Part shown: one piece after another, positions 1-64,000 of the stretch | Numbering within the stretch: position 1 is the stretch's first letter | Layout of the letters: the number at the start of each line of letters is the position of its first letter | Assembly (NCBI GenBank): GCA_031763025.1 | Contig: JASSKH010000024.1 | Span: 6,167,387 to 6,231,386 of the forward strand | Source: Macrocystis pyrifera | Lineage: Eukaryota; Sar; Phaeophyceae; Laminariales; Laminariaceae | DNA: 64,000 nt | Reading direction: 5' to 3' | The notes under the pieces: model-generated | The model's input: only the letters and a program-made list of their open reading frames with translations | The model's database searches: none | What the model was told of the DNA's origin: nothing | Translations under genes and position numbers: made by a program

Positions 1-2826
1 CGGCCTCAGCGCTGGCGGGTCGGAGCAAGGGTCGAAGGAGGGAGATAAGCAATGCGAAGGAGGCGTGGTCAGCGTAGGTCTCGAGCTCAATTCGTGTATA
101 CCGGTAGCTCGTTCAGTAGACGACATTGCGCATGTTTTTGTGAACTTGAGCAACCATACTGCTGTACGGTACAGCTGGTGCTATTAATACTACAGCAGTA
201 CTTCAGACTACAATACCACCCCTGTAAAGTTCCCGCTTGTACTGTTGCAGGTTCTTGTGAGCGTGTTTCTTCGTGCACTACAATGCTGATCGACGACCAC
301 CGAACCATCAGTACTCTGCGTACTGCATTCTCCGTCTATGTTCCATACAATATCAATAGTGCAGGACGCCTACTTGTACGTATAGTAAGAAGGAACAGGA
401 AAGCTGGCCGAGGCTGAATTTCTTGTTTAAGAATGGTTGCGTTGCACGCTAACTTCAGTTTGAAGTGTCTCTCGAATTTCTCATGTTTCTGCAAGTCTCA
501 GCCTGCTGGTCGACTTGCGCACGCAGAACGCGTCGGAGAACTCAGGCAGGACATCGCCTGACTGGGTGGTGACGGCCGGCGTCCAAACGAGACCATACAA
601 ATCAAACGCGATCTCACACAGGGCGATGTCCTGGCTGAATTCGTACAATAATAGCTATTAATACACGTCGGACTCGCATCACAGTCAGCGCAGGTACGAC
701 AGAAGATCTGCACAAGGATCCAACGTTATTCACAACAATATCATGCGAGGGTCTTTTAGGTCGATACCATGCCCCTCACGACAGACAGGCTTTGCGCTGG
801 TTTACGGGGAGGTAAATCCATGAACATTTCACCAACACACCACATCGCCATCCGCACCTCGCAATCCCTAAGATCGCATCCTGGTGAGCCGCACGATTCT
901 CAACGGCCCCATCCGCTCGTCTGCGCAAGCCCCGGGCTGGAGTTGATGGTTTGTCTTGGTCGCCGGGGCCTTGCTTCTCTACGCTCGATGGCTTGTAAGC
1001 GGTCGAGTTGTTGTCTTCGTCTCTTCTGTCCTCGTGCGAGCCGCAGGATCCCATATCCCCTGCAGCTAGCCCGTTAGCCCTAGCCTATACGTGCGTCGTC
1101 ACTCCGAGCGATGTATCTGCAGAAATGTAAAGATCGAGCCCTTTTATCTTTAGTTCGTTTGGTTGTGTTACCATCGCAGTGCAGCATAAAGGGCTGCTTT
1201 TAAGTGCTTATCTCTCTCTCTAATATTTACGTCGTTGCGCCCTTGTGTGGATAACCGAAGAGGTCCATGCACGAAGCGGCAGCGCTGCGGGACAGGCACT
1301 TGCCTCGTCCGAGCAAACACTGGAACACACAGCTCGGCTCAGCTACGCAGATTGAAATCGCTGTCTGCCCCGACACATAAACGCCTGTACCACCGTTCTA
1401 ACTCCTTTGCTGAGCAGATAACGAGCACATTGAGCAGGCTGCTGTAGATAACGTGACAGCAAAGAGAGAGTGCTGAGCAACCTAGGTGGTTTTCGCTGTC
1501 AAACAGCGGTAAGTGAAGTACTCATGGCTACGGGCGCGATTCATTTGTGGGGCGCACGGCCTAATGGCGTGTGTACAACTCGTTGCAGTCTCAGACATTT
1601 TTAGGCTTTCCCCTTGCTTGCCTAAACGAGGTCGACAATCGTTGTGTCTCGCACCGTTGCGTCGCATGCTTGCATGGACGTCGTGGCGGGACTCCCTGGT
1701 ATCCTAACCATGACGGTGTCGATAGCGTGTCGTATTGACTTGTGCATTTCAAGCGGCTATCACGTTCGCGGGGTACATGCAGCGCGATTCGGCAGCGAGT
1801 CGCAGCGAGCATCAAACCTACAACGCAGCTGCGCCCTGGCTGTACTTTGTACGTGCATGTTTGATGTTGGGCGATGCAACGACATACCCCACACTGAATC
1901 CAAGTAATTTGTCCCAAGCAACGTGCCCGGCGGAATAAAAGTCACGACTCGATATTTAAATCACGACTACTGCCGTACTTGCACGGGGACATTTAGGAGC
2001 CGTCCCCGGGGCTTAATCCTTGCGTTCCGGGTTGGGGTTAGCGGCGTCACAGAGTAGTAGGTGGAGCCCTAATGGGCTTTTCTCTCGTGTTTCCACTTGA
2101 TGCACCTACCGGTACTCGTATGATACTGCTGCTGTTGTGTACCAGGTACCTGGTATCATACGTATGGGGGGTCTGACCAGGGGCCTCGCGCTCGTACCTC
2201 TACTTTGTTTCCGGTATATATAGCATTGCAAGCAGAGGGGTTGGTTGCTCTGCACGCGGTTCTCGGTGACACTCACCAGAGTCACCAGGTTTTGTGCTGC
2301 TAAGTAGAGTTTGCACAGGTCGGTGTGGTTGGTGCAGGAGGCGTAGGCATCCCTCCATGCTGCATTTGTGACTCTGAATACTGCTTCAGGCACGTACAGC
2401 AGTATGTACTGGTGCTGTAGAATCATACCGCGCTGAATGGCAGGCTGATGCACTCCACGCCGCCTCCCACCACGCGTAGCTTCGTGCGAACCTATCCAGT
2501 CTGTCTACGTACAGTCCACAGAGTCGGAGAGGTCATGGCGGCGCGATATCGCTGGCCGCTACGTAACAAACTGACGGGCCCCAATCATACGGCGATGCCC
2601 CCCACCCCACCCCTACCCCACCCCACCCTCACCGGTTTGCTTAGAGCGAGGCGACTACGAGGACAGCAGTACACCACTATAGTAATACCACCCCGCGCCA
2701 CAACCTCACGGTAGCGGAGTACCAACCAGGAACGGAAAGGGGCAGGGAGGGGCGCGAACGTCCCGCGGTGGCTCGATAGAGAGCGAGCGAGCGGGAAGCG
2801 TTTAAGACCGACCGGTTTACCTAGCC
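1..2826. other. Upstream region without a supported gene
   Basis: I see no conserved protein in this stretch. It contains a 13-bp inverted repeat around 553-640 (arms reading CAGGACATCGCC and its complement), CT-rich microsatellite sequence near 1210-1222, several copies of the recurrent words TACTGCTGTA (167, 198, 2394) and TACCAGGTA (2142-2152), and a C-rich tract at 2597-2631. The last 110 bp before the dehydrogenase start codon are GC-rich with a GAGCGAGCGAGCG run, which could be promoter-proximal, but no TATA box or defined promoter element is recognisable. Confidence 0.5.
2106..2453 (-). other. Weak coding-exon candidate
   Basis: The minus strand is open for 115 codons. Within it a protein-like stretch (RVTNAAWRDAYASCTNHTD, then CKLYLAAQNLVTL) is followed by a good splice-donor sequence, CTGGTGAGTG, near 2275. 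I recognise no family and find no partner exon, so this may be chance. No flanking gene model supports it. Confidence 0.2.
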
Positions 2827-2832
2827 GTGGCC

Positions 2833-2989
2833 ATGATTCGCGTGGGAATTGTTGGGCTGGGGAGAATGGGATCGGGGATGGCGCTCAACGTCGCGAAGGC
2901 GGGGTTCCCTTTGTCCATGTACGACGCCGAGGAAGGGCGTGTCCAGGAGCTCAAGGAGAGCTGGGTCAAGAACAAACACCTCTCGGAGG
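2833..2989 (+). CDS. Dehydrogenase exon 1 (Rossmann N-terminus)
   Basis: Starts at ATG 2833 (MIRVGIVGLGRMGSGMA). The GTG six bases upstream is not a plausible start. It encodes the first beta-alpha-beta of the NAD(P)-binding fold with GxGxxG at residues 8-13. It ends in phase 1 at the donor GAGG|GTGAGG. The remaining G joins AA of exon 2 to give Glu53. Confidence 0.85.
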
Positions 2990-5900
2990 GTGAGGCACAG
3001 CTTTTGCTTTTTAAGACCTGGACTGCGATGGGGGCATGAGATGTGATAGGCATGAGTATGCGGCCTCTAAATATTATGCTATTTTGGTCCTTGGTTTTGT
3101 CAAAGAAATGATCGAGCGGCGTTTTGTATTGTTGAAAAATGTTTTTTTTTTTTTCTTCTCAGAATGGAAATGAAACGGAACACTTATTCCGGAGGACCAT
3201 AGTAAAGAGGACCTACGGTACACACAAAGCCTATATATTTACCTATTTTTACTAACAATATTTGGTCCTATTTACTACTATGGTCCCCCGTAATAGTGGC
3301 ATCGACGTGTCTGCAGCCGCGCAGCCGCTGCCCGTTCCCGTTTTGAATGGTCTGAAACGCTGTTATAGTTAGCGCACGTAGTATTTATACTCTGCGCCTT
3401 CACGAGGATCCCCCTTTGCCATTCACGTTTTTTTTTTTTTAAGACCACCAGATCGTGTGTAAGAGCTCCGACCGACACGGCCCGTCCCGCCCCACCCCAC
3501 CCCACCCCACCCCGCCCCACCCCGGTGCGATGCACCTGTTACCCTTCCTTAGGACCGGGAGGCCTGTCGACGCCCCACCTCCACGAGCAAGAATCTCCCG
3601 CAGACGTGATGCTGGCATCGGACGTGTGCCTTGTGTGTGTCCACACGGAGAAGCAGACGATTAATGCCTTGGTTGGGGAGGACGGGCTGCTGGCCGTGGG
3701 GCCGAAGGGCATGTCGGACAAGGTACTGCTGTAGACCGCCTGGTGTTATCGCTGCTTTCGTCGTTGTTCGTTTGTCTTGTTATATTTATTTTGGTATTTT
3801 TTGTTTTTTTTTGTTTTTATGTTTTTTCTGTACGTTTTTGTTGTTGTGATTTTGTGTTTTCTCACTGTGTGTTTTAGTGTGCGTTCTTTTTTTTTATGAA
3901 TTGCGGTTTGTTTTTTTATTGTTTTTTGTGTTTTGTGTTATTAATACGTTGTTGTGTTGCGTCTTTTTTGTTTTGTGGCGTTGAGGGTGTCCTCTCATGT
4001 CATGTTTTGTTCTATTGTTTCGTGTTTTGGCTCTGGTTTAGGATAGTTTATTTGTTTGTTTTTTTTGCTGTGTTTGCGTTCGTTTTTGCTTTGTTTTGTT
4101 TTATCTTGTTTTTTTCTTCGTCCCTTGCCAATGGAGATCTCTTGTCTCGGCAGCAGCTTGCCTGTCTACCTTTGTCTTGGTAGAGATACGGAGTGTCTGT
4201 CTACCAGTTATCTCAGCAGGGAGATGGACCACCTGTCTGCCTCTAGGTGAAGGTTTGCGTGGCTCTCATCTCTGCAGAGAGATGCGTCTCCCTATCACCA
4301 GAGAGTCCGCGGTCCGCCTGTCTCTAGTCCCACCCGAGAGATGGAAACCAGTCGACCCCTCTCTTTTATCGTTCGTGTTTGTCCTCACCTACCAGCCGGA
4401 TGCCCTTGCGTGCACTCGATCGTTTGGGGCCGACACCGCGTGCTGTGACGCCCCCTCCCCCCTTCTGTTGAAATGCATGCCTCCTACGTATGCATTTGGT
4501 GCGCAGTAGACGTGGACCTACCCGGTCTTGAAAAGGTAAGTGGCAGGGTCGACCGAGTCGTGCTAAGAGTGCGGTAGAGGGACTGCCATAAAGCGCTTTG
4601 CGTTTGCACACAGGGGTTCGATCGTTTTTCAGCCGCTCGATTCCTCCAGAAGGGGAAGGTTTGCCAATTCCGCACAACCATGGTGTTTTTCGGAACAATC
4701 TAACAGTCGAGAGCCTTCCGAAAACATGTATGGGTTCGACTCGATCACCCTTTGCCGTTATCGAGGGAACGAGCACCAAAAAAAAAAAAACGATCGCACT
4801 TAACCCCGTGCGAACTTGGAGTGCTTTTGCGGTGCTTCGTTTCTTGTTGACTTCCCGCGTACTGTACCATGAGCAGCTCGAGTACCTCTCGCCCCCAAAA
4901 CTCGACCTTAATAACGAAAGCTGTACAGTAGTAGTAGTGGTCCCTCCATTGTGCCGGGTGAATAGTGCCAGCTGCCCGCTATTGTGCCTGTCGAATCGCT
5001 TGGCACGGATGGGATCAACCAGTGTAGTAGTGTGCGGAGTAATTAGTGCCGGTTGACGCTATAATAGTGCCGGCACTGTTGGCTGGCGCATGCATACGCA
5101 TTCCAGGCACTATAGGGGCAAACCGGCAGAAAAGAATAGGACGATTTCTGTACTCGTTCGCCGCAGCCCGATTAAAAAGGACGCGCCGGTTAGGCAGGTA
5201 CCGTATCACACTAGGGTGATAAGATAGCACACCCCCCTCCGACTGTTTTGAGAGGCGGGTCTCTGGACACAGGGGAGGGCGCACTGAGTACGCCGAGCGA
5301 TTTTTCGATGCAACCTTCTCGACGAAACCTTTCGAAAGCCACCACCATTTTCGTTGTGTTGGGCCCCCCTTAAGGCATGTTTTGGAGGAAACCGGGTCTG
5401 AAATTCGTCCCAGGGGGAAGGTGTGTCATCTCAAGTGTTACACGGTACCTCTCTGGACGGAAATGTAGGGGGTGTTGATGTATTAACATATAGTACCTAT
5501 CGGTCCTTGTATTTCCGCCCAAAGTGGTGGCGAACGTTGTGGTGAGACACGAATGCGATTGCGGAAGTAGTGGGCAATTTACGGGACAATCAGTTTCCCC
5601 TTCTTGGCCGAGGAAGACCTCGTTGGTTCAGAAACAGTGGGCCATAAGTGTCCTCCACCCCCTCGAACATGCCTAAAAAGAGGTTGCCAGCCATAGTTGA
5701 TAGAGCTGTATGGGAGACAGTAACAAAAGGGCGAGCTGGAATAAGGTGGGATGGCGTAGTTGAGAAAGTATGGAAGGATATAGGGGGAAACCAAGAAGAG
5801 ATGATGTCCGCCGGGAAGTTTGGGAGGTACAAGGCAGAAGTAGAAGAAAGGATAGAAAGAAGGGAAGGGCTAGCGCTAAGAAACAAGGTGGAATCGGAAA

Positions 5901-8664
5901 AACACTTAAGAGATATACGGGGGATTGAGGGAAGGAATAGGAATGAAAACGTATTTGCATGGCCCCATGAACTTCGCCAAAACGCTGAAACTGCGGTTTC
6001 GTGTAGGTGATGTGGACCTGCCAGAAAGAAGGAAGAGGTATACCGGTAGCCGGGAGGAGGAGGAAGTAGATGCACAGATGTGCCCGTGTGGCAAAGCAAT
6101 TGAGAGTAGAACTCACATAGTAGGAGAATGTGAAATATACAAGGAGGAACGGGATGTGTTGGAAGAGGAGATGAGGGAAATAGACGAATGTGACATGGAG
6201 GAGTTTTATACACTGAATGGCAGCGAGAAAACGATCGCTATCCTAGGAGATGGTGGCCACAGGCGGCCAAACATGAAGTGGATAATATTAGCAAAAAGTT
6301 TCTATGTAATATATATATATTTTTTTTTTTACTCATCACTTTCACTTTCCAGCCTAATTCGTAAGAGGTGTTACCCTCGACGACCTTCTGGACAAGCCGT
6401 GGTCACAGGTGTCTTCCCTTCTCCCCCCCCCGGTACGTGCCTTTATTTTTTATCGCGCATAGGGTTCAGCATTCCCACTGCTCGTCGATTTTCATCGAAT
6501 GTAGCTAACTCACGCTCTCGCGCTTTCCGCTAATCAATCTCTTTAATGCAAGAAACAGCCCCTACGAGCATGCACTCGGTGAGACTCGAACCCACGAAAT
6601 TGATCTTGACAGGCACGCGGACCACCTACCAAGCCACCGGGGACTATATATGGAAGCAACGTATCGAGCGCCCAATTGTTGGAGGTGTCTCTATTAGGAG
6701 TAGGAACGGTGCTCCGTCTCGAAAGGGATGCGTGGTCAATGGTCAAATGACTAAGGCAAGCAACAAATGAGTACGCCCCCCCCCCCCCCACCTCGAACGT
6801 GGTGTGCCTCAACCATTTGGCGGCACTAACGGCCGTGTGTGGTTGGTGGGATGGTGATGTGACTGTCATACCGATTGGACCTTGTGCGAGACTCATGAAG
6901 TTGTATCAGGGTCTGATGTTTTATCTATACCCCCCCACCCCTCCCTGCCTCCCTCCCTCCCTCCCTCCCTCCCTCCCTCCCTCCTCCCTCCCTCCCCCTC
7001 TCCCGCTCCCCCCCCCCCACCTCCCCCCCAATCCCCCCTCCTTCGTCTGATGTCGGGGTCGTACAGATCGTGGTGGATCACGGGACAGTTTCCCCCCTCG
7101 GTTTTCCAAGAAAATGGCGGAGGCGGTAGCAAAGGGGGGAGGATCGTTTCTCGACGCGCCAATCAGCGGGGGTCCCCAGGGGGCACAGGAAGGTTTGCAC
7201 TTGAAAAAAAAAAAAAAAAATTGTTGTCCTCCTTTTTTTCGCTCAAGGATTTGGAGACCCAGGGGCAACCACCGATGCGATGAGAAGCGGCTTGTTATTA
7301 GCCGCCAATCACGGGGGAACGTACCGTAGTGATCATAGTCTTTGCGGCGTATCGAGATACGGGGATACCTGGTTTTTCGGTGTAAATGTGGGTTTTGATT
7401 TCTACGTATGGCCTGTGTACGTACCGTGATATTGTGAAAGCTCAGCGCAGCAAAATAACCGGTGGTTTTCGTTGCTGCGCTTGTGTGTGTGTCGTACGCG
7501 CGCACAGCTTGCTGCATTTTGGTTGGGACACTCGGGGCGAAAACTCAGCGGTCTCGCGGGCTGCTTGCTCCGCGTGGGTGGTGCTGTAATCGTCTTTGAG
7601 TTTTCCTCATATATATATATATTTTTTTTTTTTTCCCCCTTTCTGGAACGCGAAAGGGTCGTATCGACAGCTCATCTCCCCCCGCTTAATGATGTACTGT
7701 AGATATTTCAGGGCAGATGATCTGTATGATGTGTATGATCTGTAGGATGAGTATGATGTGTATGATCTGTATGATCGGTATGATCTGTATGATGTGTATG
7801 ATCAGTATGATCTGTATGATCTGTATGATCTAACGCATGTTTCCTGGGTTGGATGTGTGCTTGTCTAGATCCTGCACAGCATATCATAACGGCAGCTTAG
7901 GATCTACAGCGGATGATCTATGTGTCCGAGGTATGACTTCTTTGACCACTACAAAAATTAACTACCACACAAATTCCAAGTAGTTTCCCGAAAACTGTGG
8001 TTGCGGGTCTAACGCCGCAGGAGTTCCACAGCCCGGCTGTGTCTTGTGTCGATTCAACTCGGTGGTATTAGACAGCAGTCATTCGTGACGGCAACACGAG
8101 TACGTACGTAGGCTGTCACAACTTTTTTCTCTACAAATACAGCACGACCGTGGCGGTTGGGCCTGAAAGAGCTGGATCAATCAGCCTTTTTAGGCCACAT
8201 CTCTTCTTATATACCGGATACTTTTTACAATCCCGAAAAAAGATTGGGGTCGAGCTTGTTGCATTTGTACAGTACAGCTCACGTTTTTGAGTCGGAGCAC
8301 GACCGAACCAAGCTTGGTCTTGTCAAAATACCTGCGGCCTTTCGGTGAGAGGCACCTGGGGCCCGTTCTTGTCATCTCTGGAGGCGTACGAGCAGTCCGG
8401 CTTTTTTTTGCACGGTGTCGTCACTGTCGGAGCGATTTTTTTTTTTTAAGGAATTGGTTTTCAAGAGATGACGAAAAACACGCTGATTCACCTTTACACA
8501 TACTGGATCGGCCACGAACTACTGTAGAGCTATGATATACGTACGTACGTCCCGCCCATCCACCTCCAAGCTGCTCCTGTCTCGATTTGACTCGTGGTAC
8601 GCGCGCGCACTCACATGCGCACCCCATTGAGAAGAGCAAAGCACAAAGAAAGCGTCGCTCCCCG

Positions 8665-8726
<62 letters not shown>

Positions 8727-10290
8727 CCCTTCCGTCCAACGACGAAATGGATAATGCACCACTGCTGTGTTGATTGACCACGGCTTTGCTTCCGAAGGCC
8801 GCAGATTTATTATCTCTTCAGGATTGCAGTCCCGTTTCATCGACACAGCGTAGACTTAGCAAGTGTCATTGCATTTACGCTTATCTAAACGGCGGCACTA
8901 ACAGGATTACAATATAACTATTACGGGGGTCCATAGTTAATAGGACCAAATATTATTAGTAAAAATAGGGAAATATATAGTTTTTTGTGTGTACCGTAGG
9001 TCCTATTTACTATGGCCCCCCGTACTATAGACTTCCTTCGAGTTGAGCGCGGAAAGCAAAACTGGCGGCGATGACAAAAAAACATGTACCAACACGTAAT
9101 ATATATGTGCTTATGCGGCAGGGAGCCTGTCCATTATGGTGGGAGGCAAGGAGGAACACGTGGAGACCTGCATGCCCGTTTTTGAGGCCATGGGGAGCCG
9201 GATCGAACACATGGGTCCCTGGGGATCGGGGGCGGCTGCTAAGCTCGTGAATCAGGTTAGATTTAAGCGCTTTTTTTTGGCGGGTGTGTGTGTGAGTTTT
9301 TGTTGTTGTTGTTGTTGTTGTTGTTGTTGAAGGACAGGGGAGGCGATAGGGATTGTTGGTGGCAGTGCTGTTCGTTGGTGGTTATGGTGCCGGTGGTGGC
9401 GGTGGTGGTGGTGGTGGTGTTTTTTTTTTTTTTTGCTTTTTTTGTTTTCCTTTGCGCAGCATGCAGACACTTTTACAGTTACCCCTATATTGTACAAGCC
9501 AGTAAGCTGTCTGCCCGCGCTCAAGCTGCCATTGTTTCCCCCCTTAACTTATCCTCTCGCCTGGTGCCTTCTGTATACCCTCTTTCGCTTTCTATCCGCT
9601 CCCTTCGCTGATGGTGGTGGTGGTGGTGGTGTGTGTGTGTGTCTTTTTTTTTTTTGCAGCACTTAGTCATCACGAATACGGTGGCGGCGTGCGAAGCATA
9701 CGTTCTCGGGAGGAGTCTGGGGCTCCGCGACACGAACAAGCTCAAGGGCTTGCTGGCGGAGTCATGGGGACACAGGTATCAAGAGAGTCTTGTTCGTGTT
9801 CGTGTTTGTTTTTGTATTGTTTTGTGTCTTTTTCATCTGGAGCGTGAAAAGCGCAAAGCGGCGTACCCAGTTTGCTTCGGTGAGGGGGAGGGGGAGGGGG
9901 GGGGGGGGTGTACTCATGTCTTGCATGGCCGTAATCGGGGAGGGGAGCTTATGCTTATTTGTAGTTCCGTGTCCTTGTTGAGGGAAGTCGTTTGTGGTGT
10001 AATTCGCGGTACCGACGAAAAACCGGCTGCCTCGAAGGTGGCTTGCGAGTGCTTCCGTTCCCTTGTATGCTTGGTGTCATCGTCATCATTGCCATTGCCC
10101 TCATCATCAGCATGATCGTTATGTCAGATACCAAGCATCATAATCATTTCTTGAACTATCAGTCAGCGATGATTATTTTGGTCAGTGGCTATGGTGCATA
10201 CCAGATATCAAACTAAATCTCTCTATCCGGGGTCGACTGGCTGCTTATCTGACACATTATCATCATCATCATCATCATCACCATCATCAC

Positions 10291-10321
<31 letters not shown>

Positions 10322-11541
10322 GTCATCACCATCACACCATCGTCAGAATATCGGACGATGCGCGTTTGATGTAACGCTTTGCGCTCGCCATCCACTAACC
10401 CGCACGTACGTCGTTGCCTCCAACATCTTCCTATACAGCGCAAGCAACCTGCGCGTGATCGGTAACCGCAATCCCTGATTTCCAGGCCAGGGGATAGAGG
10501 GCCAAGGTTTTACACCTCGGACAGGTCATCGCTATTTACGCGGGACCATAGTAAATAGAACCTACGGTACACACAAAAAACTACATATTCACCTATTTTT
10601 ACTAACAATATTTGGTCCTATTTACTATGGTCCCCCGTAATATGTAGATGATCTAGACTTTACAGGGCAGATATGTCCCTGACCGATGTAGGATCTACTT
10701 AAGGTCGTGTTGCGTGGGACCCGTAGAATCTGCATGGTCTACTACCGTATATGATAGTGTATATACCACACCCCATCTTGTATACTACCCCCCCCCCCCC
10801 CCCCCCGCCATATATTATATACCTGGTATATACATATATAGGTTGGGTTGGCGTCGGTTGGCGACGACGCTGTAAAACACGCCTCTGATTGCGTGAGCTA
10901 GACAGCCAGGGTACCGTGTTTTTTTTTTTTTTTTTTTGGCGGTTGCCACGGCTGGCGGTCAAGTCAAATTATTTTTGTGCGGGGAGAACCTTTACTCCTC
11001 CGCACATGGGGGATGATCGTATCACGTAGTGTGTATATGGTGAGGCACCCACGAGGCAGTTACATAGTGAATCCATTGCTGTCTCTGGAATTGGCCACAC
11101 CAGAAATTAAATCAATTCGTTGATGCTGTCATCCATATGCAATAAAATCAGCTTCTGAAGCGGTTCTTAGTAGGATGCAGCTCACCCTTCATGCGACTCG
11201 CCCAACACCTCACGTTACGCTTCGCGCTTGGTGCAAGGCTAGTCTGCCTGGTCGGTGAAAACCCGACGCGCTCCGTCCCGGCATTGTAGGGATGCGAGGG
11301 TCTATGGTCATACGACTACGGCCATGCATGATAGTGAGTACACCCCCCCCGCCAAGGGTATACGACCCGGGTGGCCATTATTCTATAATCCTAGACGACC
11401 ACCCGAGTTATCACCCGGGGTACGGTGTATACCACCCCCTCCCTCTGAGGTAATGCCTCATTATCATTATGATACCCCCAATTATCACCGCGGTTGAAAG
11501 CGTGCCGCGATCGACCAAACGAGTACCGGTACCGGAACAAC

Positions 11542-11592
<51 letters not shown>

Positions 11593-14500
11593 CACCAGGT
11601 GTGCGAGAGTACCACAACTTGTCGAATGGAGACCAGCAGCATGGAGGTGGAGGCGGTACAGAGCCGTAGTGCAAGCGTGGCCCATCGCAACGGGCGAAAC
11701 ATGTCTGCGGCTCAGACAACTGGTGCGGTTCCAGGCTCGATCGCGTCTTTCTTTGCCCGTCGTGCACAAACCACATCGCTGCTATCACACCCGTTAATAT
11801 CACCCCCCGGTCTGCCTAGGATATGTATGGCAGCAGGATTCGTTTGAAACCACTGCTATCACCCCCCCGTGCTATCACACCCCTGCGGTATACCACCCGG
11901 GGGTGGTGAACAATCTAAAATCCCACACGACCACCCACTTTATCACCGGGAGTACGGTGTATACCTCACCCCCACAGTATACCACCCCGGGTGATAAAAT
12001 TCCCAAATTCAAAATAATATCACCGGGGGTGTGATATACACTGCTGTCATATACCAGGTATACGGTACTGCAGAACACCACCCCGGGTGATAAAATTCCC
12101 AAACTCAAGATATTATCACCGGGGGTGTGGTATACACTGCTGTCATATATACGGTACTGCAGAACAGGTTTTCCCTGAGTTGGGTCTGTACTATTGCGAT
12201 CCTGCACAGCCTCTCACGCCGGTAGGTGAGGGACTCCGGTATTACGGGGGGCCATAGTAAACAGGACCAAATATTGTTGGTAAAAATAGGGAAATTACAG
12301 GTTTTTGTGTGTACCGCAGGTCCTATTTACTATGGTCCCGTCTGTCCTGGGTGCGCGAGGTTTTGAAGTCTCGCGCCGTGGTCAGCTTTTTTTTTGTTTC
12401 TGTTTGTTCGTTCGTTTGTGTCCCCCGGCGGGTTGGTAAGCCATAAAAGGTCTACCCTTTCTATTACGGGGGACCATAGTTAATAGGACCAAATATTGGT
12501 GGTAAAAATAGGTAAATATATAGGTTTTCGTGTGTACCGTAGGTCCTATTTACTATGGTCCCCCCGTAATTGGGCAAACAGCAGACCCGCGCCGTTTCGG
12601 GGACGAAGCGCTTGAGAATTTGACTGGTTTGTCCCCAAAAACTAGACTGCAGTCCTAGGCGGGCTAAGCTCGCCACGCTTCCTACATTTATCACAGCTGT
12701 CGCCGGCCGGTTCTCCTCCTGTGCAAGCAACCCCTTGCATAGCTGCAGCCTGCCTTTCCTTTCGGGAATCAATGCTACTGATAATTACACCAGCATGCTT
12801 CTTTCCAGTGGGAAAAAAAGGGTTAATCAACCCCCGCCCCCCCCCCCCCCCCCCCATCCCCTGCCTCGCCTCCACACGTTTCACCACAATCCTTCAAGCC
12901 GAATGCCGGACCATGTGATACTCCGTACTCCGCATCGTAAAATAGCTTGTTGACCGGCCTCCTCCCCCGCCCCGCCTTCGCCTCTGCCTCCGAGGTTCCT
13001 GAAACCCCTTTCGGTCGCAAAGCCAGACCACGCGCTATTATTTTCGTTAGTATGGCGGAACGACCCCCTCCTGATCTCTCCGGGCGTTTTATGTACTACC
13101 TGGTACACACAGTACTTCGTATAAAGGATATAACCCTGTCAAGCTGAATTCTGGGCAATGAATGTAACGGTTTTCGCTGCCGAAAAATGGTTGATCGACC
13201 CCCCCGTCCTCGCACAGCCCCCGCGCGCGCTCGTTGTATGACAACCCGCTGGAGCCGGCTTTTGGGCCGGTCCATAGTTTGCCTGCAGCGAAAAGTGCCA
13301 ACCGACCCCCCCCCCCTCCTCCCCACCAACCTCGCTCGTTTTATGACAACAACCCTATCAAGCCCTTTTTTTTAGTTTCGAAACTACGGATACGTTTGCA
13401 GTATTGCCAGTCAAAAAAGTGAAATCTCCCCTCCTCGCCCCGCCCCCCCCCGCGCCCCGCGCCCCGCCTCCGCCTGCGACTCCGCGCGTTTCGTCAAAAC
13501 CTCCTTTGAAAGCCGAATGCTCGACTTCGTTCTGGCAGATCTCCTGAAGGTGGAGCAGGCGGGCGATGACGTCGAGGCTCTCCGGAGATCGCTTGCGCCG
13601 GTACTCACGCTGGCCAAGGACGCGGCCACCGTGACGCGAGCGGCGCACGAGGGAGGGGCGTCGACGATGCTCCTGCAGTTTGCGAAGGCACAGGTACGGT
13701 ACGGTACGGTACGGTATGGTGCGGTGCGGTACGGTGCGGTACGGTACGGTATGGTACGGTACGATACGGTACGGTGCGGTGCGGTGCGGTGCGGTGCGGT
13801 GCGGTGCGGTGCGGTGCGGTGCGGTACGGTACTGTACGGTGCGGTAAATTTCGTTACGGCACCATAAGGTACGGTACTGTACGGTTCCGTACAGCACTGT
13901 GCTAGACGGTACGGTACGGTTTGGTACTGTACGGTACGGTATCATACGATACGGTAAATATGTACCGTAGTCATAGTACGTTACTTTACGGGACTGCACG
14001 GTCGGTCCGGTTCGGTGCCGTACGGGTACGTGTTGAGCTGTGTGTGGGGTTTGAACATGCAAGTGGTATTGATATGGTAACCGACGCTGCGATCCAATCA
14101 TGTCGGTGAACGCGGTCGACGCGACGCGGACAAGAAGGAAGGAGGGCTGCGGGGACAAGGAGCGGGGGGGGGGGGGGGGGGGGGGGGTGTACTCATTTTT
14201 ATGCAGAGTTGAGGTTTTCCCCGCACAAAGATGATCTAACTCGACCGCCAGCCGTTGGTAACCGCTCCAAAAAAAACCGAACCAAAACAAAATGGTACCC
14301 TGGTTGTCAAGCTCACGCAGTGAGAAGCGTGTTCAACAGGATCGTCACCAACCGACGCCAACCCAACCTATATATATATATATATATATGCATATATATG
14401 AACCAGGTATGCCAGGTATATAATATAGGGGGGAGGGGCTGGTGGTAGTGGTGGTGTCTGGTGTTAGCATTGGTGTTGGTGTTGGTATTGTTGCGTCGTG

Positions 14501-15352
14501 ATGGCGTTAATTGTTGCTTGGTGGTTGTCGCTGTTGTTGATGGTGGTGCTGGCGTTGTTGTCGCTGTTATTATTACGGGGAACCATAGTAAATAGGACCT
14601 ACGGTACAGACAAAAGGCTATATATTTACCTATTTTTACTAACAATATTTGGTCCTATTTACTATGGTCCCCCGTAATCATCGGAACCCCCGATGGGCCC
14701 CCCAAAGCCCTACCCCCTGCCATGTTCGGTTGCTTATGCTGATCATTAGTATTTTCCGTCGTGGTAGCTGTTGGCGAGAAGGTGTTACTGTTGTGTAGTG
14801 CTGCTGCTGCTAATGTGTGCTCTCGTTTTATTTGTCGGTGTTGGTGGCGATGGTCTTGTTGGCGCTGTTGCTCTTCTGTTGCTGCTGCTGTTTTGCTGAG
14901 TCAGAGAGGCTTGATTCAGCACACCGGTACACCTCGCCGGCGTACGTAGTAAAAAACCCTCGCGATTTCATTCCCTGAGAGCAAAAATAACGTCACGCCC
15001 GCCACAACCAGTGTAAAATTGTGTTTTCACTCACGTTTTTCCGGTCGGACCCTTTCCCTCCAACCGCCCATCCTTCGTCATGCCTCCGGTGGGTTTTGCT
15101 TTCTGCTGCGCTCTTTTCGCTCTCCCATGCACGGTACCGCTCTCGGCAAAACGCCGTTCCGTTCTTACGGTTCATGTCTTATTTTGTCTCGCCTCGCCTT
15201 CACCTGCTCTCATCGCTACGCTGCGCGGAAAGGTCGACGACACGGTGAAGCAGGGCTTCTCCGACTGCTCGTTCGCTTCCGTGGCCACGTCCATCAAGGC
15301 TCGCGGCACGCGCGGCAGCACGAGCGGTAGTGGCAGCGGCGAGGCGCAATGA
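2833..15352 (+). CDS. 3-hydroxyisobutyrate dehydrogenase-like protein (seven exons)
   Basis: NAD(P)-dependent beta-hydroxyacid dehydrogenase of the HIBADH / tartronate semialdehyde reductase / GLYR family, which interconverts a beta-hydroxyacid and its semialdehyde. Exons are 2833-2989, 3592-3722, 7067-7192, 9122-9255, 9660-9775, 13513-13693 and 15233-15352. Every intron is GT-AG and all splice phases match. The spliced frame gives 320 residues, normal for the family, provided two bases of a C run in exon 3 are discounted. Visible motifs are the Rossmann GLGRMG (residues 8-13), VVDHGTVSP (98-106), the substrate loop DAPISGG (125-131), and GSGAAAKLVNQ with the catalytic-type Lys178. The KLVNQ form resembles GarR-type reductases. 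No targeting peptide precedes the Rossmann fold, so it is probably cytosolic. Substrate cannot be told from sequence. Introns are 602, 3344, 1929, 404, 3737 and 1539 bp and full of transposons. Confidence 0.85.
3187..3293 (+). mobile_element. MITE family A copy, I/I ends
   Basis: About 107 bp, in intron 1. It shows the family core (CCTACGGTACACACAAAG, CCTATTTTTACTAACAATA) and terminal inverted repeats, the left one degraded (TTCCGGAGG). TA flanks both ends at 3185 and 3294. Confidence 0.85.
3471..3527 (+). repeat. CCCCA/CCCCG pentamer run
   Basis: Short CCCCA-type tandem repeat just upstream of exon 2. It may serve as the polypyrimidine-rich region before the acceptor at 3590-3591. Confidence 0.6.
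3592..3722 (+). CDS. Dehydrogenase exon 2
   Basis: Encodes residues 53-96, including SPADVMLASDVCLVCVHTEK and GEDGLLAVGPKG. This is the beta-strand and loop region of the cofactor domain in the HIBADH family. The acceptor AGCAAG|AA gives the phase that exon 1 requires. The donor ACAAG|GTACTG ends in phase 0. Confidence 0.82.
3735..4140 (+). other. T-rich low-complexity intron segment
   Basis: Intron 2 sequence dominated by T with TTG and TGTTTT words. It has no coding character. A short run of GAGAGA/CTGTCTACC imperfect repeats follows at 4130-4340. Confidence 0.6.
4610..4800 (-). repeat. Dispersed repeat K, diverged minus-strand copy
   Basis: On the minus strand this carries the words TTTTCGGAAGGCTCTCG, TTCCGAAAA and a GGCAAACCTTCCCC stretch. 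It matches the repeat that is tandemly duplicated at 35.0-35.4 kb and present again near 21.75-21.85 kb. No coding capacity is visible. Confidence 0.5.
4938..5120 (+). mobile_element. MITE family C copy
   Basis: Starts with TGGTCCCTCCATTGTGCC and ends with GGCACTATAGGGGCA. Internally it has GCCCGCTATTGTGCC, ATCGCTTGGCACGGATGGG, GTGTGCGGAGTAATTAGTGCC and TGTTGGCTGGCGCAT, which define family C. Uninterrupted copy inside intron 2. Confidence 0.75.
5674..6780 (+). mobile_element. 5'-truncated LINE copy interrupted by a SINE
   Basis: Aligns by eye with the 3' 700 bp of the LINE at 29.1-33.3 kb (AAAAAGAGGTTGCCAG onward to CAACAAATGAGTAC), then ends in a C-rich tail. Apparent target-site duplication is CCTCGAACATG at 5661 and CCTCGAACGTG at 6791. 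The C-terminal Cys/His finger reads CPCGK...HIVGEC, intact here but broken in the larger copy. A SINE splits it at 6321-6644. It lies in intron 2 of the dehydrogenase. Confidence 0.8.
6321..6644 (-). mobile_element. tRNA-derived SINE, copy 1
   Basis: On the minus strand the head GTCCCCGGTGGCTTGGTAGG contains a pol III A-box-like word (TGGCTTGGTAGG) and is followed by GTGGGTTCGAGTCTCAC, a B-box with T-arm symmetry. A 200-bp tRNA-unrelated body follows, then an A-run tail (T-run at 6321-6330 on the plus strand). It is inserted into the LINE copy with TATATA on both sides. It matches 49876-50165. Confidence 0.75.
6945..7040 (+). repeat. CCCT-rich tract
   Basis: Nearly pure pyrimidine (CCCTCCCTCC) run immediately upstream of the exon 3 acceptor at 7065-7066. 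It is probably the extended polypyrimidine tract of intron 2. Confidence 0.7.
7067..7192 (+). CDS. Dehydrogenase exon 3 with 2-nt frame disruption
   Basis: Begins in phase 0 with IVVDHGTVSP and continues as RFSKKMAEAVAKGGG then SFLDAPISGGPQGAQE, both highly family-like. The two halves are in different frames. The six Cs at 7092-7097 would have to be four (or seven) for a continuous protein and for the phase expected at the donor GGAAG|GTTTGC. Either a homopolymer sequencing error or an inactivating mutation explains it. Confidence 0.8.
7715..7831 (+). repeat. TGTATGATCT decamer tandem repeat
   Basis: About twelve imperfect copies of TGTATGATCT. The flanking GATCTA and CATGTTTCCTGGGTTGG, GATCCTGCACAGC sequence recurs at 51.0-51.25 kb, so the array is part of a dispersed repeat (about 7700-7935). 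Confidence 0.75.
8665..8723 (+). repeat. Poly(C) tract, 59 bases
   Basis: Uninterrupted run of about 59 C, the longest C homopolymer in the window, in intron 3. Its true length is likely uncertain in any assembly. Confidence 0.85.
8921..9024 (-). mobile_element. MITE family A copy, II/I ends
   Basis: Left end TTACGGGGGTCCATAGTTAA (type II), right end TTTACTATGGCCCCCCGTA (type I). The core is inverted (CCAAATATTATTAGTAAAAA). Preceded by TA. Lies in intron 3. Confidence 0.85.
9122..9255 (+). CDS. Dehydrogenase exon 4 (catalytic lysine)
   Basis: Acceptor GCGGCAG|GG supplies the two bases needed to complete Gly138. Encodes SLSIMVGGKEEHVETC, then PVFEAMGSRIEHMG and GSGAAAKLVNQ. The end of the cofactor domain and the start of the helical domain are here, with the catalytic-type Lys178. 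Ends in phase 0 at ATCAG|GTTAG. Confidence 0.88.
9299..9425 (+). repeat. GTT and GGT trinucleotide runs
   Basis: A TTG run (9301-9328) is followed by GGTGGT repeats (9388-9418) and a T homopolymer, all inside intron 4. Confidence 0.8.
9660..9775 (+). CDS. Dehydrogenase exon 5
   Basis: After TTTTTTTGCAG| it reads HLVITNTVAACEAYVLGRS then LGLRDTNKLKGLLAES. This is the long helix of the C-terminal domain (family pattern xxLxxAxAEALxLAxxxGLD). Ends in phase 2 at CACAG|GTATC. The leftover AG plus C of exon 6 makes Ser221. Confidence 0.85.
9895..9990 (-). mobile_element. Poly(C)-tailed short retroelement remnant
   Basis: On the minus strand it reads GATTACGGCCATGCAAGACA then TGAGTACA and a C run. 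It matches the ends of elements at 11272-11350 and 44034-44120. The full length is unclear. Confidence 0.5.
10257..10338 (+). repeat. CAT trinucleotide run
   Basis: CATCATCAT repeat with a few CAC units, in intron 5. Confidence 0.85.
10536..10640 (+). mobile_element. MITE family A copy, I/I ends
   Basis: Both ends are type I (GACCATAGTAAATAG and CTATTTACTATGGTC), about 105 bp, followed by TA. Lies in intron 5. Confidence 0.88.
11118..11240 (+). repeat. Dispersed repeat, matched inverted at 27.1-27.2 kb
   Basis: Contains GCTGTCATCCATATGCA, GCGGTTCTTAGTAGGATGC, CACCCTTCATGCGACTCGCC and CGCGCTTGG. The same series of words appears in reverse complement at 27092-27228, so the two are diverged inverted copies. 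Confidence 0.6.
11272..11350 (+). mobile_element. Poly(C)-tailed short retroelement
   Basis: Reads CTCCGTCCCGGCATTGTAGG, GGATGCGAGGGTCTATGGTC and GACTACGGCCATGCATGATA, then GTGAGTACA and a C run. The same block is at 44034-44120. The middle resembles the LINE 3' end (GGGATGCGTGGTCAATGGTC), so it may be a short LINE copy or a SINE using that LINE's 3' end. Confidence 0.6.
11543..11592 (+). repeat. (CAG)16-17 microsatellite
   Basis: Perfect CAG run within intron 5. All three frames are open locally, but no gene evidence surrounds it. Confidence 0.9.
11880..12165 (+). repeat. Tandem palindromic repeat, about 95-bp unit
   Basis: Units begin ACCACCCCGGGTGATAAAAT, contain TATCACCGGGGGTGTG and end TATACACTGCTGTCATAT then GGTACTGCAGAAC. 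Two close copies lie at about 11980-12062 and 12063-12165, with a more diverged one before. The GGGTGATA and TATCACC arms let each unit fold as a hairpin. A related block sits near 11395-11480. Confidence 0.7.
12242..12340 (-). mobile_element. MITE family A copy, right end eroded
   Basis: Left end TTACGGGGGGCCATAGTAAA preceded by TA. The core is inverted. The right end stops at ACTATGGTCCCG without CCGTAA. Confidence 0.8.
12464..12569 (-). mobile_element. MITE family A copy
   Basis: Left end TTACGGGGGACCATAGTTAA mixes the two end types. Right end TACTATGGTCCCCCCGTAA. The core is inverted, with TA on the left side only. Confidence 0.85.
12583..12655 (+). mobile_element. MITE family B fragment
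   Basis: CCGTTTCGGGGACGAAGCGC then TTTGTCCCCAAAAAC and GACTGCAGTCCTAG. This is the central hairpin of family B without its CCCTTTCAG ends. Confidence 0.6.
13513..13693 (+). CDS. Dehydrogenase exon 6 (C-terminal helices)
   Basis: Acceptor TGAAAG|C completes Ser221 as AGC. Encodes RMLDFVLADLLKVEQ, then RRSLAPVLTLAKDAATVTRA and GASTMLLQFAKAQ. This corresponds to the family's KDLxLAxxAAxxxGxxxPL region. An acceptor further upstream would keep the frame open but break the phase. Ends in phase 0 at GCACAG|GTACGG, exactly where a pentanucleotide repeat begins. Confidence 0.8.
13694..13935 (+). repeat. (GGTAC/GGTGC)n pentanucleotide array
   Basis: Starts at the exon 6 splice donor and runs about 170 bp as near-perfect GTACG/GTGCG units, then decays to 13935 and beyond. 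Because each unit repeats the GTACG donor context, many cryptic donors are present. Confidence 0.9.
14163..14260 (-). mobile_element. Poly(C)-tailed short element remnant
   Basis: On the minus strand TCTGCATAAAAATGAGTACA leads into a C run (G run at 14165-14187 on the plus strand). Only the TGAGTACA-C(n) end is shared with the other copies. Confidence 0.4.
14573..14677 (+). mobile_element. MITE family A copy, I/I ends
   Basis: TTACGGGGAACCATAGTAAA to ACTATGGTCCCCCGTAA, with TA on the left and TC on the right. Lies in intron 6, within GTT/GGT-rich sequence. Confidence 0.88.
15233..15352 (+). CDS. Dehydrogenase exon 7 (C-terminus and stop)
   Basis: Acceptor GGAAAG|GTC in phase 0. Encodes VDDTVKQGFSDCSFASVATS, then a short Gly/Ser tail (GSTSGSGSGEAQ) and TGA at 15350. 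The helix matches the family's last helix (AxxxGxGDxDxSAV). The Ser/Gly tail is an extra not typical of the family. Confidence 0.75.
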   Translation, partial: VDDTVKQGFSDCSFASVATSIKARGTRGSTSGSGSGEAQ

Positions 15353-16659
15353 TAAGACGAAGGACAACGCTAAAACTGAGGACAATGATAAGGTTAAGGG
15401 CATTGCTGAGGCTGAGGCTGTAAGACTAAAGGCTGAGGAGAAGGATAACGCCAAATGGCGAAGGGTCAGACTAAGGCTAAAAAATCAAGCTTACGGTTAA
15501 GGGTGAAGCTATTAATAGCGATGAAACTGAGGCTGGACATGAAGCGAAAGCTGAGTGCAGGCTAAGGCTGCGAAGGCTAGGGATAGTAGACCGCAAGGAA
15601 AGGCGTTTTTTTCGGGGGGGGGGGGGGGTAGATGACATTGAAGTGAAGGCCCTTGCGCGAGTAGGCCAGGATCGGAACGGCACTGTTGATGAACGGAATG
15701 GTCTCCCTTGTCTTCCCTCCTGCCTGGCTGTCTACCCGTCTGTCTGTTCTGTCTGCTTTACACTCTGTGTTAGTCTGTCTGTCTGTCTGTCTGTTTGTCT
15801 TACACTCTGTGTGTTAGTAGTCTGCCTGTCTGTCTGTGTTCCTGTCTATGCTGTACGCGCGTGTGCGCTTGGATGTCCGTGCCTCCTCGTATCGACAGTG
15901 GGCGATTCTGCACTCCCGGTAGCCTTTACGTCCGCTACAAATAATACTATTAGTAGCGTACTTTTAGTGCAAGGTATGAACGCGTATGTACGTACGTATG
16001 AAAGCTGGGGGGCGGCTTTTTTTTTTTTTTCGTGTCTGTTCGAACCCGTTCACAATCTGATAAACTTGCCCAACTCTAATTCTAAGTATTTTGTCCCCGA
16101 GACGTCGGGTAGGTGCTGTTGCAGAGAAGTTGACGCTGTGTTCTCGCGTGTTTTACTTCTGTCGGAACGGCGGCAGTGACAACGAAAGACATAGCCCGCC
16201 TCCCGTTTTTGGTGCAGCGATGCCTGTCGCCATTTTCCAGTTCCGGGCCAGACACCTTCTGTCGCCGTTCGCCCAATGGAATTAATTGCGAGCAGTGTTT
16301 TCGATTTCCACCTGGCCAAGCTTCGACAACGTGGAGCTGAAATACATCTATGACCACCTGGCTTTGTGAAGCCTTAACCCTACCCTCGACCGCCTCGAAT
16401 TTTCTCGGGATGAAGCTGAAATGAGGAGCTTATGTGCGCTATCAGCCTTTTAGGCGCAACAATGTTGTTGTGGACCAAGCCGCACAGTCAGCGAGTGTGT
16501 ACTTGAACCGTGCTTAGAATTCCACGCTCTTTTGCGATGAAGTGAAACCCGCCCACTTGGTTGGTCGACCGTTTGTCGACTTCGAACATCGCCGAGATTC
16601 TATGTCTTTTTCCTCGTCATTTAGTTGGGAGGAAACGGGACGCTCTTCGTGATGTGATA
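15353..16659 (+). other. Gene 3' flank with simple repeats
   Basis: 15353-15600 is a decayed AAGGCTGAG/GATAAGG minisatellite. A G run lies at 15617-15629, CTGTCTGTCTG repeats at 15720-15840 and a T run at 16018-16030. No polyadenylation signal stands out and I see no further gene. Confidence 0.5.
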
Positions 16660-16764
16660 TTACGGGGGTCCATAGTTAATAGGACCTATGGTACACATAA
16701 AAACCTATATATTTACCTATTTTTACTAGCAATATTTGGTCCTATTTACTATGGTCCCTCGTAA
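16660..16764 (+). mobile_element. MITE family A copy, II/I ends
   Basis: Left TTACGGGGGTCCATAGTTAA, right TACTATGGTCCCTCGTAA, with TA on both sides. Confidence 0.9.
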
Positions 16765-16869
16765 TAGGATTTTTTTTATGTTTAGCTATTTTACTTTTAC
16801 GAAGCAATGTGGATGCAGAGTACTAACTGCAGTACATCGGTCGAAATGTATGTGAAACGTACCGCAGTC

Positions 16870-18190
16870 AGCCCAGAAGTTACAGTGTGTGGGCGATAGT
16901 GTCGGCGAAGGAACGTGGTAAGCAAAATGAAGCGCTTCGAACGTGGTGGAAACAAAGAGAGACGCACAGCTGAGTCAACACCATACTGTAAACCGGGCGA
17001 TAGTATCGGCGAAGTAATGTGGTACGCGAAATGAAGCGCTTCGAACGTGGTAGAACACAAGAGAGACGCACCGCTGAGTCAGCACTCACGCCATTTAGCG
17101 TGCGTGTGGTATATGTGCGTCTCTTATGTATAGCTGTTAATGGCGTCGACGAGCATGGCAAGCAAGACGGGGAAGCGCATTCAAAGTGGCAATCAAAGTA
17201 GGCTCATTTGTCACCACGCACGTCATTCGGTGTGTGTCCCTCCTGCTGGGTGTGGCGTCTGTAGGTAATGCATGCTGCTGACGTCGGCGACTACGGCAAG
17301 AAAGGGGAGGAAGCGCACCGAACGTGGCAACCTAAAGGAGGCGCAGCAGTCGGTACTCACGCCACTCGGGGTGTATACGCGTTGTGTGCGCGGTACGCGT
17401 GCCTGTCCGTCTGTGCTGCTGGCGGTCGGCGAGGCTGGCAAGCAAAGGAAGCCCACACCGAACGTGGCCATCTAGAGCAGCTGTCAGCGCTCACGTGATC
17501 ATGATTCACTCGGCGTGTATGTGCTGTGTGTGCCGTATGTGCGTACGTATGTATGTGCTACTGATGTCGACGAACAGAGGGCGCAGTAGTCAGTATACGT
17601 CACTCGGCTTACAGTAGTATATGTGCTGTTGACGCGTGTTATGATAGAGGGTAGCACATTTCCGCGGACAAAAGTTTTGTGGATGACGGGGCTCGTCCTT
17701 AACCCAAAATCGTCGCTATATATATATGCCAGTTTTGTTTCGAAAAAAGACTTTTTATTTGTATACTTGGGGCCATGGGATTATTCATCAGGATGCAATT
17801 TGATTCTTGCTGAAGTCAGTTTTCGGGTGAGGTATGGCGTTCCTTGAGATCAAGTGAGGAGCCTCAGAAAAATTAGGGTGAACCTCTATCGTAGAACGCC
17901 TCTGTTCTGCACGTGCTGTGTGTGCGTCTGCATGTACGTACGTACGTGCTGCTCATGATATCGACGAACATGCCATAACAATAAAAGGTATAGCGCATCG
18001 AACGTGGCGACCTCTATTGATAGGAGGCACCGTAATTGTACTCATACAACTCGGTGTGTATGTATATGTTGTATGTGCGTCCGTCTGTTGGGCTGTGGTG
18101 TCGGCAAAACAAGCAAGTAAAAGTGGACGCACACCAAACCTGGCAATCAGTGGTAGGCGCCATAATAAGCAGCAGTACCCACGTGCCGCT
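16870..18190 (+). repeat. Degenerate satellite-like array
   Basis: About seven irregular units share CGAACGTGG, GTCGGCGA, AAGCAAA, CGCACACCG, ACTCACGCCACTCGG and GTGTGTATGTGCTGTGTGTG words. The clearest pair is 16880-16990 and 16993-17090 (about 113 bp apart). Later units at 17275, 17400, 17540, 17910 and 18060 are longer and diverged. The array is interrupted at 17640-17905 by dispersed repeat D. Confidence 0.6.
17647..17905 (+). repeat. Dispersed repeat D, copy 1
   Basis: Matches 33766-34012 over about 250 bp, starting GTAGCACATTTCCGC and ending TATCGTAGAACGCCTC. Shared words include GGATGCAATTTGATT and TCAAGTGAGGAGCCTCAGAA. No coding capacity is seen. Confidence 0.75.
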
Positions 18191-18199
18191 TGTGTGTGC

Positions 18200-19305
18200 T
18201 TCGCATGATGATGTGTATCGTTCGAGGAACAGGTACCCGTTAGGCAGTACTGGTACCTATAACACTACGACACACAGTAGTACTTACTCTCTCGTACATA
18301 GTATGTGTATGACATGTGCATGCGTATGTACAGTATGTACCCGACATGTATGTGTTGAATGTGTTGCTTGTGTGCCTTATGTACCTATAACACGGTACGC
18401 AATCACATTGTGGGTGCGTCGACCATACTATAGCCCGCCGGTTCCTTCGACTGGTACTACTACAGCACAGCAATAGTTCTGTCGGCTGCTATTGTTGAGA
18501 GAAGACCCTCACCTTATTTTAGTGCGCGTCTATCGGCGGTAGTAACGGTTTGGTTTTTGGCCTTTCGTGTTTCATTCTGTCTTTCTACGTCCTGCATTTT
18601 ATTATCGTTTTCCTTTTTTTTTCCTTTTTTTGCAATCTGACAATGTGAGCAGCGCTTGATCCAATCATACCATGCCATGCATCCCCATATAAAACTATTG
18701 TACAGCAGTACTACTGCTGTTATCATGTTTGGTTTCCGCCCGACGAAGTACACCATGAGCTTCAACGTCAACCACTTATCATGAAACATTTCCTCCCGCG
18801 GCGGGACCAAGTGGGAAGTAAAATCCAAGGGCGACGAACCAAAAAAAGAAACCTATCACTATATGCACGCGGGTCAAACCCACGTATATACCCAGGTCGC
18901 GATCTCGCGCCGGGTGCACCGATATAAGCTCGCCCTGCGAGACCGCCAGGCCGTCAGGGGGAGAAGAGAGGAGGAGGGAGGACTGCTTCCCATGGCGTGG
19001 GGATGGAATGTAGATGCGGAGTAGGACGCAGGGCGTATAGATACATAGTCGGTGAAAATATATCGGTAAAAGGTGGTATTAATAGTACGTATTCAATTGA
19101 GTATTGTACGCAAGGAAGGAGAAAAGGTTGGATAAAATTGAGGGTGTTCGACGAATTATGTGTAGATAGGTGAATGTATGCATGTACCAGTACTGCTTGT
19201 TGTTTCGGCTTAACATCAACCTGCTCCTACCGCCGCCCTAGCTCCACACCTTTTGTTCTCGCCTATAACTTGCACGCGCGTATGCGTCCGTTGAAAAATG
19301 TACTA
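18200..19305. other. Region without a supported gene
   Basis: Mixed sequence with TACAGCAGTA at 18702 and no family-like protein in either strand. Confidence 0.45.
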
Positions 19306-19414
19306 TTACGGGGGACCGTACATATTAAATAGGACCTACCGTACACACAATAACCCATATATTTTCATTTTTTTACTAACAATATTTGGTCCTATTTACT
19401 ATGGTCCCTCGTAA
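19306..19414 (+). mobile_element. MITE family A copy
   Basis: TTACGGGGGACCGTA to ACTATGGTCCCTCGTAA, about 109 bp with a small left-arm insertion, flanked by TA. Confidence 0.88.
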
Positions 19415-20776
19415 TATTATTGTAGTATCGCCGTAATGTTATCATCGTTTCACACACGGCAGAATATTTCCAAGAGCCAACCAACTGGGGGTCTCCGGAA
19501 TCATACAAAAATATACCTGGTACTTTTTTTTCTGTGTCTATCCATCCGTTCGTCCGCCGAATCGATCACAACCCACTCACCGCATCAGGCTACATATATG
19601 TACGTATGTGGTGAAACATGTAACATGGTGACTCGCGCAAAAGGTTATTTTCTTCAGACGATCCCGAACACGGTTGGTTGTGTAGCCCATGTTATCGTTT
19701 TGCGTTTGCCATCCGACAAGTTGTAGCCCATGTTTACACTATACTGCTGTTGTTGCGTTTGCCACCCGATAATGTGCCGCATAAGTTTCAACTTCAATCA
19801 CTCCTAATAATAAGAATTCCCAGAAAAAAAAAACAGCAGTACCATGACGGATAGACATCTTATAATATCCACCAGGCTTCGAGCTATTAGAGCCGCTGCC
19901 ATAAATCATTTTACCGCAGTGACTGTCAAACAACCTTGCCTTTTTACTTCCAAGTGATGCGTATATACCCAGAAACCCAAAAAGCAACGTGTTGTGGGTG
20001 AAGTTCTAAAGGGATTATTAAGGCATGCCTACAGTAGTACGCAGTAAAAGATATCCCCTGAAAAACGCTTTCTGAAACTGTGTAGGCGTGCGCCTGAAGA
20101 ATCAGTGTTTTTCGTTGTGCCTCTTTTTAGCTTGCCCGCGGTAGCAAGATACCACACACCCGCTCTCTTGAGTTAAGTTATTTCCGAGTAGATTTTCTCT
20201 AAACCCAAGGGGGACACACAACAAAAATGGTCGATTTGGAAACACATACAACACATCTTCTCTCGTCAGACGCATCGCTCTCCCGAAGCGCTTGTACAGC
20301 AAGAATATTATACTGCTGTATGTTGTGCTATCCGCCCTGTCGAGAGAGTTGGCTTGGAAATCCGTAGAAGTCGAGGGTGATGCGTGTGCATAAGCTTGCG
20401 TGCTGCACGCGGCTGCATCATGCGGAGTGCTCCCCCCCCCCCCCTGCGCAGCTCGCGGCTTGTCTCGTCTTGCAAGTCTTGGCGAGAGCTGTCTCACATG
20501 GACGTTTTCATGATGATGATGATGATGATGATGGCGACGATAACGACGACGACGACGATGATGATGATGATGATGGTGATGATTATTATGCTGTGTCACC
20601 ATCCAAACAATCTCCGGGACTCGTCTCGGTCTCATCCCGACACCCGCTCACCCACTACATAGTTCAACAACGAATCCCACACAGCTACATACGGTCCAAC
20701 AACTTACTGGGATCTCTCTGAGTCAGAAATACTACCACACCATACCGCATTTTGGCCTTTCGGCAATACACAGCAG
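19415..20776. other. Region without a supported gene
   Basis: Contains a GAT/GAC repeat at 20512-20590 and a C run at 20430-20442. Open frames there are low-complexity His/Asp/Met runs and not genes. Confidence 0.45.
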
Positions 20777-21035
20777 TGTTAAGTGTAAGGCAGTGTGGAC
20801 CTAGGGACCGACTACTGAGGTTGATGCCTTTGGCTCTCTGCTCTGGTCACTGACACGAGGTGCTTGACGATGTTATAAGCTCTTGTATTATTAGTTGCTG
20901 TTTGCCTCGCCAGATGTCTTCTGAACGAAGGGGCGAGGTGCTCATCAGAAAAGCAGACGATAACGCCTGCCAGGTATGATGAGGGGATGATTGCTACAAA
21001 CCATAACGCCGCAACAAGGGAGAGGGGATACTATA
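20777..21035 (+). repeat. 504-bp-spaced direct duplication, unit 1
   Basis: GTGTTAAGTGTAAGGCAGTG through GCCAGGTATGATGAGGGGA matches 21281-21545 with scattered differences. Contains CAAACAGCAGCTA-type and CTCGCCAG words. No coding. Confidence 0.85.
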
Positions 21036-21280
21036 ACACTAGCCCACCCTGAAGGGCCGTATATGCAGATTCATAGAAAAAACTCAGGCATGAACAAAAA
21101 CAATCCGGAGAATTCGGAGAATGGATCGAAGATACGGCGCTTCAAAAACACACTCCCACACCTCTAGCTTGCAAGGCTGTGGCCGATTACACGTGGACAC
21201 TGCGAAAGCCAACTTTGTCGGCGGAAAAAAAAAAATTCAGACCTTGAACAGGTGCCAATAGCGTCTAGTCGACGACGCCA

Positions 21281-21545
21281 GTGTTAAGTGTAAGGCAGTA
21301 TTGGACCTAGGGACCGACTACTGCCAGCAGGTTGATGCCTTTTTGGCTCTGCTCTGGTCACTGACACGAGGTGCTTGACGATGCTATAAGCACTTTTGTA
21401 TTAGCAGCTGCTGTTTGCCTCGCCAGGATGTCTTCTAAACGAAGGGGCGAGGCGCTCATCAGAAAAGCAGGCGACAACGCCTGCCAGGTATGATGAGGGG
21501 ACGATTGCTACAAACCATAATATGCCGTAACAGGGGAGAGGAGAT
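21281..21545 (+). repeat. 504-bp-spaced direct duplication, unit 2
   Basis: Second copy of the block at 20777. It carries small insertions relative to unit 1 (for example CAGCAG after CGACTACTGC). Confidence 0.85.
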
Positions 21546-21744
21546 ACCATAGCAGCAGCCGCCTGTATGATCTTAACAAGTGCATACATACATCACCATT
21601 CCCATATGCTGTACCAACTTGGACCTAAATATTATGAACTTTTGTATAATATTATTCAATTAAAAGATTTCAATATTGAGTGGACAGAGTGATACGTGCT
21701 TCAAAGAGCGTGAGTTTACACAGGGGCGTGTATCGTCATCGTTT

Positions 21745-21850
21745 TTCGGCAGGCTGCATTGGAAGGTTAAGGTTGCCAAGATACCGAACACCTAACAACA
21801 GCAAAAGGTGTTTTCGGAAAGATCTGGCCGAGAAAATACGACAGTGTTCG
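21745..21850 (-). repeat. Dispersed repeat K, minus-strand copy
   Basis: On the minus strand it carries CCAGATCTTTCCGAAAACAC then GTTGTTAGGTGTTCGG, matching the units at 35.0-35.4 kb. Confidence 0.6.
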
Positions 21851-21860
21851 ACTCTATCTA

Positions 21861-21965
21861 CTACGGGGGACCATAGTAAATAGGACCAAATATTGTTAGT
21901 AAAAATAGGTAAATATATAGGTTTTTATGTATCCCATAGGTCCTATTAACTATGGACCCTCGTAA
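21861..21965 (-). mobile_element. MITE family A copy, I/II ends
   Basis: Left CTACGGGGGACCATAGTAAA, right TTAACTATGGACCCTCGTAA, flanked by TA. Confidence 0.88.
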
Positions 21966-22025
21966 TAGGACCCTTGCACCGTTCGTTGTCCTAGAGAAAA
22001 CCCGCGATGAAAAACGATCGTACTA

Positions 22026-22130
22026 TTACGGGGGTCCATAGTTAATAGGACCTATGGTATACATAAAAACCTATATATTTACCTATTTTTTCTACCAAAA
22101 TTTGATCCTATTTACTGTGATCCTCCGTAA
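22026..22130 (+). mobile_element. MITE family A copy, II/I ends
   Basis: Left TTACGGGGGTCCATAGTTAA, right TTTACTGTGATCCTCCGTAA, flanked by TA. It sits 2 bp from the next partial copy. Confidence 0.88.
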
Positions 22131-22132
22131 TA

Positions 22133-22223
22133 TTAGCGGGGGGGGGGTCCATAGTTAATAGGACCTATGGTATACATAAAAACCCATATATTCACCTATT
22201 TTTACTAGCAATATTTGGTCCTA
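22133..22223 (+). mobile_element. MITE family A copy, 3' truncated
   Basis: TTAGCGGGGGGGGGGTCCATA through ATATTTGGTCCTA, then the match stops. The right inverted repeat is missing. Confidence 0.75.
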
Positions 22224-22235
22224 CCCTTACCGCAA

Positions 22236-22400
22236 TACCTCTCTACTCTGTGTGTGTTCTTCACATTAAACCATTAATTATTCTTTCTACCACCGTCGAT
22301 ATCCAGCACAACAACCAGTCAGTATCCGCCGTGCCGATTCTTCAATCCTATAAAGAGACGTGCAAGTTCTGTGGTCACTCTATGCGGGCTCACAACGCCG
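22236..22400 (+). repeat. Dispersed repeat M, copy 1
   Basis: Shares GTGTGTTCTTCAC, TTAAACC, TTCTTTCTACC, CGTCGA, ATCCAGCACAAC, GTGCCGATTCTTCAAT and AAGTTCTGTGGTCA with 46425-46535 and 46868-46985, and partly with 43598-43640. Noncoding. Confidence 0.65.
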
Positions 22401-22924
22401 CTCATGGCGCGGTGGGTGTTATCTTTTGTTGTTGTTGGTGGTGGTGGTGGTTGTTGTTGTTGTTGTTGTTGTTGTCGTGGTTGTTGGTGTTGCTGCTGTT
22501 GTTGTTTCGTTTGGTTTCCTCTTCTTTTCTTCTCTCGGGATGGTGTACACCTAAATATAAGCACTTTTTGTTGTTGAATATTGATATACAAACGGTCCCT
22601 ACATTAACGGGCAGAGTGGTACCACAGGCAGAAATACACGTTCATTCACGCTGCACAAAACATTTAAAATTTGCTGAGTGGGGCGGTCTGTGCGTGTAAT
22701 ATGGCGAGCGGTCTACAGCAGCAGTAGCATACGTTGCGGGGGCGATCGACTAACAGGGCGTCAGTGATTTGTTGTAGTAAACAGTTGACTTTTACGTCGA
22801 CTACTGGTTAATACCTGACACTAATTGTACCAAAAGAGCATACCAGGTATATATATAGCGAATACTCGCGACCCTGATTAGGTGTAGTAGGTAATGCGAA
22901 AGAAAGCTGAAAGAAATTATGCTG

Positions 22925-23008
22925 TACTGTAGTATTCTATCTCTCTACCGTGGATCATTTAATTTAAGTATTGGATTGGATGAGGCCTCCTGCGCCGGGC
23001 AGGAGGTC
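22925..23008 (-). repeat. Split direct repeat B2
   Basis: TACTGTAGTATTCTATCTCT through GGCCTCCTGCGCCGG matches B1 (23288-23371) in the same orientation with about five differences. On the minus strand it is the outer 3' end of the recombinase element. Confidence 0.8.
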
Positions 23009-23165
23009 TCGTCTGGTATTTCCCCCGCGCTGAGTAAAGTGGCGAATCACATACTCTGCGCCGGGTTAATGCCTGTAAATGATCTGGGTATACGAGCCCA
23101 AGATGCCAGTTCTACTGCCGGGTGGGTGGGATGGTCTCAAGAAATGGCGCGACCAACTCTACTCC

Positions 23166-23290
23166 CGAGGTTTTGGGAGCGAAAGGAAGAAGTGACCTCG
23201 CTTCGATACAAATTCCGAGACATTTCGATATCATCCATGGTTCCAATATTTATGCCAAATTTGAGTCCATAAATTAGATCGTCATTTTAC
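23166..23290 (-). repeat. Split direct repeat A2
   Basis: 125 bp, CGAGGTTTTGGGAGCGAAAG to AGATCGTCATTTTAC. It abuts B1 directly, sharing TAC. Four mismatches to A1. Confidence 0.88.
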
Positions 23291-23371
23291 TGTAGTATTC
23301 TGTCTCCCTACCGTGGATCATTTAATGCAAGTATTGGATTGGATGAGGCCTCCTGCGCCGGCCTGTGGTCC
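23288..23371 (-). repeat. Split direct repeat B1
   Basis: TACTGTAGTATTCTGTCTCC to GGCCTCCTGCGCCGG. Joined to A2 as expected for the internal B1A2 junction. Confidence 0.8.
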
Positions 23372-23447
23372 CGCCCATACTTCGTTATTTCAGATTTGCC
23401 TTTATAGTTGACCGCTGGTCCGGGGCAGAGTTGTCTCACCCAAACTT

Positions 23448-24750
23448 CTATAACCTGAACTCAGCCCTTTCCCGCACACGCCGCAAAGTCTTTTCTGAAC
23501 TGTGGCGACAATGGTAGGTCGCTAGCTTCCGCGTAGCTCTGGCCCCGTTTCTTCTTGCTACCCGCACTTGTCCACTCGAGGTAGCCCCGATGTAGTACTT
23601 CGCAACTGACTCTGTCTTCCAGCACCCAATTTTCATGATCTCGTCCACAGCCGTCCCGGCCAGGGATTTGCTGAGCGAGCCTCCCACTCGAAAGGAGTGC
23701 ATCGTGAAGTGGGTCGGCAGGTCTGCCATCCGCAGATAGCTTTGCGGGTTCGCCGTCATGCGGGCCGCGGAGAGAGCGAGACGGCCCCGGCCACCTTCTG
23801 CCGTAGCAACGGGGAAGAGGTGCCCGGTGGTTAAGTCCCACCCAATCCGCTGTGCGGCCGAGATATACGCGTAACCGCCCGAAAGGCGCAAATCACCGGG
23901 CAGTCCCGGTCCGCTAAGACTACCGCTGCCTCACTAGAGGCCCGAAGCGTCTTGCCAAACTGAAAGTTGAAAATCAAACCCATAGACGCTGAGGGCTTCA
24001 AAACGTGCGACCCCATGGTAAAGGAAAGATCACAACCCCTACGCATCGAATAGAAGGCCAAAGAATAGAAGGCGATATCTCGGGTCAGAGAAATACGCTC
24101 TGCCAGACAGCTGGCCACCTGAGCGCGCGACCGCATGTCGCTTAGCAGATCTATGAGTGTGTGTTCCAACATCGGCGCGGCGTGATTGACCTGAACCCCA
24201 ACCAGTTTCTGTTCCTCAGATACGAAGGTAAGATACGAACCAACGGGCTCGAGCACGGATTTCCTACCCGGCGGACAGGGTCCCATTCCTCTCCCTTACC
24301 GCTTTCTTTCATCGCCATTTTCAGCTTCGAGACAAAACTATTCGAATAGACTCGGCCGCGTACCGTTTTTTAGCACACGAAGACCCCGTCAGGCACGTAT
24401 CGTCGCCCGCATGGCCCACACCGAGGCAGGACGCTTCATGCACCATCTTGGTGCCTTTCCCTTGCGTGTCCAGGAAGCAGAGGAAATTAAAGACATCGTC
24501 CGGGGTAGCTGTTTGCCAACCACGGAACCCGGCCGATACAACGAGCACAAACGCGTCAAACTCGTCGGCCACCCTGCTTTTCCGGACTTGCCCCGGGGCG
24601 CCCTTCCATCGCAGCCAGTACTTGGCGTCGACGTGCTTGCAACGACAGGCACCCGCCCCAGATAGCCGGATACCGCGGGGCCGGCAATGATCGAAGCGGC
24701 TGAGCGCCGCACTTTCAGCAGAAATTAAACTGTGAAACGTTTTCTTCCTG
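23448..24750 (-). pseudogene. Tyrosine recombinase, frameshifted
   Basis: DNA strand-exchange recombinase of a YR transposon. In order on the minus strand: an N-terminal SAM-like part (ATPDDVFNFLCFLDTQGKGT, then CAKKRYAAESIR, about 24560-24370), a central part (FVSEEQKLVGVQV, IAFYSLAFYSMRRGCDLS, IFNFQFGKTLR, about 24286-23880), and the catalytic C-terminus (GHLFPVAT, LSAARMTAN, MHSFRVGGSLSKSLAGT, GCWKTESVAKYYIG). First catalytic Arg is near 24039, the HxxR near 23689-23699, and the nucleophile Tyr near 23592-23597. All key residues survive, but the pieces lie in different frames and so need at least two shifts. The best family match from memory is the Crypton/DIRS-like YRs of algae, oomycetes and invertebrates. 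Confidence 0.75.
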
Positions 24751-24936
24751 ACACGTAGAGCGAAACGCAAACCGAACCAAGTCCCTGGCCGTGGCCGCCC
24801 CGCTGATAAGTGCCCCACCCTGAATGTGGCTCCCGCTACGTAGCGCCGTTCTGTTTGAAGGAGAACGCCAAAGAAAGGGAGACCGTAAGCTTCGGTGAGC
24901 GTTCGAAAACGTCCGAAACCGCGAAATATATGCACT

Positions 24937-25688
24937 CTACCATGTGATAGCTGCCCGTCCCCGCGCGATAGTTGCCGAAACTTGGGCAATCGTTACCCTG
25001 TGGTACCGAAGTCTAACTCGTATGCTATCATACCCCAGTGAGAGCACCGCCAATTCTTGAGACCACCATCTGCGCTGGGCCACTGAAAGCACCCTTCCGC
25101 CGCCACTGCGGCCACCTCGATCCACCGCACTGCTGTGGCTAGCTAGCTGCACCAAAGGGAACCAATAGGCCTTAACATCCGGCAAAGGGACAACCGCGCG
25201 GGCCTCGCATTCCGCCAAGTGTTGCACGATGTGGCCGGTCATGATCGGAGGTGGGAAACAAAACCCGAAGGCCGGGACCTTGGTACCCGGAACGAGCGAG
25301 ACGGCGTGCGCGAACACGTCGGTCCCCGCCGAACCCGCACAGTCGTACTGAGATAAAAAGGGCAGTGCCTGCCCAGAACCGCCCCGGCTCCCAAGGCCCC
25401 TTGCTTGAAGAAGGTCAGCTGCTCTAGCGGTGTGGAAGGGTCTACCCAGGTCGCCGACGCCCGATTCGGGTTGGGACGCGGACCCTCCTCGGGCAACGCC
25501 GGGACCGGGGCTGACGCGATAGCAGCAGCGGCTGCTGGGAGGGCCGGTGTTGAGCACGTGATTCGCGGCATCCTCCAATACTCCCAAGACTTTAGCGACC
25601 GATTCGTAAAGCTTACGAGGTTTCGGGAGCGAAAGGAAGAAGTGACCTCGCTTCGATACAAGTTCCGAGACATTTCGATATCATCCAT
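24937..25688 (-). pseudogene. DIRS-like upstream protein segment, frameshifted
   Basis: Starts inside A1 with MDDIEMSRNLYRSEVTSSF. An Ala/Pro-rich linker with PEEGPRPNPNRASATWVDP follows. After a frame change near 25385 it reads TDVFAHAVSLVPGTKVPAFG, FCFPPPIMTGHIVQHL and VVPLPDVKAYWFPLVQLASH. The D-FA ... PPP ... WFPL pattern resembles the segment between RNase H and recombinase in DIRS-order elements. It lies directly upstream of the recombinase. Family assignment is from memory and tentative. Confidence 0.5.
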
Positions 25689-25740
25689 GGTTCCATTATT
25701 TGTGCCAAATTTGAGTCCATAAATTAGATCGTCATTTTAC
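25616..25740 (-). repeat. Split direct repeat A1
   Basis: 125 bp matching A2. It forms the 5' end of the minus-strand element and encodes the first residues of its protein. Confidence 0.88.
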
Positions 25741-26490
25741 CAAGTAAAAACGAAGTGGTATATGCACATATTTATGTATGTATAAAAGTCACCAGTCCCC
25801 GACCTGAGTTCAGTACATAACACTACAACCTAACCACACTCTCCGTCCGGAAAGTTACGGACCGTTCGGATATCCATGCTGACACCGAAACGGCCCTTAC
25901 ATGTTAAAAAAAAACATAAAATAGCATCACCCGCCTTCGATGTGGCATGTATACCAAACAATACAATAATAATAATAGATGCAGGAAGGAGTAAAAGACG
26001 ACACATAGAGTATCGTAGATAAAGCATAAAAGGAAATAGACATAGAAGATAGATAGACCTTGCGCATAATAGATTTCCTTTGGATCCGGGTATTTCTTCG
26101 TTCAGGAACGTTTTGAGTGATCAACGGTGAAGCTCATGCTGCACATTGTCGGATGGCAAGCCTAGTAATAATAATAGCCGAACGCTTTTCCCGCCGGGTT
26201 CGCCCGCAAAACTATATTGCTGTAGTGCTCGTGGTCGTCACCCCCGCCACAGAGAAACGCCGAAATAACACGCAACTCCCCCCGGGGGAATCAATGAATC
26301 AACCCCAGAGCCAACATAAGACTATACCGACAACATAAAAAGAGCCGTGCTGCGGCTTCGGTAGGGGTTTCACTTGATTATAGTTTGGGCGTGTGCTGCG
26401 GCAGGGCAGGGGGAGCGCCCAAAATCTGATCTTGAGAAAAAAACCAAAGAAAAAAGTGCGAAACCCGACAAACAAGTGTAGAGCTACTAT
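25741..26490. other. Region without a supported gene
   Basis: AT-richer sequence. A 42-bp stretch at 26115-26158 (TGATCAACGGTGAAGCTCAT) recurs at 34212-34266, and a diverged inverted form lies at 19745-19805. Confidence 0.45.
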
Positions 26491-26492
26491 TT

Positions 26493-26587
26493 CTCGGGGG
26501 GGGGGCATAGTAACCAGGACCCATCATACACACAAAAAACCAATATATTCCAGTATTTGTACTCAGCACGTTTGGGCCGGAATACTA
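26493..26587 (+). mobile_element. Highly diverged family A-like MITE
   Basis: CTCGGGGGGGGGGCATAGTA, then ACACACAAAAAACCAATATAT and GGGCCGGAATA. Recognisable as an old family A relative with no intact right end. The next copy is inserted at its edge. Confidence 0.5.
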
Positions 26588-26692
26588 TTACGGGGATCCA
26601 TAGTTAATGGGACCAAATTTGGTCAGGAAAAATAGTTAAATATATAGGCTTTTATGTATCCCATAGGTCCTATTAACTATGGACCCCCGTAA
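26588..26692 (-). mobile_element. MITE family A copy, II/II ends
   Basis: Left TTACGGGGATCCATAGTTAA, right TTAACTATGGACCCCCGTAA. Both ends are type II and near-perfect inverted repeats, flanked by TA. Confidence 0.9.
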
Positions 26693-26706
26693 TATTATGT
26701 TCTAAG

Positions 26707-26812
26707 ACGGGGGGCCACAGTAATCAGGACCCGTTTTATACACAAAAAACTATATATTCCAGTACTTTTGCGAAGGATATTAGGTCTTGATAACTATCTC
26801 CCTCGGGAATAT
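26707..26812 (+). mobile_element. Highly diverged family A-like MITE
   Basis: GACGGGGGGCCACAGTAATC, CACAAAAAACTATATATTCC and ATATTAGGTCTTGATAACTA. An old copy like the one at 26493. Confidence 0.5.
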
Positions 26813-26902
26813 AGGTACGCCACGAACAATATTGTGAAAATTCGCTACAGCAGTTAAAGGTATATAGCGTGGTATTCCAGTGATATCGGGTCAACTCTTT
26901 TA

Positions 26903-27009
26903 GTACGGGGGACCATAGAAAATAGAACCGAATATCGTTAGTAAAAATAGGGAATTGTATAGAGAGTTTTGTGTGTACCGTAGGTCCTATTTACCATGGT
27001 TCCCCGTAA
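26903..27009 (-). mobile_element. MITE family A copy, I/I ends
   Basis: Left GTACGGGGGACCATAGAAAA, right TTACCATGGTTCCCCGTAA, with TA on both sides. Confidence 0.85.
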
Positions 27010-27014
27010 TACTA

Positions 27015-27085
27015 CTTCAGTCCTGTTTTGGGGACAAACTGCTTGGAATTTGAGTGGTTCGTCCCAGAAACGGGACTGCAGTTCG
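27015..27085 (+). mobile_element. MITE family B fragment
   Basis: TTCAGTCCTGTTTTGGGGAC, CTTGGAATTTGAGTGGTTCG and CGGGACTGCAGTTC. The terminal CCCTTTCAG is missing. Confidence 0.65.
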
Positions 27086-27091
27086 CCGACC

Positions 27092-27228
27092 AGGCAGACA
27101 TTGTTTGCGCCAAGCGCGAAGCGCCGTGAGGCGTCCGGCGAGTCGCATGAAGGGTGAGAGCTGCATCCTACTGTTAATAAGAACCGCTTGTGCGAGGCGG
27201 ACTTGCATATGGATGACAGCTCCAATGG
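27092..27228 (-). repeat. Inverted copy of the 11.1-kb dispersed repeat
   Basis: Carries GCGAAGCGCCGTGAGGCG, CGAGTCGCATGAAGGGTGAG, AGAACCGCTTGTGC and CATATGGATGACAGCTCC in reverse complement of 11118-11240. Confidence 0.6.
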
Positions 27229-27732
27229 GTTAGTTTAATTTTCGGCGTAGCCACTTACAGAGACAGTAATGGGAGTACTGTGTAACTGTCTCTTGGGTGC
27301 CTTACCATAAACACTACGTGATACGATCATTCCCCTTGTGCGGACTAAAGGTGCACCCAAACTTACTGTCTGTCCGTCCGATCTATTATGTATAATCATT
27401 CGCCAGGCCTGTGATTCAGCCCCCTCACATACTTTCCATGCCCCCGGCTCCACCTTTCCCCCCGTCCCCATCCCCCCCCCCCCCCCCCCCCCCTCCGCCT
27501 CCTCTAAATCTGGATGGGCTAGCGTCGAGTGGCGACGCCGTTGGAAAACAAGTCACCAGACACTAGACATGCAATGTACAGACTGCTCCTTCCGGCACAA
27601 ATGCCACATAGACCAGACCAAACATAGACACCGTGCAGACAACAGCTCAAAACCCAGACCCACCGGTAAAGCAAACACAACACAACATACACGATTCACA
27701 GTGATTTTCCCATACCAAAACACACACCGAAT

Positions 27733-28300
27733 TTAGGCATGAAATTACTCAACCAACATTTTTTTTTCCTTTACCGGAACGCAAAACCCAGATTTAGACG
27801 TGAAACAATTGAACTAACCAGTTTTTTTTTATGCCCATATGATTACACAAACAGGATTAGACATGAAATTACTCAACTAACTACTTTTTTTCTCGTGCTA
27901 AAAACGCCAAAACCAGATTTAGACGTGAAACAATTGAACTAACCAGTTTTTTTCCCCTTTATCATAGCACAGACCGGATGTAGACATGAAATTAGTCAAC
28001 TAACGTTTTTTTTTAATCATACCAAAAACGCAAAAAAACAGAGTTAGACGTGAAACAATTGAACTAACCAGTTTTTTTCTTGCCCGTATCATAACCGGAT
28101 TCAGACATGAAATTACTCAACTAATCATTTTTTTTTTTTTTTTCCGATACCGAATCGCGAATCAGAAATATATTTGAAACTACTCGCCTAACCGTTTATT
28201 TTTTTTTTTTTTCCCATACCAAAACACAAACCAGATCTAGACATGAAACAACTCAACTAACCGTTTTTTCCCCCCCATATTCCCATATCCGAACCCAAAC
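27733..28300 (+). repeat. Dimeric tandem repeat, about 64-bp monomers
   Basis: Monomers alternate between two types. Type 1 has GACATGAAATTACTCAACTA, type 2 has GACGTGAAACAATTGAACTA. Each is followed by ACCAGTTTTTTTT or similar and a CCAAAACCAGATTTA spacer. The first five or six units keep strict alternation, giving a higher-order period of about 130 bp. The last units diverge. Confidence 0.85.
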
Positions 28301-28329
28301 CAGACATCAGACACGAAAAAAAAAAAGTA

Positions 28330-29100
28330 TGTGGTCTCTCCCATAGCATAATACTGGTAGTAAAAGCATAAAAGATGGACCAAAAACTTAGCATGAAGGC
28401 GGATCGCCTCACATGCGCACACACAGATACAGCATGTGTCACCCCGACATGTTCAATTCACATGAAGGTTGGGTCTTGTGGTAAGATACCCGTAAAACTT
28501 TACCGATTTCCATTGGGCGGTGGAAGTCTGGTCTGACATTATTCCTAAAATCCCGCACGTTAGGTGCACATACCAAGCGCTAAATGAAGGGGAGGGGTGG
28601 ATGATGCATGACATTAAGTCAAAACCTATTATACTCATGAAACGAACACCTTGCATGTGACCGACCACATGACCAAAGAGAAGGAGCACCAAGCGGTACG
28701 TAGATATCTTGATATCTTGAAGGATAGAAGCCGGTACTAAATGTGGGGGGATTGTTGGCCAAGCTTTCGGCAGTGAAGGTATACTCGGGAGCATTCGTGG
28801 GGTAGTTACCCATGGTGAAACGTACATATGACGGAAAGCGACGTACGGGGCATCCCGATGTGTGAGTAAGATTTTGTGTTATGCAAGCCGTCCTTAAACC
28901 TTGCATGGTAAAAATGACCTCCCTGGAGGAAAGTAACCAGTACAGCAGCAGGGCAAGAAGATAGAAGATACGATCGTGGGACGTCAGCATAGTTACCATG
29001 CAGATCGCCTGACACTAACGTGGGGTACTTGTGTTAAGGGTGTTGAACTTGGCTCCAGGGCCCGTGTTGGAGACACTATTTAGTGTGGTGCGCCGGCAAA
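28330..29100. other. Region without a supported gene
   Basis: No recognisable protein or repeat. The LINE that follows may extend some way into it, since its 5' end is not defined. Confidence 0.4.
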
Positions 29101-29178
29101 AGAACTGAAAGACACCAGACCCTCAACGAGTACTAGGAATGGGAAGTCCCAGTATCTTGAAAAATTCCCACTACCATT

Positions 29179-29472
29179 ATGAACACAAACAAGCTGGAGA
29201 TATTCTCGGAACAGATTAGGAGAAAGACGGTGAGGCAGGGTGGGCGGAGAAAGGAAAATTGGCAGGGTAAAGTACTAGTAGTGCTGATATTTGGAGTTCC
29301 TAGCGACATGACGAGGATTGAGCTCAGGAGGAAGTGCGACGAAGTAGGACTGTACTGCTTTGCAATAGGAAAGGTAGAACGGGAGGGAGAACACTTTCGA
29401 GTCACGCTAAAGCCGAAAGCGAGCATGAGGTGGCAGAGGATAGAGACGGGAAAAAGTGTCGGCATGGGTTAG
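29179..29472 (+). pseudogene. LINE first-frame fragment
   Basis: 97 codons from ATG. Contains a basic region (EQIRRKTVRQGGRRKENWQG) and a fold-like stretch (VLVVLIFGVPSDMTRIELRR) typical of the conserved segment that precedes the endonuclease in some LINEs. Ends at a stop well before the endonuclease. Confidence 0.5.
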
Positions 29473-29730
29473 AAGACTATGATGGAGAGTATGTACAGCT
29501 AATGGAATAGCGAAACTAAGACGTAGTCCCAGGGTGAACGAAGGTAAGGGGAGACAGGAAGCAGCAAGTGACTCAAAGGGAATGGGGGAGAAACATAGGG
29601 GCGCAGAACAAGCAGACAAGAACAGAAACGGAAACGGAAAGAGAGCGCTCCAAGAAGAGAAAATAGAAATACTCGTAGCGACAACGGAGAAGGAACAATA
29701 GGTAAGACTAGAGCGGATAGTGAAACGAAA

Positions 29731-30563
29731 AAGAGGCTGAGAATAGGATCATGGAACGTATGTGGGTTCGCCACGGAAGAGCGCAAAAAAGATCGAAATT
29801 GCCGAACAAGTAAGTAAGCGCGACCTAGACATAGTGGGAATTCAAGAGTCGTGGGAGAAAGAGGGGGGGGGAGATAGGAGGCAAAGTTGGAGAGTACGCA
29901 TGGATAGGGAAAAAGAGGAAGGGACAGAATAGCAAGAATAGGGGGGCGGGGGGGCGTGGGGTTCCTAGTCAAAGAATACATGTGTGACATAATAGAGGTG
30001 ATCAAAGACACTAAATTCGACGAAAGCATATGGATTAAGATTCCAGGGGAGCGGAGAGCGAAAGATTACTTCTTAGGAAACATCTATATGCCCCCAGAGT
30101 CGAAGAATACGATAAAAGATATACAGAGAAAGTTCGGAGAAGTAGCAGTAGATGTACAAAAGTACAAGAGGCAATGATAAGTAATACTAGTGGGAGATTT
30201 TATTTCAAGAATTGGGAAGGCGAGCAAACTGAATGAGAACATAGACAATACGGGAAGTAACTAAAATAATAAGAATGGGGAAGAGATGTTGAAGTTTCTC
30301 AAGCACAACGAGATGAAGACGTTGAACGGCAGAGTAAAAATAACAGAACCAGAATGGACTAGACAGTGCATACAAAAGGGAGAAAGCTCTATCCTTGGTT
30401 TTACAGTAGTAGAAAATGGAGTTGGTAAGGAAACGGAACTACATGTATGCGCAGCGGACGTAGGGACTACGGATCACTGTCTAATATGGACAGACAGTCA
30501 ACAGACGAGAGTTATCAAACATAGACGAGGTAGGAAATTGCACAGATTGGAGAATAGATAAAC
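29731..30563 (+). pseudogene. LINE endonuclease domain (EEP), broken
   Basis: Endonuclease that would nick target DNA for target-primed reverse transcription. Visible in order: RIGSWNVCGF (about 29738), VGIQESW with the catalytic Glu (about 29838), GVGFLVKEYMCDIIEVIKD (29956 on), NIYMPPESK, GDFISRIG (about 30193; the usual Asn is Ile) and the terminal TDHCLIW (about 30466). Stops at 30174-30179 and frame changes near 29790 and 29880 inactivate it. Confidence 0.75.
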
Positions 30564-30601
30564 TAGAAGTAAAAGAGAAACGGGAAGAGTTCCAAGAAGA
30601 G

Positions 30602-32440
30602 ATGGCCAAAGATGCAGAGCAATTTTCCGAGCTATTGGAAATAATAGGTACAACAAGGAATGGTATAGAGAGGGATGGTGCAGGAGCTAGGATAATAGAA
30701 GGATGGGAGCAGTTGGTCAATACCACAGCAAGTAAAGCAATAGGGAAGAAGTTGATAGTATGTAACAGAGCAGTAAAATGGTGGGATGAGGAAGTGAAAG
30801 AGGCTATAAGAGTAAGGAGAAAGGCACACGAAAGGTATACATCGAGTAAAACTTCGACAGGGTGGGAGGGATATGCTATAGCTAGAAAGAAAGTAAAAGA
30901 GATGGTAGAGAAGAAGAAGAAACGGATATGGAAAGACGCAGTAAATAAAACAAATGAAGACTTTGAGGGAGGGATGAAGCAGATGTGGGTAGGGATAAAA
31001 GGGATACTTGGCAGACAAGCAGGAGAGGCAGACAGTGGAATAGCTACCTTAAGAGCACAGAACGGTAAAATGCTTACTAATAGTAGTTCGAAGGGGAAAA
31101 GGGAAGCACTATAGTAGTAGAGCATTACCATAAGCTAGGAACACCCACAGCCAACGAAACGTTCGACGCAGAATTCGAGAAGGAAATCAACGCGTGGGCA
31201 GAGGCGAACGTAGATACATCAGAAAGGGAAGACAGTGGTTCGGGAGGGTTACAGAGAGAGTTCACAAGGGAAGAGGTAAAGAAGTGTGTAGCTAAACTTA
31301 AGAATAGAAAGGCAGCAGGGGCAGACCAAATAGTGAATTTTAATTTATGAAGTACGGGGGAGAAGGGATGCTTACCATGATGGTTATGCTGTATAGCTGG
31401 GTATGGAAAAACGCGTACGCACCTAAGAGGTGGAGAGAGGAAGTAGTAGTAAACTTTTTCAAGAAAGGAGATAAGGCTGACCCGGGGAATTATAGAGGGA
31501 TAACGCTACTAAGCACAGTAGGCAAAACATTTTCAAAGATTTTGAACGATAGAAGGGGAACGATTATGGAGAAGGAAGCAGGGTTTAGGCCAAGCCGTAG
31601 CTGCGTGGACCATGTGTACACCTTGGGTAAGATAATCCAAGGTAGGAAAGACGCGGGACTAACAACGTACTGTTTCTTTCTAGATGTACAGAAAGCCTAC
31701 GACACAATATGGAGAAATGGATTGTGGAAAAAACTGTGGGAAATAGGAATCAGAGGAAATATGTGGAGAATGATGAAAAAAATGACGGAATGTGCGAGAA
31801 GTGCTGTGATGCTGGACGGGGAAATATCGAAGTATGTTGATTTTACAAGGTGTTGCACAGGGATGTACGTTGTCACCTAACTTATTCAAGATATATATTA
31901 ACGACCTGATAGTAGCAGTCGAAACAGCAAGGCAGGGAGTCACGGTAAGGGAAGATACGGTGTCGGGATTGATGTTTGCAGATGACTTCGTGGGGGTACC
32001 AGAAACACCCGAAGGATTGCAGAAACAAATAGAGAAGGCGCTAGAATACACCAGGAAATGGAGGGTGACGGCGAACGTCAAGAAATGCGCAGTAGTTGTT
32101 TGTAACGAAGATGAGGTGAACCCGGTAACTTTCAGTTGGAAGTGGGGAGAAGATGAATTGCCAATCGTAGACCAGTATACGTACCTTGGCGTAGATATAT
32201 CAAAATACTGCTCTTGGTATACACATATAGCCAAAGTATTAATAGTAGGAAAGGGTAAAGCACAAGTAGGCAAGATGGATGAGATCCTAACAGACTCGCA
32301 TCTTGACACTAGGATTAAGAGATGTATCCTGATGAATGTGATAGTACCAAAGCTAGAATATGCAGGAGAAGTATGGGAAGGGAACGCGAAACTCGTAAAG
32401 CAGCTGGAAACAGTACAGATGACAGCAGCTTAAAAAATCC
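30602..32440 (+). pseudogene. LINE reverse transcriptase, broken
   Basis: Includes the linker (30602-31114), then FTREEVKKCVAKLKNRKAAG (31261 on), WREEVVVNFFKKGDKADPGN, YRGITLLSTVGKTFSKIL, EKEAGFRPSRSCVDHV, FFLDVQKAYDTIWRNGLWKK (motif A), LQGVAQGCTLSPNLFKIYIN (about 31841) and the catalytic FADD (about 31976). Thumb residues follow to 32433. A stop near 31350 and a frame change near 31840 break it. Confidence 0.85.
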
Positions 32441-33330
32441 TAAGATGCTCAGGTACGACTAGTAATACAGTATGGAGAGCAGCACTGGGAATGCAACCAC
32501 TCAAGACAAACAGAGACACGAGAAAGTTGAAATGGCAATATTAAGTAAGGAACATCCCCAAAAAAAGAGGTTGCCAGTCATAGTTGATAGAGCTGTGTGG
32601 GAGAAAGTAACAAAAGGGAGAGCTGGAGTAAGGTGGTATGGCGTAGTTGAGGAAGTATGGAGGACACAGGGGGAGACCAAGAAGAGGTGATGTCCGCCGG
32701 GAAGTTTGGGAGGTGCAAGGCAGAAGTAGAAGAAAGGATAGAAAAAAGGGAAAGGCTAGCGCTAAGAAACAAGGTGGAACCGGAAAAGCACTTAGAGATA
32801 TACGGGGGATTGAGGCAAGGAACAGGAATAAAAACGTATTTGCATGGCCCAATGGACTTTGCGAAAACGCTGAAACTGCGCTTTCGTGCAGGTGACCTGG
32901 GCCTGCCAGAAAGAAGAAAGAGGTATACCAGTAGCCGGGAGGAGGAGGGAGTAGATGCGCAGATGTGCCCGTGTGGCAAAGCAATAGAGAGTAGAACGCA
33001 CATAGTAGGAGAACGTGAAATATACAAGGAGGAACGGGATGTGTTAGAAGAAGAGATGAGGGAAATAGACGAATGTGACATGGAGGAGTTTGATACACTA
33101 GATAACAACGAGAAAACGATCGCTATCCTAGGAGATAGATGGTGGCCACAGGCGGCCAAACAGGAAGGGGATAAGATTAGCAAAAAGTTGCCATGTAATA
33201 TATGGAAACAACGAAATGACCGGTCAATTGTTGGAGGTGTCTCTATTAGGAGTAGGAACGGTGCTCCGTCTCGAAAGGGATGCGTGGTCAATGGTCAAAT
33301 GACTAAGGCAAGCAACAAACGAGTACCCCG
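32440..33330 (+). pseudogene. LINE C-terminal region with damaged finger
   Basis: Frame fragments include KKRLPVIVDRAVWEKVTKGR (32472-32690) and, from 32657, GIKTYLHGPMDFAKTLKLRF and CPCGKAIESRTHIVGERE. In the smaller LINE copy the last residue of the finger is Cys (HIVGEC), here Arg, so one zinc ligand is lost. Conserved to the shared 3' end TGACTAAGGCAAGCAACAAA. Confidence 0.75.
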
Positions 33331-33564
33331 CCCCCCTCCCCCCCCCCCCCCCGCGCGCCCTCTCCCACCACCCCATCCTCCACCCCCTTATTCCCACCCC
33401 AACGGCGGCGGCAGCAGTGGAGTACGTAGTTGCTTTGCTTTTGATTGGGCATCTGCTTTTTTACGAGCACGCGGCACAAAACTTCATCTGCTTTTCTCCC
33501 GTACGTGTGTTGATCTGTGGACTCATCCCACTGTAGGGGTGAGTGTGGGACTTTTACCGCACTA

Positions 33565-33670
33565 CTACGGGAGGGGCATCGTTAATAGGACCTACGATAC
33601 ACACAAAAACCTAAATATTTCTATATTTTTCCTACCAATATTTGGTCCTATTTACTATGGTCCCCCGTAA
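33565..33670 (+). mobile_element. MITE family A copy
   Basis: Left CTACGGGAGGGGCATCGTTAA (degraded type II), right TTTACTATGGTCCCCCGTAA, flanked by TA. Confidence 0.82.
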
Positions 33671-33765
33671 TAAGTATATTAGCGCATTTAGCTCCTCTTA
33701 CGAAGAGCTCAGAAACTAAGCCGCCCCCCCCGCAGGGGTATTGTTCTGTGGTAGGAGACCTCCCT

Positions 33766-34012
33766 GTAGCACATTTCCGCTAAAGTGCTTTCTGAATGAC
33801 GGGGCTCCTAACCCGAAATCGTCGAAATGCCAATCTTGTTTCGAAAAATGACGTTTTTTGTATACTTGGGCCATGAAGATTCTTCGTCGGGATGCAATTT
33901 GATTTTTTTGCTGAAGCCAGTTTCCGGGTGAGGTATGGAGCTCCTTAAGGTCAAGTGAGGAGCCTCAGAAAATTTAGGGCGAACCACTATCGTAGAACGC
34001 CTCGGGATAGGA
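33766..34012 (+). repeat. Dispersed repeat D, copy 2
   Basis: Matches 17647-17905 (GTAGCACATTTCCGC, TGTATACTTGGGCCATG, GTCAAGTGAGGAGCCTCAGA, TATCGTAGAACGCCTC). Confidence 0.75.
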
Positions 34013-34405
34013 AAATTTAGTGTGGGGAGAGGGCTCCGAGGAGAACAGAAAATTATGGAGGAAAAAAAAATTACCAGGTGTTTGCGGTACTACTCTAGAG
34101 ACGGCAATATAAGGAACGCTTCAAATTTTTTAGGCTTTAATGTGAAGACTAAAGCGTCCTTACATTTCCGTGCTGGGTAGTATCAGGTACCAGGTATACG
34201 ATTGGAGAGAGTGTTTTTTGGGTGATCAGCGTTGAAGCTCGTGCTGCACCTTGCCATCGGAGGGCAGACGCAACGACGAGAGGCTCCGTTGTTCGATTTC
34301 CGTGGGTATTCTTCTCATTTCCGCCACGAGTATAGAGCTCTTTATTTTGTAATGAGGGATCGAAGCTTGTACCAAAACTTACCGACATTAACGCGAACCA
34401 GTCCC

Positions 34406-34406
34406 G

Positions 34407-34440
<34 letters not shown>
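34406..34440 (+). repeat. Poly(C) tract, about 35 bases
   Basis: Uninterrupted C run followed by TCCG and an A run. Confidence 0.85.
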
Positions 34441-34444
<4 letters not shown>

Positions 34445-34449
34445 AAAAA

Positions 34450-35009
34450 AAAATCGTGCTAGTAGGCCAAAGCAGCACCATAATTGGTAAATGTCAAGAA
34501 GACGCGACCATTTAATTGAGGCACACCCGTAGCACGCACCAGATAGGAAGCTGTGCGAGCTTCTCCCCGTCGAGTGCATGTGTCAGGAGAGACTGACGGC
34601 CCACGGCTTGAAGAGTTAAGGACGGCGGGAGTGGGCTTTAAAGAGCAGCAGCAGCAGTCTTTTTATCTTCGAGATGCACGCACTTCGGGAATGTTCGTGG
34701 AAGAACCCGCACGTTTTCCGCCCCAAAACCCCGACATCTCTGCATACACCAGGTGGGCTCTTCTCCGAATGGTCCGCGGGCGTAAGGTTTGCCTTGAAGC
34801 ATCTGTATACGTTCAGGATGCTGGGGGACATAGCTTGCGTTGGAATGCTGTCTGTCTGGTAGCTAATCGGGTGTGTTGTGATGCGGAAGTCGATTGCCCT
34901 CCCCCCCGGCAATGATGTTCAGTCCTTCCGTTTATCAAGAACATTGCCGCATGCATCACTGCTCGCTTTTAACATTACTAGTTTTGCACCAGATATACCG
35001 TAAAAAAAC
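34450..35009. other. Region without a supported gene
   Basis: Open frames on both strands around 34553-34915 overlap each other and match no family I recognise. Confidence 0.4.
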
Positions 35010-35390
35010 AGCGTTGAGTTCGCGCACAGGGTTAGGCGCGATCGTTTTTCGTCGCTCGTTTCTTCGACAACAGTGAGAATGTTAAGGTCAAAAAAATATT
35101 TTCGGAAGGCTCTCGCCCAGATCTTTCCGAAAACGCCTTGGTGCTGTTCGGTTTCGGGACAACCTTCCCCGTTCTGTAAAAAAAAAAAAACTGGAAAGAG
35201 AGCGTTGAGCTCGGACGGGGGAGCGATTGTTTTTTTCGGCGCCCGTTTTTCTTGACAAAAGCGGTAAGGGGGGTGCTAAGGTCAGACAATATATTTTCGG
35301 AAGGCTCTTGTCCAGATCTTTCCGAAAACACCTTAATGTTGTTCGGCTTTGGGACAACTTTCTCGTTCTAGGAAAATAGATATACAACTG
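35010..35390 (+). repeat. Dispersed repeat K, two tandem units
   Basis: Two units of about 190 bp (35010-35199 and 35202-35390). Each runs GCGTTGAG, GCGATCG/GCGATTG, ATATTTTCGGAAGGCTCT, CCAGATCTTTCCGAAAAC, GTTCGG and GGGACAAC to an A run. Minus-strand relatives lie at 21745-21850 and 4610-4800. Confidence 0.75.
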
Positions 35391-36140
35391 AAAAGCGACC
35401 CCCCCCCCCCGTGCTAACGCAAACGGTATGTACGGTATTTTCTATCCGGCGATGGGAAGCATGAGTTTCTTCAGTGTTGATCGCCCATAAACATTCCCGG
35501 AAGGAATATGCAGAAACCCAAGCGAAACCGAAAAGGACAAACCTACGCACGAAGTCCAAATCCCCTTCGGCACCTGCTTTCGGTCTAACATCGATATGCT
35601 CGAACCACCACCCTTGCTGTCCTTACTCAACCCTTCTCTCAGCACGTGCTCCTCTGCCTTCTACTCTTGAATCTTTGTGCCGCTTACTCTGGTCTGATTT
35701 CAAGTGGTCTCTCCTCGAAAACGCGAGTGGGGTCAGGGAAGTTTCGACATTTTTGTCACTATTGCACACACGCTCCTTACATCTCCGGATAGGTTGGCCC
35801 GATATAGCAAGCTGTATGCCCCGATGGTATAATCTGTCGGGGCTCCGGATCACCAAACCCGTGCTTACGTTTCTCTCCGCGATCGACAAGGTTCCCCATT
35901 TCCCGCGTGTTGGGGTACCTCGAGCCGCTTCGGAGTGCGAGGTATCGCTTGAAGCAGCGCGTCTGGCGCTGGTTCATCTGCGCTTTTCTAGCTCGGTACA
36001 CGGCAGGAGCGCGTTATACCAGCGCCACATGCTCCTCGATGCCCAACATGCTTCTGCGTGTGCCCACGAGCTCCGACGTTGGACATGACTCGAAGGGGTA
36101 GGTCCGTTAGCCCCGCCCGAAGGCAGGCAGTACGCCGCTT
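35391..36140. other. Open but unassigned sequence
   Basis: The plus strand is open for 204 codons at 35474-36088, but minus-strand frames are also long here. The product matches nothing I know and lacks a donor/acceptor framework, so I do not call a gene. Confidence 0.35.
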
Positions 36141-36289
36141 GAGTAGGCCGGTAGTCAAAATCCCTCCCAATCAAAAGCATACACGCGTGAGTTCGATTCT
36201 CAGCGATCATCACGTTTCGAGGTGGGAAAAAAAAAAAAAACGCGACGGTGGATTTCTCTGTTCTGACCAGCAGCAGGCAGCGCTTAGCG

Positions 36290-36410
36290 AGGGGTCCGGG
36301 CCCCGAAGATCAATGCCGAGACCGATTCGAACTCACAAAAGTAGATACATTTGTTAAGCATAAGGGATAACCTACTGATCCACTTCCAGTAGTCACCTGA
36401 GCGAGTCGTC
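36290..36410 (-). other. Degenerate tRNA-like / pol III box pair
   Basis: On the minus strand GTGGATCAGTAGG resembles an A box and GTGAGTTCGAATCGG a B box, about 45 bp apart. The T-arm stem does not pair fully and no intact acceptor stem is present, so this is at most a tRNA pseudogene or SINE head. A plus-strand B-box-like GAGTTCGATTCTC lies nearby at 36189. Confidence 0.3.
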
Positions 36411-36699
36411 TACTGACTCTTTCGGGACCCCTAGTAGGTAACGATTAAAAAAAACAATGGTTGGTAACTTTGGTGCTATCAACCATATACTACGAGCAGC
36501 AGCGTGAGCGGCCGGCAGTATGTACGAGCAGGGAGGGTCACATTGCGGTCGAGCCATACGACTTATTGCGTTTCTAGCCCGAGCACCAACCATTGTGTCA
36601 CCCTCCAACCACGCAGTGGCCGTCGCTGTAACCGTCATTTTTTTTTTTCCCTCTGTGAAGTCCCAAGAGGGTCAGCGGTAGGTGACCCCTCCTCCTGAT

Positions 36700-38200
36700 C
36701 AACACTTCTCGCCCTTGATGGGCTCCTGTGACCGGTCTTGGCCAAGGCCCTCTCGAGGCTCTCTCCCTCCGAGCGGGTTGTCCGCGGTTTAGGCGGGATT
36801 GCCGTCTCAGCCGGCTCAGGTCAGCGGCGAGCGCAGCGTTACGAGAACGGTCATCTACGTTTCCTAGCCTAGCCGCCGTTGGTGCTAGCGAGGGATTTGC
36901 AGCCCCGACGTCGTGCGCGCCGCAAGCACGTCAGTTTCCGGAGGCCTTGGGTCGGCATCCTCCTTTTCGCTAAGATTCCTCACTTCAGCCAGGATTCAGG
37001 GACTGCATGCCGGGCATGTCTCCTCTTGTTACGCCCCCATGTGCCGCAGATCTCCCGCCGGCTACTACTGCTTCCGAACCTGTCGGTGATTCTCGATGGA
37101 GGTACCGTAGCCCCGTCTTCACTCGGTCTCCCAGAGGCCCAGTCGGTGAACTCCTACTAGAACCTCCGGTAAGATCCTAACCCTGCTCCCGACACGAAGC
37201 GGACACCCTCCTCGTCACTGACTGGCGAAGGCGACCCCAGCCCTCCTGCCTCCTATCGACAGAACGCGCCCGTGCCTGCTGCTGGGGGCCGTAAACGTCA
37301 GCCGACCGCCCGGACATCCCTCCTCGAAGAACGACTGTTGCCTCGGCGGCTCTCGAGAGTTCGAGCGTGTGCTCACATGCCCACTGCGCCGATGTTGTCG
37401 GTCCTCCTGGCCATGCTCCGAGGGACCTAACCGTGTCCATGGTGAGCCCGAGGTAGCTGGTTCTCTGTCCGAGGGATTCGGTGGCAATGAAAGCGGCTGC
37501 TTTTGTTTTTCAGCACGCCTGCTAGGGAACGCGCCGGGAAATCCGCGCCTCCGTCCCTTTCGCCCGACACATCGCGCTCTACGACGTATCCTTCGGTACC
37601 GATCGGGACACCCACCACCACCGCCACCCCTCCCTCTTCCGTGATCCGGACGTCGACACTTGCCAGGAGCGGAATGTCTTTCGTCGTCGGGACGCGCCCG
37701 TTCAGGTTTTTGCCATGGCCTTGGCGGCATTTCGATATCGATGCCGTTTCCGTCAAGCTCGTGCAGAAGAAAGGTCATGGCTATGGCCGTGTTTGCCGTG
37801 GCCCTCATGAGGCTGAGAGCGATACTGGCCTTGTGGGTGAAGGCTTCGACTCCATTTACCCTCAAATTGCGCATGGAAACGATTCACCCCCGGTCGCGAG
37901 GGTTCCTCTGGTTGCCCCCCCCCCCCCTTGGAGCATGTGATCGTCCGGTGCTCCCCCAAGTCCACCCGAAAGAAGAGCACATCAGCTGATTTCTCGCCGG
38001 ATAGCACCTGGCGGAAGACGGCGTGAGCGCCGGTACGCAGTTGCCCCCCCCCCCCCCCCGCTGCGCAAGCACACAGCCGTCCTGTTGATCGTGTTGAACG
38101 CGTTGGAGAAAACAGTCCTCGAGACTAGCCAGTGGTTCGCCCCATGCAGCGCGCGAAACCCTTAGCCCCAAAAAACGTTCTCGACTCCCCCGGGTACGGC
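36700..38200 (-). pseudogene. Second reverse-transcriptase remnant
   Basis: On the minus strand VFSNAFNTINRTAV (about 38060-38110) resembles RT motif A of retroelements. About 450 bp downstream come VPTTKDIPLLASVDVR and VVVGVPIGTEGYVVERD (about 37570-37680), and further on LELSRAAEATVVLRGG (about 37300-37370). GC-rich, in several frames, with C runs inserted at 37917 and 38045. It is clearly different from the LINE at 30-32 kb. I cannot name the clade. Confidence 0.55.
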
Positions 38201-38299
38201 GATATCAAGCTTCCTCGCGTCTCGCTTGACCTCCTCCAGCCGCGCGGTCTCTACTATCGTGTTGTCCCTGTGAAAATGAGCCTCCTCTACGTCATCAAG

Positions 38300-39433
38300 C
38301 CGATGCAAACCGCTCCCCCCCCCCCCTCCCTCCCGCTCCCCCCCAGCTTGGTTAGGCTAGTCTGCATGATTGAAGACTTTCTGAAACTCTGGTGGAGACG
38401 TGTCAGGGTTGACACAAAGCTAACTGCCGTATGCGTTCGCCAAAAAAATCTCGCGCGACGTTTATTTGGATGATGATTAGGAGGTGCGCGAAGCGTTCGC
38501 CGTTGTTTGCGGGGTCCAGTATAGAGCGTTCCGGGAGCTGATATTGATGACGAAGAGTACCTACTTAGAGGAATCGTCCTCTTCTTGCGTTACTCGTCGT
38601 TCGAGCGCCTCGGCGGGGGAGAGGGGGGGAGAACACTTCCTTCCCCTGCCTTCGGTGGCTCTCGCCAGCACCGCCGCTTTTCGAAAGACAATTCTTATCT
38701 CGCTCGGTTTTGGAACGCAGCGTAACGGTGCTGCCGAGGGATACGGCATCATGAGCGAGTGCGCCGACCCGCCCTGTTTTGTTTGTTTGTTTGCTTGTTT
38801 CTTTTTTTTTCAATCTTTCGGCGGATTGGTAAAAATAAAGCTTAAGCTCACCACGCTTCCACGTTTAGAATACGTCTCGTGTGTCAATTTAACCCGTAGC
38901 TCTCGTTGCAACACCAGAGCATCGTTTCAACAGCAGAGCAGGCTGCTGCTACCACTCGCGCTTGGGCATATGTTGACCCGACCTGACCCCCGAGAGGGGC
39001 AGGTGCGGTGGAGATAGCCACCTGGGAAAGTCATTTCCGGGTAGTGTGGGACTCGCGCGGGCTGAGACCCACCACCAAAAACCTAGGTTATGAGGCCTGT
39101 GCCCGCCGGACTTGGGCCAGTTACGGCCCACCCTACCCGTTGGGGCGTTGGTCCCGCCCTGATCCCGCCCTGATCCTCTCCTGCTGTTCAGTACCCGGTA
39201 GTACAGTACTAATGTAACTATTTTTAGTAGGTGCGGTGGGGATCGTCATCAGAAGAGGGTAATAAAACTCTTCAGGGACGAATGAATGTAGGTGATACCT
39301 GGTACACTGTTACTCGTCGTACCACAGCATTATAGTATGTACATGTGCATTACATTAAAAAATAATCTGTACGTATGCGAACTGTTAATACCCAGAAAAC
39401 GGGACAGAAAAATTCTGTTGTACAGCAGTAGTA
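38300..39433. other. Region without a supported gene
   Basis: Possibly an extension of the RT remnant. The block 38960-39180 is GC-rich with inverted GGTGG/CCACC words but has no recognisable product. Confidence 0.35.
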
Positions 39434-39539
39434 TTACGGGGGTACATAGTTAATAGGACCTACGGTATACATGAAAAACTATATATTTACCTATTTTTAC
39501 TAACAATATTTGGTCCTATTTACTATGGTCCCCCGTAAT
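39434..39539 (+). mobile_element. MITE family A copy, II/I ends
   Basis: Left TTACGGGGGTACATAGTTAA, right TTACTATGGTCCCCCGTAA, flanked by TA. It lies 3 bp after a TACAGCAGTA word. Confidence 0.9.
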
Positions 39540-40351
39540 AGTAAACAAACGGCTACTACCCTGGTACCCTGGTACGTTATGTTCGTTTTTGTTTTACATA
39601 TATGCACCCACTTGTACTCTCGCGCGCATACAAAACACACATGATATTATTATACCGTTGTGCCAGCCATTCCACATATTATCTACACCCAGGCGGCCTG
39701 TGGTATACACATCTTTTATACTGCTCCTCCCGTGGTATAGAGGTACCAGTACAGGTATATATGTAGGTCTTTCTCTCTTTGGTTGTTGGTATCAATAATA
39801 AATAGCTGTTGTGTTTTTACAGCAGTAGTACGAACAGCAGTAAGTACGACGGTACCAATTTTTCTTGAAAAACTAATAAATTAAATGTAATACTAAAATA
39901 CTTCGAAGTATATACGTACACGCGCGATAGTCTGGCCTACACGCTGCACAAGCACCACACCACCCTGCACCACATCATCACCACCAACAGCACACACGTA
40001 CACACACATAGTGCATGGCAGCAACAGCAAGCAGCACCACCAGACAGACACCATATATCGGAATTTAAAACCGCGCAGCAACACAACACACAAGACCCAA
40101 CAGAATGTTCGTCACACACAAATCACACTTGCATTTTTGTTTGTGGTTTACGAAAAAGCGAACAAGCGAACGTTTTTTTTTTACCTGAAAATAAGCTATG
40201 TGAACAATATTTTGCAAGAGACATTTATTTGGACATTTTGATTTTTGGGAAATTGTACCGAACCCCTATCCCCTGTTTTAGGGTTTGTATTGTATGTAGG
40301 TCTATGTGGAGTACTCGTACGAAAAATGTGGGCTTGTTGTTGGTCAAACAG

Positions 40352-40501
40352 GCACAGAGCTTTTTGGTGCGAGATAGCCGAATGAACTTGAAGGCGTGCT
40401 GCGGCCTGCTGACCAACAAGGAAGACGAGGACTATGACTACGACGACATAGAGCAGGAGCCGCTGCCGAAGCCACAGATGGCTGTGGAGACGCGCAAGAA
40501 G
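40352..40501 (+). CDS. Orphan coding exon, acidic protein
   Basis: 50 codons, phase 0 to 0, between acceptor GTCAAACAG| and donor AAGAAG|GTCAGAG. Reads AQSFLVRDSRMNLKACCGLL, then NKEDEDYDYDDIEQEPLPKP and a basic end. GC-rich third positions contrast with the AT-rich flanks. Met at 40382 could instead be a start, with CC as a possible lipidation site. No family recognised and no neighbouring exon found with confidence. Confidence 0.5.
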
Positions 40502-40519
40502 GTCAGAGGGAGCAAACAG

Positions 40520-43129
40520 CACGCTGGCGTGTATATATATATATTCATTCTATTCCCGGATCACATATCTCAAATCTGTCGCTGCTGCACGCGGGACTCC
40601 AAAAATTAAAATTGTCGGCTCTATCTTGCGTTGTGCTCTCGAGAGCTAGCCCGTCGGTGCCCTTGTCCGGCCACATTGTTGCACCCTCTGTCACCACTGT
40701 TGCACACGCGCGGGTCGAGCTTCAGCAGGAAGGGTTGCACCGCGCGAGCGGAAGCACCGCGAAAACGTCAATTTTCCACACCACAAAAAACGAGACCTTT
40801 TTCGTACGTTATTATCTACGATACTCTCGAGCCGGCATGTCGTATCTCGATCTGGTGGAGACTGGAGACATGACATCTCCCACCCAGACAGAAGGGCATG
40901 ATCGTACATCATACCCTCGGCATTGTCTGGGTGCCATGGCTACGTACGCACATAGAGCAACTTGTGTTGGCAAGCCAGCACGGGCAGCAGTCGCTCCGTC
41001 ATTCCGCACGACTTGTCGGTACTGCTGTATACTCGGAGTAGATAGATACCGCCGCTACTTTTGGGGGAGGGCCGCACATCTACGAATTCGAAAATACTCC
41101 CCCCCTTCCTCACAGAGCAGTATCGCCAGTATATATGATTTGATTTCCTCGCATACCTGATCTATTTGTCTGGTGTGTGTCTTGCTTGGAGGACTACTCT
41201 TCTTTTTTAATCTTGCATTTTATGTGCGGCAGTGCGAGTGAAAGACGAACGTGCGAACCAACAAAATGTGTTCTCTTTGCGAATGATACCAAGTTCGTAC
41301 AGCAGTACTAATAATACACCAGGCTGCTGCTGCTGTGTGTGTTCGTACATACTGCCTGTTACCACGTATGATACTGGTTTGTGCACTCGTACATACCTGG
41401 TACGAATAATATTTGATTTGTGATGGAGACTTTCACCAAAAGCTCTACTCCTACTGCTGTACGATACCGCAAAAAACCCCATCATTTGCCCTTTAGAACC
41501 GCAGTCCCATTTGGGGGACAAACCAGTCAAATCCTAAGTAGTTTATCCCCAAAACGGGACTGCACTCCTGAGAGGGTTAATGCCACCGGCCGCAGCAGGC
41601 AGCGGCAGGTACAGGGTATGGCATGATGGTATGTACTACGAGTGCATGCGTATAGTTTTTACACGTATCATACACCTGATGGTGAGTTTTTTTAAGAACG
41701 AGCATATCCCAATTCCCAACGGCTCTGAACGCCATTTTCTTCAATATTTTTAGAGCAAGTTGCCTCTTGAATAAACCACTCTCTCATTATTTTTAATAGA
41801 TGCTTTTTTTACCAGTACCACTGGCTGCATTGACATGTGGGATATCTACATAAGCATGCTATAATAGCACCCACAGCGGGTAGCACTTCCTTTCTCCCTG
41901 AGTCTCCCTCACATGCATGAGAAGACCCTGCACCTCCAGCACGAATGGCCTTCGTGTTTTCGGCGTTCCATCCTTTGATCGCCTGCCTCACTCTTCCCTT
42001 CTCGCACGAGCCGAAACGAGCTGAGGTAACGAAAACATCGAGAAGTTCAAAACATACCCTTGTACATACATACCTGGTATATACTTGTTCCTGGTATACC
42101 TGGAGGCTCAAACATACTCGTACTTTTTTTGTTGCGTCGCTGGACCACAGCAGCGGCGGCGGCGGCGGCAGCAGCAGCAGCAGCAGGACCTTATACCTAC
42201 CTCATACTCGTACGAGCAGCATGTAGACATGCACCGGTATGCGGCAACAGCAGTACGCAGGGTATGCATCTTTTTTTGCATGATAGGTCTTGTCTCTCTC
42301 ACGCTCTCTTGCGCGTCAACATTATTGCGATTTAATAATAATTTACCTTTCTTTTTTTCTTGGTGGTATATATTTATTCCTTCGAGACGTAAGATGTTTA
42401 TATGTTCCATACACATCATAAGAAGCGAAGATGCGAAGATGTTGATGAGTTGTCCAATATCTATATTGAGGTACGTAGAAACCCCGGCGTGGAGGCTGTG
42501 GCCACGTCAATTTCGGTGCTTCTGGGCCAAGAGGGCAGGGTCCGGGAAGCACTCCACTGCATAGTCGAAACAGAGATTATATTCCGGGATGCGAAGAAAG
42601 CGAGCAAAAGAAGAACCAAAAGGAACCAGCACAACCACCAAAGCACAACACGCAAGCGCACGTGGCAAGCCGACCGTCCTTTGGAGAGAGAACACGATAA
42701 AAACGGATACTACTGCTGCTGTACTCGGGATGATGTTGATGTACAAACATCACAGGGGAGACCAGCAGTACGTGGCGCATTTTTGGTTATATTTCAATGA
42801 CGACCTGCGCTCCTCTGGGCCCACAAAACAACGAAGCAGCAGTGTCACCTGTAACATACATGGGATGCATGCAATACGAAGTTTTCATGGGGGAGTCAGT
42901 CGTGACGTGCTTCCGTCGTGGCTGAAAAGTGGCGATGTTCCAAACCGAAAACTATTTTTAATAATAGGTAGGTCTGAGGTGACATCATGTGATTCAGTAC
43001 CAGTCCCAGTCACCAACCAATACCCAGCCAGCACTCTGCACTTTCACTCCGAAGCTGAATGAACAACCAACCTGCCTCGTGACCGCGGACTGCATCATGG
43101 CGATGAATTAATTGCATCAACTCCTGGTA
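40520..43129. other. Region without a clear gene
   Basis: Contains a family B MITE (41497-41580), a CGG/CAG run at 42151-42184 and many TACAGCAGTA words (41027, 41297, 41452). Small exon-like pieces (41945-42028, 42430-42470) have splice-like edges but no family support. Confidence 0.4.
41497..41580 (+). mobile_element. MITE family B copy
   Basis: AGAACCGCAGTCCCATTTGG, GACAAACCAGTCAAATCCTA and CCCCAAAACGGGACTGCACT, then GAGAGGGTTAA. The right end preserves AGGGTTAA. Confidence 0.75.
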
Positions 43130-43236
43130 CTGCGGGGGTCCATAGTTAATAGGACCTATGATATACATAAAAAATACTATATATTTGCCTATTTTTTCAA
43201 ACAATATTTGGTCCTGTTTACTGTGGTCCCCCGTAA
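43130..43236 (+). mobile_element. MITE family A copy, II/I ends
   Basis: Left CTGCGGGGGTCCATAGTTAA, right TTACTGTGGTCCCCCGTAA, flanked by TA. Confidence 0.88.
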
Positions 43237-43480
43237 TAGTATTAATAATAATAGTCCAATGTGAGAACAAGAACAGCCTGGTGGTTATATGCTTCGTATA
43301 ATAGGACAATACCACAATCGGAATGGATGGGGTCATGAGAAATGAATCGTGATTGTACATAATAGTTACTATTAATCAATAATAGCGACAGTCAGTTTCG
43401 CTTTCACATCAGCAGTACGAGTACAGGTAGTAGAACTGCTCTGCTGTACGAAGTGTACAGGTATACCAGGTACGAAGACT

Positions 43481-43526
43481 CCAATTCCGAGTAGGTTGGC
43501 CCTCAAACGGGACTGCGGTCCTACAC
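43481..43526 (+). mobile_element. MITE family B half-copy
   Basis: AATTCCGAGTAGGTTGGCCC then CAAACGGGACTGCGGTCCT. Only the right half remains. Confidence 0.55.
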
Positions 43527-43766
43527 AGAACGAACAAGTAAACGCCAAACTTCTGGAAACATCAGTAAAGCTTGTTGCCCTCAGCTTCTTACGTCTGTGG
43601 GTGTTCTTCACGTTAAACCGTTCTTCCTCGTACGCACCAGGTACCCGTACGTATATATTTCGATTTTTTTTTCATAATAATGTAACTCGAGTGTCAAATG
43701 TGTCAATCATGACCGATGCAAAGGTCGCGGGGTCGCGGAGGATGATGACCCGCCGCGACTGCTATA

Positions 43767-43871
43767 TTACGGGGGACCATAGTAAATAGGACCAAATATT
43801 AATAGTAAAAACAGGGAAATGTATAGGTTTTTGTGTATACCGTAGGTCCTATTTACTATGGTCCCCCGTAA
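43767..43871 (-). mobile_element. MITE family A copy, I/I ends
   Basis: TTACGGGGGACCATAGTAAA to TTTACTATGGTCCCCCGTAA, near-perfect inverted repeats with TA on both sides (TATA|TTAC and GTAA|TAGC). Confidence 0.92.
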
Positions 43872-43980
43872 TAGCAGCTGTCGACTGTCGACAGCCCAGT
43901 ACAGCAGCAGAGGAAGCAGTATGAACCCTTCCATACCTGCTCGTATTTTTGTATGTCTGTGTGCCTGTCGCCGGTTGTTC

Positions 43981-43982
43981 CG

Positions 43983-44026
<44 letters not shown>
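43981..44026 (+). repeat. Poly(C) tract, about 45 bases
   Basis: Uninterrupted C run directly before the poly(C)-tailed short element. Confidence 0.85.
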
Positions 44027-44028
<2 letters not shown>

Positions 44029-44033
44029 ATCCC

Positions 44034-44122
44034 GACGTTCTCCGTCCCGGCATTGTAGGGATGCGAGGGTCAATGGTCGTATGACTACCGCCATGCGCGA
44101 TAATGAGCAACCCCCCCCCCCC
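44034..44122 (+). mobile_element. Poly(C)-tailed short retroelement
   Basis: Matches 11272-11350: CTCCGTCCCGGCATTGTAGG, GATGCGAGGGTCAATGGTCG, GACTACCGCCATGCGCGATA, then ATGAGCAA and a C run. It lies between two C runs, as if elements landed in tandem. Confidence 0.65.
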
Positions 44123-44598
44123 ACACTCTGCTTGCTCCCTGCTACCCTGGTACACGTACCTGTTTAGCTGCCTACTGCTGCTGTATACATATACCCGCGA
44201 CGTATTTTATGTCGACCGTGCATACCAGGGCGAAAAATAGGTGGTAATAAATGTCGCGCTGAGGCGCGCTTTTCCCCCGTAAATTCCGTTCTTCTGCACC
44301 ACGAGCAGTGGGCGTGGTGGTGCGTGCGGCTTGCCTGCCGCACCACGACTTCTGTTTTGTGTGCCGCATGGCAAAACAATGTGCGACGACGTTTTATCGC
44401 CGTTTTACATGTATGTTCATTGGTCGTCATTTAGTGCTGCCTGGTACTTTTCTTGATACCTGCTGGCTGGTATTTGCGAAACGTTATAGCCAGCCGGCAC
44501 CACGACTTCAAGCGGAGAGTACGACCGCGTACATATGACGCACTTTTGAGTATTAATACCCTGACACGTAACTGGTACATATAGGTTGAAGAAACGAC

Positions 44599-44745
44599 CC
44601 AGGGCGGCCCTCCCGAGGGCCTCCGGGGGGCCTCGGGGGGCCCTCGAGGGGCTCTCCAGGGGGCGCACCTCGCCTACGGCTCGTGTTGCGGTGCCGCAGC
44701 CGCAGCAAGGCCTCCGGCTCATGGTGCGCGCAGGGCCCCACGGAA
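44599..44745. other. GC-rich island
   Basis: About 150 bp of very GC-rich, partly palindromic sequence (GGGCCTCCGGGGGGCCTCGG and GGGGCCCTCGAGGGGC) inside AT-richer surroundings. Open on both strands with Gly/Pro/Arg-rich translations. No family recognised. Confidence 0.5.
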
Positions 44746-44870
44746 TGGACGCCTATGTTACGCCCCTAATTAGAACTTCACTCTCAAGAATTAGTACGTA
44801 CGCCTTGTGCGTACGATTACGTACTACCATGTTTGTCCCTGAACCGTCGATACACGTTTTACGGTTTTGG

Positions 44871-44951
44871 TACTGCAATCCCGTTTTGGGGACAAAGCAC
44901 TTGGAATTCGAGCGGTTCATCCCCAAAGCGGGACTCCAGTAGTAAAGGGTT
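44871..44951 (+). mobile_element. MITE family B copy
   Basis: TACTGCAATCCCGTTTTGGG, CACTTGGAATTCGAGCGGTT and CCCAAAGCGGGACTCCAGTA, ending AAAGGGTT. The right end is intact. Confidence 0.75.
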
Positions 44952-45170
44952 GAGCCAGTGTATTAGAAGTAGAAAGAAGGCGTACTCGTACGTGCGTGAA
45001 TAAAGGGGCGATGATACTTGCGGTACGTTCGGGCGAAACACCCTTGATTCTTGTTTCACGGACGAACACGGATCTTTTTCCTTGAACGCAAAACTTCACA
45101 GATGCTCCTATTAATATTTTCGGGGGGCCGGCCGGGGGTACTGCTGTGAGTACTATTATTCGTAGCCCTA

Positions 45171-45249
45171 TTAGAACCGCAGTCCCGTTTTGGGGACAAA
45201 ACGTTCAAATTATAAGGTAATTTGTCCCCAAAATGGGACTGCACCGTAA
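45171..45249 (+). mobile_element. MITE family B copy
   Basis: TTAGAACCGCAGTCCCGTTT to CCCCAAAATGGGACTGCA. The hairpin arms are intact, the ends degraded. Confidence 0.75.
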
Positions 45250-45539
45250 TATTATTAGCAGTATTTTGGGGTTATGGTCTGAGTACTTCAAAGTATTTCG
45301 GATTTTTTTTCCTGCGGATACTTTGCGATATACTTTTCATACACATGTGTACGAGGTAGGCGTGCGTCTGGCATTGCGTGTTGGCTCCTCGCTTTTGTTT
45401 TGCGATGCGAGTTTCCGTGTCTCGTACATTTTTTTTTTTTTTTTTTTTTTCCTCCGGCGGATTGGTAAAAATAAATACATGGTTTGCGATTTGTGGCCGC
45501 AGAGCTTGTACCTTGATATCTTGATACCGTGTTACAGAG

Positions 45540-45843
45540 TAGTGCCAGTCCCTCCACTGTGCAGACTGAGTAGTGCTGGGTTCCCCCTTTTGATGGAGCC
45601 TGAAACCGTTTGGCACGATTAGATTATTACGGTGGATTACAGTAAATAGGACCAAATATTGTTAGCTAAAATAGGTAAATATATAGGTTTTTGTGTGTAC
45701 CGTAGGTCCTATTTACTATGGCCACCCGTATTAGTGATGGATCAGTGTGGCAGTGTGCGGAGTATTTAGTGCCGGTTTACACCAATATAGTGCCGGTATT
45801 GTTGACTGGCGTATGTTCATACTGGCACTATAGAGGGACCATT
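45540..45843 (+). mobile_element. MITE family C copy interrupted by family A
   Basis: Left part AGTCCCTCCACTGTGC to CCGTTTGGCACGATTAGA. The right part resumes after 45732 with GATGGATCAGTGTGGCAGTG and ends GGCACTATAGAGGGACCATT. A family A MITE sits between. Confidence 0.78.
45627..45732 (-). mobile_element. MITE family A copy inside family C
   Basis: Left TTACGGTGGATTACAGTAAA, right TTTACTATGGCCACCCGTA. The inverted core is intact. Confidence 0.85.
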
Positions 45844-45849
45844 ACAAGC

Positions 45850-46420
45850 AGTGTCATACGGGTATATACCAGCAGACCAGTGCCTGCAGTATCATACTAT
45901 GAATAATCGGTGTGCTGGATTCGAGGCCTAGAACATGATGTAATATAGAAGTTTATCGGTTTCATGTGAAGAACACGCACATACACGAAAAACATGTACG
46001 TATCGTGACTGATTTATCGACGTGCTTGAGGGAAATGTATTCTCCTCCGTCTTGTTGCCTGGCGAGAGGAACAGACCAGACAAATCAAGAGGAAAAATGA
46101 AGAGAGGAAAAGAGAACCGACGTCAAGCATGACGTATACCGAGATATATGGGTGCCCCTTTCGTTCCACGATTACATTTGTTCTATCTAACAAAACAAGT
46201 ACCTGGTACTTACTACGGTTGGTTGCGGTTTAACTACCAGGTACGTTTTGATTGGCTTGAGTCATGAAGGGAGAGAAGGTAGGGTGCCCTCTGATTGCAT
46301 CACCGCCTTGCTAATTCGCTCGTGCAACACCTTTTGCCCAAATTCTATCTTGCACGTTGGCCCAGACTCGACTCGGTCCCAACCCTAGCTAGCACTATCT
46401 CGTAACCGTTTTAGTACCGC
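45850..46420. other. Region without a supported gene
   Basis: No recognisable protein. Two TACCTGGTAC/TACCAGGTAC words at 46199 and 46239. Confidence 0.4.
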
Positions 46421-46424
46421 AATA

Positions 46425-46535
46425 CAATGATGTGTGCTTGTGTTCTTCACGTGAAACCGTTATTTGTACCCGTCGACATCGAGCACAGCCAGTGTCTTTT
46501 CCGATTCTTCAATCCTACAGCTTACAGCTGCACCA
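46425..46535 (+). repeat. Dispersed repeat M, copy 2
   Basis: GATGTGTGCTTGTGTTCTTC, AAACCGTTATTTGTACCCGT and CGATTCTTCAATCCTACAG match 22236-22400 and 46868-46985. Confidence 0.65.
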
Positions 46536-46626
46536 ATGGAGAGAAATACACCACAACACAGGGATACTATTATACTATTAATACTACTGTAACTGCTGTA
46601 CGTTGTCAAAGCCTAACCCACTGGTT

Positions 46627-46738
46627 GTGCTGAAAGAACGGCTTAACCCTTTCAGTACTGCAGTCCCGTTTTGGGGACAAATCACTTGGAATTAGAGTAG
46701 TTCGTCCCCAAATCGGCACTTCGGTACTGAAAGGGTTA
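46627..46738 (+). mobile_element. MITE family B copy, complete
   Basis: Best complete copy. TTAA then CCCTTTCAGTACTGCAGTCC at the left, and GTACTGAAAGGGTTAA at the right. Central arms GTTTTGGGGACAAATC and TTCGTCCCCAAATCGG. The TTAA flanks and CCCTTT ends are the hallmarks of piggyBac-type elements. Confidence 0.85.
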
Positions 46739-46867
46739 ATGGGAAGAAAACAACAACAAAGCAGCAACAGCAGGGGAGTAGACAACGCATCAACATGCAT
46801 GTCATCGTACTGTGGGTACGAAAGGCCCAACACTGCTGCACTGCTGGACAGAAACCTGACCACGATT

Positions 46868-46985
46868 GCTGTGTGTTGTGTGTGTGTTCTTCGCGTTAAA
46901 CCGTTCTTTCTACCCGTCGACATCCAGCACAACCAGTCTCCGTGCCGATTCTTCAATTCTAGAGAGTTCAAAGTTCTGTGGTCAG
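46868..46985 (+). repeat. Dispersed repeat M, copy 3
   Basis: GTGTGTGTTCTTCGCGTTAA, TTCTTTCTACCCGTCGACAT and AGTTCAAAGTTCTGTGGTCA. It lies 130 bp after a complete family B MITE. Confidence 0.65.
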
Positions 46986-47211
46986 AAAACTACGCCACAG
47001 AGATACTACTAGTATTAATACATTGTTACGCGGTAAGCACATGAGCAGAGTAGACAAGTGCAACATGCCATGTCATCATGCTTGATACGACAGGCACGAG
47101 ATACACGTTCTGTGAAAGAGAGAAAACAAAAGGCAATCTAACAAAAAAACAGAAAGCAAAGAAACAAATCAAAGATACTCTACAGCATGTAGTAGTATTA
47201 ATAGTAGTAGT

Positions 47212-47255
47212 TCCAAGTGTTTTGTCCCCATAACGGGCGTGCAGTCCTTAAGGCC
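47212..47255 (+). mobile_element. MITE family B half-copy
   Basis: TTCCAAGTGTTTTGTCCCCA then TAACGGGCGTGCAGTCC. Right half only. Confidence 0.5.
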
Positions 47256-47499
47256 TCCAACCCCAGCCCGGCTAGTCTTTCGGCAGGGGCGGTCGCGCGG
47301 CTGCTCCGCCGCCGTTTGGTGTTTTCCCAAGAAATAATGGGCCCCCGAAAGGCCAGTCCCGACCAATCTGACAACCAGCAGTAGTGGTGGTGCACGGCTT
47401 TCATTTTTTTTTTTTTTTTTTCACCTGATGTGTTTTCATTATTAATAATAGTATTTCAGTGCGCAGAAACATAAATCTGAGTCTAATTTGAACGTAAAA

Positions 47500-47645
47500 T
47501 TGTCCTCAAAACGGGATTGCAGTCTTAACCCTTTTCTAGGACTGCTGTAGTCCCGTTTTCGGGGCAACAAGCAGTCCAATTCTAGGTGTTAATACTTCGT
47601 GTCCGAAACGGGACTACTGGATTCCTCACCACTGAAGAGGGTGTT
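47500..47645 (+). mobile_element. MITE family B, one and a half copies
   Basis: A right half (TTGTCCTCAAAACGGGATTG, CAGTCTTAACCC) runs into a diverged full copy (CTAGGACTGCTGTAGTCCCG ... CCGAAACGGGACTACTGG). Confidence 0.6.
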
Positions 47646-47649
47646 ATGG

Positions 47650-48765
47650 CCTTTCGAGGAGGAGCGGAGGAAAAAAAACAGTGCGCTAATTGTGTGTGTG
47701 CTCCTAACTCCTGTAATAAACGTATCACTCATTCGTCAAAACAAGTCACGATACCGCCGTAGCAGCATGATACGCAACGTATGTACGCGTTTTTTTTTTG
47801 TGTATATACACCTGTTATCGTGCGTATATACACTGGTTATCGTGCACGGTATTAAGTGCTGCACTTTTATGTAAATCGTATCATGTGTGGTGAGATGGTA
47901 AGTGATACATACACCGCTCTGTCCGCAAATATAAAGACCTTTTGTATACTACTATTCTATGAATGCGGACCTTAGAAATAGGAACATATGTGGTATGATA
48001 TAATACGACGAGTGATCTACATACGAGATGTGTCACTTACCACAGCAGCGGTTACCACAGGTATTTTATTGTACTGATTTTCGACATTGGTGAAGGGTCG
48101 TCCGTTGGCCACCTCTATAATACGCATTACCGCAACATGACGGTGCAATACGTATGTACATGTATGATACGTATCATTCTCGTATAGCATATATATTGTA
48201 TACCCTATTTTCATTCCGAGAATGTTCGGAATTGACGAACGTCTACATCGATGCCAATCATTGATGCGTAATCGCTGATGAGTGTTCATATTATTATTAA
48301 TAATAAATTGAAGCCTATATAGAAACGTCTCGATCGATTGTGTGATACAGATTTGAGATTTCGATGTTTGAGATTCGAGCTTCAAGGTTCAAGGTTCGGG
48401 AAATTTAGTAGTTATAGACCCAACATCCAAGTTGATCCAATCCTCCCCTCAACCCCTAAGGACCACAGGTTTGCTTTTCACGAGCGCGATCGACATGCCG
48501 TTTCTTGAGCCGGGCAGTGCTATCATATCCGGAGCTCGATGTATGATGTCGGACTGGGATTACACATGCATTGGGAAACAAATGACGACAATGATACAAT
48601 ACTTCGATATAATAATGGTACAAGAAAACGAGTGGTATTATTAATATTAATAAGTACATGTGTAATGGGAAGCGCATGCACGGACGACGAAAATGACGTA
48701 AGTAGTACTCCTGCTGCTGCTGCTGTTGTAAGATTCATGGTTTTGCCATTGTAGAGTTTTGGAAT
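47650..48765. other. Region without a supported gene
   Basis: AT-rich, with TATTAATAATA stretches and a GCT run at 48710-48725. No recognisable protein. Confidence 0.4.
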
Positions 48766-48769
48766 CGTT

Positions 48770-49360
48770 ATACGTACGTATCAGTACGAAGTAAGTGACG
48801 TTGGTTGAAGCTGACCAGGTTGAAGCAGCGGGAGCGAAGCAGCGAAGCAGCTGCAGCATAGGGGCACCCGATTTAAGAGCGTCCTACAGAAGTAGTAAGA
48901 GGATACGGGCTCAGGAGCGGGACGTTCTCGACGTGGCACGGAAACTTGAAACATCTAGGTTCCTCGGCCGACGTAAGTCCTCGCCCGACTTTTCCCGCTT
49001 GGACGAGTTTTTGAGCCCTTGGAGCAGAAAATTGCCCGATTTCAGACAGAGGTTCGCTTTTATCTCTAATTAGCATCATACGTATCAGCACGAAGTGAGT
49101 GACGTTGGTTGAAGCTGACCAGGTTGAACCAGCGGGAGTAAAGCAGCTGCAGCACAGGGGTACCCGATTTAAGAGCGTCCTGCAGCAGAAATAAGAGGAG
49201 GATACGGGCTCAAGAGCGGCGTGACACGGAAACTTGAACAACCAAGTTCGTCGCCCGACTTTTTCCGCTTGACGAGCTTGCGAGCCCTTGGAGCGGAAAT
49301 ATTCCCCGGCTTCAAAGAGAGGTTCGCTCTTATCCCTGGATAGCATCAAGTCGCTCTCAC
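48770..49360 (+). repeat. Tandem duplication, about 303-bp unit
   Basis: Unit 1 starts at 48770 and unit 2 at 49076 (ATACGTATCAGCACGAAGTG). Shared words are GACGTTGGTTGAAGCTGACC, CACCCGATTTAAGAGCGTCC, GGATACGGGCTCA and TTCGCTTTTATC. Pieces of a third unit follow at 49405-49510. Confidence 0.8.
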
Positions 49361-49875
49361 GCGGGGATACGAGCGGTTGGGCGATTCAAGAAAAAGAAGC
49401 AACACCGGCCTGCCCTGAAGGGCTCTTAAATCGGATACCCAACTGCATTTTACGTATAATGCAAGTCACGGGCGCGAGTTGAAGTTGGTGCTGTTGAATC
49501 AGCGGCTAGCTGCGCTCATCGGGTTCAACGTCCAACATTCACCAGGTTTGCGGAACCTAATCACTAATCACGGAAGGCGTGGAAGGTAGAATGCTGTAGT
49601 TCGTACTCCGTACCTGATTTTGCAGTACCGGTATCCCAGTATACTGCAATTGCAGTACAGCCTTACTGGTATAGCACGTATATCTTATGATGAGGAGCGT
49701 TTGTGTACCACTAGTCAGCAGCAGTAGTGTCGAGTCAATACTACTGCCTGCTGTACTTGCATTTCGGGACAAAGTGGTGTATACCACGTACTGGTGGTTA
49801 CTTTACAGCGAGCGAGCGTAAGATCCGTACTGATTGTTCTTATGTACAGGTAGTAATAGTTCATAGTCAATGGCG

Positions 49876-50165
49876 TCCCCGGTGGCTTGGTAGGTGGTCC
49901 GCGTGCCTGTCAAGATCAATTCCGTGGGTTCAAGTCTCACCGAGTGCACGCTCTTAGGTACTTTTTCTTGCTTAAAAAAATGATTAGCGGAAAGCGCGAG
50001 AGCGTGAGTTAGCTACATTCGATGAAAATCGACTAGCAGTGGGAATGCTGAACCCTATGCGCGACAAAAAATAAAGGCACGTACCGGGGGGGAGAACGGA
50101 CGACACCTGTGTGTGACCACGGCCTGTCCAGAAGATCGCTGAGGGTAAAACCTCCTACGAGTTCT
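49876..50165 (+). mobile_element. tRNA-derived SINE, copy 2
   Basis: GTCCCCGGTGGCTTGGTAGG, then GTGGGTTCAAGTCTCACC (A and B boxes), CGCGAGAGCGTGAGTTAGCT and a body ending CCAGAAGATCGCTGAGGGTA. Matches copy 1 (6321-6644) almost throughout. No A-tail is seen, so the 3' end may be truncated. Confidence 0.78.
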
Positions 50166-50169
50166 CTGT

Positions 50170-50815
50170 ATCGGCATTTTGTGACGACAGAGCTTGCATC
50201 TATCTCTCTACGATTGAAGATTCGGCACGGACACTGGTTGTGGTTGGATGTCGACCGGTAGAACGAATGGTTTGATGATGTAGAACACGCACAAATGTGG
50301 GCACAAGTTTACGTACAAGAAGAATACTTCCTGGCTTTATACGGCCCATCGCAACATCTATGTTGTCATACTATTACAGCAGTAGTAGTCTCTTGGCTCT
50401 GTCGTCGAAGCTACGCTGTTGTTGACCTCACAGCAGCAGCCGATAGCCCTGTCTGTGCCTTTTGCAGTAGTAATACCGCACCAACGGAGTGAATCTGGCC
50501 GGCGCGCACGAAAAGGCACAAGTTCCAAGGCGTCTAGAGGTGAAAGCGCATGTCGATGTCGCGCGCAAGGGGTCAGGTTTGACTCGTAATTCATTCGATT
50601 TGTGTGTGTTGCCAAATTACCATGTCATGCCGCCTCGAGTCACGACCTCACAGCTCAAGCAAAGCGCGAAGGCCCTCGGATGCGTCGCCAAAGATTGACC
50701 GCCGTGCTTTTCGTTCTTCCTTCCTTCAACCACTAGTCGTAATTTTTGTTTTGTTTGTTTTGTCTTGGTCAACTATTGTACTGCTGTATTCCCCCAGTTC
50801 ATCTCGCACGTTTTT
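50170..50815. other. Region without a supported gene
   Basis: Two TACAGCAGTA/TACTGCTGTA words (50368, 50776) and no recognisable product. Confidence 0.4.
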
Positions 50816-50820
50816 TTCCC

Positions 50821-50995
50821 GCGATTGACGACCATCTGGATAAGCCGGGGTGAGGTCACAGATAGATGTCTTCCCTTCTAACCCCCCCCCCAGTTCATGC
50901 CTCGGTTTTTATCGCGCGTAGGGTCCAGCGTTCCCACTTCTCGTCGATGTCCGACGAGATTCGCCAACTCACGCGCTAGCGCTTTCAGCGACCGA
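50821..50995 (-). mobile_element. SINE body fragment, copy 3
   Basis: Minus-strand match to the tRNA-unrelated body of the SINE (CATCTGGATAAGCCG, GATGTCTTCCCTTCTAACC, TATCGCGCGTAGGGTCCAGC, CTCACGCGCTAGCGC). The tRNA-like head is missing. Confidence 0.7.
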
Positions 50996-51010
50996 AGATT
51001 ATCTGTTCCT

Positions 51011-51245
51011 ACTTGAATTGATGACCTAGATCGTTCAAGGCAGATATATCATCTATCTGTATGATCTAGCTCATGTTGCCGGGTGGGAGCCGATTATCCT
51101 ACCTGCGTGATGGAGGGCGTGTTTCGTGGGTTGGAATTGTACTGCTGTACAGACTGCGCAATCTCTCACAACGGCAGGTTATATCTAGATGATTTGCAGT
51201 ATGGATAGATCAGGTAGATAATGATCTATCTGTCCGAGCTGTCGA
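51011..51245 (+). repeat. GATCTA-rich dispersed repeat
   Basis: ATCTATCTGTATGATCTAGC, GTGTTTCGTGGGTTGG, CTCACAACGGCAGGTTATAT and ATCTATCTGTCCGAGC parallel 7700-7935, which contains the TGTATGATCT array. Confidence 0.6.
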
Positions 51246-51269
51246 TGGTCTCGCTCATCGGTCAATTTC

Positions 51270-51352
51270 AGGACTGCAGTCTAGTCCCGTTTTGGGGACA
51301 AACCAGTCAAATTCTAAGTAGTTTGTCCCCAAAACGGGACTACTGCAGTGCT
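51270..51352 (+). mobile_element. MITE family B copy
   Basis: AGGACTGCAGTCTAGTCCCG, GACAAACCAGTCAAATTCTA and CCCCAAAACGGGACTACTGC. Arms are near-perfect, the terminal CCCTTT lost. Confidence 0.78.
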
Positions 51353-51489
51353 AAAAAACGTCAAATCGCCGATTCCCCTTTTCCCTGGTCTAAATATTTC
51401 ACGGCAGAGTATGGTCTACTATTAATAGCGGCTATGCCTGATCTATTTTTGGTTTGCAACGTCTAGATCATGTTTCCTCTAGGGTAAGG

Positions 51490-51678
51490 GCCCCTCTTTG
51501 GTGCCGGTATTCACCAGCCAAGAATACCGGCACTATATACAGCGGCAACCGGCACTATTTACTCCGCACACTGCTACACGGGTTAATCCCACATGTGCTC
51601 GAACGATTTCAAAGGCAGTATCATATGGCGGGCAGTCGGCACTATTATACTCAACCGGCACTATAGAGCGACCACTCT
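51490..51678 (-). mobile_element. MITE family C copy
   Basis: Inverted relative to the others: GGTGCCGGTATTCACCAGCC, CACTATTTACTCCGCACACT and GGCACTATAGAGCGACCACT. Central AATCGCTTGGCACGG sequence is diverged. Confidence 0.72.
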
Positions 51679-51929
51679 CTTGTATGGCTGATCTGTTTCG
51701 TCGGCCAGGAGGAACGTGGTTTCACGGGGATTCGATTCCCCTCACTTAGGTTAATCAGGGGTGACTAACGGTCGACCGGTTTCGATCAAACTGCCTGCTA
51801 CCCAACCCCATCCCTGCCTGCCGGTGTCGCTCAAAACAGCAGCGGTGTTGTTCCATTTGGGTACCGCCGCATTTGATGTATCGCGTTGTGTGTCGATGCT
51901 GCGCGTGATCCAGCAATATTGGGCACTTT

Positions 51930-51932
<3 letters not shown>

Positions 51933-51960
<28 letters not shown>
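51933..51960 (+). repeat. (CTG)9 microsatellite
   Basis: Perfect CTG run. Reads as Ala/Leu/Cys runs in open frames, with no gene evidence. Confidence 0.85.
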
Positions 51961-51961
<1 letters not shown>

Positions 51962-51964
51962 ATA

Positions 51965-53320
51965 GCGCCTGTTGGGAGTCCTGACGGGAAACTTGTTGAA
52001 CTGAATAAGCAACGAGGAGTTTACATGTGGCCTAGTTATATACGAGCAATAGTAATGGATGGTGAGCCAGAATCGAGTTCGATGCCATACGTATCCACAA
52101 AACGAAAAATCGATTAATAATCGATACGATAAATCGTAACGGTCAAATCGATACGATATGTCGTAACGGTCGATATGGCCGTTTTTTTTTTTTTCAAAAG
52201 TTTGGACACGATGGTACCTACCCTGGGCCACCACTATTTTCGCATTTACTTGCTACCGGTATATTTTTACGAAGTAATGTACCTGTGGTCCGAATCAGCG
52301 GACACGAATGCTTCCGGTATACCGGGTGCCTGGTACGTATACTGCCGCCGGTGTATGGCCACTGTTGTACCTATGGCGTTGACCCATCGGCCCAATAGAC
52401 GGATAGACCCGTGGACCCCTCGATCGCGGTAGTGTACCCTCTATTAATAGTGCTTTTGTACGCCTTAGCCAGTGAACACGACTTGGCCCAGCTACGATCC
52501 TCATTGCCAGATGGTGGGGGGAGAAGGTTAGGGCCCAGGTTTTATAGTGGAGTACATGTCATGCCCGCGTATGTAATGTATGTGCCGCTTTTCTGTCGCT
52601 GGTCGTTATGCCAATTGTTTTTTTTGCTACGTGTATACCGGTTTCCTGTCGCTGGTTGATGTGTGATTCGTTTTTTGGGCTGTAAATTTTGGACTCTAAA
52701 ATTTCAATGGTTGGTGGCCCTTTTTTTTTTTCTTTCCAGCTGCACATAACGGCCTTGGGAGTTTTCCCATGTCCGAACGCCTCTTTCCGAAAGAGAACTT
52801 TGTAAATTCAACCATTAGTCGAATCTGGGCCAAGGTCTCTGCGTCTATATATAGCCCTCGGGCCAAGGTCTATTCTATTAATAGTCTGTCTTTAAGTATG
52901 CAGCCCTTCACCGTGGTCCCCTCGATCCAATCGATCGGTCTGTTCGTGAACCCTTGGTTCATTCGTCGTGATTCATTACTGACGGATAAACTGAACTGAC
53001 GGAGAGAAGAGGCGACGACTATCTTGATACTGTACGATTCGAATAGGGTGAAGAAAAGTGGGCAAATCCTCGATCGTCGAGTCTTTTTGGCCTCTTGTCT
53101 GCTGTTGTTGTCTTGTTTTTCGATGCTGTCTCCAGATATTTCCCTGTTAATAGTTGTTTGGTTAGATGCTTTAAGAACATGGTACGTGGTTTGTATCGTG
53201 TCCTTTATGGTCCCAGGTTTATTAATAGACCTTGTGACGAGTCTACAGCAGTAGCATGCATCATGTAGAGGAGTACTCCATATACCATGATTCCAGGCAG
53301 CTGATGCCGGCACGTTTTCT
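51965..53320. other. Region without a supported gene
   Basis: Contains a short ATCGATACGATA repeat at 52108-52170 and a TCTGGGCCAAGGTCT/CTCGGGCCAAGGTCT pair at 52823-52873. No protein family recognised. Confidence 0.4.
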
Positions 53321-53321
53321 G

Positions 53322-53428
53322 TTTCGGGGGGCCATAGTAAATGGGACCTACGGTAAAGACGAGAACCTATATATGTACCTATTTTTACTAACAATTTTTT
53401 GGTGTTATTTACTATGGTCCCCCTTAAT
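53322..53428 (+). mobile_element. MITE family A copy, I/I ends
   Basis: Left TTTCGGGGGGCCATAGTAAA, right TTTACTATGGTCCCCCTTAA. Confidence 0.82.
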
Positions 53429-53920
53429 AGTTCCGTATTTCAGTTCCCTTTTTTTATCTTGTCGATTTGTAACATTTTCAACAAAGATATATATATATAT
53501 ATTCTCTTGGCGGTTGTTATTTTTCTTGATTTGTGTTTTCAAGAATATATATTTATGTGACTCTTTTCCTGTTTCTTTGTTTTCGTTTTTGTGCTCGTTT
53601 TTGTTTTTTTGTTCTGTTTAATACACCGCCGGTCGCCCCCGTGGATGGTGGATGGTTGGTTTCGCCCGGGGTGTCCTCGCACCTCGACAGCCCCTCGGAT
53701 CTTCTTGGGTGCTCCCGGAAAAAACCAGAAATCCTGAGTCCGTTTTATGTCAACCGAACGACCTCTTTCAACTGTTAACCCACCGTCTAGCCACCCACCC
53801 ACCCGCCCATCCGCCCGCCCACCCACCCACCGCTACTAGCCCACCACCACAGAGCGACAACATTCATCTATATTCGCTTACATAGATTATTGTCGTGAAC
53901 TATATTTTTACCCTTTTATG

Positions 53921-54098
53921 ACTGCAGTCCCGTTTTGGGGACGAAACACTCAAATTCTATGTAGGTATTACGGGGGTCCATAGTTGATAGGACCTATGGT
54001 ATACGTGAAAACCTATATATTTAACTATGTTACTAGCAATATTTGGTCCTATTTACTATGGTCCCCCGTAGTAGCTTGTCCCCCAAACGGAACTACTG
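53921..54098 (+). mobile_element. MITE family B interrupted by family A
   Basis: Left half TGACTGCAGTCCCGTTTTGG to CAAATTCTATGTAGG. Right half after 54071 GCTTGTCCCCCAAACGGAAC then TACTGCAGTA. The TA in GTAGGTA has been duplicated by the inserted MITE. Confidence 0.85.
53968..54071 (+). mobile_element. MITE family A copy inside family B
   Basis: Left TTACGGGGGTCCATAGTTGA, right TTTACTATGGTCCCCCGTAG, flanked by TA on both sides inside family B. Confidence 0.88.
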
Positions 54099-54099
54099 C

Positions 54100-55510
54100 A
54101 GTACGAGAAGACTTCAAAACGGGACTGCAGTACGCGAAGACTTGTTTTTGGAGTTCCTAAGGATTGGTGTACCGCTGTTACATGTGTTGGTGTTGTGCCT
54201 CTACTGGGAAGGTGTAGTCAATACGAGAGTCTGATTTGAGTAGCGTGGAGTCGGGAAGTCTTTTTTTTTTTTTTTTTTTTGTCTTTTCCCGACGGCGTCC
54301 TGTTAGTCTGTTGTTCTGTTTCCTTTCCCTCGTCTGAGCCTAGAAAATAAACCCGCTTGTGCAGACTTGAAGAGGGGAAAAAGTTGACGATAACAACTGA
54401 CGACTACAGCGGCGGCGGCCACTGCGGGAATTGTTCGGGGATGTGATTAAAATTGGTGTGTCGGGCTAAAGCGCAACGAGTTCGTATGGCCCAGGCGCAA
54501 CGTGACCCTCCCTGCCCGTACATGCTGCTGGTCGATCACGCTGCTCGTAGATGGTTGGTAGCACTTAAGCACTTAAGACAACCATATGCTCTGGTCGCTG
54601 TCTAGGGGATCCCCAGAGAGGTCAAGTTGCTCGTGATGTCTTAGATCTGAACGGAAGACCACGACAAGCTGGCGTAGCAGTTGCAAAGAGCTGGCGGAAC
54701 CGGCGGTCTAATTTGTTTTTAGCCTTCCTGCGCAAGGCCGATTTCCGGGATCGTATACGAGCTGGAGTACACGATTACGTGTCTAGAGGTAGTAGTCATA
54801 TCTGTCGCGGCTTTCGAGCGAGCGAGCGAGCGAGAAGAGGGCGCTCTCTCGCTCTCAGCGCCGGTCTGTAGATCTGAAGGCTAACCTACCTTCCGCGGCG
54901 TTTGCGCCCGCCCGCAAAGGCACGATTCTTATCATTAGTGTCCGCAAAGACTTGTGCTGTTTTATTTCGGTCCCGTAAAATACCCCAAGATGGCACCCTC
55001 TGGGGCGAGTTTCCGTACCCAGGTTTCTCCAAAGCAAAAGGGTGGGCACGCACAGCTGAACTGACGGCTTTGGAACGACCTCGATGGTGATATATTTCCA
55101 GAGACGCATCGCTCCGCGTTTACACCCTTTTACCCCATCTTCGAGAAAATCAGCTTGCGGAATTCGTCCCAGGGGGGTCGGTTTTGTTTATCGCTAGCGT
55201 ATTAACGCAGGCGGTATAAGGACGAGAACTTGTGGAGGGGGTTTCCCCCGTCGGTAGGCTTGTTGTCGGCGTCGGCGTACGGCCGCCACCACCGCCGTGA
55301 CCACGGCAACCGGGAACCCCAACCTTAACTAACCGTGACCCTAACCAGAGGCCTGCCTGGTTAGTGTTCTTTGGGAATACTATAGATACTACGGAGGGAC
55401 ATAAGAGTGGTAGTCATGACCGAATTCGGTGTATGAAGTTATCGGGGGATACCCCTGGTTTTTGGGTCGAGGGTTGGGTTCTGGGTGTTATGCCCCCCCG
55501 CGTTAGCCCC
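54100..55510. other. Region without a supported gene
   Basis: A T run at 54261-54280 and a GAGCGAGCGAGCGAG run near 54817. No recognisable protein. Confidence 0.4.
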
Positions 55511-55511
55511 A

Positions 55512-55620
55512 TTGCAGTAGTGCTGCAGTCAGTCCCGTTTTGGGGACAATGCGCTCAAATTTTGCCGTAGGTATGTTTGTCCCCTAAAAACGGGACTACT
55601 GCACTCATCAAAAAAGGGTT
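55512..55620 (+). mobile_element. MITE family B copy
   Basis: TGCAGTCAGTCCCGTTTTGG, ATGCGCTCAAATTTTGCCGT and CCCCTAAAAACGGGACTACT, then AAAAAAGGGTTG. The right end is partly kept. Confidence 0.75.
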
Positions 55621-56227
55621 GTAGGGGTCGCTCGCTGTGCGGGCACAAAATACGAAACCTTTTGCCTGCGCAGGCAGAAACGCTAGCTAGCTGTGGTAAG
55701 TAAACTGTGCCAGGTACTTCTGAACCAGGTACCTAATGGAGTGTGTATACCAGGCATGGGTTTACGGAGGGGGCATATGCTGCCGTAATCAACCTACAAT
55801 GAGAAGCCAAAAAGCCAGGCATTCCTGTATGATTTCGCACCGTGTTTGGTTCTGATTACTGTTGTCCGCCGGAATATTTGTTGTTGGGTAACCACTCTCG
55901 ACGGAAGGGTGAGGACCGTTTCGTCTCGATATGAATGCCTGCACGTTGCTTATGTTTTCGATCGGTAGCGGCAGTTGTTCGTTGATTATTTTGCTCGCCG
56001 AGTGAGTGCAACGGCCGGCGGCCTCTGAACTACTGGCCGGAGCAGAAACGCGGAGTTTTTTGCGGCCCAATTTCGCCAAGTTGGGGGTGGGAAGAAGCAT
56101 GGCTGCTTGTGTTTGATCGCCCGTGCTTGAATACAATGGGTACTGATGACTTGGCATACCAAAACCTGGTAAACACATCGGTAATGTGACACAAATTACC
56201 GAAATTACCGGAATACCGCTTGTTACT

Positions 56228-56335
56228 CGGAACAACAGCGACCAGGGGGGGGGAGAAGGGAAGCCACCTGTGATCACGGTTTTTTGTCCACCAGAATGCC
56301 GCTGAGGGTACAAAGCTCCGACGAGTTGAGCTTGA
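56228..56335 (+). mobile_element. SINE body fragment, copy 4
   Basis: GGGGGGGGGAGAAGGGAAGC, CACCTGTGATCACGG and GTCCACCAGAATGCCGCTGA match the 3' part of the SINE body. Confidence 0.6.
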
Positions 56336-56798
56336 AAGTAACTATTGATGCAGGACGGGAGAATCATACTTGTACTGAGAAAGTGAGCACTGTTGATAGG
56401 AAAGAGAGGCTTGAGATTTGCAGTAGCATAAGAAATTCGGGATCCGTAACGCTGAAGTTAATTAAAGTGTGTAACTCGCCGTTTCCCGGGCAAGACATCC
56501 AGCCCGAGCTCAACCGTCCTCTGTTAATAGTTGATTGCTGTTTTTTGTGTCCGGTCTCCTGTCCTGCTGGTTTGAGCTGCTATCGTATCTACCTGGTAGC
56601 AGGTACAGGCAAACGTGCTACCAGGTATTAGGTACGGTAGACGTGAGTCTGCCTTCCAAAGTATGGTACACGTGTGTCTGTACACGCACAGATTGCCAGT
56701 ACGGGCATTGTACTGGTGCGAGCGCTGCTATTGTTCTGGTCCGAAATCTACCGGTAGTTTCGCAGGGGTAGTATGCTTTACGAGGTGCCAGGTACATC

Positions 56799-57094
56799 AG
56801 TAGTGCCGGTTGAGCGGTGCCGGCTGCTGCCCGCTGCAGCGCCTATGGAATCGCTTTGCATGGATGGGATTGTTGACCAGCGTGGTAGCAGTGTGCGGAG
56901 TAGTTATTACGGGGGACCATAGTAAATAGGACCTACGGTACACACGAAAACCTATACATTTCCCTATTTTTACTACTAATATTTGGTCCCATTTACTATG
57001 GTCCCCCGCAAATAGTGGACCGGTTGCCGGCTATAATAGTGCCGGTATTGTTGGCTGGCGTATACTGCTGTAGCGGCACTATAGAGGGATCGCC
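56799..57094 (+). mobile_element. MITE family C copy interrupted by family A
   Basis: AGTAGTGCCGGTTGAGCGGT, GAATCGCTTTGCATGGATGG and GTGTGCGGAGTAGTTA. After the inserted element: GGTTGCCGGCTATAATAGTG, TATTGTTGGCTGGCGTAT, GGCACTATAGAGGGATC. Confidence 0.82.
56907..57011 (+). mobile_element. MITE family A copy inside family C
   Basis: TTACGGGGGACCATAGTAAA to TTTACTATGGTCCCCCGCAA. The insertion point in family C (GGAGTAGTTA) is close to that of the 45.6-kb nested pair. Confidence 0.9.
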
Positions 57095-57167
57095 TCTACT
57101 GAATATACTGCAACACGAGTTTGGGCTTTGTAATGGGATCGCTATAATCCCATGCAGCAGCAGTGGT

Positions 57168-57358
57168 TGGTCCCTCTATAATGTCGGTTGAGTAGTACTG
57201 GCTGCCCGCTATATAGGGTCTCCGTGGAATCACTTGGCGTAGGTGTGGGCTTAATCTGCGTGGCACTTTTTCGCGGAGTAGTGCCGTATGCCTCTAGACT
57301 GCTGGTACTCTGGCTGGCGCATACGGGCACTACAGCGGCAGCCGGCACTACTATAGCT
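57168..57358 (+). mobile_element. MITE family C copy
   Basis: TTGGTCCCTCTATAATGTCG, GAATCACTTGGCGTAGGTGT, TCTGGCTGGCGCATACGGGC and CACTACTATAGC. A diverged copy 75 bp from the previous one. Confidence 0.72.
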
Positions 57359-57359
57359 G

Positions 57360-58184
57360 CAGGTGTCTTGATAACACATAAATGCCAGTAATGGTTTGCG
57401 ACACAGTTAACGTTCGTTTTGGCGATGGCGTAATAACGCCCATCCCATCTCGGTGTGTCTGGTTCAGTAACTGCTCGCCAGTTGCTGGCAGAAGAAGCAT
57501 CGTCTTCCGTTCGCGTGTTCTAGTGGTGTGCCAGCACCGTCACGTGCTGCATCCGCTTGGTAGTTCCGCCTACTTGCAGGACCGATCTCAAACCATGGCA
57601 CACAGAGTACGAACCAACACGCCTCACTCTCTGTTGTGAACCAAAAAAAACGGAATTTTCTCGGAAGGTTCAGGACCCCTCATCTCTGATATCCCTCTCT
57701 TTCCGCTACTCTGCTGCAAGCATTGTCCTACTTGCTCTCTATCCAAATCGTTTCGGTCCTAAACGGGGTGCAATCATGAAAACTAAACAAAAAAAAACTG
57801 CTTGAACGTACTTTACCCCTGGGTTTCCAAGTTGTTTTATCCCGTAACCCAAGGGCGCCCGAAAAAAAAAAAAATGTGAATCGTCACAGTTTTTTTTTTC
57901 GCTAGACAGGGGGGGGGGGGGGGTGTTGCTACTGTAGAACCAAGTGAAAAAAAATGAAAGAAAATATGTATATGTATATATATATTTTCCTTTTTCTTAT
58001 TTCATCATGTATAATCACAACGGTTGACGGTTTTCCATTCCGACCCCTGGTGGTGTGGTGTGTCGTTTTCTCGCCTTTGCGTAACCGCCGTAGGTGCGGC
58101 ACTTGTAACCGCCACCTGCTCAGTACGAGAAAATATCAGTCCCACGAGTACGTACTCGTCTACCAGGCAGCAAGCACACTGGTG
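57360..58184. other. Region without a supported gene
   Basis: Several A and G homopolymers (57857, 57910) and no recognisable protein. Confidence 0.4.
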
Positions 58185-58290
58185 TTACGGGGGACCATAG
58201 TAAAAAGGACCAAATATTGTTGGTAAAAATAGGTAAACATATAGTTTTTTGATGTATACCATAGGTCCTATTAACTATGGACCCCCGTAA
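58185..58290 (-). mobile_element. MITE family A copy, I/II ends
   Basis: Left TTACGGGGGACCATAGTAAA, right TTAACTATGGACCCCCGTAA, with TA on the right. Confidence 0.9.
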
Positions 58291-58294
58291 TATT

Positions 58295-59070
58295 AGAGCT
58301 ATATCAGTCTGAATCGAAATGTAGGCACAGTTTCCACATAAAATATTGAATCCAAACGTTCCTTATATATTGGATCAGAGTGGTATATATGTTGGTGCCG
58401 AGGCAGTTACAAGTATTCATAGGTTGGGACAGGAACGCTGTTTCAGGCTGGATTTTCTTCTTTTGGGAAAGGATTGCCATCTGTGCTCGTACAAGTTATT
58501 ATGGCTTCACAGCTCCGGAAGTTCTTGCTTTCTTGTCGATAACATCCTGGCGTTCTCGGTCCTCCGTGCAGTAGCTGTGCTGCTTGCTGTACGGTGAATG
58601 AATTGACACACGAGGTATGATATGACGGGTGAGGCAGCTGGCCATTCCATTTTGCGCGAGCACAGCCTGAAATCAGGTTGCCTATGCACCAGTCTGATCG
58701 GAAAATATAAGGTACCTTTGTGTCTATTGTGACAATCGAAATCTACCTTCTATTTGCGATCAGACTGGTATTATACGCCCCGAGCGGCGGCTTTTTCTGC
58801 GCTTCCTGTGAGCGATCGCCGCGACGTATTCTTAGTATCACTCGTTCAGTCCGTTGCCTGCTCGGGTCGCGGCGGTCTATTTCTTGAGTGTCTGCGAGAT
58901 ATCTCTGGATCTCACGACAATATATGCTGTGTCCATACGGTGATATCTCGATATCCCACTATTATACGAGATATCTCTATTTATTTATCGTTCCTCAGCC
59001 CTCCACGAACTTTAGCAGAGCGGCGATGACAGCAGCAGGAGAACCAGCGGTTCGCGTTGCCGTGTGTGGA
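58295..59070. other. Region without a supported gene
   Basis: A GATATCTC-rich palindromic patch at 58896-58980 (GAGATATCTCTGGATC, GTGATATCTCGATATC). No protein family recognised. Confidence 0.4.
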
Positions 59071-59073
59071 GGA

Positions 59074-59171
59074 GGTTAACCCTTTCAGGACCGCAGTCCC
59101 GCTTGGGGGACAACTTACGTAGAATTTGACGTGGTTTGTCCCCAAAACAGGAGTGCGGTTCTAAAGGTTAA
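59074..59171 (+). mobile_element. MITE family B copy, complete
   Basis: GGTTAACCCTTTCAGGACCG at the left and GTGCGGTTCTAAAGGTTAA at the right. Central GGGGGACAACTTACGTAGAA and TTTGTCCCCAAAACAGG. TTAA lies at both ends. Confidence 0.8.
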
Positions 59172-59559
59172 ATAAGCTTCCCACACCCGTAAAGGTCAGT
59201 CATACTTGAAGGTACACACATACGTACTACTAATACTACTGAAATACACATACGTTGTGGCCAACAGCAGTGTTTCACTTATGTGTAGTATATTTTTATG
59301 TGTAGTATATTATGTATATTCTGAACACCTCGTGAGGTTGGCTTCCCTCTCACCGCTCGATGTTGGTATTCAACGATGGTGCGAATATACTGCCGATTAT
59401 TTGCACCCCTCCCTCTCACGACTCGATGTTACTATTGTTAATGGTATCAATGTGATAGGGGTGTTTGTCAGAAGTACGTCCGTATGTATGCCTTGAGTAC
59501 GCCGTGCGATTATTTCCCGACTCACGAGTAGTGCTCAACAACGACAGCAATACTAACTA

Positions 59560-59668
59560 TTACGGGGGACCATGGTAAATAGAACCAACTATTGTTCCGT
59601 GAAAATAGGGAAATATATAGGTTTTTGTATGTACCGTAGGTCCTATTTACTATGGCCCTCTCTGTAAT
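59560..59668 (-). mobile_element. MITE family A copy, I/I ends
   Basis: Left TTACGGGGGACCATGGTAAA, right TTTACTATGGCCCTCTCTGTAA, with TA on the left. Confidence 0.85.
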
Positions 59669-59669
59669 G

Positions 59670-60655
59670 GTGGTTTTCGCTTGCCGTGTTCGTACGACAA
59701 ACATTTCAGACCAACCACCTTGCTTGACAAATTGCGGTCACGTTTGTTTGTGGGCATACGAGACTACTGCTGTGCATGCATCACGTATAGTATGATACGT
59801 GGTATACCGGTATACTCGTAGCCTATTTATTGTACCTGTAGTACAGCAGTGCAGAAACGAACGCCTCTAATTCCAAGCAAAGAGTTGCACCCGAATCTAT
59901 GGGGGGTGCAGGTATCATACGTCTTAGGCTACCCCTTATTCTATTGCGGGACGGCACAATCGAATATACTGGTATTATAGTACTCTGACCCCGCGTAATA
60001 GTACCTATAAAAAATAAATAAATAAATAATACCCCTGGCGGAGTATCTATATCTCCGTATTTTTCAAGCCATGTTTGATATTTCTGATTATTGTGTATAT
60101 CTTCCTGTTTTTTTCGAGCCATATTTTGATATTTAGTACTAATTTCTGTAGTCTAACGTATTGTTACTTGAAAAGTAGTCCCACACTAAATCCAAGCAGT
60201 TTGTACCCCAAGTCGTGGGTGCAGCCGGGAGTGCTAACGGGGTTCTTCACCCTTCAACAACTTGAATAATGAACACACACTAAATAAACCCAGGCGATTT
60301 ACGGTACAGTAGTACCCGAAATGTGGGTGGGGCAGTTTTTTTCGAGGGGTTGGACTAAAGGGGACGTTTTTTGTCGTTCCTTCCGCTGGGAGTCAGGGAT
60401 CCACGAGTCGAAGCGACGAGTCGAAGCACGGTACGAGTCCCGTCCTCGAAGTAGCCGGTGGTGGTGATGGGTTCTTGTTTTCACACGGCTCTCCTGCTTC
60501 GTGCCCTTCTTCCCGCCCTGCCCCTGTCCCTTCTGCTGTGCTGCCGTGGTTGTGGTGGTGATGTTGTGTTCACATCGCTCTCCTTTCTGCCCTTGCTCCT
60601 ACCCTGTCCCTTCCGTTGTGCTGCTGTGATATACTGCTGCTTTGTCTTCTATCTG
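59670..60655. other. Region without a supported gene
   Basis: Contains a TACAGCAGT word at 59836, an AAATAAAT run at 60010-60027 and TGTGGTGGTG sequence just before the next exon candidate. Confidence 0.4.
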
Positions 60656-60660
60656 TGGTC

Positions 60661-60804
60661 ATGTTCGACGGCCGGCGGCGAACCCTCGCCCCCCTCGTCC
60701 TCGTCCTCGTCCTCGTGATCGTCGTCGCCGTCGGCCTCTTCCGGCCCACGGCGAAACAGATGGGGGGGTCGAACGTCTACGCCAACGCTGGCTATTCGGC
60801 CAAG
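60661..60804 (+). CDS. Candidate first exon of a signal-anchor membrane protein
   Basis: ATG at 60661 followed by MFDGRRRTLAP, a 19-residue hydrophobic helix (LAPLVLVLVLVIVVAVGLF), then RPTAKQMGGSNVYANAGYSA and K|GTAAAC as a clean donor, 48 codons in phase 0. Positive residues before the helix predict a type II signal anchor, as in Golgi glycosyltransferases, but no catalytic domain is in view. It is GC-rich like the dehydrogenase exons and unlike its flanks. The leucine/valine run also reflects a CTCGTC repeat, so chance cannot be excluded. Later exons would lie further right or outside the window. Confidence 0.45.
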
Positions 60805-60819
60805 GTAAACCGTGCTGCT

Positions 60820-61370
60820 GCCCGCTGCGTATCGCCTGCAAACTACCGCCTGCACCCTACCGCCCGTGCCCCACTTCCTGCTCCCCACCGCCTGCTCCCT
60901 GCTGCCTGCAACCTACCGCCTGCAACTCGGTGACGGAAAATTTTCACGTATGTGCAAGGCTATTCAGATTTTTGCGCGTAAATTCAATACGGTTGTGTGT
61001 ATAGCAGGAGTTACTGTAGATATGAATGGCCTACAGGGTACCAGGTACCAAATGGGATCAGGGTGCCAGGTGGGCTTCCGGCGGCTCCTGCGGGGGGCTG
61101 ATTATGTTTCTGCACCATCATTATAGACCAAGTGGGAGCAGAGTGCCAAAGGGGATGGGCCCGCTGCGGGGGTCGTCAAAGTACCCTCTAGGAACAGAGC
61201 GCCAGGTGGTGAAAAAAATACATGCAAATCTAAATAAGCCTTGGACGTACATACGCGCAAGCTCTCCGCTGGTGCCTGCAACCTGCTGCCTGCACCCTAC
61301 CGCCTGCAACCTACCGCCTGCACCCTACCGCCTGCAACCTACTGCCTGCAACCTACCGCCAGCCGTCATC
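60820..61370 (+). repeat. CTGCAACCTACCG dodecamer-type minisatellite, two blocks
   Basis: Imperfect repeats of CCTGCAACCTACCG/CCTGCACCCTACCG at 60835-60930 and 61275-61370, separated by about 340 bp that contains GGGATCAGGGTGCCAGGTGG and GGGAGCAGAGTGCCAAAGGG repeats. Confidence 0.8.
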
Positions 61371-61399
61371 TACCCTTCGACGCAGTTTGGGGTCACGCC

Positions 61400-61874
61400 C
61401 CCCCCCCCCCCCCCCTCGCAGGGTATTCTCAGCTGTGTCTTTAGGGTTGGGGTTGGAGTTACAGGGCAAGGGATATAGGGTTGGCAGTTTACAGATAATA
61501 GTTGGCCCGTTTGGGAGGGCATCAGGCAACTGTCTGTGGGCGGAAAGTTGGGTTGGGGTATTAAAGGTGGGGCTGTGAATTGGCTGACTTGTGTAAGTCG
61601 CCGACTGTCAATGGTTGTATGGTTGGGTAGATGTATATCACAGCCAGTTAGTTGCCTGCGGCGATTTTGGTGAATTTTGCGTCTTTCGTGTCCGATGGGG
61701 CGCGTTTGTCGCCTCGTATTGTGTTTTGTGTTGTTGCTTAATGCGGGACAAAAAATGTCAGAATAGTTGACTCAGTTTGCTACGCCCAACTATTATGAAT
61801 AATAGTGATGACAACTATTAATTGCCGTACAGCAGTAGTCCAGCCAACTCGCAGACCTACTGCGGGCATACATA
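61400..61874. other. Region without a supported gene
   Basis: C run at 61399-61415, then GGTTGGGG-rich sequence to about 61630. TACAGCAGTA at 61826. No protein recognised. Confidence 0.4.
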
Positions 61875-61982
61875 TTACGGGGGACCTATAGTAAACAGGA
61901 CCTAGGGTATTACCCAAAAACCTATGCATTTACCTGTTTTTACGAACAATATTTGGTCCTGTTTAGTATGGTCGCCCGTTAT
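61875..61982 (+). mobile_element. MITE family A copy
   Basis: Left TTACGGGGGACCTATAGTAAA, right TTTAGTATGGTCGCCCGTTA, with TA on the left. Confidence 0.82.
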
Positions 61983-62001
61983 TGAGTACTTTAACCTATT
62001 T

Positions 62002-62235
62002 TTAGCTATCGTCAGGTGAGTAGCCGGACGGATCAATCACGTCTACTACAGGATACGCGCTGATTTTATGCTGCCAGGCGCCTACTTTACTACCAAGGCA
62101 GTATGTGCTTAGAAAGTCTGCTGGTGCTGTACCATCCACGTCGGAACAGAAGGGAACACTCGCAAATGCGCCGTGTGTGCGGAGTTGTTCCGAACCGCGG
62201 CTAACTGTGCGGGGAAATAGTTGCACCACAGGCAC
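62002..62235 (-). other. Unassigned open frame
   Basis: 77 codons on the minus strand ending SAYPVVDVIDPSGYSPDDS. It has some protein-like character (WQHKISAYPVVDVI), but no family and no splice framework. It may be a fragment of a transposon protein. Confidence 0.2.
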
Positions 62236-62362
62236 TATTTACATAAAAAAAAATGCCTTCCACGTGTAAGTAAGATTGGACGTGGGAAAAGCATGACGAG
62301 TTTATAGATACATGCTTACCTCTCTGTGCCGGAAATCAAGCGCTGTTTGGATTAAATATTAT

Positions 62363-62472
62363 TTACGGGGGGGACCATCGTAAATAGGATCATTTTTTTT
62401 TGTTGGTAAAAATAAGGAAATGTGTAGGTTTTTGTGTGTACCTTAGGTCCTATTTGCTATGGTCCTCCGTAA
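62363..62472 (-). mobile_element. MITE family A copy, I/I ends
   Basis: Left TTTACGGGGGGGACCATCGT, right TTTGCTATGGTCCTCCGTAA. A T run has expanded inside. Confidence 0.82.
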
Positions 62473-62756
62473 TAGTACACAAACTGTCCGTATATTTCGA
62501 GGTAGTGGTGTATTATATACAGCTCACGAGTGGGTGCCTCCAGCACCCCCATGGCGTAGAGTCAGTCCCGTTTCAGCAGTATTGAATAACATGCTTTGAA
62601 AAAAAATATTGTTTTGTCATGCGTCACGAAGTCGACCGAAACGACGCATCCGGACAGCCGTCGACAGGGCTGTGAGTAAGGCATGCCTTGGCTAGACATG
62701 CTTGACGGCTGATTTTTTTGTGGTTGGGTGGCAAAGTAAACCAACCAAATGACTAT

Positions 62757-62972
62757 TTACGGGGGGACCATAGTAAATAGGACCAAATATTGTTATTACG
62801 GGGGTCCATAGTTAACGGGACCAAATTTTGATGGTAAAAATAGGTAAATATATAGGTTTTTATGTATACCATAGGTCCTATTAACTATGGACCCCCGTAA
62901 TAGTAAAAATAGGTAAATATATAGTTTTTAGTGTGTACCGTAGGTCCCCTATTTAGTATGCCCCCCCCGTAA
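62757..62972 (-). mobile_element. MITE family A copy, outer member of nested pair
   Basis: Left TTACGGGGGGACCATAGTAA to CCAAATATTGTTA. Resumes after 62900 with TAGTAAAAATAGGTAAATAT and ends ATGCCCCCCCCGTAA. Split by a second family A element. Confidence 0.9.
62796..62900 (-). mobile_element. MITE family A copy, inner, II/II ends
   Basis: Left TTACGGGGGTCCATAGTTAA, right TTAACTATGGACCCCCGTAA. Inserted at the internal TA of the outer copy (TGTTA|TAGTAAA), duplicating TA. Confidence 0.92.
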
Positions 62973-63276
62973 TAAATGAGTCTTCAATTATCAACAAACA
63001 CAATCCGAGCCACAACCCAAGCCAGGCAATAAAATACCGAACTCCGTAAACTACCGCACGCAACTACGATAGCTACTATTAATAACTGCTGTAGTAACCT
63101 ACCAGGTAGCCAACTATTCTTAGTCTGATAGCTTAGTCGGCGACTTCAAATCAGCCAACTCACAGCCTTCTCGACGTCGACAGCACCGGACAGCAGCAGA
63201 CTTTTCTATTAATGCCGTGTATTTCAACCCTCAGAACATAGGAGGTACCAGGTATCAGATAAGAGTATTCTACACA

Positions 63277-63382
63277 TTACGGGGGACCATAGTAAATAGG
63301 ACCAAATATTGTCAGTGAAAAGTAGGTAAATATATAGGTCTTCGTGTATACCATAGGTCCTGTTAACTATGGACCCCCGTAA
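63277..63382 (-). mobile_element. MITE family A copy, I/II ends
   Basis: Left TTACGGGGGACCATAGTAAA, right TTAACTATGGACCCCCGTAA. Confidence 0.9.
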
Positions 63383-63440
63383 TACCAACCTGTACCACAA
63401 GTGTAACCACAAAGCACGTTTTTTTGAGGCGGTCCGCACA

Positions 63441-63447
63441 TTTTTTT

Positions 63448-63486
<39 letters not shown>
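63441..63486 (+). repeat. Poly(T) tract
   Basis: T run of 38 (63449-63486) after a shorter T run. Could be the A-tail of a minus-strand retroelement, but no body is recognised to its right. Confidence 0.8.
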
Positions 63487-63488
<2 letters not shown>

Positions 63489-63781
63489 GAAATTTCAAAA
63501 CGGTTGGCAACCCCGCGCGCTCGGGTCGTACATAACAGCCTGGGTAAGGGTTGGGCTGGGTCGACGCTCTGTGTGGTGATTGATCTGCGAGAACAAAAGA
63601 AGAAACAAAAAATTGGAAAAACAAAACAAAAAAAAAATAACCAAGAATCGTACTTCGTCTTCCTGTACCTGATATTGTTGGTGTTTAAGTACGTACGGTA
63701 TATTATTGCGTGCCGTGAGTGCTAAAATGACCCCCATCCCGGCAGAAGGCATTTTCCCGGGTTAGTTATTGTTATTTAATA

Positions 63782-63988
63782 TTACGGGGGGCCATGAAAA
63801 TTAGGACCTACGGTACGGACGAAAATATGTATCTATTTCCCTATTTTTACTATTACGGGGGTCCATAGTAAATAGGACAAAATATTCTCAGTAAAAATAG
63901 GTAAATATGTAGGTTTTAGTGTATACCATAGGTCCATGGACCCCCGTAATAACAATATTTGGTCCTATTTACTATGGCCCCCCGTAAT
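63782..63988 (+). mobile_element. MITE family A copy, outer member of second nested pair
   Basis: Left TTACGGGGGGCCATGAAAAT to CTATTTTTACTA. Resumes after 63949 with TAACAATATTTGGTCC and ends ATGGCCCCCCGTAA. Confidence 0.9.
63853..63949 (-). mobile_element. MITE family A copy, inner, with right-arm deletion
   Basis: Left TTACGGGGGTCCATAGTAAA, right ATAGGTCCATGGACCCCCGTAA (part of the arm is deleted). Inserted at TTTTTACTA|TAACAATA, the same internal TA used by the 62.8-kb pair. Confidence 0.9.
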
Positions 63989-64000
63989 AGTGCTACGTAT

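Follow-up and report, generated by a model that had tools for sequence, protein, structure and literature searches.

Introduction

The described mobile elements that come closest to the locus reported here are the DIRS1-type retroposons of Ectocarpus and marine animals, in which the recombinase carries an ALOG domain preceded by an FCS-type zinc ribbon and tends toward fusion with an inactive N6-adenine methylase, and in which reverse transcriptase (RT) and RNase H lie upstream of the ALOG open reading frame (ORF) (PMC3537659). The intact Ectocarpus element is slightly longer than 9 kb, encodes Gag and RT-RNase H and has 159-bp terminal direct repeats, which its description there does not present as split (PMC3537659). 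Split direct repeats have been described for PAT, Ngaro and VIPER (PMC4157794; PMC8547959; PMC6681497), PAT combining them with a methylase and Ngaro having them without one (PMC4157794; PMC3266345). Among the PAT-type elements, Kangaroo has an inverted tyrosine recombinase (YR) and internal repeats between MT and YR (PMC4157794). Reduced forms have also been reported: internal-deletion variants are known for Ngaro, ORF1 being deleted in the Cafeteria Ngaro type 2b (PMC8547959), and SIRE of Trypanosoma cruzi is the A2-B2 region of VIPER occurring as a separate element (PMC6681497). In Ectocarpus, a survey of 2025 gives 15 Ngaro and 5 PAT-like families (PMC12477816).

In this report, we draw on repeat comparisons, profile searches and structural-database alignments to describe a 2.8-kb element with split direct repeats (22925-25740) in a 64-kb stretch of DNA from Macrocystis pyrifera, which we call the window, and we weigh the ways in which it may have arisen. 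It is probably a dead element derived, with loss of RT, from a PAT-type DIRS retrotransposon of the ALOG class. Throughout the text, repeats are named in the sense of the recombinase, which is encoded on the minus strand, and coordinates are those of the window.

Split direct repeats and their junctions

Read on the minus strand, the order of parts is A1, interior, B1A2, 167 bp and B2. The two A copies, one at the 5' end of the element (A1, 25616-25740) and one internal (A2, 23166-23290), are direct repeats identical at 121 of 125 positions (96.8%; BLAST E 3e-55), which bears out the 97% given in an earlier reading made from the sequence only. The two B copies, one internal (B1, 23288-23361) and one at the 3' end (B2, 22925-22998), are likewise direct repeats and agree at 70 of 74 positions (94.6%; BLAST E 1.5e-27). 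Taken over both repeats, 8 of 199 positions differ. Both pairs were recovered by two methods, and a chance origin is ruled out by the two E values. B1 and A2 are joined with an overlap of 3 bp (TAC, 23288-23290). B2 lies outside A2 behind a spacer of 167 bp (22999-23165), and the two are not adjacent. The sequence-only reading had called the A1-internal-B1A2-B2 arrangement exact and assigned it to the plan of DIRS-order elements (Ngaro/PAT): the order holds, as do the split direct repeats that define the plan, but the exactness needs a qualification: the A copies differ at 4 of 125 positions, the B copies at 4 of 74, and a spacer parts A2 from B2.

The spacer shares a single inverted match of 18 bp with the interior (E 0.028) and is otherwise unrelated to it, and the rest of the window holds nothing better than that match. 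When 22800-25900 was compared with the rest of the window by BLAST, no further match better than E 0.048 appeared, and the window contains neither a separate A-x-B unit nor a second copy of the element.

The trinucleotide TAC is common to the B1A2 joint and to both outer ends (22925-22927 and 25738-25740), the plus-strand junctions reading GCTG-TAC-TGTAG at the left end, CATTT-TAC-TGTAG at the joint and CATTT-TAC-CAAG at the right end. A target-site duplication was looked for at the outer ends, and the two flanks have TAC in common and nothing longer. We presume that TAC represents the crossover bases; its presence at three junctions is consistent with crossover by a tyrosine recombinase between a circular joint and a short target match, although three bases prove little. 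The border between B2 and the spacer is spanned by a hairpin (22979-23013) with a 15-bp stem that includes two G.T pairs. In a scan of the window for stems of at least 15 bp (loop 3-8, G.T allowed) it was the sole one outside a simple repeat, and its second arm is absent from the internal copy B1. The hairpin may have arisen as a fold-back scar or may act as an RNA signal.

A decayed coding unit in the interior

The interior, of about 2.1 kb, is filled by a coding unit on the minus strand (23448-25571) that runs from the first ATG after A1 (25571), 44 bp beyond the inner edge of A1, to a stop codon at 23450-23448, which ends 86 bp before B1. Reading through from this ATG meets at least five frame breaks or stops (4-5 over the three start frames); the plus strand needs 16-17, and 200 mononucleotide shuffles needed 8-19, with a mean of 13.9. 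The interior was once a single coding unit, unless the TAA at 24995 is old, in which case there were two. The true start of the unit is not certain because the frame of the ATG stays open through A1, and G+C by codon position along the interior is not clear enough to fix the frames. The copy is dead.

The first recognizable part of the unit (25138-25350) contains AFGFCFPPPIM and VVPLPDVKAYWFPLV, which by eye, and against motifs of DIRS methylases, we take to resemble the inactive methylase segment of DIRS elements. Active N6-adenine methylases carry the motif (D/N)PP(Y/F), in the place of which this segment has FPPP. No methylase profile matched the interior in six-frame and across-break Pfam scans or in NCBIfam, and we treat the putative methylase-like segment as a lead.

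Downstream of it lies a stretch (core of the match 24393-24512) that resembles the ALOG zinc-ribbon DNA-binding domain. ALOG_dom is its best Pfam family. The E values are 0.054 and 0.014 in single frames; bridging the frame break with X gives 0.0018 for a 121-aa reading and 0.017 for a 441-aa reading, and every one of these scores is under the curated Pfam cut-off of 26.6 bits. The stretch continues in another frame to about 24274. The next Pfam match for the stretch is Phage_int_SAM_1, an integrase N-terminal domain (E 0.28). None of nine reversed or shuffled controls matched ALOG, and two of the nine matched other families at E 0.028 and 0.035, so the single-frame scores are near noise and only the value of 0.0018 is clear. 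In the six-frame Pfam scan of the interior (stops read as X) ALOG was absent, and against the PDB the ALOG-like piece retrieved only unrelated proteins at E 0.36 or worse. AlphaFold models of this stretch (pLDDT 30.9) and of a second piece (pLDDT 37.7) were too poor to use.

The remainder of the unit appears to encode the catalytic region of a tyrosine recombinase, distributed over two overlapping parts (23831-24295 and 23448-23930). When the 3' part was compared with the PDB, 17 of the 18 sequences listed to E 10 were Cre or its derivative Tre (best E 0.17), and when the protein was read across breaks with X the count was 17 of 19 (best E 0.009), these matches falling short of the tool's default E of 0.001. 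The aligned stretches are colinear with the N-terminal, first-Arg and HxxR-W-Y regions of Cre, the alignment being very weak over the first part, and they place the catalytic motifs R, HxxR, W and Y in order: RRGCDLSF at 24043-24020 carries the presumed first catalytic Arg, and the HSFR, W and YY stretches of the second part fall on H-x-x-R, W and Y of Cre. We take these aligned residues of Cre to be its catalytic R, H-x-x-R, W and Y. In PHROGs, the HxxR-Y stretch aligned to Cre also matched phrog_29857 (E 0.0023), a family of unknown function. Single-frame, across-break and six-frame Pfam scans gave no integrase family up to E 10 for the catalytic pieces, and the NCBIfam search of the element pieces returned one meaningless match only. 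These weak matches suggest that the interior encodes Cre-like tyrosine-recombinase motifs.

The sequence-only reading had seen no RT in the interior, and our search agrees: translated in six frames, with stops read as X, the interior matched no profile of RT or RNase H. The scanned part lies to the right of the outermost 0.36 kb (B2, spacer and A2), in which the 167-bp spacer cannot hold an RT. As a positive control, the same library recovered a broken LINE RT at 31344-32433 in two pieces (RVT_1, E 1.2e-12 and 1e-11), which shows that a broken RT is detectable, not that every decayed RT is, since the LINE and the element may differ in age. This LINE is on the plus strand, its RVT_1 match being spread over two overlapping ORFs, and a related C-terminal piece can be seen by eye at 5910-6533.

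Comparison with described elements

The locus shares with the ALOG-bearing DIRS1-type retroposons the order, on one strand, of a segment that by eye is methylase-like, a weakly ALOG-like stretch and tyrosine-recombinase motifs, and the possession of direct repeats, and decayed copies are usual among them (PMC3537659); it differs from the elements described there in its length of 2.8 kb, in having no RT that we could find and in its 125- and 74-bp split repeats. With the PAT-type elements (Pat1, Toc and Kangaroo; PMC4157794) it has in common the split direct repeats and, by eye, the methylase-like segment, whereas no RT or RNase H was found here and A2 and B2 stand 167 bp apart. The plan A1-[ORFs]-B1A2B2, as given in PMC8547959, has no such spacer. 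A unit of the form A2-x-B2 with a unique inner stretch is described for VIPER/SIRE (PMC6681497), but that stretch is about 30 bp long there against 167 bp here, and VIPER encodes RT (PMC6681497) and is described without a methylase (PMC3266345). Ngaro has the same order of repeats and known internal-deletion variants, but the deletion of type 2b covers ORF1 and not RT (PMC8547959); because Ngaro is described without a methylase segment (PMC8547959; PMC4157794; PMC3266345), it is the less likely affiliation, and the Ngaro label is disfavored by the part that we read by eye as methylase-like. Cryptons likewise have a recombinase without RT, but the terminal direct repeats described for them measure 4-6 bp or are lacking, against the long split repeats found here (PMC3212892).

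A phrase search of the literature for non-autonomous DIRS, Ngaro or YR elements gave no match, one paper matching only "solo AB repeats". Exact-peptide scans of bacterial and viral collections confirmed no relatives in IMG/VR contigs (four protein pieces) or in GTDB contigs, phages and plasmids (one piece each), which says little, because a eukaryotic element is not to be expected in such collections.

Origin of the element

Derivation from an RT-bearing parent is favored because methylase-like and ALOG-like parts seem to precede the recombinase, as they do in the RT-bearing DIRS1-type retroposons, both identifications being weak. The sequence-only reading had offered an RT-deleted derivative able to use the recombinase; its first half is the reading we prefer, and its second half fails for this copy, in which the coding unit has at least 4-5 breaks. 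The other option of that reading, a compact YR transposon class with this end structure, is less probable. As no RT or RNase H was found, we file the element as a derivative and not as an intact PAT-type member of DIRS. The parent would have carried Gag and RT-RNase H between A1 and the methylase-ALOG-recombinase unit. An RNA running from A1 to B2 would have been copied into cDNA, which the B1A2 joint would have helped to circularize, giving a B-TAC-A joint; the recombinase would then have crossed this joint with a host TAC, leaving A1 and B2 at the ends with no target duplication. The RT block would have been lost before or after insertion and, if before, the short form would have been moved by RT supplied in trans from full-length copies. 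Several observations weigh against derivation by RT loss from such a parent: no full-length copy was seen in the window; the terminal repeats of the Ectocarpus element are not described as split (PMC3537659); the coding unit starts 44 bp from A1, which requires a deletion that ended close to the start of the unit; the spacer between A2 and B2 is no part of the A1-[ORFs]-B1A2B2 plan; and the identifications themselves consist of Cre and ALOG scores below thresholds, no Pfam integrase match for the catalytic pieces and a methylase named from motifs by eye.

One variant of this derivation, which does not exclude it, has a complete element losing its RT in place after insertion, so that the short form never moved. 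The 8 differences in 199 repeat positions and the 4-5 or more breaks in the coding unit mean that there was time enough for decay in place, but in a single copy a loss before insertion would look the same, and we consider this variant possible, somewhat short of an even chance.

A second alternative starts from the fact that the plan A1-x-B1A2-y-B2 reads identically from both strands. Read on the plus strand, 22925-22998 would become A1, 23166-23361 would become B1A2 and 25616-25740 would become B2, with an inverted recombinase unit between the last two and with Gag-RT deleted at the spacer, in a layout like that of Kangaroo, whose YR is inverted and whose internal repeats lie between MT and YR (PMC4157794). 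Such a layout would account for the otherwise unexplained 167-bp spacer and would do away with the need for a deletion that stops where the recombinase unit begins, a unit that fits tightly against A1 as we name it. The wobble pairs of the hairpin at 22979-23013, which are G-U only in plus-strand RNA, point the same way, weakly, being two positions. Against it, the methylase-like segment lies on the strand of the recombinase and not with the RT as in Kangaroo, and the RT is reported upstream of the ALOG ORF in the ALOG retroposons (PMC3537659). We regard this layout as unlikely.

Less likely still is a recombinase-only DNA transposon that has A and B as its ends and travels in the form of an excised circle, the mode proposed for Cryptons. 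The locus would then be a tandem of A-YR-B (23288-25740) and a 366-bp non-autonomous A-x-B (22925-23290) joined by recombination at TAC. In favor of this, either half has a single A and a single B as its bounds, with TAC in common, the coding unit occupies the room between its flanking repeats, and SIRE, which is the A2-B2 region of VIPER, shows that an A-x-B unit can exist alone (PMC6681497). Against it, the terminal direct repeats described for Cryptons are short or absent (PMC3212892), the methylase-like and ALOG-like parts, if right, link the protein to RT-bearing retroposons, and the window has no separate A-x-B unit or second copy. It is similarly improbable that A-recombinase-B and A-spacer-B units move as DNA circles via TAC and stack in tandem without reverse transcription; were it so, the split-repeat plan of PAT would be a relic of stacking.

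Taken as one dead copy, the element extends the known diversity modestly. If it is an RT-less derivative that spread, the methylase-ALOG-recombinase modules of DIRS can travel apart from RT, and such travel would bear on how ALOG domains were freed as plant transcription factors. If many copies lack RT, reverse transcription would not be needed for split direct repeats.

Other repeats in the window

Scans of the 64-kb window for tRNAs and Rfam families were empty. The window is rich in a short palindromic repeat with inner arms CATAGTTAATAGGACC, many copies of which are flanked by TATTACGGG and CCCGTAATA. The arms match 46 times in 64 kb, against 0.02 matches expected, and 34 of the 46 are arranged face to face, making 17 pairs with starts 66-68 bp apart (for example, at 8932-9014, 12475-12557, 16671-16753 and 62807-62889). 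An exact search of IMG/VR contigs with one arm sequence was negative. This dense repeat looks like a MITE family. Two arrays were also observed: about 53 copies of the pentamer GGTAC at 13693-13956, and a tandem array of about 3.4 copies of a 125-bp unit at 27724-28138.
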